NCBI GenBank assembly: GCA_012728115.1
Contig: JAAYFS010000057.1
Coordinates: 1-32,050, forward strand
Direction of reading: 5' to 3'
From: Bacillota bacterium
GTDB taxonomy: Bacteria; Bacillota; Limnochordia; Darwinibacteriales; JAAYFS01
Length of the DNA: 32,050 bases
Of this stretch, positions 1 through 32,050 are shown in pieces. The notes below the pieces were generated by a model, which had not been told where the DNA came from, searched no databases, and worked only from the letters and a program-made list of their open reading frames with translations. Both the position numbers and the translations under genes were made by a program. Each line of letters starts with the position of its first letter. Position 1 is the first letter of the stretch.

Positions 1-1
1 G

Positions 2-172
2 ATCAAAAGCATCCTCTTTACCACCGAGGAAATTAATAGCAATATCCACGAATCGGGAGGAGAAGCAGTAAAGACAAAAAGTAGCGAAAGAGTAGCTACT
101 GAACATGTTGTAAGTGAAGTGAGACAATTTGAAGGATCGTCGAACACTGAGGAAAGTATAGAAGAGAAATAG
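2..172 (+). CDS. C-terminal tail of an unidentified protein (partial)
   Basis: An open frame runs in from the left edge and stops with TAG at 170-172, giving 56 residues of a C-terminus. The tail is hydrophilic and rich in Glu, Ser and Thr (it ends SIEEK), as in disordered tails. A strong hairpin terminator follows 14 bases later, which supports this being the true end of a plus-strand gene. No domain can be recognised and the rest of the gene lies outside the window. Confidence 0.5.
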   Translation: MKSILFTTEEINSNIHESGGEAVKTKSSERVATEHVVSEVRQFEGSSNTEESIEEK

Positions 173-185
173 TACGAGATAAAAA

Positions 186-226
186 GGCTGAGTATAACGA
201 ACTTTGATAGTTCATTGTACTCAGCC
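186..226. terminator. Bidirectional terminator between the left-edge gene and argF
   Basis: GGCTGAGTATAACGAACT pairs with AGTTCATTGTACTCAGCC across a short loop, with two G-U or mismatch positions. A T-rich run follows on the plus strand and AAAAA precedes it, which reads as TTTTT on the minus strand. The hairpin starts 5 bases after the argF stop codon, so it can end transcripts arriving from both sides. Confidence 0.8.
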
Positions 227-230
227 GATT

Positions 231-1154
231 TTATTTCATTAGTGCTAGCAGTATGGCTTTTTGCGCATGTAACCGATTTTCTGCCTCATCAAATACCACG
301 GAATGAGGACCGTCGATTATTTCTACCGTAACCTCTTCACCACGGTGAGCGGGAAGACAGTGCAGGAAAATGTAATCTGGTTTCGCCAACTGACATAGCT
401 CGGAATTTACCTGATATGGTTTGAACAATTTTTGGCGCTCTTGCTGTTCGTTTTCCTGTCCCATGCTAGCCCAGACATCGGTAATTACTACATCAGCATC
501 CGCAATAGCTTCTTTTGGTTTTCTCACGATCTCGATCTTACTGCCATAGCTTTTTGCAGCAATTACCGCATTCTGTAAGATTGCTTGATCTGGTTCATAA
601 CCCTCTGGGCATGCTAGGGAAATATCCATTCCGACTTTTGCTGCACCTTCAATCAGTGAATGCGCCATGTTGTTTCCATCACCGATGTAACACGCTTTTA
701 ATCCTTGAAGCCTACCTTTGTGTTCCAGGATGGTCAACAGATCTGCTAAGACTTGAGCGGGATGATGCAAATCCGTTAAACCATTAATCACTGGCACAGA
801 AGCAAACTGAGCCAACTCTTCTACCTTAGAATGGGCAAAGGTACGAATCATAATTCCGTCTACATAACGCGATAGTACACGAGCGGTATCAGCTATTGTC
901 TCTCCTCTCCCTAATTGAAGATCATTACCGTTGAGAAAAATCGCGTCTCCTCCTAATTGCTTCATTCCAACTTCAAACGAAATCCTTGTACGTGTCGAAG
1001 CTTTTTCAAATATCATCGCCAGAATTTTACCTGCTAAGTATGGAGAATACTCTCCGCTTTTGGCATCAGTTTTAAGTTTAATGGCGGTTTCCAAAAGGCT
1101 TGTAATTTCTTCGCTTGAAAAATCACCAAGTGTCAGAAAGTCTTTTTTCTTCAT
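231..1154 (-). CDS. argF: Ornithine carbamoyltransferase
   Basis: Cytosolic enzyme that joins carbamoyl phosphate and ornithine to make citrulline in arginine synthesis. Visible motifs are the carbamoyl-phosphate loop STRTR (residues 53-57), HPAQ (131-134), the DVWASMG ornithine-binding segment (about 226-232) and the HCLPAHRG motif (265-272). The frame opens at a TTG at 1175, but the ATG at 1154 has GGGGAAGG about 11 bases upstream and gives 307 residues, the usual family length, so that start was chosen. It is the last gene of the argCJBDF cluster, 44 bases after argD, and ends at the shared hairpin terminator. A catabolic OTCase is unlikely because arcA and arcC are absent and biosynthetic genes flank it. 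Confidence 0.96.
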   Translation of the reverse strand: MKKKDFLTLGDFSSEEITSLLETAIKLKTDAKSGEYSPYLAGKILAMIFEKASTRTRISFEVGMKQLGGDAIFLNGNDLQLGRGETIADTARVLSRYVDGIMIRTFAHSKVEELAQFASVPVINGLTDLHHPAQVLADLLTILEHKGRLQGLKACYIGDGNNMAHSLIEGAAKVGMDISLACPEGYEPDQAILQNAVIAAKSYGSKIEIVRKPKEAIADADVVITDVWASMGQENEQQERQKLFKPYQVNSELCQLAKPDYIFLHCLPAHRGEEVTVEIIDGPHSVVFDEAENRLHAQKAILLALMK

Positions 1155-1198
1155 TCGTGTCCCAACCTTCCCCAAAATTGCGATATTAATTTAGACAT

Positions 1199-2380
1199 TC
1201 AACATGAAACCATGTACTCAGAACTTGTAACGATTTCTTTTAGAACACTAAGGCAATGATCAATTTCATCTTTATTTGTAGTTAATGGAGGTAAAATTCT
1301 TACTACATTAGCACCAGCCACTAGAATCAGTACACCCTTCTGACGTGCGGCATTAACAACGTCGATAGCCTCTCCTTCCAGCGCGATACCTAGCAACAAC
1401 CCTTTGCCGCGAACTTCTTTCAGAATCGGATTAAGCGGTAACAGCTCGTGCAGCTTATCCTTAAAGTAGTTTCCTAGCTCGCTCACGTTCTGGCAGATAT
1501 TTTTTTCAGTAATGTATTCGATCGTGGCTAATCCCGCTGTTGTTGCCAAAGGATTCCCACCAAAAGTGCTTCCATGGCTTCCAGGGGTAAATGCTTTGGC
1601 AACTTCTTTTTTGGCTAGAACTGCCCCAATTGGAAAGCCAGAACCCAATCCCTTAGCTAGAGTGATGATATCTGGTTCAATCTCAAATTGTTGATAGGCA
1701 AATAGAGTTCCCGTTCTGCCCATCCCCGTTTGTACTTCATCGATAATGAGAAGGACATCGTTTTTTTTACAAATCCTAACAACTTCTTTAACCCATTCTT
1801 TATCGGCGACCACAACCCCACCTTCTGCTTGAATTAACTCCAGCATTACTGCACAGGTTTGTTCCTTAAATAAATCTTTTAAGGAGTCGAAATCATTGTA
1901 CGGCAGGTATCGAAATCCTTCAGGTAACGGTTCAAAACCGATTTGAACTTTACTTTGTCCGGTCGCTGTTAACGTAGCTAAAGTACGTCCATGAAATGAT
2001 TGTTTAAAAGTTACGATTTCATAAGCAGAGCTATTCTTAACTGTTTTGGTATACTTTCTTGCTAGTTTAATCGCCCCTTCATTTGCCTCCGCACCGCTAT
2101 TACCAAAGAAAACCTGATCGAAACATGAATTATTCACCAACTGGGAGGCAAGTTTTTCTTGAGGAGGGATATGATACAAGTTCGAGCAATGCCAAAGCGT
2201 ATTCAATTGTTGTTCTACTTTTTCTTTGACATAAAGATTTACATGGCCTAGGTTGCAGGTAGCGATACCTGACGTAAAGTCCAAGTATTTGTTACCAGCA
2301 TCATCCCAGACGTAACTACCTTCCCCTTTTACCAGCGTAAGCGGAAAACGATTATATGTATTCATTAATGCACTATTCAT
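1199..2380 (-). CDS. argD: Acetylornithine aminotransferase
   Basis: PLP-dependent class III aminotransferase that turns N-acetylglutamate semialdehyde into N-acetylornithine with glutamate as amino donor. Visible features are NSGAEAN (94-100) for cofactor phosphate binding, DEVQTGMGRTG (214-224) with the Asp that contacts the pyridine nitrogen, and the Schiff-base lysine in LAKGLGSG (about K243). The frame is open to 2431, but ATG at 2380 is preceded by AGGAGG placed inside the last codons of argB, so the protein is 393 residues. The gap to argB is only 4 bases, which suggests translational coupling. The enzyme may also serve lysine synthesis, as in other bacteria, but nothing here shows that. 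Confidence 0.95.
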   Translation of the reverse strand: MNSALMNTYNRFPLTLVKGEGSYVWDDAGNKYLDFTSGIATCNLGHVNLYVKEKVEQQLNTLWHCSNLYHIPPQEKLASQLVNNSCFDQVFFGNSGAEANEGAIKLARKYTKTVKNSSAYEIVTFKQSFHGRTLATLTATGQSKVQIGFEPLPEGFRYLPYNDFDSLKDLFKEQTCAVMLELIQAEGGVVVADKEWVKEVVRICKKNDVLLIIDEVQTGMGRTGTLFAYQQFEIEPDIITLAKGLGSGFPIGAVLAKKEVAKAFTPGSHGSTFGGNPLATTAGLATIEYITEKNICQNVSELGNYFKDKLHELLPLNPILKEVRGKGLLLGIALEGEAIDVVNAARQKGVLILVAGANVVRILPPLTTNKDEIDHCLSVLKEIVTSSEYMVSC

Positions 2381-2384
2381 CAAC

Positions 2385-3170
2385 TTAACCTCCTGAAATA
2401 ATCCTTGTACCACAGTGGTGACCACTGGCAAATTTTATAAGACTACTTGAGTCAAATCCATCGAGAATAACCACTTCTGGTACACCATGTATCAAACTAT
2501 CGATCGCCGAGCGGATTTTAGGGATCATCCCACCAGTTATTACTCCACATTGAATAAGTTCTTCCGCTTGATACTTAGTAAGTGAGGGGAAGATCTCTTT
2601 TTTATTATGCCGCTCCTGGTACACACCTGGAATGTCGCTAACAAAGCACAATCTAGCTTGTAATTCTCTGGCAATTGCACCAGCAGCAGTATCAGCGTTG
2701 ATATTGTAACGCTGGCCTTCTTTGTCGATCCCAAGTGGTGAAATAACAGGAATCAAGTTACTTGCACATAATTGAGCGATAATCGCGCCATTAACTCCTA
2801 TAACTTGCCCGACGTAACCGAGTTTCTGATCTCCAAAAGGTTCTGCTGCAATTAAATTAGCATCGACTCCACTAATCCCAATGGCATTAGCCCCTATTTT
2901 AGATAATCTTCTTACTACATCTTTATTAACACGGCCGCTCAGAACCATTTCCACCACATCTAGCACTTCCTCAGTTGTAACACGCAAGCCGTCGATAAAA
3001 TCGGTCTTCACACCCAGGATATCTAAAAGTGAGGAAATGAATGGACCACCACCGTGTACGATCACAGGTTTCAAACCGTATTCTTCTTGTAGTTGTAAAA
3101 CATTTTGATAAAACGAATCTGGTAGTTCGCTCAGCACGCTCCCGCCAGCCTTAATCACGATGTACTGCAT
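2385..3170 (-). CDS. argB: Acetylglutamate kinase
   Basis: Phosphorylates N-acetylglutamate with ATP, the second committed step of arginine synthesis and the usual target of arginine feedback. At 261 residues it is a typical amino-acid kinase: the N-terminal lysine motif IKAGGSVL, the glycine-rich HGGGPF (39-44) for the acetylglutamate side, and NINADTAAGAIA further on. The ATG at 3170 has GGAGG 7 bases upstream. It lies 15 bases after argJ and 4 before argD. The long N-terminal helix found in hexameric, arginine-inhibited kinases is not evident because the protein starts directly at the first beta strand. Inhibition by arginine is therefore uncertain. Confidence 0.95.
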   Translation of the reverse strand: MQYIVIKAGGSVLSELPDSFYQNVLQLQEEYGLKPVIVHGGGPFISSLLDILGVKTDFIDGLRVTTEEVLDVVEMVLSGRVNKDVVRRLSKIGANAIGISGVDANLIAAEPFGDQKLGYVGQVIGVNGAIIAQLCASNLIPVISPLGIDKEGQRYNINADTAAGAIARELQARLCFVSDIPGVYQERHNKKEIFPSLTKYQAEELIQCGVITGGMIPKIRSAIDSLIHGVPEVVILDGFDSSSLIKFASGHHCGTRIISGG

Positions 3171-3185
3171 AGAAATCCTCCTTCG

Positions 3186-4424
3186 CTACGTTCTATAACT
3201 CGCATTGATTCGAACGTAGTCATACGACAAATCACAACCCCAAGCGGTTGCCTGACCATCAGCTTGATTTAGCTCGATTAAAATATGGATATTTTCTTGC
3301 TGTAGGTAGTTTTTGGCTTCCTCCTCGTTAAAACCACAGGGCAATGAATTTTCCACCACTTTAATCGGACCGATATGAACGGTTACTTTTTCTGGATCGA
3401 TCGGTTGTTTGCTGTATCCAATCGCGCAGATAATTCGACCCCAGTTTGGATCTGCACCAAAGATAGCAGTTTTGACAAGGTTAGAACCGATTACTTCTTT
3501 CGCTACATGTGCCGCTACTTGATCGTTTAAAGCACCTTTGACTGTAACTTCAACTAGACGGCTAGCACCTTCACCATCTCTAGCGATCTTCTTAGCCAAA
3601 GAACGACAGACTATTTCTAAGGCATTTATAAATTTCGGCCATTCTTTGTGACTTGGGTTTAAGGTAAGATTCTCTGCCATCCCATTCGCCATTATTAAAA
3701 CCATATCATTAGTACTGGTATCCCCATCAACCGTTATCATGTTAAATGTTTTGTTCGTTACCTGCCTGAGAGCCTGTTGTAGACTAGCGGGATCAATTGC
3801 AGCGTCGGTAGTAATGAAACCAAGCATAGTAGCCATATTTGGATGAATCATCCCAGAACCTTTTGCTGCTCCACCGATGGAAACGAGCTTTCCATCAATA
3901 GTTATCTTAACTGCACAACTCTTCCGACAGGTATCCGTCGTTTGAATAGCTTCTTCGAAGTCCACAACGTCTGCGGGTTGTTCAACCGATCCGATGCGAC
4001 TAATACCCGCTTGGATTTTCTCCATTGGTAAGAATTCACCGATCACACCAGTAGAAAGAACTGCCACCAGATGTGGTTCAATCCCCATTTGCGCGGCATA
4101 TAAATCACGCATGGTATAAGCATCTTTAAGACCCCTCTCGCCAGTGCAGGCATTAGCATTTCCCGAGTTAACTATTACACCTTGGAGTCGATTTTCTTGA
4201 TCGATACTCTCCTTGGATACCTTAAGCGGAGCAGCTTTAAAAAGATTAGTGGTATAAACAGCAGCTGCCGAAGCGGGTACATATGAGTAAATCCATCCCA
4301 AATCTAATCTTTTGCGCCGGATCCCACAAAATAAACCACCAGCAGAAAACCCGCGTGGAGAAACAACTGATCCGTTGCTAATTATTTCTACTTGATCCTG
4401 TAGTGCTTTTTCGATTTGTATCAT
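3186..4424 (-). CDS. argJ: Arginine biosynthesis protein ArgJ (ornithine acetyltransferase)
   Basis: ArgJ moves the acetyl group from N-acetylornithine to glutamate, recycling it, and bifunctional forms also make N-acetylglutamate from acetyl-CoA. The autoprocessing site lies in KGSGMIHPNMATMLG, with Thr at about residue 199 as the nucleophile that becomes the new N-terminus of the beta chain. STGVIGE (124-130) supports the family. The frame is open to 4490, but ATG at 4424 with AGGAG upstream starts 20 bases after the argC stop and gives 412 residues. The window has no argA or argE, which fits the cyclic pathway. Whether this copy is mono- or bifunctional cannot be decided from sequence. Confidence 0.95.
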   Translation of the reverse strand: MIQIEKALQDQVEIISNGSVVSPRGFSAGGLFCGIRRKRLDLGWIYSYVPASAAAVYTTNLFKAAPLKVSKESIDQENRLQGVIVNSGNANACTGERGLKDAYTMRDLYAAQMGIEPHLVAVLSTGVIGEFLPMEKIQAGISRIGSVEQPADVVDFEEAIQTTDTCRKSCAVKITIDGKLVSIGGAAKGSGMIHPNMATMLGFITTDAAIDPASLQQALRQVTNKTFNMITVDGDTSTNDMVLIMANGMAENLTLNPSHKEWPKFINALEIVCRSLAKKIARDGEGASRLVEVTVKGALNDQVAAHVAKEVIGSNLVKTAIFGADPNWGRIICAIGYSKQPIDPEKVTVHIGPIKVVENSLPCGFNEEEAKNYLQQENIHILIELNQADGQATAWGCDLSYDYVRINASYRT

Positions 4425-4444
4425 TTTTTCAGCTCCTTTGGGTG

Positions 4445-5494
4445 TTAAGGATACAGAGGATTTAAGTACAATCCAGTTGCTTCGTTCCACCCATACATAA
4501 TGTTTAGGTTTTGCACTGCTTGTCCTGCAGCCCCTTTAACCAGATTATCTATTACCGATACTATTGTTAACCTTCTCGTTCTTTGATCCACAAAGAATCC
4601 AATGTCACAATAATTCGAGCCATAGACTTCCTTTGTACTAGGCCAGGTTCCGCTAGGTCTAATACGAATAAATGGTCTGTCATAATAGAAATTTTGATAA
4701 TGTTCAATTAGATCATCAACTTGAATATCGGCGATAAGATTAGCGTAAATAGTGCACATTATACCGCGATTCATTGGAATCAGATGCGTAGTAAAACTTA
4801 TCAACGGTTGAGTACCGCAAAAATCGCTGATTGCTTGTTCGATCTCTGGCAAATGTTGATGTGTACCGAGTTTATAGGCCTTAAGATTCTCGTTGACTTC
4901 AGCAAATAAACTTCCGACTGCAGGGGTTCTACCTGCACCCGATACGCCTGATTTCGCGTCGACTATGATCGAATATGGATTAATCCAGTTCTTTTGGATA
5001 GCGGGGATTAAACCTAATAAGGTTGCTGTTGGATAACATCCTGGGTTAGCAATTAATTCAGCATTCTTAATGAGTTCGGAATTAATCTCACTTAAACCAT
5101 AAACAGCTTGTTTCAGATACTTTTCATTGGCAGCTTCAGCTTGATACCATTTTTGGTAGATTTCTGGCGATTTAAAGCGAAAATCACCTGAAATGTCGAT
5201 ACACTTTACCCCATTGTCTCGAAAACGCGGTACTAAATCTTTGGCTACTCTCGCTGGGGTTGCGAAAAACACTAAATCGACCTGCTGACTTATGCTATCT
5301 ATCTCAAGTGCAGACAATCGCGCCTTAATAATACCTTTCAGATGCGGATAAACTTTTGAAAAATCCTGACCTTCTTGTGAAGTGGATATTACCATTGCAA
5401 TTTCAACATGGGGGTGTTGAGAAAGAATTCGAATTAACTCAACCCCGCTATATCCAGTCGCCCCTATTATCGCTGCCCGTAATTTACTCACCAT
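4445..5494 (-). CDS. argC: N-acetyl-gamma-glutamyl-phosphate reductase
   Basis: NADPH-dependent reductase that makes N-acetylglutamate semialdehyde. It has the dinucleotide-binding GATGYSG (11-17), the catalytic cysteine in NPGCYPTA (about C153), GVSGAGR (183-189), and HQHLPE (212-217) in the catalytic domain. The frame opens at ATG 5509, but the second ATG at 5494 has GGGAAG about 7 bases upstream and begins the usual short leader, so 349 residues are proposed. As first gene of the cluster it follows a good promoter with an embedded dyad, and the other arg genes follow at 4 to 44 base gaps. Confidence 0.95.
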   Translation of the reverse strand: MVSKLRAAIIGATGYSGVELIRILSQHPHVEIAMVISTSQEGQDFSKVYPHLKGIIKARLSALEIDSISQQVDLVFFATPARVAKDLVPRFRDNGVKCIDISGDFRFKSPEIYQKWYQAEAANEKYLKQAVYGLSEINSELIKNAELIANPGCYPTATLLGLIPAIQKNWINPYSIIVDAKSGVSGAGRTPAVGSLFAEVNENLKAYKLGTHQHLPEIEQAISDFCGTQPLISFTTHLIPMNRGIMCTIYANLIADIQVDDLIEHYQNFYYDRPFIRIRPSGTWPSTKEVYGSNYCDIGFFVDQRTRRLTIVSVIDNLVKGAAGQAVQNLNIMYGWNEATGLYLNPLYP

Positions 5495-5527
5495 CTTTTC
5501 ACTTCCCATTCTTGCATCTTTTGAAAC

Positions 5528-5557
5528 ATTATACTAGATATGCGTATTATTATGCAA
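5528..5557 (-). promoter_or_regulatory. arg operon promoter with ARG-box-like dyad
   Basis: On the minus strand TTGCAT (5552-5557) and a perfect TATAAT (5528-5533) are 18 bases apart. Between and over them lies TGCATAATAATACGCA (5541-5556), an AT-centred imperfect palindrome that matches its own reverse complement at 12 of 16 positions and resembles an ArgR box. A dyad over the -35 and spacer is the expected place for repression by arginine. No argR gene is in the window. Confidence 0.65.
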
Positions 5558-5604
5558 CTATTAGCGAGGATTTCTTTGTTATATTTTTGTAAACGACCAA
5601 ATAA

Positions 5605-5635
5605 AAACCGCGATTACTTTAAGTAACCACGGTTT
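5605..5635 (-). terminator. Terminator of the glnR-like gene
   Basis: Read on the minus strand, AACCGTGGTTACTT pairs with AAGTAATCGCGGTT using two G-U pairs, followed by TTTTTATTT. It begins about 10 bases after the stop of the MerR-type gene. The arg promoter lies just beyond it. Confidence 0.85.
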
Positions 5636-5645
5636 AATTTAATTA

Positions 5646-6014
5646 TTATTCATCTTGCTCTTTAGGTTTTTCTTTTATCTCCATCGAATTTAGCAAAGAA
5701 ACTAATTCCGCACGATCCGATACTGGGTAGAGGGATGTTAAATTGGTACCGAAGACTTTAATTTTTTCAAGTTCTGGAATTGGTGAAAGCGTTTTTGTTT
5801 CCTTTTCGTTAGAAATAATTTCTTTTACAGATTTAACATCTAGATTCTGAGATAATAATTCTTTAATCCTTAAGAGTAGTTTTATATCTTCGTCACTAAA
5901 TCTGCGTTGATTTCCACTCGTTCTTTTAAGCTGAATCAGCCCCATTTTTTCGTAGTATCTGATCTGACGGGCAGATAATCCCGTTTTCTGCTGTGCAATC
6001 CCGATCGAATACAT
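5646..6014 (-). CDS. glnR: GlnR-like MerR-family regulator of nitrogen metabolism
   Basis: A 122-residue DNA-binding protein with an N-terminal MerR winged helix. The stretch from SARQIRYYEKMGLI through SGNQRRFSDEDI (residues 14-46) is the signature of GlnR and TnrA rather than metal-sensing MerR proteins, and the cysteines of metal sensors are absent. In Bacillus, GlnR represses glnA when feedback-inhibited glutamine synthetase binds its C-terminal tail. Here the last 40 residues are charged and could play that role. The gene faces glnA across a shared 245-base region, whereas Bacillus has glnR and glnA in one operon. The ATG at 6014 has GGGGG and GGGAA upstream. TnrA is a possible alternative name, but context favours GlnR. 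Confidence 0.85.
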   Translation of the reverse strand: MYSIGIAQQKTGLSARQIRYYEKMGLIQLKRTSGNQRRFSDEDIKLLLRIKELLSQNLDVKSVKEIISNEKETKTLSPIPELEKIKVFGTNLTSLYPVSDRAELVSLLNSMEIKEKPKEQDE

Positions 6015-6111
6015 TTCCCATTCCCCCAGTCCACTAGTAGCTATCCTTATTTAAGATATCCTAATTTCTTTTATTTCTCTTGATTGCTCGCGTTAGTGGA
6101 TCAAAAACCGA

Positions 6112-6223
6112 TGTCAACTTTCTTGATGTAATACTAGCAAATCAGTTCCTCTTTGTCAACGAACTAGGAAGTTTACACTAAAACCTGACATCTGCTTGAC
6201 ACTAATATTGCCAAATGCTAACA
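6112..6223. promoter_or_regulatory. Cluster of TGTNA/TNACA half-sites in the glnR-glnA intergenic region
   Basis: Seven five-base half-sites of GlnR type lie in 112 bases: TGTCA 6112, TGTAA 6127, TGTCA 6154, TTACA 6173, TGACA 6186, TGACA 6197 and TAACA 6219. The last two overlap the -35 and -10 of the glnA promoter. None form the exact TGTNA-N7-TNACA spacing of the Bacillus operator. Binding by the neighbouring GlnR-like protein is inferred. Confidence 0.5.
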
Positions 6224-6224
6224 T
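6196..6224 (+). promoter_or_regulatory. glnA promoter
   Basis: TTGACA (6196-6201, perfect -35) and TAACAT (6219-6224) are separated by 17 bases, 34 bases before the glnA start codon. Both hexamers overlap TNACA half-sites, so a bound GlnR dimer would block RNA polymerase. Confidence 0.75.
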
Positions 6225-6258
6225 TAGAACATCGAAATTAATCTAGGGATGTGAATCT

Positions 6259-7590
6259 ATGGCTCGTTACACTAAACACGAAATCCTTTCGATCGTCAGA
6301 GAAGAAGATGTTAAACTGGTGCGTTTGCAATTTACTGATATTTTAGGAACAGCGAAGAACATCACCATCACTGTCGAACAATTAGAGAAAGCTCTCGAAA
6401 ACGAAATTCTGTTTGATGGTTCTTCGATCCAAGGATTCGTCCGCATTCAAGAGTCCGATATGTACCTGTACCCCGATCCAAATACTTTTGTAATCTTGCC
6501 ATGGGACAGCAATGGTTCTAAGGTCGCGAGAATTATATGTGATGTTTACACCGCAGACCGTCAACCATTTGCAGGCTGCCCACGATACGTACTTAAACGA
6601 GCAATAGCAAATGCGGAGAAAATGGGCTATAAATTATTTGTTGGTCCTGAACCAGAATTCTTCTTATTTAAAACCGACGAGAATGGCGAACCGATCATCG
6701 AAACTAATGACAAGGGCGGATATTTTGACCTCTCCCCCGTCGATAAAGGTGAAGCTGCACGCGAAGACATCGTCTTTGCTCTCCAATCGATCGGGTTTAA
6801 AATCGAAGCTAGTCACCATGAATGCGCCCCTGGGCAACATGAAATTGATTTTAAATACGACGATGCTCTTAGTACAGCAGATAATATCGCTACATTTAGA
6901 ATTGTTACCCGGATAATTGCTCAAAAACATGGACTTCATGCTTCGTTCATACCTAAACCTATCTTCGGAGAAGCTGGTTCGGGTATGCACATTCACCAAT
7001 CTCTATTCAGCAATCAAGTAAACGTTTTTTATGACAAGGATGATCCATTAGGCTTAAGCAAAATTTGTCGCAACTATATTGCTGGAATCCTAAAGCACGC
7101 CAGAGCATTTACTGCGATTACTAACCCTTGTGTTAATTCATACAAACGATTAGTACCCGGATATGAGGCACCAGTCTATGTTGCTTGGTCGACCAAGAAT
7201 CGTAGCTCACTTGTTAGAATTCCATCTGCTACAGGTGAAGGAACTCGAATTGAGCTTCGTAGTCCAGATCCAGTCGCCAACCCATATCTGGCGTTAGCAG
7301 TCACTTTGGAAGCTGGATTAGAAGGAATTAGGAACAATCTCGCTCCAGGACCTGAATGCTACAATAATATTTTTGAAATGACTGATGAAGAGCGTCAAAA
7401 GGCAGGTATACCTAGTCTTCCTACCAGTCTTTTCGAAGCTCTCGAAGTTCTAAAAACCGATGAGGTAATTAAGAGGGCTTTAGGCGAGCACGTGTTTACG
7501 AACTATGTAAATGCAAAGACCATCGAATGGAATCGCTATCGAACCCAAGTTCATAAATGGGAATTAGATGAATACTTGTCAATAACATAA
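6259..7590 (+). CDS. glnA: Glutamine synthetase, type I (first copy)
   Basis: Makes glutamine from glutamate, ammonia and ATP as a cytosolic dodecamer. The 443-residue length matches the GSI-alpha subgroup, which lacks the adenylylation loop. Visible blocks are DGSSIQGF with the conserved Arg in [19 protein letters not shown] and [13 protein letters not shown] (metal glutamates), [10 protein letters not shown] (the His-bearing site), [14 protein letters not shown] (the Glu flap) and RIELRSPDP (substrate Arg). The start ATG follows AGGGATG. It lies opposite the GlnR-like gene under the half-site region, so control by GlnR and feedback-inhibited GS is likely. A second glutamine synthetase gene follows after 49 bases. 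Confidence 0.96.
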
Positions 7591-7596
7591 CTCTTG

Positions 7597-7623
7597 ATAG
7601 CTGATCAGGAAATGATCAGCTAT
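7597..7623 (+). terminator. Intergenic hairpin between the two glutamine synthetase genes
   Basis: ATAGCTGATCA and TGATCAGCTAT form a perfect 11-base-pair stem just after the first glnA stop. The following TTCTC is a poor T-run, so this is more likely an attenuator or an RNA-processing or stability hairpin that lowers expression of the second copy than a full terminator. Confidence 0.55.
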
Positions 7624-7639
7624 TTCTCAATGCGAAAGG

Positions 7640-8980
7640 ATGGTGCGTAATTTGAATCAAAGCCATTTGGAAATCATTGAGCAAGCTAAAGAGAAAAACG
7701 TGCGATTCATTCAGTTGCATTTCACAGATATTCTAGGAACATTAAAAACAGTTACCATCACAAGCAATTACTTGACCCAAGCTATGGAAGAGGGTGTTTT
7801 ATTCGACGGTTCGTCTATTCAAGGCTTTGCCAGAATTCACGAATCCGATATGTACCTTCACCCTGATTTGAACACCTTTTCTATTCTTCCTTGGGTGGAT
7901 AAAGATGGTGATGTAATTGCTCGATTTATTTGCGACGTTTTCACTCCCCAAGGTGAACCCTTTCAAGGTTGCCCAAGGAATGCTTTAAAAAAAGTAATCG
8001 ATGAGGCAAAAACATTAGGCTATCAACTAATTGCTGGATTGGAACCAGAATTCTTTCTCTTTGAAACTGATGAAAAAGGAAATCCAATTAATATCACTCA
8101 AGACAGAGGAGGATATTTCGACCTTTCTCCAGTTGATAAAGGTGAAGAAGCCCGCAATGACATAGTAAAGGCTCTTGAATTAATGGGTTTTCAGATCGAA
8201 GCCAGCCACCATGAAGTTGCTCCTGGACAACACGAGATAGACTTTCATTTTACCGATGCTCTTACAGCAGCTGATAATATTATGGCTTTCAAGTTTGTTA
8301 CCAAAGCAGTCGCAAAAAAACACAAACTTCATGCCACTTTTATTCCAAAACCGATTCAGGGTGAAAATGGTTCAGGATTACATATCCACCAATCGCTCCA
8401 TCAAGGCGAAAGAAATGTTTTTTACGATCCTGAGGCGGAAGACGGAATTTCTCAAATAGCGAGATTCTATATCGGTGGTTTGCTCAAACATGCGAAAGCA
8501 ATAACTGCGATAACTAACCCTACTGTGAACTCATATAAAAGGCTAGTTCCTGGGTTTGAAGCACCAGTTGATATAACCTGGTCAATCAGAAACCGTAGTT
8601 CATTGATCAGAATACCGTCGGTTCGCAATTCAATTCGTCTTGAATATCGAAGCCCCGATCCGTCAACAAATCCATACCTTGCTTTAGCTTGTATCCTTAA
8701 AGCGGGGCTAACGGGAATTAGGGAGAAAATCGAACCTCCACCCCAAATAAATGAAATCGCCTACGATCTTTCCTTAGTTAATAGAAAAGAACGCGGCATC
8801 GAAATCCTTCCCGATAATCTGCGTGAAGCCTTAGAAGCTTTGTCAGAAGACCATGTGATCCAATCAGCATTAGGTGAACATATATACGAACATTTCATGA
8901 AAGCGAGATTGATCGAATGGGGTGTTTATCGCAATCAGGTTCACCAATGGGAGTTGGAACAATATTTGACTACGTTATAA
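7640..8980 (+). CDS. Glutamine synthetase, type I (second, tandem copy)
   Basis: A second GSI-alpha glutamine synthetase, colinear with its upstream neighbour over its full 446 residues. The catalytic residues are kept: [43 protein letters not shown] and RLEYRSPDP. Differences from copy one include VDITWS for VYVAWS near the nucleotide site, and VRNSIRLEYR where copy one has a Gly- and Thr-bearing loop before the substrate Arg. The start is uncertain: ATG at 7640 has no spaced ribosome site, while AAAGGATGG lies about 10 bases before a TTG at 7652, which would give 442 residues. It probably shares the glnA transcript through the intergenic hairpin. It may be a regulated isozyme or a regulatory partner. 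Confidence 0.92.
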   Translation: MVRNLNQSHLEIIEQAKEKNVRFIQLHFTDILGTLKTVTITSNYLTQAMEEGVLFDGSSIQGFARIHESDMYLHPDLNTFSILPWVDKDGDVIARFICDVFTPQGEPFQGCPRNALKKVIDEAKTLGYQLIAGLEPEFFLFETDEKGNPINITQDRGGYFDLSPVDKGEEARNDIVKALELMGFQIEASHHEVAPGQHEIDFHFTDALTAADNIMAFKFVTKAVAKKHKLHATFIPKPIQGENGSGLHIHQSLHQGERNVFYDPEAEDGISQIARFYIGGLLKHAKAITAITNPTVNSYKRLVPGFEAPVDITWSIRNRSSLIRIPSVRNSIRLEYRSPDPSTNPYLALACILKAGLTGIREKIEPPPQINEIAYDLSLVNRKERGIEILPDNLREALEALSEDHVIQSALGEHIYEHFMKARLIEWGVYRNQVHQWELEQYLTTL

Positions 8981-8994
8981 TAGCCACAATGAAT

Positions 8995-9019
8995 CAGCAG
9001 TCGTTTCAAACGACTGCTG
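8995..9019. terminator. Terminator after the glutamine synthetase pair
   Basis: CAGCAGTCGTTT and AAACGACTGCTG pair perfectly around a single base (a real loop of 3-5 bases). TTCCTATTTCC follows on the plus strand. The hairpin sits between convergent genes, 14 bases after the second glnA stop and 3 bases beyond the methyltransferase stop, so it may serve both. Confidence 0.7.
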
Positions 9020-9022
9020 TTC

Positions 9023-9937
9023 CTATTTCCTCCCAACTACATCTTCACCAAGTTCTTGATAGTTAATTAAACGCTGACGCGCATTTTCTACATAATCTAA
9101 ATTGTTATCTATCCCGATATATCGTCTATTCGTTTTCAAAGCAGCAACACAGGTTGTGCCGCTTCCACAGAAAGGATCGATAATAATATCATTTTCAAAA
9201 GAGTATAATTGGATTAACCTGTATGGTAGTTCCACAGGATATGGGGCGGGATGATTCACTCGTTTAGCTGACTCAGCTTTAAACGCCCAGATACTCTTAG
9301 TGTATTCTAGAAACTCATCACGGGTAATAGTGTTTCTTTTAGTCTTTTCTTTGTTATCAGGTCTTGAAAAAGTTCCTTTAGAAAACACCAAAATATATTC
9401 ATGGACATCTCTTAACACTGGATTAGATGCTGAACGCCAGCTTCCCCAAGCACAAGAACCCCCTGCACTTGCTCCTTTATCCCAGATGATTTCACCACGC
9501 ATTAAAAATCCCAGCTTAATCATGATTTCGGTAATATAGTTGTTCAAAGGTATGTATGGTCTTCTACCGACATTGGCAATATTAATACAAGCTCTTCCGC
9601 CAGGGATGAGAACTCGATAAACCTCTTTCATAACTTCGGTGATTAAAGTCAGGTATTCTTTCAACGATAGATTTTCATCGTATTCTTTACCAACGTTGTA
9701 GGGTGGTGATGTGATCATTAAATGCACGGAGTTATCTGGGATAAAATGAAGGCTACGTGAATCGCCATGCCAAACCTGATCTAAATACTCGTCTGGGAAG
9801 TCGTTGATCTGCTTCCCGTCTACTTTCCCCATTTCGTCAAAATCGTAAAGGCGCCGTCGATAAAACTCTGATGAATCATGGCTCTCTCGTTTCCCAATTC
9901 CAAAGCTACTAGTTTTTGTACTCAATATCTTAGGCAC
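9023..9937 (-). CDS. Site-specific DNA methyltransferase, beta class, orphan
   Basis: S-adenosylmethionine-dependent amino-methyltransferase acting on DNA. The catalytic motif TSPPYN (residues 76-81) comes before the cofactor motif DPFCGSGTT (254-262), which is the beta-class order. An SPPY motif is commonest in N4-cytosine enzymes but also occurs in N6-adenine ones. The central part has variable segments (about 150-230) able to act as target recognition, including the glycine- and tryptophan-rich GGSCAWGSW. No restriction endonuclease or specificity gene lies nearby, so this is a solitary methylase. The frame starts at GTG 9937, but AAAGGGG lies about 8 bases before a TTG at 9925, which is the better-supported start (300 residues). 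Confidence 0.88.
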   Translation of the reverse strand: MPKILSTKTSSFGIGKRESHDSSEFYRRRLYDFDEMGKVDGKQINDFPDEYLDQVWHGDSRSLHFIPDNSVHLMITSPPYNVGKEYDENLSLKEYLTLITEVMKEVYRVLIPGGRACINIANVGRRPYIPLNNYITEIMIKLGFLMRGEIIWDKGASAGGSCAWGSWRSASNPVLRDVHEYILVFSKGTFSRPDNKEKTKRNTITRDEFLEYTKSIWAFKAESAKRVNHPAPYPVELPYRLIQLYSFENDIIIDPFCGSGTTCVAALKTNRRYIGIDNNLDYVENARQRLINYQELGEDVVGRK

Positions 9938-10026
9938 CCCTTTCGAGCTATTCCAAATTCATTCCACAAAGCGGGATATTAGTTTTATGAAACCCAAGAC
10001 TCGCTTTATTTTGGCAGTTTTCCAAA

Positions 10027-10398
10027 CTACTTAATTCTCTCGCCACAATTAGGGCAGTAATTGAAAGCTTGATTTAAAGGTATGGAACAACGAGGACAAA
10101 CCTGCGGAAAGTAATGTCCCTCGCATTGAAGATCCTCTTTGCCAATACTAATTGATTCGCCACGTTCCAACCTTATCCCTATCTCTGTATCGAGTTTACA
10201 AATTCGATTACAACAGCGAGTTTTAATAAAGTACTGCCTATTCCATCGCCATAAGGGGATAAAGAAAAAATGAAAGTAGGTATACCTTTTTATTATTTCG
10301 TAACGCCCGTAGGCTTCACAAATTGGGCAAATAATAGAATTCTCCGTTTTGATTTCTTCTTCCTTAGTGTTGATTCCAAAAATTCCGATGAAGAACAT
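10027..10398 (-). CDS. Small zinc-ribbon protein of unknown function
   Basis: A 123-residue protein with two zinc-binding ends. Near the N-terminus is CPICEAYGRY, and the C-terminus has CPRCSIPLNQAFNYCPNCG, a typical treble-clef or zinc-ribbon pair. A CCNRIC element lies between. The segment FHFFFIPLWRW is very aromatic and hydrophobic and may touch the membrane. The first residues (MFFIGIFGI) are also hydrophobic. The ATG at 10398 has AGGGGTG about 6 bases upstream. It points away from the GntR-ABC operon and may share its intergenic region. Role unknown. Confidence 0.75.
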   Translation of the reverse strand: MFFIGIFGINTKEEEIKTENSIICPICEAYGRYEIIKRYTYFHFFFIPLWRWNRQYFIKTRCCNRICKLDTEIGIRLERGESISIGKEDLQCEGHYFPQVCPRCSIPLNQAFNYCPNCGERIK

Positions 10399-10430
10399 TT
10401 TATCACCCCTAACAATTATTCAAAATTCTA

Positions 10431-10481
10431 TTGACAACACTGTTACTACTGTATATACTCAATATATACAGTAGTAACAGT
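10431..10481 (+). promoter_or_regulatory. Promoter with a 19-bp perfect inverted-repeat operator
   Basis: TTGACA (10431-10436) and TATACT (10454-10459) are 17 bases apart. Overlapping the spacer and -10 is a perfect inverted repeat: ACTGTTACTACTGTATATA (10439-10457), centre CTCAA, then its reverse complement at 10463-10481. GGAGGTG follows at 10489. YtrA-type GntR regulators usually bind such long dyads in front of their own ABC operons, so autorepression is very likely. Confidence 0.85.
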
Positions 10482-10500
10482 TAAACTTGGAGGTGAATTC

Positions 10501-10878
10501 GTGGACATCATTATAAGCCCCACGAGCGGTCAGCCTCTCTATGAACAGATTTCGTCTCAAATCAAAAACATGATTATATCGGGCGAGTTAAAGCCTGGAG
10601 ACGAACTGCCATCAATGCGTTTTTTAGCAAAAGAATTAAAGATAAGTGTCATCACCACTAAGAGGGCTTACGAAGAACTAGAACGAGATGGTTTTATTAT
10701 TACCATTCAAGGAAAAGGTAGCTATGTTGCTGACCAAAATGTCGACTTTATCCGCGACGAACAACTCCGTGTAATTGAAGAACACTTTACTAAAGCAGTA
10801 GATGTTGCCAAAGTAACAGGGATATCTTTAAGAGAATTAACGGAGCTTCTTAGAAAATTGTACCATAAGGGGGATTAA
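10501..10878 (+). CDS. GntR-family transcriptional regulator, YtrA subfamily
   Basis: A 125-residue repressor with an N-terminal winged helix: LYEQISSQIKNMIISGELKPGDELPSM in two parts, then the recognition helix region ISVITTKRAYEELERDGF and the wing GKGSYVA. After residue 75 only a short helical tail remains, the mark of the YtrA subfamily, which controls adjacent ABC transporters. The start is GTG at 10501 with GGAGGTG 7 bases upstream. It is followed after one base by the ABC ATPase, and its own promoter carries the long palindrome it probably binds. The inducer is unknown. In relatives, such operons respond to cell-wall-active antibiotics. Confidence 0.93.
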   Translation: MDIIISPTSGQPLYEQISSQIKNMIISGELKPGDELPSMRFLAKELKISVITTKRAYEELERDGFIITIQGKGSYVADQNVDFIRDEQLRVIEEHFTKAVDVAKVTGISLRELTELLRKLYHKGD

Positions 10879-10879
10879 A

Positions 10880-11728
10880 ATGGAAAATGTCTTAGAGATT
10901 AGGAATCTTACCAAGACTTATAAAGACTTTGTTTTAGATAACTTGAATCTTTGCCTTCCCAAAGGACATATCATGGGCTTCGTAGGGGAAAATGGCGCTG
11001 GGAAAAGCACTACTATTAAACTAATTCTCAATATTATTCATCGGGATCAAGGTGAGATTAAAGTTTTCGGGAAGGATAATCTAGAGTACGAGCAACAAAT
11101 TAAACAAAATATTGGTGTAGTTCTTGATGAAAGCAATTTCCCTGAGAGTTTGAACGGAAAGAACATTAATTCGATCATGAAAAGGATTTATCGAAACTGG
11201 GATGAAAAGCTGTATCTCCACTATTTTAAGAAGTTTTCCTTACCAACAGATAAGGAAATAAAGACTTTTTCACGTGGTATGAAGATGAAATTATCGATTG
11301 CGGTAGCTTTATCGCACAATGCAAAACTCTTAATCTTAGATGAACCTACAAGCGGTCTCGATCCAATCGTTCGCGATGAAATACTCGACATCTTCTTAGA
11401 TTTTATTCAAAACGATGAAAACTCTATCTTTATCTCAACTCATATTACAAGCGATATCGAGAAGATCGCTGATTACATTGCTTTTATCCATAGTGGAAAA
11501 CTGATCCTTGCCGAACAAAAGGACGTTCTCCAAGACACCTATGGGGTGATAAGGTGCAAAACTAGTGAGTTTGAATCGCTCGATAAAACTTATGTTAAAG
11601 GATATCGCAAGAGCAATTTTGGGGTAGAGGCATTAGTTAAAAAGCCAAATTTAAAGACACAATTACCGATCGAGCCCGCCTCGATCGAGGATATCATGTT
11701 ATTTACCATTAGGGGGGCAAAGCAATGA
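10880..11728 (+). CDS. ABC transporter ATP-binding protein (YtrB/BcrA type)
   Basis: Cytoplasmic ATPase of a drug- or peptide-type ABC-2 exporter. It has Walker A GENGAGKST (about residues 37-45) and Walker B LLILDEP followed by the D-loop TSGLDP. The signature is FSRGM rather than LSGGQ, a change common in the YtrB and BcrA group. The H-loop is in ISTHITSDIEKI. About 70 residues follow the core, as in bacitracin-type ATPases. It starts one base after the regulator and overlaps the permease by 4 bases (ATGA), so the three genes are translated together. Confidence 0.93.
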   Translation: MENVLEIRNLTKTYKDFVLDNLNLCLPKGHIMGFVGENGAGKSTTIKLILNIIHRDQGEIKVFGKDNLEYEQQIKQNIGVVLDESNFPESLNGKNINSIMKRIYRNWDEKLYLHYFKKFSLPTDKEIKTFSRGMKMKLSIAVALSHNAKLLILDEPTSGLDPIVRDEILDIFLDFIQNDENSIFISTHITSDIEKIADYIAFIHSGKLILAEQKDVLQDTYGVIRCKTSEFESLDKTYVKGYRKSNFGVEALVKKPNLKTQLPIEPASIEDIMLFTIRGAKQ

Positions 11729-12348
11729 AAGGATTAATCCTAAAAGATCTCTATACGCTTAAACAGCAAGGGCGGATAACGTTGTTGCTAGCGGCTTTTT
11801 ACCTTCTGTACTCGTTCATGACCAATAACCCAGGAATGTTCAGTATTTTAATTATAGTAATTTCACTTTTGTTACCCTTAACATCGGTTGCTTATGATGA
11901 ACACTGTCGCTGGGATAGATATGCGCTTTCGATGCCCGTTTCTCGTCGCACTATAGTAGTCAGTAAGTACCTCTTGTCAGTTGGTTTAACTATTCTGGCT
12001 ACCATCATCGTCCTAATAGCAAATGTGGTTTTTGTATCCTATTTTAATCTAGGAGACCTGGATGCAACAATTGCTGGCTCATTAGGTGTCTGCATGGCAG
12101 CTCTCGTCTTTAATGCAGTCCTCTTCCCATTGTTATTTAAATTTGGCGTTCAAAAAGCAAGAATCCTCCTTATGATCGTTGGGTTTATTCCGCTATTGGT
12201 TGTGGTTTTAGGCTCAAAATATTTCAACATTGATTTGTCAGGTGTTGATTTCGAAAGAATTATTTACTTTATTCCTATCATTGTCCTGGTCCTTCTTGTA
12301 GGTTCACTTCTACTGTCAATTAAGGTTTACCAAAAGAAAGAGTTCTAA
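11725..12348 (+). CDS. ABC-2 type permease
   Basis: A 207-residue membrane protein that begins MKGLILKDLYTLKQQ, the cytoplasmic amphipathic start typical of small ABC-2 permeases. About six hydrophobic segments follow (roughly 18-32, 37-57, 80-103, 113-135, 142-160, 175-198). The segment DEHCRWDRYALSMPVSRRTIVVSKY between the second and third is the conserved loop of this family. It overlaps the ATPase gene by ATGA and ends just before a strong terminator. Substrate unknown; YtrA-type context suggests defence against an envelope-active compound. Confidence 0.88.
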   Translation: MKGLILKDLYTLKQQGRITLLLAAFYLLYSFMTNNPGMFSILIIVISLLLPLTSVAYDEHCRWDRYALSMPVSRRTIVVSKYLLSVGLTILATIIVLIANVVFVSYFNLGDLDATIAGSLGVCMAALVFNAVLFPLLFKFGVQKARILLMIVGFIPLLVVVLGSKYFNIDLSGVDFERIIYFIPIIVLVLLVGSLLLSIKVYQKKEF

Positions 12349-12352
12349 GAAT

Positions 12353-12378
12353 AAAGGGCGTATTCGAAAACGCCCTTT
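12353..12378 (+). terminator. Terminator of the GntR-ABC operon
   Basis: AAAGGGCGT and ACGCCCTTT form a strong stem, followed by AATTTTTTTC. It lies 5 bases after the permease stop and 9 bases from the converging PNPOx-like gene. Confidence 0.92.
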
Positions 12379-12386
12379 AATTTTTT

Positions 12387-12842
12387 TCAAGAACTATTTC
12401 TACTCCATTTTTGTTTAATGTCTTTTCCACCGAGACGATCAACGAAAACCGCCTCAGTTGTATCTATTTTAATTAACTTTACATCATCTTGATGTTCCCA
12501 AGGGCAGAGTTCTTCCGCCATCTCATATAAATGGTTGTTAGGTTCTGCCACTTTTGCCCTTCCAAAGAATTGAACACCTTTAACTTCATGAAAATCGTTT
12601 TCAAATGGGGTCGAAACCAATAAGCATACCTGATCATTCGCAGCTAAGTTTTCAAACTTGGTACCTCCGCGTGAATGAATATAGATATTTAACTCTGAAT
12701 CAATAAAGAATTTTACAGGGCTTACATGTACGCCACCTGGTCCAGAAGTTCCTAAATAACCTGTGTCACGCTCTTGGGCAAAGGCAAGGATAGCGTTTTC
12801 AAGCTCTGTTTGGGATAATGTCGCTTGAATCACTGTAGACAT
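12387..12842 (-). CDS. Pyridoxamine 5'-phosphate oxidase-like flavin split-barrel protein
   Basis: A 151-residue single-domain protein of the FMN-binding split-barrel fold. The pattern of beta strands GYLGTSGPGGVHVSPVKFF, LNIYIHSRGGTKFENL and VCLLVSTP is typical of the PNPOx-like group that reduces or senses small molecules with FMN or F420. It lacks the C-terminal extension of true PdxH enzymes, so vitamin B6 synthesis is not implied. The ATG at 12842 follows GGAAGG. It is a single gene with its own promoter, convergent to the ABC operon. Confidence 0.8.
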   Translation of the reverse strand: MSTVIQATLSQTELENAILAFAQERDTGYLGTSGPGGVHVSPVKFFIDSELNIYIHSRGGTKFENLAANDQVCLLVSTPFENDFHEVKGVQFFGRAKVAEPNNHLYEMAEELCPWEHQDDVKLIKIDTTEAVFVDRLGGKDIKQKWSRNSS

Positions 12843-12891
12843 AGTTAACCTTCCTTTCCTACTTTTGAGATTAGCATGCCCAGTAAAATGA

Positions 12892-12920
12892 AAAATATCT
12901 TAGTCCCTTTAGGATGTAAA
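12892..12920 (-). promoter_or_regulatory. Putative promoter of the PNPOx-like gene
   Basis: On the minus strand TTTACA (12915-12920) and TATTTT (12892-12897) are 17 bases apart, about 50 bases before the start codon. Each hexamer has one or two changes from consensus. Confidence 0.5.
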
Positions 12921-12987
12921 ACGCCTTGTTTCTGGAATGGTAACGCTTCAATACGGTCAAAATAGGAAAAGAAAAGGAGGGCAGATT

Positions 12988-13350
12988 ATGACAAAATCTC
13001 CGAATAAAATTAAAGATTGGCTCGAACAACAAAAGAATAGAGTGATAAAAATCAGTAAAGAAGAAAATGGCGATTTTGATTCCGCTAAGATGAAATTGAA
13101 GGATGTAGATTTTGTGCGACATCAGGATACTGAGGATTACCTTTCTGCTCAATCCCTCGTACTTTTGGGAGAAGGAACAATTGAAACTGATTTTGGCAAC
13201 GAAGAATTGCCTTCTCAAACATTTGAGATAGCGCTCACCGATAGTTGGTTTAGTGCTATCGATGAACGTGGCTTGCATCTTCGTACCGAGCGAGGAAATT
13301 ATGAGATTGAACTTGAACTAAATCCATATGAAACGAACGATAGCCCCTAG
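12988..13350 (+). CDS. Hypothetical protein
   Basis: A 120-residue soluble protein with no family I recognise. The frame is open further upstream, but AAAAGGAGGG stands 7 bases before ATG 12988, which fixes the start. The N-terminal third is charged and helical (IKDWLEQQKNRVIKISKEENGDF). The rest alternates hydrophobic strands such as SLVLLGEGTIE, FEIALTDSWFSAID and YEIELELNPYE, suggesting a small beta-rich domain. A minus-strand frame overlaps it but has no ribosome site. It ends inside its own terminator hairpin. Its neighbours give no clear functional clue. Confidence 0.75.
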   Translation: MTKSPNKIKDWLEQQKNRVIKISKEENGDFDSAKMKLKDVDFVRHQDTEDYLSAQSLVLLGEGTIETDFGNEELPSQTFEIALTDSWFSAIDERGLHLRTERGNYEIELELNPYETNDSP

Positions 13351-13376
13351 GCATAATATTTACCCCTAGGGACTAT
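13340..13376 (+). terminator. Terminator of the hypothetical gene
   Basis: ATAGCCCCTAGG pairs with CCTAGGGACTAT with one C-A mismatch, followed by ATCTTTT. The left arm includes the stop codon at 13348-13350. The CCCCTAGG core resembles the operator in front of the next gene, which may be chance. Confidence 0.7.
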
Positions 13377-13425
13377 ATCTTTTAAACAATAATTTCCCTT
13401 AGAACCAATCGGGTAAAGGAATATT

Positions 13426-14172
13426 CTACGCAACCCTTGCTCCTTCACTTACGGAAGAACTATTGGAAATGCTCAGCAAATCGAACGGACAGGCTTCGAC
13501 ACATTTACCGCAACGGATGCAATTTTCATTATCAAACTGATTAGAAGTTGAGAAGTTCTTGTATGGAGTAAGTTCCATCGGACATACTTTGGCACATTTA
13601 CCGCATAGCTTGCAAAGTTCCCGATTGGAAACGGTAACTTTAAGATCGATTCGATTGGCAACTCCCGATAGCTTGCCTAATTTGTACGATAATTTCTCAA
13701 CGGTCCCCATCGGGCAGAAGCTACACCATGTGCGTGGGCGAATGACTACCGCTAATGCCCCACCTACAACAAAAACCATTAAGTAAGCCGCCACAAAGAT
13801 GAAGCCTAAACGTTCCCAGAATTGAATGGTTCCCCATAGCCTTGCTACTACTAGTAAGCGCCTGGTCATGTTATAACCAAAGAATGCAAAAAAGGCGGAT
13901 ACAAATAAAGGAGATTTTAAGAATCCTGGTATATTCCGATTCTTACTAACTCGACCAAGAACATAATCAAATAGACTACCATGAGAGCAAATATTACCAC
14001 ACCAGAACCTACCTCTCATGAAAGACATCACTATTAATGTCAACATAATTGGTAATACCAATAGACCGAGCCAAGGAAACCACAGACCACCGAGCGCCAC
14101 CAAGATGGTGAAAGGCCAAGTATACCTCTGTAACGAAGTTATTCCACGTTTAGTACTTGATGCGGAAGACAT
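13426..14172 (-). CDS. Membrane polyferredoxin, NapH/CcoG-like 4Fe-4S protein
   Basis: A 248-residue integral membrane iron-sulfur protein. About four hydrophobic segments lie at 18-50, 86-105 and 122-144. Cysteine pairs are CGNIC (C58, C62) and CSFCP (C150, C153), typical of the NapH, NosR and CcoG group. Two soluble 4Fe-4S motifs follow: CKLCGKCAKVCP (187-198) and CIRCGKCVEACP (218-229). Such proteins carry electrons between the membrane and cytoplasm or help to reduce metals for cofactor insertion. No Nap, Nos or cytochrome oxidase genes are near. The operator in its promoter suggests control by copper or reactive sulfur. The ATG at 14172 has GGAGGG 6 bases upstream. Confidence 0.85.
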   Translation of the reverse strand: MSSASSTKRGITSLQRYTWPFTILVALGGLWFPWLGLLVLPIMLTLIVMSFMRGRFWCGNICSHGSLFDYVLGRVSKNRNIPGFLKSPLFVSAFFAFFGYNMTRRLLVVARLWGTIQFWERLGFIFVAAYLMVFVVGGALAVVIRPRTWCSFCPMGTVEKLSYKLGKLSGVANRIDLKVTVSNRELCKLCGKCAKVCPMELTPYKNFSTSNQFDNENCIRCGKCVEACPFDLLSISNSSSVSEGARVA

Positions 14173-14197
14173 CTAAAACCCTCCTATACATTCTTTT

Positions 14198-14214
14198 ATA
14201 CCCCCTAGGGGTAT
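14198..14214 (-). promoter_or_regulatory. CsoR/CstR-like operator
   Basis: ATACCCCCTAGGGGTAT is almost a perfect palindrome and fits the C/G-run operators bound by CsoR-family repressors (copper-sensing CsoR, persulfide-sensing CstR). It covers the first transcribed bases of the polyferredoxin gene, right after its -10. No CsoR-family gene is in the window, so the regulator must lie elsewhere. Confidence 0.65.
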
Positions 14215-14221
14215 TGAGATA

Positions 14222-14250
14222 ATAATAGCATATTACCGATCACCATGCAA
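14222..14250 (-). promoter_or_regulatory. Promoter of the polyferredoxin gene
   Basis: On the minus strand TTGCAT (14245-14250) and TATTAT (14222-14227) are exactly 17 bases apart. The predicted start of transcription, near 14215, touches the operator. Confidence 0.7.
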
Positions 14251-14282
14251 GTGTGACTGCTCATACTTTAACTGAAAAGAAA

Positions 14283-14322
14283 AGCCCTCAAAATGATTGT
14301 ACTTGACATCATTTTGAGGGCT
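14283..14322. terminator. Strong hairpin with T-runs on both sides
   Basis: AGCCCTCAAAATGAT and ATCATTTTGAGGGCT form a perfect 15-base-pair stem with a 10-base loop. CTGTTTTT follows on the plus strand and TTTTCTTTTC on the minus strand. It is a second terminator behind the tRNA gene and also insulates the polyferredoxin promoter. Confidence 0.8.
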
Positions 14323-14345
14323 CTGTTTTTCGCCGATATAAGACA

Positions 14346-14375
14346 AGCCTTCCGCAAGTTATTTTGCAGAAGGCT
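14346..14375 (-). terminator. Terminator of tRNA-Arg
   Basis: On the minus strand AGCCTTCTGCAA pairs with TTGCGGAAGGCT (one G-U pair), followed by TGTCTTA. It starts 18 bases after the tRNA 3' end. Confidence 0.75.
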
Positions 14376-14392
14376 ACAACACGCATTTTAAA

Positions 14393-14468
14393 TGGCGGCC
14401 CTGGCAGGAATCGAACCTGCGGCACACGGTTTAGGAAACCGTTGCTCTATCCCCTGAGCTACAGGGCC
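14393..14468 (-). tRNA. tRNA-Arg (anticodon CCT)
   Basis: A full cloverleaf of 76 bases with CCA encoded. The acceptor arms are GGCCCTG and CAGGGCC, with G as discriminator. The D arm is GCTCAGGGGATAGAGC, the anticodon arm is ACGGTTTCCTAAACCGT with CCT in the loop, and the T arm is GCAGGTTCGATTCCTGC. It decodes AGG. Two hairpin terminators follow it. Confidence 0.97.
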
Positions 14469-14517
14469 ATTATTACTCTCAGTTTATCATAATTATGATG
14501 AGAATTCAATAAGAAAG

Positions 14518-14541
14518 AAGGATAGCAAATTCGCTATCCTT
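14518..14541 (-). terminator. Terminator of the solute-binding protein gene
   Basis: On the minus strand AAGGATAGC and GCTATCCTT form a 9-base-pair stem followed by CTTTCTTATT, 17 bases after the stop codon. Confidence 0.8.
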
Positions 14542-14558
14542 CCTAATCCCCCGAATTT

Positions 14559-15884
14559 TTACTGGTCAAACAACTCGTCAAGGTAAGCTTGGATAGCTGG
14601 TTCGATAGCTGCCAATCCTACGCTTGCTTCTGTCTCACCGCTTAAGATTTCAACAACCGTATCTGTAAACCCTGGAATTGATGAGAATACGTCAAGAAGC
14701 ATAGCTGGTTGAGCGTTCTCTGTGACCCAAACGATGTTTTCGTAGGTCTCAAGATCTTGAGAGTAGTTTGCAACGTTTGAATAGTACTCTTCTTCCCAGT
14801 AGTCAAGATCATCAATATAAGGTTCAGCAAGATTGTAGAGCGCATGCCATAATTCGATCAAAGCCTCTGGGTTTTGTGCTGTGATTGGAAGAACTGCCAC
14901 CCAGCGGGCAAACTCGATTGCAACGTGCTTATCTGCACGAGGTCCTTTTGGTAGTGGAACGAATCCAAAGTTAAAGTCAACGTTTCCGAAACGTCCTACC
15001 TCCGCAGCAAAGTCAACGTAGAGAGCCACGTTTCCTTGGGAGAATTCAGCCCAGAAAATTGTATCCGAAACTGTGTTATGCTCAGTAATTAACCGATACC
15101 AGAACTCATATGACTCTATGGCTGCATCGGAATTGAGATCGTAAATAACTTTTCCGTCGACTTCTTTCACTAGCGCACCTTCATTGGTGTAAACCCAGAA
15201 GGTTTGGAATCTGTAGTCAAGACGTCCGTCCCTAATTTCAACGCCCCATTGGTCGATTTCTCCGTCACCATCGGTATCCTTGGTAGCAGCGATAGCAATT
15301 TGTTCAAATGCATCCCATGTCCACTCACCATTCGCATAGAGTTCGTATGGATCTGGGAGGCCATATTGTTCGATAATGTCCTTATTAAAGAAGATACCAG
15401 CTGCCTCTGTTCCCATTCTTGGACCAAAAGCAAAGGCCCAGTTCTCGCCTAAGAAAGTAGTAAAGCGTTCGATTGGCTTCAATGGAGCTGGAAGACGAGC
15501 AAAATAATCTTCATTGATCCATTCTGTAACAGGCATAATTAAGTTGTTAGCAACTAGAATAGGAATAATGGTGTCCGTAGTAACAGCAATGGCATTTCCT
15601 TCACCAGCGATTACACGAGGTAGTAAGTAGTTAATGGCTTCAGTATAAGGCCATTGACTTGTAACCAAGTCCCACTCGAGATTAACATTAAACATTGCTT
15701 CGATGTCTTCCCAGTGTGCTTCCCATCTTGGATCAGCAAAGTTCTCGTTTGTAATTCTATTGTATTGTTCTCCAAACCAAACAGACTGACCTAAGTAAAC
15801 CGTTTCTCCCCCAAAATCAAAAGCGGCTGCGGCTGGAATTGTTAAAAGACCAACCAGCAACATTATTGCAATTAGCTTTCTCAC
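14559..15884 (-). CDS. Extracellular solute-binding protein (family 1), orphan
   Basis: A 441-residue exported binding protein of the carbohydrate ABC type. The signal peptide is MRKLIAIMLLVGLLTIPAAAA with a signal peptidase I site and no lipobox cysteine. A calcium-like loop DTDGDGEIDQWG (about 215-226) and the aromatic-rich body are typical of large sugar-binding proteins. The start is GTG at 15884 with GAGGAG upstream. No permease or ATPase of a sugar importer is in the window, and the gene has its own promoter and terminator. A soluble binding protein without a lipid anchor implies a true periplasm. The ligand cannot be read from sequence. Confidence 0.88.
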   Translation of the reverse strand: MRKLIAIMLLVGLLTIPAAAAFDFGGETVYLGQSVWFGEQYNRITNENFADPRWEAHWEDIEAMFNVNLEWDLVTSQWPYTEAINYLLPRVIAGEGNAIAVTTDTIIPILVANNLIMPVTEWINEDYFARLPAPLKPIERFTTFLGENWAFAFGPRMGTEAAGIFFNKDIIEQYGLPDPYELYANGEWTWDAFEQIAIAATKDTDGDGEIDQWGVEIRDGRLDYRFQTFWVYTNEGALVKEVDGKVIYDLNSDAAIESYEFWYRLITEHNTVSDTIFWAEFSQGNVALYVDFAAEVGRFGNVDFNFGFVPLPKGPRADKHVAIEFARWVAVLPITAQNPEALIELWHALYNLAEPYIDDLDYWEEEYYSNVANYSQDLETYENIVWVTENAQPAMLLDVFSSIPGFTDTVVEILSGETEASVGLAAIEPAIQAYLDELFDQ

Positions 15885-15986
15885 CCTATTTCACTCCTCT
15901 TTCTTTAATCATTTGCCTTACCCTAATATAGATGATCCTTAATTTACTTATTTGATACCTCCTTAAAACAAATTCCAGGGCGTTGT

Positions 15987-16015
15987 GTTATATCTATATT
16001 TGACGCTCTTGTTAA
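15987..16015 (-). promoter_or_regulatory. Promoter of the solute-binding protein gene
   Basis: On the minus strand TTAACA (16010-16015) and TATAAC (15987-15992) are 17 bases apart, each one change from consensus. The leader to the GTG start is about 95 bases. It includes a perfect AAGGAGGT at 15957-15964 with no ATG, GTG or TTG in range. Confidence 0.7.
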
Positions 16016-16091
16016 TTTCTCCTTTTCATTTTTACATAAATTTTACTAACTTTACTCCGAATAGATCGGAAATTTTTTCTATTAAAAAATA

Positions 16092-16124
16092 AAAGAGGCT
16101 ATGACTTAATACCACAGCCTCTTT
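16092..16124 (-). terminator. Terminator of the export operon
   Basis: On the minus strand AAAGAGGCTGTG pairs with CATAGCCTCTTT (one G-U pair), followed by TATTTTTTAATAG. It lies 16 bases after the stop of the last operon gene. Confidence 0.9.
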
Positions 16125-16140
16125 CCAGAAGCGTTACTTT

Positions 16141-17607
16141 TTAATAAAAACTAACCGATTCACCAATGAGTAAGTTCAGTTCCATTACTTGAACGAGGAA
16201 ATTATGCTCTTTTTCTAATAGATCCAATTGACTTTCCTTCAATCGTTGCTCTAACTGACGTAAAGTTTCCTCATCACTTAAGTTACGTTCAAAGAGTTGC
16301 TCTCCACGTAGCTTTTCTAGGAGTGATCTTTCATAATTTAGTTGAGCGATCTCAATCTCTTGTTCGATATCCTTTATTTGCGTGAACGTTGAGCGGATTG
16401 CTGCTTCAAGTCTTGCTTTTTCAGCTTCATAATTTTCAATAGCTACTTCCAAGTTTTGTTCCTTCTCAGAAATCACATGGATTTTAGTTGGACTTGCTAA
16501 TGGATAGCTTATGTTTAACATTACAACCCATTGCTCTGGGAATTGTTGATTAATGCTGTAACCGCCAGTTACATTACCAGTTGGTCCATAGATTCTTCGA
16601 GTCGAATCCAAATCGTCCTTCGCTCTTTCAACAGCCTGTTCTGCCTGTTTTAAACTCGCTGCTGTTGCTAATCTACGAGCGATGTATTCGTTTTCGCTCA
16701 ACAAATCACTAGCAATCTCTAAGTTTATAACCGATGGGAATTCCACTTCTGCGTTGCTATCCAATCCAAGGACTTCTTTGATGGAATCCACCAGCTGTTG
16801 ATAGGAACGCTCAGCCCTTTGGAAATTCAGCTCTGCTTGTCGAACATTGATCTTCGCACTAAGAAGATCAATTTCATTAGCAGCTCCAATCTCATACCTT
16901 GATTGGGCATCTTCATAGGATTGACGAACTCTTTCCAATGAGGCTTTAGAAAAATCCAACCGTAACCTTGTGGTTTCCAGTCGGAATAAGCGATCATATA
17001 AATCTATTTTCGCTCTTTGTTGAGCTAACCATACCGCTTCATTAGCCGATTCCAACTGAAGTTCAGTGTTTTCGACTTGTTGGAGAGACGCTAGCGGTGG
17101 AGTTTTTGTGAATAACGGTTGATTTACGTAAAATCTATAGCCATACTTTGGCTCATTTTCGCCGAGAACATTTCTAGAAACGGAAGCCTCTGCCCTCAAA
17201 CCGAAATCAAAGCTGGTATTTACCCCCAGACTAAGCGATTGTGAGCCTTTAGCAATATTTCCAGATAGGATAGTTTCTGTATCTACACCCATCGGTAAAG
17301 TTGTATTGTTTCTGATACTCATTGATACCGATGCTTGTTTTGCATCGACTCGGTACAGTGGTGTAGCACCGATACTCAAATTTGGAGCAAACACCCCTTT
17401 AGCGATTGCTAAATCCCGTTCAACTGTTTCAAGACTCTGCCTTGCGGCTAGCACTTGTGGATGGTTTTCAACTGCCAGATCCAGTGCTTCTTCAAAGGTT
17501 AAAGATAATGGTTCAGAAGCTAATGTTGAACTAGGAATGAGTAAAATCGCCATTAGTAACAGAGTTAAACCTGCCACTAATCTTTTCACCGACAAATTCT
17601 GCAACAT
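16141..17607 (-). CDS. TolC-like outer-membrane efflux protein
   Basis: A 488-residue exported protein with signal peptide (cleavage near TLAS-E, residue about 30) and two outer-membrane-efflux halves. Each half starts with LSLTFEEALDLAVENHP-like helices and long heptad-rich coiled coils, and strand-rich stretches lie between (about 90-175). The length suits TolC-family trimers that form a channel through an outer membrane. The frame opens at 17655, but GGAGGAAGAG before ATG 17607 fixes the start, 35 bases after the preceding gene. It is the last gene of the export operon. The last residues, SVSFY, end in an aromatic as many outer-membrane proteins do. Such a protein makes sense only in a diderm cell. 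Confidence 0.88.
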   Translation of the reverse strand: MLQNLSVKRLVAGLTLLLMAILLIPSSTLASEPLSLTFEEALDLAVENHPQVLAARQSLETVERDLAIAKGVFAPNLSIGATPLYRVDAKQASVSMSIRNNTTLPMGVDTETILSGNIAKGSQSLSLGVNTSFDFGLRAEASVSRNVLGENEPKYGYRFYVNQPLFTKTPPLASLQQVENTELQLESANEAVWLAQQRAKIDLYDRLFRLETTRLRLDFSKASLERVRQSYEDAQSRYEIGAANEIDLLSAKINVRQAELNFQRAERSYQQLVDSIKEVLGLDSNAEVEFPSVINLEIASDLLSENEYIARRLATAASLKQAEQAVERAKDDLDSTRRIYGPTGNVTGGYSINQQFPEQWVVMLNISYPLASPTKIHVISEKEQNLEVAIENYEAEKARLEAAIRSTFTQIKDIEQEIEIAQLNYERSLLEKLRGEQLFERNLSDEETLRQLEQRLKESQLDLLEKEHNFLVQVMELNLLIGESVSFY

Positions 17608-17642
17608 TTTACTCTTCCTCCTCGCCTTGACTAACACTCCAC

Positions 17643-18710
17643 TTATAGTGGCCATACAGAAAGACCTAAATCAGAGCGAAACTGGATGACAGATGTTAAG
17701 AATGAAACTCTAGTATCCATAGTTTGATTTACAGTATTTAAGTACGAATTCTTGCTTTGAGTAAGTTGAGTCTCTGTAATTAAGCCTATTTCATGTTGTT
17801 TTATGCTACGTTGATAGTCTTCTTCAGCAAATCGAAGATTAAGATTTGCCGATTCAAGTGATCGCTTGGAATCTTGCATACTATACCAACGATCTACGAA
17901 TTGACGTTCAACATTCCGTTCAACTTTTAGTTGATTCAACACCGTAACTGCAAAATTATTTTCAGCTTTTTGTAACTCTAGTGGTGCTGGGTTTTGTGCT
18001 TTAATTTTTTCAAAATTGATTTCTGCTAAACGATAATTTATTGATTGTTGCCAAATACCAAGATTGTTTTCTTTGGCAAGTCGTAAGGTATCGTTGAGTT
18101 CTAAATCAAAGGTAACAACGGGAACCTCTGATGGCAGAACCGCCTTATCATAATTACCAATAACACCGAGAACGAAAAGGAAATCGTTCAGAGCGTTTTG
18201 ATATGTTCTTTGAGCAGAAGCTAAGGCCGCTTGGCTAGCCTCATAACTCTTTTCTTCACGCAAGAGATCTCTTTCTGGCAACTCGCCTAATTCTACTCGT
18301 CTTTTTACCAACTGATACGAGTTTTGAGCTACTGCTTGGTTATTCTCTGCAATTTCAACCAAACGACCAAGTTTTTGGAGATTAAAATAATCTCTAATGG
18401 TGTTCACGATGGCGGAAACGTATGCGCGATTAAGATTTTCTTCGTTAGTACGGGTCAAAAGTTTGAATTGAAGCTTCTCCTCTTCGGTTTCTAGAGGTCT
18501 AAGAGCTCTTATTTTTTCGTCAATCTGCGTATTTTCCCAGGTTAGCAGTTCAATTTGGTAATCAATATTATTTTCCAAAGCCAAATCGATAGCTTCTTCT
18601 AATGTTAGGGTCAATACTTTTGAGGTATCCGCTGAAATTACTCCAGAACAAATGACTAATACAAGGGCAATTACTGAAAGACTTTTTAATAAACCTAATC
18701 TATTTTTCAT
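17643..18710 (-). CDS. Short TolC-like coiled-coil protein
   Basis: A 355-residue exported protein with a signal peptide (cleavage near GVISA-D, residue 27) and no lipobox. It opens with LTLTLEEAIDLALENNIDYQ, the start typical of TolC-family repeats, and a second repeat-like start, NDTLRLAKENNLGIWQQ, lies near residue 210. The rest is almost all heptad helix. Unlike its neighbour it has little that could form the beta-barrel strands, and it is about 130 residues shorter. It may be a helical tunnel element or periplasmic bridge that works with the full-size channel. ATG 18710 has GGAGGGG 6 bases upstream. Confidence 0.8.
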   Translation of the reverse strand: MKNRLGLLKSLSVIALVLVICSGVISADTSKVLTLTLEEAIDLALENNIDYQIELLTWENTQIDEKIRALRPLETEEEKLQFKLLTRTNEENLNRAYVSAIVNTIRDYFNLQKLGRLVEIAENNQAVAQNSYQLVKRRVELGELPERDLLREEKSYEASQAALASAQRTYQNALNDFLFVLGVIGNYDKAVLPSEVPVVTFDLELNDTLRLAKENNLGIWQQSINYRLAEINFEKIKAQNPAPLELQKAENNFAVTVLNQLKVERNVERQFVDRWYSMQDSKRSLESANLNLRFAEEDYQRSIKQHEIGLITETQLTQSKNSYLNTVNQTMDTRVSFLTSVIQFRSDLGLSVWPL

Positions 18711-18751
18711 TTAATCCCCTCCATATGTATTATTATCCTTAAAACAAGTTT

Positions 18752-19792
18752 CTAACCCTGCTCGGCTTGTCGCAAATCACCACCTTCATCTCCCTCGGAT
18801 GGATTCTGCTTCGGCGGACGTATTATTATACAGTCTTCACCTTTTTCCATAGCTGCTCGGCCCTTTATTCCTAGTTCTTTTAGATATTCTTCAGGAATCT
18901 GTAGCCTGCCAGCGGAATCCAGGACTGAATAATGGATATGAGTCTTACTCTCTTCCGACAATCCAACGTGTAATCCAATATTTTGAGTATATCTTTCTGA
19001 ATCAAATTTTTCTGTCCGAACACTTTCTGTAGTAATTTTTCCGTCACGAATTTCTACTACACGATCTACCGCACTCGCTAGACCACGGTCGTGTGTTACC
19101 AAGACAACTGTTGTACCAAATGTTTCACAAACCGTTCTAAAAACTTTTACGATTTCATCACCAGTCTTAGAGTCTAGCGAACCGGTTGGTTCGTCTGCGA
19201 GGAGCACCTTAGGTTTATTTGCTAAACCAATTGCGATCGCAACCCTTTGTTGTTGTCCTCCAGACATTTCTAAAGGTCGATGTTTCATTCTATCGGCTAA
19301 TCCTACCGCTGTTAGAAGTTCACGTGCCCATTCTTCACGTTCCTTTTTACCCCCCAGGATCATTGGAACCTGAACATTCTCCAGGGCAGTAAGATATGGA
19401 ATCAGGTTACGTCCAATATTCTGCCACACGAAGCCAACCACGTCGCGACGGTATGTAATACTGTCGCGACGACTTAAGTTGTTTATATCCCATCCTGCAA
19501 CACGAACCCTACCAACTGATGGTGAATCTAATCCTCCAAGAATATTTAATAGCGTAGTCTTTCCGCTTCCGCTACTACCGATTATGGCCATTAATTCACC
19601 TTTTTTAATGGACAAATCCAACCCTTGGAGGGCCATAACCTCAAGATCAGCAACCTTATATATCTTAACTAAGTTTTCACATTCAATAATTGTTTCGCCT
19701 TCCATGGCGACAGGTGTCTGTTTATAGAACAGGTCAACAATTTTTGCTTTCCAGCCACCTTGTTTCTTGATATTTTCTAGAATCTTAGACAT
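18752..19792 (-). CDS. LolD/MacB-type ABC ATPase with a C-terminal AbrB-like domain
   Basis: Cytoplasmic ATPase of a mechanotransmission-type ABC system. Visible parts are Walker A GSSGSGKT (72-79), a Q-loop in VWQNIGRNL (122-130), signature MSGGQ (176-180), Walker B VLLADE (196-201) and H-loop H234. An extra N-terminal 35 residues is present. After about residue 255 comes an acidic linker and then, at 288-328, YSVLDSAGRLQIPEEYLKEL and IKGRAAMEKGEDCIIIRP. This has the GR-x-x-IP and hydrophobic-end pattern of the AbrB/MazE/SpoVT swapped hairpin. In an ATPase this domain probably aids dimerisation or sensing rather than DNA binding. It overlaps the permease stop by one base. Confidence 0.9.
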   Translation of the reverse strand: MSKILENIKKQGGWKAKIVDLFYKQTPVAMEGETIIECENLVKIYKVADLEVMALQGLDLSIKKGELMAIIGSSGSGKTTLLNILGGLDSPSVGRVRVAGWDINNLSRRDSITYRRDVVGFVWQNIGRNLIPYLTALENVQVPMILGGKKEREEWARELLTAVGLADRMKHRPLEMSGGQQQRVAIAIGLANKPKVLLADEPTGSLDSKTGDEIVKVFRTVCETFGTTVVLVTHDRGLASAVDRVVEIRDGKITTESVRTEKFDSERYTQNIGLHVGLSEESKTHIHYSVLDSAGRLQIPEEYLKELGIKGRAAMEKGEDCIIIRPPKQNPSEGDEGGDLRQAEQG

Positions 19793-22653
19793 TAGACTTC
19801 CTCCCCAAGTTTGATAGCTTGGTGTAAGCGCATGCGGCTAATGACAACACCGAGACCAATGATACCGATCAACAGTGTTACACCTATCACGATACAGATC
19901 TGGAGAATGTCGCCAGGTCTAACAACAACTAAGAAATCTGGAACCGCGCCTGCAAGATCTTGGGTGATTTGCATAAATGGAATAAATACGTAACTTACAA
20001 CAATTCCAAAGATCGTTCCAAATCCCAAAGAAACTCCTACAGATAGTATCTGTTCAATACTTAACATGCCTATCAACTGACCAAAAGATAGCCCTATCGC
20101 TCTTAGTACTCCAAACTGTAACATTCTATCTTTAAGAGATAAGAATGTATAAAGGAGGAATCCGACAATAGTGATTACTACCGACACTAAGAAACTAATT
20201 GTAAGCATTCCGAACAACCCCATCCGTTGAGGATCGCGTCTACCTTCGATCAATTTAGTTCTAGCGTCATTAACTCCCGTGACATAAACCCCATGTTCCG
20301 CTAATTCCTTAATAATCGGTGCCAATTCCGCACCATCTTCTACGCGTAACCAGACATTGTATGGTTCGATAACGTATTGGGACTGAATATAGTCCAGGTT
20401 ACCAACAATTAATGGGAATTCACGTGGATATACAGTTGGCCACAAATCTACTACTCCCGCTATCCAGAAGTCGATCTTTTGCTGATTAATTTCAGCCACA
20501 ATCCAGTCGCCGATTTGTAATCCGAAATTTTCGAAGAACAAGCGATCGACTAAAGCTGCTTCAGGATAAAGGATTAAGCGATTTAGATATTCGTGCAAAT
20601 GATAATCTGTTAAATCTCTTCTATACCAAGCAACATTGGCAAAATCAACGGGATCGATACCCATAATCGTTCCATTGCCCATCATCATATTTCCGATTCC
20701 AACACGAATCGTATTTTTGAATACTCTCGCTGCATCAATTACACCAGGCATTTCTTTATGGACATAGAAAGGAGGCTCAGCAATCTCACGAAGGTCAGGA
20801 ATAGCCTCCCCAGTAACTGGGTCTATTCCACCACCGATACTTGAAACTACCCAATTCTCTGTCAATACTACATCACTACCAACGCGATATAGTTGAGAGT
20901 CGATATAGTTTTGGTCGATCGTACGGGCTATCGATGCACCATATATTCCTAAGGATACAGTTAGAATAATAAACAACATCAGTGGACTATATCTACCTGG
21001 ATCTCTCGAGAACTGCCTCAAGGTCATTGACCATTGAACATCAGGTAATCTTTTCGTTACAAATGAAAGTAACCTAATGAGCCATGGCAATACTCTCAGC
21101 ACAAGCAAGCCCGCAGTTAATAAAAATAATACAGGCACAAGGAACAACATCGGATCCACAATTAACTGGGCTTGGGTGTTCGTCGCTGCGGTCATTGAAG
21201 CTATTTGAGTTTCCAAATTGCGATAGCCATAATAACTAACGATCAAAAGGCCGAAATCCAAGAAATACCGTTGCCAAAACGGAGTTCCACTGCCTCGCGC
21301 AATATCTTGCTTATAACTAACGATACTGTGGCGAGCTGCAGGAATCACCTGGAATAAACAAGCAACAAGCGATAATCCTAACGCGATCAACGAATATTTA
21401 TAGGCATCGGGATTTAACATTACGGGCAATGGTTCTCTACCTACAAAGGATAGGAATCCTGCCGACGCACCCATTACCTTCGAAATCAATACTCCTAGGT
21501 GAGGTCCAATAGCAAGGGCTACTACACTTAAAATACCCCACTCCAAGGCATAGATAACAATAATTTGAGTTAATCCAGCCCCGCGACTTTTGAGCATTGC
21601 AATTTCGTTTCTTCTTCTACGAATGGTTAGACCTGCTACAAGGATGGTATAGTAAAGAACTATTCCTAAAACAGGCAAGCTCAAAATTAAGAGTAATTGT
21701 TCCAAAACTGTGGCACGACTGATAAAGGTGTTAAACATATTTACAGGAGTTTTTGTGAATCGAACATTATTCGTAAGCTGAAGCATTCTCGATTCAAGAT
21801 TTGTTAACCCCTCAACAATTTGCGGAAGTTCATGCACCCTAACTGTGCTATGATCAAATACCCACATCCACTCGTAAGTGTAAGGAACGAGATCGTCGCG
21901 CTTAACCAGTTCCTCAAAGACTTCTTTTGACACCATAAAACTCTCTGAAAACGGAGCATTCAACACCCAAACAGGTTTGTTGTACGCTTCGATATCTGTT
22001 CTATAAATACCAACAATTTTTACATCAATAAATTGTTGGACTTGCCCAGGTTCTCGACGCAAAGGAAATAGATAGGTTCTACCTACGAAAAGACCCAGGT
22101 TATCACGAGCGGTTTCATCGATTACTACTTCAATGGCATCACCCGTATAAGCTGTCTCAGGATCTGGCCATCTTCCTTCAATAATAGTCACATGGTCTTC
22201 CAAGCCAGTAAGATACCTAATATCAGCATATCTTCTCCCTGGCCAACCATCTTCTTCAACTGGTCGGAACCATTGACGCTCAATCGTGCCAACCTGAGCA
22301 AAATATAAGAGCTCCTCGCCGAATCTAACTGGCATTTCCTCTTTCAACATACTATCCAATGCCAAAAATTCGCCAAAAGCTTCATCCTGATCCCGCCATT
22401 GACTAGGATTGAATACAGGATGGTAGTCCTTCCATTGCTCATTACTAACGCGAATCATGCCTGGAGGATTTCGTGGCGAAGATCCAGACTCCCACGAACT
22501 CATTAAGCCATATTGGAGTGATGCTTCTGAATACAATGGAATACTGGAAAAAACACCTACGGCTAAGGTTAAACCTAGTAGTAAGATTAACTCTAGTTTC
22601 CAGTTGTTCCATATTTGTTTAATCATTATCCATAAAACGGTTATAACACCCAC
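19792..22653 (-). CDS. Large FtsX-family ABC permease with two FtsX units
   Basis: A 953-residue inner-membrane protein of the MacB/LolCE superfamily. A single N-terminal membrane helix (about 19-41) is followed by a large extracytoplasmic domain (about 45-315). Three helices form the first FtsX unit (316-345, 362-392, 419-440), followed by helices near 463-480 and 501-530. A second N-terminal-type helix (about 556-578) leads to a second outer domain (580-810), and a second FtsX triplet lies at 815-838, 862-893 and 917-940. The loops RRRRNEIAMLKSRG and KDRMLQFGVLRAIG are the cytoplasmic coupling regions of each unit. So one chain seems to equal a MacB dimer. The start is GTG 22653 with GGAAGGTG upstream. 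Confidence 0.9.
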   Translation of the reverse strand: MGVITVLWIMIKQIWNNWKLELILLLGLTLAVGVFSSIPLYSEASLQYGLMSSWESGSSPRNPPGMIRVSNEQWKDYHPVFNPSQWRDQDEAFGEFLALDSMLKEEMPVRFGEELLYFAQVGTIERQWFRPVEEDGWPGRRYADIRYLTGLEDHVTIIEGRWPDPETAYTGDAIEVVIDETARDNLGLFVGRTYLFPLRREPGQVQQFIDVKIVGIYRTDIEAYNKPVWVLNAPFSESFMVSKEVFEELVKRDDLVPYTYEWMWVFDHSTVRVHELPQIVEGLTNLESRMLQLTNNVRFTKTPVNMFNTFISRATVLEQLLLILSLPVLGIVLYYTILVAGLTIRRRRNEIAMLKSRGAGLTQIIVIYALEWGILSVVALAIGPHLGVLISKVMGASAGFLSFVGREPLPVMLNPDAYKYSLIALGLSLVACLFQVIPAARHSIVSYKQDIARGSGTPFWQRYFLDFGLLIVSYYGYRNLETQIASMTAATNTQAQLIVDPMLFLVPVLFLLTAGLLVLRVLPWLIRLLSFVTKRLPDVQWSMTLRQFSRDPGRYSPLMLFIILTVSLGIYGASIARTIDQNYIDSQLYRVGSDVVLTENWVVSSIGGGIDPVTGEAIPDLREIAEPPFYVHKEMPGVIDAARVFKNTIRVGIGNMMMGNGTIMGIDPVDFANVAWYRRDLTDYHLHEYLNRLILYPEAALVDRLFFENFGLQIGDWIVAEINQQKIDFWIAGVVDLWPTVYPREFPLIVGNLDYIQSQYVIEPYNVWLRVEDGAELAPIIKELAEHGVYVTGVNDARTKLIEGRRDPQRMGLFGMLTISFLVSVVITIVGFLLYTFLSLKDRMLQFGVLRAIGLSFGQLIGMLSIEQILSVGVSLGFGTIFGIVVSYVFIPFMQITQDLAGAVPDFLVVVRPGDILQICIVIGVTLLIGIIGLGVVISRMRLHQAIKLGEEV

Positions 22654-22696
22654 TAAGCTAACACCTTCCTTCCAACGACCTCTGGGACCACTAATC

Positions 22697-23722
22697 CTAC
22701 TTACCGATGACTTCTTGACCTTCTTCTAATCCTTCTAAGATTTCAACATGAGTCTGGCTAACAAGTCCGGTAACTACGTCAATTTCTTTTCGAACGTCGC
22801 CATCCATGATATGAACAAACGTTCTGTCTCTAAACTCACGCAAAGCAGCTCGAGGCAGGAGGAGAGTGTCTTTGCTTTCCCTAACAATAATTCTAGTTTG
22901 TAGCAAGCTATTATAAGTCAAATCCTTCCATCTACTTTGGTCAACCAAATCAAAGTATGCAAAGCGCTCGCTACTCGAAGCAGTCGAAGAGGAAACTTGG
23001 CTAACCACGGCATCAAGATCTTCCCCAGTTTGGAGTCGGATCTTAGCTGGCATTCCTACTTCTAATTGTCGAGCTTGTTGTGCAGTAATAGACATTTGGA
23101 GAACTAATTTAGTTGGATCAACAATTAAAACAGCACCTTCATAAGCGGCTACATTATGTGCCGGCTTGATGGAAACGTTATCAATTCGGCCCGCTACCGG
23201 AGCTCGCAAAGTAACTGCTTCTAATTGATCATTAAGCCGGTCAAAATCCATTTTCGCCAACGTATAATCGATCATCAGCGATTCCCAGTCATACTTATTC
23301 ATATAACCTTCGATCTCCGCAAGCTCTTCCATTCTTTCTATGCGCATTTCAATCCTACGAAGTCCAAGTCTACTTCTCTCGTGGTTATACTCTAAATCAC
23401 CAGACTCTAATCTGGCCAGTGGTTGCCCTTCTTCAACCCAGTCTCCGTACTTAACAAAGACATCACTAACACGTCCACCATATGTAAAGTAAACCTCTTG
23501 TTCAATCTCCGAAGCTACTCTTACTAAACCACTAACTTGTTCAGTAATATCACCGCGCACCACCATATGAAGTGTTTGGCGTGGTTTAGGCGGTTCAATC
23601 AATGGGGGAGGAGCGTCTACTTTCTCGGCTGGAAGAAGTTCGCACCCACTTAAGAAAATGCCAAATAAGAGCGCTAATAATAAAAATAGATTTTTACTAA
23701 ATTTTCTTTTTCTAACTAGCAC
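22697..23722 (-). CDS. Periplasmic adaptor (membrane fusion) lipoprotein
   Basis: A 341-residue adaptor of the HlyD/AcrA family that would link the permease to the TolC channel. A lipobox LSGC (Cys27) marks it as a lipoprotein. A proline-rich stretch follows. The first lipoyl half is YFTYGGRVSDVFVKYGDWVEEGQPLARL (about 78-105), a short helical hairpin spans about 107-162, and the second lipoyl half is VTLRAPVAGRIDNVSI. A beta-barrel and membrane-proximal domain follow to the end. The start is GTG 23722 with AGAGGAG upstream, 15 bases after the ATPase gene. The hairpin is shorter than in AcrA, which fits a partner with a long tunnel. Confidence 0.9.
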   Translation of the reverse strand: MLVRKRKFSKNLFLLLALLFGIFLSGCELLPAEKVDAPPPLIEPPKPRQTLHMVVRGDITEQVSGLVRVASEIEQEVYFTYGGRVSDVFVKYGDWVEEGQPLARLESGDLEYNHERSRLGLRRIEMRIERMEELAEIEGYMNKYDWESLMIDYTLAKMDFDRLNDQLEAVTLRAPVAGRIDNVSIKPAHNVAAYEGAVLIVDPTKLVLQMSITAQQARQLEVGMPAKIRLQTGEDLDAVVSQVSSSTASSSERFAYFDLVDQSRWKDLTYNSLLQTRIIVRESKDTLLLPRAALREFRDRTFVHIMDGDVRKEIDVVTGLVSQTHVEILEGLEEGQEVIGK

Positions 23723-23737
23723 TAATAATCACTCCTC

Positions 23738-24448
23738 TTAGATTATCTCTCCATCATGTAATTCATAGACAATATCGCCAAACTGCATTGTCGCTGGGTC
23801 ATGAGTAGCAACACATATGGTGATACCACGTTCTCTAACTAGTTCCTTAAACAATTGCATAACTTGCATTCCAGTTGCGAAATCCAACTCTCCAGTAGGC
23901 TCGTCCGCAAGAATTAATTCTGGTTCTGTAACAATTGCTCGAGCGATACCGACACGCTGCTGTTCTCCACCACTAAGTTCAAAAGTTCTATGACTCGCCC
24001 GTTTCCTCAACCCGACAATTTCCAAAGCTCTATTCGTCCTTTTTTCACGTTCAGCCCAGGGAACGCGATTTATTCGTAACGCTAATTCCACATTCTCAAA
24101 CGCTGATAGGATTTGAATCAATGGAGATGTCTGGAAAACAAACCCTATTTGTTTCCTGCGCCAAGTAGTTAATTCCCTTTCCGAAAACTTAGTTAAATCT
24201 CTCCCTTGAAAAAGCACAGTACCTGATGTAGGTTGGTCTAATCCACCAATAATATTGAGGATTGTTGTTTTACCTGAACCCGATGGTCCTTTTAGGATAA
24301 CTAATTTGCCTTTTGGGATGTTTAGTGTAATCCCTCGCAATGCGTGAACTGGTTGGTTGTCTACTAAGTATGTTCGCACAACATCCTTTATTTCTACGAT
24401 ATTCTCAGGCTTCTCTGAATGCGTGCTTGTTTTTGCAGACTGCTGCAA
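23738..24448 (-). CDS. MacB/LolD-type ABC ATPase
   Basis: A 236-residue ATPase with Walker A GPSGSGKT, Q-loop FVFQTSPL, signature LSGGEQQRVGIARA, Walker B LILADEP and the H-loop in VATHDPA. It lacks the C-terminal extension of the second ATPase of this operon and has normal size for MacB, LolD or FtsE-like proteins. GAGGAGGG abuts the TTG at 24454 but lies 6 bases before the TTG at 24448, so the latter is the better start. It is the first gene of the operon, upstream of the adaptor. Together with the other ATPase it could form an unequal pair under the double-FtsX permease. Confidence 0.9.
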   Translation of the reverse strand: MQQSAKTSTHSEKPENIVEIKDVVRTYLVDNQPVHALRGITLNIPKGKLVILKGPSGSGKTTILNIIGGLDQPTSGTVLFQGRDLTKFSERELTTWRRKQIGFVFQTSPLIQILSAFENVELALRINRVPWAEREKRTNRALEIVGLRKRASHRTFELSGGEQQRVGIARAIVTEPELILADEPTGELDFATGMQVMQLFKELVRERGITICVATHDPATMQFGDIVYELHDGEII

Positions 24449-24498
24449 TTTCAACCCTCCTCGACGGACTTTGTCCTAGAAATTTAAATCATGCAAAA

Positions 24499-24515
24499 AA
24501 ACCTCAATGAGGTTT
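24499..24515 (-). terminator. Terminator between the GGDEF gene and the export operon
   Basis: On the minus strand AAACCTC and GAGGTTT flank a small loop, followed by TTTTTTT. It stands about 135 bases after the GGDEF gene stop and about 50 before the export operon start. Confidence 0.6.
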
Positions 24516-24599
24516 AAGCGAAGATTTAGAATAATTTCAAAAAGCTCAGCTTTCTAACAAGCTAGTGTTCAATATTTCCACAAACAAAGCTAAATACCT

Positions 24600-24637
24600 G
24601 TTAAAAAAATATTAACTTATGTTATCAAAATACTAAC
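24600..24637. repeat. Two tandem GTTA-N9-TAAC dyads, period 21 bases
   Basis: GTTAAAAAAATATTAAC (24600-24616) and GTTATCAAAATACTAAC (24621-24637) are 17-base dyads of the same form, repeated on the same side of the helix two turns apart. They lie in the 200-base space before the export operon, 14 bases from the GGDEF stop. No known operator was recognised. The rest of the 24449-24650 space shows AGCT-rich small palindromes and no clear promoter. Confidence 0.55.
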
Positions 24638-24650
24638 TTCAAGTACTTTC

Positions 24651-26240
24651 CTATTTTAACTTGATCATATTTTCGATCGCTTTGCTAACACATTGGTACT
24701 TCTGTTCAACTTGCTTAGAGTCTGAAATGTCCACTCCAACGAGGCTGATTAGATCTTGTTCAGGAAGATAAATCAACTGCCATGAGATCCAGACTATACT
24801 ACCAGAGTCAGTAAGACATCTGGTTTCAACCGTCTTAGCTGAATGTTCCGAAGAGATCAATTTTAGTACCGAACCAAATTTGCTCCAATCCTCTTGATGG
24901 ATTATATGTCCTATATGGCTAGGACTTGAGCTATGGGAAAAGTCGCCAAGTAGTTCTTCCCACGCAGGATTAACCTGCAATATTCTACCCGTTAAAGTTA
25001 TCATAGCTTGCAAATGAATGGAATCGTCGAATAGCTTTTTACAATCTGGAGGCAGAACCCCTACTAAAGCGACTTCTTCATCCATTTCATTCAGAATTTC
25101 ATCGTCAATTTCACCCATTAACGCAGCCATTTCTTCACAGGTAAGTTCTGGTTTGATATATTCACCAGTTTTTAAAGGAACGTTATCTCCGTTTGAAGCT
25201 AGCTTTTTTACCAATAACTCAAGTTGTTTCAATCGCTCACATATTTCTGAAATTTCGCTTTCTTCGCCACTATCTTCCGACTTCGCCCCCTTATTAAGTG
25301 CGAACTTGATGGTGTTACCACCAGCTTGCTTTGCTTTATACAACGCTTTATCAGCTAGCTCAAGTAATCTCTCGCTATCATAACAACCATCAGGCATTAT
25401 ACAAGCAATACCAGCACTGATAGTTACAGACCTATGACTATTTTCACCACATTCAATAGCTAATGCCTCGACACATGAACGCATCTTGCTCGCTACAATA
25501 CTAGCTCCCTCATTTGGGGTATTTGGTAAAACGGCAACAAATTCATCACCGCCGAAACGTGCAAGAATATCGCCAGGGCGTCGCAGAGTCGCTTTCAAGG
25601 TTTGAGCGACCACCTTTAAGCAACGATCACCAGCTTGATGCCCAAAGCGATCATTAAATGTTTTAAAGCAATCAATATCAATAAAAATAAGTGAGATAGG
25701 ATATTTTTCGCGCGCCGCTCGGCGAACCTCGGTGATTAGCACGCTGTCAAAAGCACGCCTATTCAATACTTGAGTTAAGCTGTCGATCGATGACAAGGCT
25801 TGCAAAACCTGATTAGCGTCTTTTAGCTGTCTTAGCTGTTCTCGAAGACTCTTTTCCTGATAATGCAATCGCTCAAGTTCGTATTTCCTTTTTAAGGCAT
25901 TGCGCACACGAACACAAAACTCTTCCTTGTCTAAAGGCAAAAATACAAAATCGCTTACTCCGACGGCAAACCCATATTTGAAAACAGCACTATTATGATT
26001 CTCGAGGATAACGATAATTGGTGCAGTACTGCATATCCGATTATTGTGTAAATCGCTAAGTAGTTCGAGTGACTCTGACTTCATATTCATTATCACCATG
26101 TCGACAGAAGATAAAGGAACTTGCGGAGATAATTCATCGATAGAATCAATCATGATAATCTCTTCATACCCTGCTTCTTGAAGAAAAGAGTTGATCATCG
26201 TTCGAGTTTCTTCACAACGGTCTATTAAAACAATACTCAC
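24651..26240 (-). CDS. Diguanylate cyclase with pseudo-receiver and C-terminal PAS domain
   Basis: A 529-residue cytosolic signalling protein. Residues 1-118 form a receiver-like domain lacking the phospho-acceptor: the expected Asp is Asn52 (MNM), the Thr/Ser position is Glu80, and the Lys position is Leu101. So it cannot be switched by normal phosphorylation. A coiled coil (about 120-150) leads to a GGDEF domain with an intact GGDEF (230-234) and inhibitory site RPGD (221-224), so it probably makes c-di-GMP under product inhibition. An acidic linker (about 315-400) is followed by a PAS-like domain (about 405-510), an unusual position after the catalytic domain. The start is GTG 26240 with a weak ribosome site. 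Confidence 0.88.
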   Translation of the reverse strand: MSIVLIDRCEETRTMINSFLQEAGYEEIIMIDSIDELSPQVPLSSVDMVIMNMKSESLELLSDLHNNRICSTAPIIVILENHNSAVFKYGFAVGVSDFVFLPLDKEEFCVRVRNALKRKYELERLHYQEKSLREQLRQLKDANQVLQALSSIDSLTQVLNRRAFDSVLITEVRRAAREKYPISLIFIDIDCFKTFNDRFGHQAGDRCLKVVAQTLKATLRRPGDILARFGGDEFVAVLPNTPNEGASIVASKMRSCVEALAIECGENSHRSVTISAGIACIMPDGCYDSERLLELADKALYKAKQAGGNTIKFALNKGAKSEDSGEESEISEICERLKQLELLVKKLASNGDNVPLKTGEYIKPELTCEEMAALMGEIDDEILNEMDEEVALVGVLPPDCKKLFDDSIHLQAMITLTGRILQVNPAWEELLGDFSHSSSPSHIGHIIHQEDWSKFGSVLKLISSEHSAKTVETRCLTDSGSIVWISWQLIYLPEQDLISLVGVDISDSKQVEQKYQCVSKAIENMIKLK

Positions 26241-26340
26241 GATTAACTAAGCCTCACTTCCAGAATTTTAGCAAACAAATTTGTTAGTTATTTCTGCGAA
26301 CGATTTCACATTCCTTCTATAAATTTCAAAAAAATAGTAA

Positions 26341-26369
26341 GAGCCACATTCCGAAATGGAATGTGGCTC
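26341..26369 (-). terminator. Terminator of the oxidoreductase genes
   Basis: GAGCCACATTCC and GGAATGTGGCTC form a perfect 12-base-pair stem with a 5-base loop. On the minus strand TTACTATTTTTTTG follows. It lies 7 bases after the beta-subunit stop. Confidence 0.93.
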
Positions 26370-26376
26370 CGCTCTT

Positions 26377-27243
26377 TTAGGGTGAAATTACTAATTCATC
26401 GATTATCTCCTTGAGTCTACCTTGAGAGTTATCCCGTTTTATCAACGGACCTTCACGCATGAAACTAAATCTTTCATGTAGGGATGGACGAGTTACTCGA
26501 TAAAAGATACCGATCGGAATCCGTTCACCCCACTCCCAACTACGTTCCCAAGCCGCTTGCCTGTCAGTAGGATCATATCCTTCCTCAGCGTCCAAATCAT
26601 ATACCCTATCTCTAAACCATTGATAGGTATTAATTTTATTAAAAGTGACACAAGGTTGAAGTACATCGATGATGGAAAATCCTTTATGTTGAATAGCAGC
26701 TTTAATCATTCTACTTAAATGTTCTCTATTACCAGCATAGCTTCTTGCAACGAAACCAGCATTGAGGCTTATCGCTACTGCTAGCGGATTAAAGCGTTCG
26801 TAGTAACTACCATCTGGCGTTGTTCCAGTTACCATACCAAGTTCCGAAACAGGAGAAGCTTGCCCTTTAGTTAAACCAAACACCTGGTTATTGTGGACTA
26901 TATAGGTGATATCGATATTCTTTCGACACGCATGAATAAAATGATTTCCTCCTTCTGCGTATCCGTCGCCATCACCTCCAATTGCCATTACAGTCAATTC
27001 GGAGTTAGCCAATTTTGCCCCTGTAGCGGTAGGCAATGTACGACCATGAAGCGTATTCAATACATTTCCCTTTATATAATGAGGAGTTTTTCCCGCCTGC
27101 CCAATACCAGAGACAAAAAGCACTTGTTTAGGGTCTAACTCAAGGTCGTCTAAAGCATTTGACAAAGACGCTAGGATCCCAAAGTTTCCGCATCCAGGAC
27201 ACCAAGCTGTTTCCTCCGCTAACTGGAATCTTTTCTCAGCCAC
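26377..27243 (-). CDS. 2-oxoacid:ferredoxin oxidoreductase, beta subunit
   Basis: A 288-residue thiamine diphosphate-binding subunit. CPGCGN (15-20) and the TPP motif GDGDG (90-94) ending in Asn about residue 109 are clear. It lacks a ferredoxin domain. With the adjacent subunit it oxidises a 2-oxoacid (2-oxoglutarate or pyruvate class) to the acyl-CoA and passes electrons to ferredoxin. The substrate is not certain; the two-subunit layout fits 2-oxoglutarate (KorAB) or broad OFOR enzymes. The start is GTG 27243, overlapping the upstream stop by one base. Confidence 0.92.
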   Translation of the reverse strand: MAEKRFQLAEETAWCPGCGNFGILASLSNALDDLELDPKQVLFVSGIGQAGKTPHYIKGNVLNTLHGRTLPTATGAKLANSELTVMAIGGDGDGYAEGGNHFIHACRKNIDITYIVHNNQVFGLTKGQASPVSELGMVTGTTPDGSYYERFNPLAVAISLNAGFVARSYAGNREHLSRMIKAAIQHKGFSIIDVLQPCVTFNKINTYQWFRDRVYDLDAEEGYDPTDRQAAWERSWEWGERIPIGIFYRVTRPSLHERFSFMREGPLIKRDNSQGRLKEIIDELVISP

Positions 27244-28943
27244 TAAGCATCCCTCCCTTGTAGTTTCTCAACAATGAATGAAGGACTAATTGGACGGCCA
27301 TCATACCGCCTTACATGCCCAGTAGGCTTCCAACCAAATTCCATAGCCAGCAGCTTTTCCAAATGCCCAGTGTAATTACTCTCCACGACATATTTAGAAC
27401 CCTTGCCATTTAAGATATCCTCGAGTTTCTTGGAAAGCGGATACACCTGAGTTAGATGGACAATCTGGCATGTTTTTCCTTCCGCACGGAATAATTCTGC
27501 AGCTTCTAACAACGCGCCTTTGGTCGAACCCCAACCTATTAAAACTATCTCAGGATCATCATCCCCAACAACTAATGGATCGAGCGCTTCTTCTTGAACC
27601 AAGATCATTTTAGCCATTCGCTTTTCCATCATTTTTTTGCGAATTGTCGCATCCTCGGTCAAATGACCATACTCATCATGCTCGTCACCAGCTGAAACAA
27701 CTAAGCCTTCACCAAAGTTTGGGAATTGTCTAGGCGATATTCCTGTTTCAGTAAAGGCATACCTTTTATAATCCTTATCTCCAGATACGATCAATCCCCG
27801 TTCAATCTTAACTTTTTCTAGGTCTAATGGTTCTATAGTTTGATATGAATCAGCCAAATGTTGATCACTTAAAACGATCACTGGCATCTGGTACTTATCA
27901 GCAATATTAAATGCATGACACATTAAATAAAACGCATCTTCAACATCACCTGGTGCAAAAATAGCTTTAGGGAAATCGCCCGTCGATGTTCCAAAAGCAA
28001 ATAGGAGATCGCCTTGTTCTGTTCTAGTAGGCAGACCTGTACTTGGACCAGGGCGTTGAGCATTAATTACCACAATCGGAATCTCAGCCGCTCCCGCTAG
28101 ACTCAATGCTTCGGTCATAAGTGCAAATCCCCCACCAGAGGTAGCGGTCATTGCCCTTACACCAGTGTAACTAGCTCCGATCGCCATGTTGATTGCAGAA
28201 ATTTCATCCTCTGCTTGTTCCATTACCACTGATAATCGATTAGAATGTGTTGCAACAAATTCTGTCACACCTGTCGAAGGGGTCATTGGATAAGCGCTCA
28301 TAAACTGCAACCCTGAAGCTAAAGCACCCAAAGGTAGAGCATCATTGCCTTTTAACAGCATCCTGGGCTCTGGATTGCTTGGTTGAGCTAGTTTCAACTC
28401 GGAACCAACTAAACCCTTAGCGATTTCAAATCCTTTTTGAGCAACTAAGTGGTTACCAGCTATTATCTCCGCACCTTTGGAAGCAAAAACATTAGCTAAC
28501 ACACTTGCTAGCAACTCAAAATCATCACTTAATAAACCCCAAATAGCTCCAGCGGCGACCGCGTTAGCCATAACTCGCGGTTGATTATTATCCGTAGCTA
28601 CCTTACCAAAGGGTATACCCACATTCGCTCGACTTTCTCCTTCGACTGTTGAAAATTCAGGGTCAAAAATCACTACTGCATCTTGCGCTAATAAATCTTT
28701 GTGTCGATCGTATGTAACTTTATCTAATGAGACCAAAATATCAACTTCATTTTTCATTGTCGAGACAGGTTCTTGACTAACCCGAATCTGGAAAAAGTTA
28801 TGTCCGCCGCGAATTCTTGATTCATAATCCTGTGTAGCGTACAAAAACCAGCCTTTTTGGGCAATTGCCTGCAAAAGAATGTTACCAGTAGAAACGAGAC
28901 CCTGACCGGCTTCGCCGCCGATCAGGATATTAATAGTATTCAT
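27243..28943 (-). CDS. 2-oxoacid:ferredoxin oxidoreductase, fused gamma-alpha subunit
   Basis: A 566-residue protein. The gamma domain is first (about 1-190), marked by GGEAGQGLVSTGNIL, and the alpha domain follows (about 200-565) with AYPMTPSTGVTEF and EQAEDEISAINMAIGAS. The fusion order is that of KorA-type enzymes and differs from the single-chain pyruvate enzyme at the right edge. The frame opens at a TTG at 28958, but ATG 28943 with AGGG upstream matches the family start MNTINILIGGEAGQG. It lies 18 bases after the rubrerythrin gene, so the three may share one transcript. Confidence 0.92.
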   Translation of the reverse strand: MNTINILIGGEAGQGLVSTGNILLQAIAQKGWFLYATQDYESRIRGGHNFFQIRVSQEPVSTMKNEVDILVSLDKVTYDRHKDLLAQDAVVIFDPEFSTVEGESRANVGIPFGKVATDNNQPRVMANAVAAGAIWGLLSDDFELLASVLANVFASKGAEIIAGNHLVAQKGFEIAKGLVGSELKLAQPSNPEPRMLLKGNDALPLGALASGLQFMSAYPMTPSTGVTEFVATHSNRLSVVMEQAEDEISAINMAIGASYTGVRAMTATSGGGFALMTEALSLAGAAEIPIVVINAQRPGPSTGLPTRTEQGDLLFAFGTSTGDFPKAIFAPGDVEDAFYLMCHAFNIADKYQMPVIVLSDQHLADSYQTIEPLDLEKVKIERGLIVSGDKDYKRYAFTETGISPRQFPNFGEGLVVSAGDEHDEYGHLTEDATIRKKMMEKRMAKMILVQEEALDPLVVGDDDPEIVLIGWGSTKGALLEAAELFRAEGKTCQIVHLTQVYPLSKKLEDILNGKGSKYVVESNYTGHLEKLLAMEFGWKPTGHVRRYDGRPISPSFIVEKLQGRDA

Positions 28944-28961
28944 AGTCGCCCTACCCAACGC

Positions 28962-29465
28962 CTAAAACGCCTTAAACTTAGATGCAGGCGCTGCACAAAC
29001 TGGGCATCTATCAGGAGCATCTCCTTCTGCAGTATATCCGCATACTTCGCATATTTGGATAACGCCGATTTCAATATCCTTTCCTTGTTCGACAATTGTT
29101 TTTGCATCGCTATACATATCAGCATGAATTTTCTCTGCTTCTAAAGCATAATGAGTCGACCGTTGTGCACCTGTCTCTTCTTGAAGCTTAGCGACTGCAT
29201 GAAAAGCTGGATACATTTCTTCAACTTCGTATGTCTCACCATCAATGGCTTCTTGAAGATTTGCTACGGAATCCTTAATCAGACCCAGTTCTTTCAGATG
29301 ATTTCTCGCATGAATTAACTCAGCATGAGCAATTGCTTTAAACAATCTTGCAACGTTTTCTAGTCCTTCTTTTTTCGCAACATCACTAAAGATAGTGTAC
29401 TTCATGTACGCTTGACTCTCTCCCGAAAAGGCTTCTCTTAAATTGTTTGTGGTCATGATTCTCAT
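28962..29465 (-). CDS. Rubrerythrin
   Basis: A 167-residue peroxide reductase used by anaerobes. The ferritin-like diiron domain (1-130) has GESQAYMKY, HAELIHARNH and ALEAEKIHADMY, which supply the Glu and His ligands. The rubredoxin domain at the C-terminus has CEVCG and CPVC cysteine pairs. The ATG at 29465 follows GGAGG by 7 bases. It is the first gene before the 2-oxoacid oxidoreductase, an oxygen-sensitive enzyme it may protect. Its promoter carries two dyads, suggesting redox or peroxide control. Confidence 0.95.
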   Translation of the reverse strand: MRIMTTNNLREAFSGESQAYMKYTIFSDVAKKEGLENVARLFKAIAHAELIHARNHLKELGLIKDSVANLQEAIDGETYEVEEMYPAFHAVAKLQEETGAQRSTHYALEAEKIHADMYSDAKTIVEQGKDIEIGVIQICEVCGYTAEGDAPDRCPVCAAPASKFKAF

Positions 29466-29494
29466 AACAATACCTCCTGATGTAAATTTATTTT

Positions 29495-29536
29495 ATATGG
29501 ATTGTACCATATCCCTTAATGGTAATCAATACCATT
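29495..29536 (-). promoter_or_regulatory. Rubrerythrin promoter with two dyad operators
   Basis: On the minus strand TTGATT (29524-29529) and TACAAT (29501-29506) are 17 bases apart. The -10 sits exactly in the middle of ATATGG-TACAAT-CCATAT (29495-29512). The -35 sits in AATGGTATTGATTACCATT (29518-29536), 7-base perfect arms around 5 bases. Both dyads share ATGG/CCAT ends. They do not match the PerR or Rex consensus. Confidence 0.7.
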
Positions 29537-29620
29537 GTCAGTAAAGGCTTAATGATATACAGACCTAATAAACATTTAGAACTAAATCTTGCTAGCGAAC
29601 AACCGTTTTACGCGTAATGT

Positions 29621-29649
29621 TGTGGGTAACCTGTGGAGAATGTGGATAA
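29621..29649. promoter_or_regulatory. Three DnaA-box-like 9-mers in a row
   Basis: TGTGGGTAA (29621), TGTGGAGAA (29632) and TGTGGATAA (29641) follow each other in one direction. The last is a perfect DnaA box (TTATCCACA reversed) and the others have one change each. They lie in the 265-base gap between the HAD gene and rubrerythrin. The rest of that gap shows no gene, only the promoter near 29500. Confidence 0.5.
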
Positions 29650-29730
29650 CTTTGATAAAAATTGACCATTTTGAATAGCTGAGCGAAACATTTATCTAAC
29701 TCTAATACTAAGCATGCTGGCAGATTAGAA

Positions 29731-30543
29731 CTAACCTGCTGTTAATATTTGTTTAATACTGTCTAAAATATACGTAGGTCTATAAGTTATTCCTTTTTTG
29801 GAGAAATCATCTTTTTTCGTTATGCCTGTCAAAACTAAAGCACTAGCTATTCCCGCATTTTTACCCATCAAGATATCCGTTTCAATTCGATCGCCGATAA
29901 TAATTGCCCTTTCCTTTTCTACTTTCAGTAAACTTAAAGCAGCTTCTATCGTTAAGCGATGTGGCTTACCAACGATGATCTCCACTTTTTTCCCCGTTGC
30001 ACCTTCTAATGCACCGATCATAGCAGCACAGTCGGGAATTTCCCCGCCAGGTACGGGACACGTGCGATCGCCATTTGTGGCAACAAACCGCGCTCCTTTT
30101 TTGATCGCTTGAAATCCGTTGTTTAACTTCTTGTAATCGAAAGTTCGATCGAAAGCTACCACCACGTAATCAACTGCAAACTCTATTAGTTCTGGTTGTT
30201 GAATTGTTTTAATCCCCGCTAATTGCAGTTCATCAATTAATGGTTGTTCACCAATTACATAAACCAATGGTCCTGAGGATTGTCTATTAAGATAATGTGC
30301 CATCACAACCGAGGATGTTAGGATTTCATCTGGTTTTGTAGGTATTCCTAATTTAGTAAGTTTATTAGCATATTGTTCTCGCGTTTCAAGGGGCTTGTTA
30401 GTCAAATAAAGCACTTTTTTGTTATTGGCCTTTAAATATTCTATTGTTTCTAAAGCCCCTGGAATCAGTTCATTACCTAGATAAACTGTTCCATCTAAAT
30501 CCAGAATAAAGCCGTCATACGTAGCAAGAATCTTGTTATCCAT
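29731..30543 (-). CDS. HAD-superfamily phosphatase, NagD/AraL type (subclass IIA)
   Basis: A 270-residue cytosolic phosphatase. Motif I is DLDGTVYLG (15-23) with Asp15 as nucleophile and Asp17 as acid/base; motif II is LTNKP (47-51). Motif III lysine is in IIVGKPH, and motif IV is GDRIETDI (about 217-224). A capping domain lies between motifs II and III, as in NagD and AraL enzymes, which act on sugar phosphates and nucleotides. The natural substrate is unclear. The ATG at 30543 has GGAGG 6 bases upstream. It follows the response regulator gene by 29 bases and may be co-transcribed. Confidence 0.9.
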   Translation of the reverse strand: MDNKILATYDGFILDLDGTVYLGNELIPGALETIEYLKANNKKVLYLTNKPLETREQYANKLTKLGIPTKPDEILTSSVVMAHYLNRQSSGPLVYVIGEQPLIDELQLAGIKTIQQPELIEFAVDYVVVAFDRTFDYKKLNNGFQAIKKGARFVATNGDRTCPVPGGEIPDCAAMIGALEGATGKKVEIIVGKPHRLTIEAALSLLKVEKERAIIIGDRIETDILMGKNAGIASALVLTGITKKDDFSKKGITYRPTYILDSIKQILTAG

Positions 30544-30572
30544 AAAGTGCCTCCATTTGTCCTAAGTTGATA

Positions 30573-30944
30573 CTAATCACTATCCAGCGATTCTTTTACT
30601 TTCTCTAGAAGTTCCACAATATTAAAGGGTTTGTTCAATATTCCAACGACTGGAAGATAATCAAGAGATTTCTTTTTCAACATCTCTGCCTGCCCAGTAA
30701 CGAACAAAAACTTAATGTCTTTCTTAATTTTAAACATTCGTTCGGCTACTTGCACACCGTTAATGGGTCCTAGTCTTAAATCTAAGACAGCAAGCGATGG
30801 ATTAGTCTTTTCTATCAAAGATAGAGCTTCGTCACCAGATGATGCTGACTTACACTCAATATTGCCTAAAGATAAGACTTCCTGAATCGCCCAGCGAATG
30901 TTCTCATCGTCATCTACAATTAATACTTCCACTCCATTGGACAC
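30573..30944 (-). CDS. Single-domain response regulator
   Basis: A 123-residue CheY-like receiver without an output domain. All switch residues are present: acidic pair DDD (11-13), phospho-acceptor Asp55 in VLDLRLG, Thr83 in FVTG, and Lys105 in LNKPF. It would pass a phosphate signal by protein contact. No kinase is encoded nearby. The start is GTG 30944 with GGAGGAGG upstream. It differs from the GGDEF protein receiver in this window, which lacks these residues. Confidence 0.92.
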   Translation of the reverse strand: MSNGVEVLIVDDDENIRWAIQEVLSLGNIECKSASSGDEALSLIEKTNPSLAVLDLRLGPINGVQVAERMFKIKKDIKFLFVTGQAEMLKKKSLDYLPVVGILNKPFNIVELLEKVKESLDSD

Positions 30945-31068
30945 AATCCCTACCTCCTCCTTCTAGTTGTGATAGACATTCTCACGCCCCTAACTTCAAC
31001 ATAAAATGGTATTATCCTGCAAAAAATAACAGAATTTTTAATTAAAGGGCAAAAATTTAGAAGGAATT

Positions 31069-31097
31069 TTGCAGGTCTTCTAAATAATTCGTAGAAT
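31069..31097 (+). promoter_or_regulatory. Promoter of the DUF3787-like gene
   Basis: TTGCAG (31069-31074) and TAGAAT (31092-31097) are 17 bases apart, with the start codon 35 bases later behind AAAGGAGGT. Confidence 0.6.
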
Positions 31098-31132
31098 ATT
31101 ATCGCACACTACATCTTAAAGGAGGTAGTCAT

Positions 31133-31300
31133 ATGAAAAACGATAAGGTTAAGCGAAAACACCAAGCTAAACCAATCGAACGTCATGATACAGCTGCTTG
31201 GGCAAGTATCGCTTATGAAAAAGAAAAATCTAAAGTAACAGTGCCAGCAGAATTCGAAATGGCTAATGCAAAAGATTATGTCGATGAAAATCACAAGTAG
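31133..31300 (+). CDS. Small DUF3787-like protein
   Basis: A 55-residue protein, too short for most gene finders, preceded by a near-perfect AAAGGAGGT at 9 bases and followed by a strong terminator. It is charged at the N-terminus and contains KPIERHDTAAWASI, then VPAEFEMANAKDYVDENHK. The pattern of a TAAWA core and a C-terminal AKDYVDEN helix is, as I recall it, that of the DUF3787 family of small clostridial proteins. Function unknown. It is a stand-alone gene between convergent units on the minus strand. The assignment is from memory of the motif. Confidence 0.8.
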   Translation: MKNDKVKRKHQAKPIERHDTAAWASIAYEKEKSKVTVPAEFEMANAKDYVDENHK

Positions 31301-31311
31301 ATCAGGACGAA

Positions 31312-31336
31312 AAACGGGCTCGCAAGGAGCCCGTTT
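31312..31336. terminator. Bidirectional terminator
   Basis: AAACGGGCTC and GAGCCCGTTT form a perfect 10-base-pair stem with a 5-base loop. The plus side is followed by AATCGTATT and the minus side by TTCGTCC after the T-rich arm end. It lies between the convergent small gene and the pyruvate oxidoreductase gene. Confidence 0.88.
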
Positions 31337-31354
31337 AATCGTATTATACTACCA

Positions 31355-32050
31355 CTAAAATTCGAGTGATGCTAGTCGTTTATAGGTTTCGTATCTTTCC
31401 TTAGCATGTTTCTCTGCTAACTCAAATAACTCAGTAGCGTATTCTGGGAAGACATTGGCCAATGTGGTATATCTAATTTCGCTTTCAATAAATTCTCTAA
31501 ACGAACCCGTTGGTTCTTTAGAATCAAGGATGAATGGATTCTTTCCTTGTTCTTTTAATGCTGGATTGTAGCGATAGAGATGCCAATACCCTGCTTCAAC
31601 AGCCTTTTTCTCTTGAGCGATACTTGTACCCATTCCAGTTTTAATTCCATGGTTAATACAAGGCGAGTAAGCAATAATTAAGGATGGACCCTTGTATGCT
31701 TCAGCTTCGTTAATCGCTCTTATTGCCTGAACCATATTGGCTCCAAGGGCGATTTGAGCCACATAAACATAGCCGTAACTAGTCATCATTAACCCAAGGT
31801 CTTTTTTGCGAATTCTCTTTCCTGAGACAGCGAATTTAGCAACAGCACCAGTTTGGGTCGCTTTCGAAGCTTGTCCGCCAGTATTAGAATAAACTTCGGT
31901 GTCCAAAACAAGGACGTTAACGTCTTCGCCATGCGCTAGGACATGATCGAGTCCGCCAAATCCAATATCGTATGCCCAACCATCGCCACCGATCAACCAA
32001 TGCGAACGTTTTACTAGATAATCCTTTTTCTCATATATTGTTCTTAGCAC
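31355..32050 (-). CDS. Pyruvate:ferredoxin (flavodoxin) oxidoreductase, C-terminal part
   Basis: The last 231 residues of the single-chain pyruvate oxidoreductase, which converts pyruvate and CoA to acetyl-CoA and CO2 and reduces ferredoxin. The visible part is the C-terminal thiamine-binding region: GGDGWAYDIGFGGLDHV, then VLDTEVYSNTGGQASKAT, and SPCINHGI with the cluster cysteine typical of the family. The gene runs past the right edge (the frame is open there), so its N-terminal two thirds are missing. It ends 18 bases before a shared terminator. Confidence 0.93.
   Translation of the reverse strand: MLRTIYEKKDYLVKRSHWLIGGDGWAYDIGFGGLDHVLAHGEDVNVLVLDTEVYSNTGGQASKATQTGAVAKFAVSGKRIRKKDLGLMMTSYGYVYVAQIALGANMVQAIRAINEAEAYKGPSLIIAYSPCINHGIKTGMGTSIAQEKKAVEAGYWHLYRYNPALKEQGKNPFILDSKEPTGSFREFIESEIRYTTLANVFPEYATELFELAEKHAKERYETYKRLASLEF

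What the first reader, a model, noticed from the sequence alone, without database searches (positions are those of the whole stretch)
16141..24448. Six-gene asymmetric export machine with two ATPases, a double-FtsX permease and two TolC-like proteins
Seen: ATPase, lipoprotein adaptor, 953-residue permease with two FtsX triplets, second ATPase, short TolC-like, full TolC-like, all on one strand with gaps of 43 bases or less. Known: MacAB-TolC uses a permease dimer with identical ATPases and a single TolC. Inference: here one chain replaces the permease dimer and two different ATPases fill the two coupling sites, giving a built-in asymmetric transporter that spans two membranes. The cargo is unknown. 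I do not recall a described system with this exact set.
Basis: partly seen in the sequence, partly recalled or inferred. Interest (0 to 1): 0.75.

Follow-up and report, generated by a model that had tools for sequence, protein, structure and literature searches.

The report
Two-ATPase exporter with one permease
This is a genuine six-gene membrane machine whose one permease protein is consistently accompanied, across two bacterial phyla, by two different ATPase motors (occasionally fused into a single protein), which suggests a built-in two-motor version of the MacB/YbbAP export machines that nobody in the literature I could search has described; what it moves is unknown.

Summary
In detail: ATPase 1, lipoprotein adaptor, 953-aa permease, ATPase 2, short TolC-like and full TolC-like genes form one operon. 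The permease models as a 10-TM, YbbP-like pseudo-dimer (Foldseek top hit YbbAP), so the single-chain permease is known. The two ATPases are the new part. Among 168 distinct relatives from Limnochordia, Paenibacillus, Clostridia and Chloroflexota, 97 have both ATPases beside one permease. Fourteen genomes with ATPase-less permeases encode the same pair elsewhere, side by side. Two Chloroflexota genomes fuse the pair into one protein. Each ATPase forms its own clade, keeps every catalytic motif and has a fixed Q-loop residue (F versus W, 93/93 each). This favours an ATPase heterodimer, but the contact was not modelled and coevolution was inconclusive; AbrB folds normally pair, a caveat. The TolC pair is a lineage add-on: the short TolC lacks the beta-barrel segments, and short+full tandems recur with other Limnochordia pumps. 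Solute-binding proteins recur in related operons, so export itself is unproven. Verdict: a widespread, apparently undescribed variant of Type VII ABC transporters.

The parts
23738..24448 (-). ATPase 1 (ATP1), about 236 aa, LolD/MacB/FtsE-type ABC ATPase, no C-terminal extension, Phe before the Q-loop Gln; start TTG at 24448
22697..23722 (-). Lipoprotein adaptor (membrane fusion protein, RND_mfp/HlyD_D23), 341 aa, lipobox FLSGC
19792..22653 (-). 953-aa permease: 10 TM helices, two FtsX units, two MacB-like periplasmic domains, two coupling helices (about residues 345-360 and 840-856); YbbP-like
18752..19792 (-). ATPase 2 (ATP2), 346 aa: ABC ATPase (about residues 30-260), Trp before the Q-loop Gln, plus AbrB-like C-terminal domain (about residues 286-330)
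17643..18710 (-). Short TolC-like protein, 355 aa: signal peptide and both helical repeats, beta-barrel segments missing in both repeats
16141..17607 (-). Full-length TolC-like outer-membrane factor, about 488 aa from the ATG at 17607 (504 aa if the start is 17655)
16091..16125 (-). Terminator-like hairpin (15 pairs) just after the last gene: probable end of the operon
24499..24515 (-). Small terminator/attenuator-like hairpin upstream of ATPase 1

Best explanation
A Type VII (MacB/FtsX-superfamily) ABC transporter built on one pseudo-dimeric 10-TM permease and energised by a heterodimer of two dedicated ATPases. INFERRED steps: ATP1 and ATP2 form one ATP-sandwich dimer under the permease, one on each of its two non-equivalent coupling helices. 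Both ATP sites can hydrolyse. Closure of the dimer is relayed through the TM bundle to the two periplasmic domains (mechanotransmission). The lipoprotein adaptor passes the motion or cargo to the outside, and in this diderm Limnochordia host to a TolC-type outer-membrane duct. The AbrB-like tail of ATP2 is a docking or regulatory module. The ATPase pair can act as a shared motor for several permeases in one cell. SHOWN computationally: fold and topology of the permease, domain make-up of all six proteins, intact motifs, the conserved co-occurrence and the natural fusions. NOT shown: the actual heterodimer, the direction of transport and the cargo.
For: One permease next to both ATPase types at 53 loci in the first survey and 97 of 168 distinct permeases in the larger one, with the same set kept in three gene orders (ATP2-ATP1 after the permease in 79, flanking in 16, ATP1-ATP2 in 2). 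Two natural fusions ATP2-AbrB-ATP1 beside a permease (L140, 575 aa; L265, 564 aa). All 14 genomes checked for ATPase-less permeases encode an ATP2, with ATP1 adjacent to it in the loci read; one genome has five permeases and a single ATP2. ATP1 and ATP2 form separate clades (support 0.965 and 0.99) whose distances track the permease (r 0.92 and 0.89). All catalytic motifs intact in both; the residue before the Q-loop Gln is F in 93/93 ATP1 and W in 93/93 ATP2. The two coupling helices are each conserved but different (EIAxLKSRGAS and QFGVLRAIGLS). Permease model pLDDT 80, 10 TM, nearest solved structure YbbAP, E 9e-21. The host genome also has a double-FtsX permease with a single adjacent ATPase, so a second ATPase is not a general feature of such permeases there.
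Against: No complex was modelled. Inter-protein covariation with 51 and then 93 sequences did not assign ATPases to coupling helices. AbrB folds are normally swapped dimers, so an ATP2 homodimer would satisfy that tail better. In solved relatives with a single-chain permease the ATPase pair is identical (YbbAP-TesA 2:1:1; PMC12646458). The two ATPases of the Bacillus Ytr operon, once placed in one transporter, are now proposed to serve two separate ones (PMC12772383). In G1071 the two genes lie on different contigs. Solute-binding proteins inside related operons leave room for a role other than export.
Confidence: 0.68

Rival explanations
1. Homodimers: the permease binds two copies of one ATPase (as YbbA on YbbP or BceA on BceB); the other ATPase serves another permease or replaces the first under other conditions.
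For: All solved single-chain relatives use identical ATPases (PMC12646458). The AbrB tail of ATP2 belongs to a dimer-forming fold. Many ATPase-less permease paralogues exist.
Against: No second permease in the operon. Both ATPases persist together across two phyla, and the orphan-permease genomes checked also carry both, side by side. Two natural fusions. Fixed, different Q-loop residues.
Confidence: 0.2
2. Ordinary MacAB-TolC-type efflux pump with a redundant duplicated ATPase; nothing special about the pairing.
For: Adaptor, FtsX permease and TolC are present; both ATPases are LolD/MacB-class.
Against: The ATPases are two old, separate clades with different signatures, not a recent duplication; the permease is YbbP-like, not MacB-like; most of the family has no TolC in the operon.
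Confidence: 0.07
3. Not an exporter but a sensory or hand-over machine that works with extracellular solute-binding proteins (a ligand-driven relative of BceAB sensing, LolCDE-LolA hand-over or YbbAP-TesA extraction). This concerns the function and is compatible with the ATPase heterodimer.
For: SBP_bac_1 proteins overlap or sit inside the operon in Paenibacillus (L029, L084, L086, L128) and Chloroflexota (L140, L166, L171, L177; and between ATP2 and ATP1 in six genomes, several of them checked for Pfam domains). Two Limnochordia loci (L043, L044) have SBP, MalF-like and MalG-like genes upstream of ATP1.
Against: Adaptor plus TolC in the window fit export. The window's own SBP lies beyond a terminator-like hairpin and is only weakly related to the others. 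SBP genes are common and most loci lack one.
Confidence: 0.25

Closest known systems
YbbAP-TesA (E. coli, Type VII ABC; PDB 9GE6-9GE8)
   Same: 10-TM single-chain pseudo-dimeric permease with two coupling helices (TM2-3 and TM8-9) and two periplasmic domains; separate ATPase protein; top fold match
   Different: Two identical YbbA (2:1:1 with TesA); no adaptor and no TolC; no AbrB tail
MacAB-TolC
   Same: FtsX/MacB-type permease fold, periplasmic adaptor, TolC duct; ATPase class
   Different: Homodimer of a fused ATPase-permease chain; one TolC; no second ATPase
BceAB / PsdAB
   Same: Single-chain 10-TM permease with separate ATPase
   Different: One extracellular domain, identical ATPases, antimicrobial-peptide resistance and sensing; no adaptor
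LolCDE
   Same: Two non-equivalent permease halves; ATP2 is closest to LolD by NCBIfam score
   Different: Halves on separate chains (LolC, LolE); identical LolD pair; hands lipoproteins to LolA
YtrBCDEF (Bacillus subtilis)
   Same: Two different ATPase genes in an operon with an FtsX-type permease
   Different: Now proposed to be two separate transporters, YtrB2CD and YtrE2F2 (PMC12772383), with additional permease genes

Membership tests
Type VII ABC transporter (MacB/FtsX superfamily) | FtsX-type TM bundle with large periplasmic domain(s) between TM1 and TM2 | tested here: met
   Pfam FtsX x2 and MacB_PCD; AlphaFold model with 10 TM and two periplasmic domains; Foldseek matches YbbP, BceB, MacB, LolC/E
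Type VII ABC transporter (MacB/FtsX superfamily) | Mechanotransmission coupled to ATP binding and hydrolysis | not testable with these tools
   Needs biochemistry; catalytic motifs are intact in both ATPases
YbbAP family | Single-chain 10-TM pseudo-dimeric permease with coupling helices between TM2-3 and TM8-9 | tested here: met
   Model topology, conserved candidate coupling helices, top fold match
YbbAP family | One kind of ATPase, two identical copies per permease | tested here: inconclusive
   Two ATPase genes conserved with one permease and two fusions, but stoichiometry not measured
MacAB-TolC tripartite pump | 4-TM permease fused to its ATPase, acting as homodimer | tested here: not met
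   953-aa permease has no ATPase domain and two FtsX units
MacAB-TolC tripartite pump | Adaptor and TolC-type duct with the permease | tested here: met
   Operon genes 22697-23722 and 16141-17607; TolC absent next to most relatives
TolC / outer membrane factor (short protein) | Two helical repeats of the OEP family | tested here: met
   Pfam OEP; profile of 12 short proteins matches OprM and TolC helices, E 1e-21
TolC / outer membrane factor (short protein) | Beta-strands that build the outer-membrane barrel | tested here: not met
   Barrel segments of both repeats missing in 12 loci; single-sequence model all helix, low confidence
AbrB/SpoVT fold (tail of ATP2) | Sequence profile match to the AbrB swapped-hairpin domain | tested here: met
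   Profile of 29 tails hits AbrB E 4e-4 and MazE weakly; MraZ in 7 of 9 and MazE in 4 of 9 members scanned, as weak matches
AbrB/SpoVT fold (tail of ATP2) | Swapped dimer, DNA binding | not tested
   Dimer state and DNA binding need experiment

The most novel reading that the evidence does not exclude
A widespread, undescribed branch of Type VII ABC transporters in which a single-chain permease is driven by an obligate heterodimer of two dedicated, catalytically complete ATPases, one with an AbrB-like module, used as a shared motor by several permeases in one cell, and in Limnochordia linked to a duct in which a barrel-less TolC-like protein works together with a full TolC.
Probability: 0.45. 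Interest if true: 0.75.

Novelty: new variant of a known kind. Interest (0 to 1): 0.6.

Why it matters
The 2018 review of the MacB family lists the known arrangements of permease and ATPase units and, in the passages I read, describes no case with two different ATPases or with two ATPase domains on one chain (PMC5985334); I found none in the papers I could search. If right, this gives a natural system in which each half of a mechanotransmission transporter can be mutated independently, so that the question of whether the two ATP sites act alternately or together in Type VII transporters becomes directly testable. The family is common (138 of 396 genomes in one Chloroflexota class draw) and has no assigned function.

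Tried and rejected
Inter-protein mutual information between coupling helices and the ATPase helical subdomains with 51 and 93 sequences: no assignment. Degenerate-site asymmetry (as in TmrAB): rejected, all motifs intact in both. Recent duplication of the ATPase: rejected by the tree. Window SBP as operon member: not supported, terminator-like hairpin between. Apparent further ATPase fusions in L167, L230 and L232: judged to be ATP2 ORFs read from a distant upstream start (L230 was inspected; scores for all). Apparent A2-only loci: in six genomes an SBP gene lies between ATP2 and ATP1; others are contig ends; in G1102 no ATP1 was found and ATP2 lies near a contig end. Single-sequence model of the short TolC is low confidence (pLDDT 59) and was not used for a fold search. 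Literature searches for AbrB-tailed ABC ATPases returned nothing.

Full report
OBSERVATION. Two starts can be refined: TTG 24448 for ATPase 1 and ATG 17607 for the full TolC-like protein, both preceded by a well-spaced Shine-Dalgarno. A strong terminator-like hairpin follows the last gene (16125-16091) and a smaller one lies about 50 bases upstream of the first. The window is contig C48 of a 1.9-Mb genome; the nearest named relative is a Limnochordia bacterium (59% identical permease in L028). Limnochordia are one of the three Firmicutes lineages described as diderm (PMC10665443).

PERMEASE. An AlphaFold model from 14 relatives (mean pLDDT 80) has ten TM helices arranged 4+2+4, with two MacB-like periplasmic domains and two cytoplasmic turns between TM2-3 and TM8-9 (TM count is my reading of the helices). 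Foldseek ranks YbbP of E. coli YbbAP first (E 9e-21), then BceB, MacB and LolC/E. In YbbAP-TesA the coupling helices lie at the same two places and two YbbA bind one YbbP (PMC12646458). The two candidate coupling helices are each strongly conserved but differ from one another.

TWO ATPASES. I collected relatives from named genome contigs, from the order and class, the phylum and Chloroflexota, and read the neighbourhoods. In the first survey 53 loci had both ATPase types next to one permease; in the larger one 97 of 168 distinct permeases did, 51 had none within the fetched stretch, and 20 showed only one. The single cases that I examined are mostly contig ends or stretches cut short; in six genomes (G759, G826, G927, G987, G963, G862) ATP1 follows ATP2 after an intervening gene of about 2.8 kb. 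Fourteen genomes, most of them chosen because they have permeases without adjacent ATPases, all encode an ATP2, and ATP1 lies directly beside it in the loci read. In G450 five permeases go with one ATP2 locus, which suggests a shared motor; this is inference. In G1071 the two genes lie on different contigs, so linkage is not absolute. Two Chloroflexota genomes fuse the two into one protein in the order ATP2-AbrB-ATP1: L140 (575 aa) and L265 (564 aa), 51% identical to each other, with permeases 36% identical. They could descend from one fusion event.

SEPARATE AND INTACT. On a tree with other ABC ATPases from these loci, ATP1 and ATP2 fall into two groups (support 0.965 and 0.99; the only stray was an ORF whose ATPase part had been cut off by my length limit). 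Walker A, Q-loop, signature, Walker B Glu and H-loop are intact in both, so this is not an active/degenerate pair. The residue before the Q-loop Gln is Phe in 93/93 ATP1 and Trp in 93/93 ATP2. The Q-loop lies at the interface with the permease in ABC transporters (established knowledge), so this is the expected kind of place for a partner-specific difference. Distance matrices of permease and ATPases are congruent (r 0.86-0.92), which shows common descent rather than contact.

ABRB TAIL. ATP2 has an extension after the ATPase domain. A profile of 29 tails matches AbrB in the PDB (E 4e-4) and MazE weakly; individual members match Pfam MraZ or MazE weakly. The strongly conserved part reads VLDSAGRLQIP. 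AbrB folds are normally swapped dimers (established knowledge). That favours two ATP2 copies near each other, either as an ATP2 homodimer (the main rival) or between two neighbouring transporters; in the fused proteins the tail sits between the two ATPase domains.

TOLC-LIKE PAIR. The short protein has a signal peptide and both OEP helical repeats but lacks the barrel regions of both repeats, as do 11 others. A profile of the 12 matches OprM and TolC helices and skips the barrel. A single-sequence model is all helix, with low confidence. By my count, at least 30 short+full tandems occur in 15 Limnochordia-class genomes, and neighbouring genes in several belong to other pump types. The short family's profile matched in 194 of 299 genomes drawn from the phylum; I could not check which of these have an outer membrane, and some matches may be fuller proteins. 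Among the loci read, the TolC pair is next to the four-gene core only in the window, L043 and L081.

SOLUTE-BINDING PROTEINS. SBP_bac_1 genes overlap or adjoin the operon in Paenibacillus and in several Chloroflexota, and lie between ATP2 and ATP1 in the six genomes above (Pfam-checked in several; L236's fragment gave no match while the L288 piece of the same genome did). In L043 SBP, MalF-like and MalG-like genes lie directly upstream of ATP1; in L044 they lie further upstream (MalF/MalG judged from sequence by eye, not searched). In the window an SBP_bac_8 gene lies 256 bases downstream but beyond the terminator-like hairpin. These are numerous gene families, so part of this may be coincidence; the overlapping cases are hard to dismiss.

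MECHANISM. The best reading is a pseudo-dimeric Type VII permease driven by a heterodimer of ATP1 and ATP2. Contact, stoichiometry, direction and cargo are not shown. The cautionary precedent is YtrBCDEF, whose two ATPases are now proposed to serve two transporters (PMC12772383); here there is only one permease gene, and there are fusions. Coevolution tests were inconclusive.

LITERATURE. The MacB-family review describes homodimeric, heterodimeric and fused permeases, with the ATPase as a separate protein whenever permeases are fused; the passages I read mention no two-ATPase variant (PMC5985334). Full-text searches found no description of this set or of AbrB-tailed ABC ATPases; most subscription papers are not covered. 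I therefore call it an apparently undescribed variant of a known kind.

Noticed in passing
window 17643-18710; L043, L058, L062, L064, L081, L088-L093: A family of TolC-like proteins without the beta-barrel segments, usually followed by a full-length TolC-like gene in Limnochordia; its profile matches in 194 of 299 genomes drawn from the phylum. May deserve a study of its own.
   Followed up: partly
L029:11834-13324, L084:5819-7270, L086:5455-6921, L128:535-2010, L140:216-3008, L166:1486-2856, L171:935-2308, L177:9125-10528; window 14559-15884: Extracellular solute-binding proteins next to or inside the operon in several lineages; a 930-aa one with two SBP stretches in L140.
   Followed up: partly
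L043:9230-14303; L044:8798-13113: Sugar-importer-like genes (SBP, MalF-like, MalG-like) upstream of ATPase 1 in two Limnochordia.
   Followed up: no
L063:6996-10221 (own genome, contig C19): An 848-aa double-FtsX permease with a single adjacent ATPase in the same genome: an ordinary one-ATPase counterpart.
   Followed up: partly
L141, L143, L144, L149, L153, L175, L182 and others: Permease paralogues with no ATPase gene nearby, common in Chloroflexota; they may share one ATPase pair.
   Followed up: partly
L081:2247-11402: In G099 another ABC ATPase and a short+full TolC-like pair lie directly upstream of the four-gene core.
   Followed up: no
window 24651-26240: Response-regulator/GGDEF/PAS protein directly upstream of the operon on the same strand.
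   Followed up: no
L041:4645-7596, L132:1523-4909: Three tandem genes with adaptor-like matches (two of them weak) before an ATPase-less permease in a Defluviitaleaceae genome.
   Followed up: no
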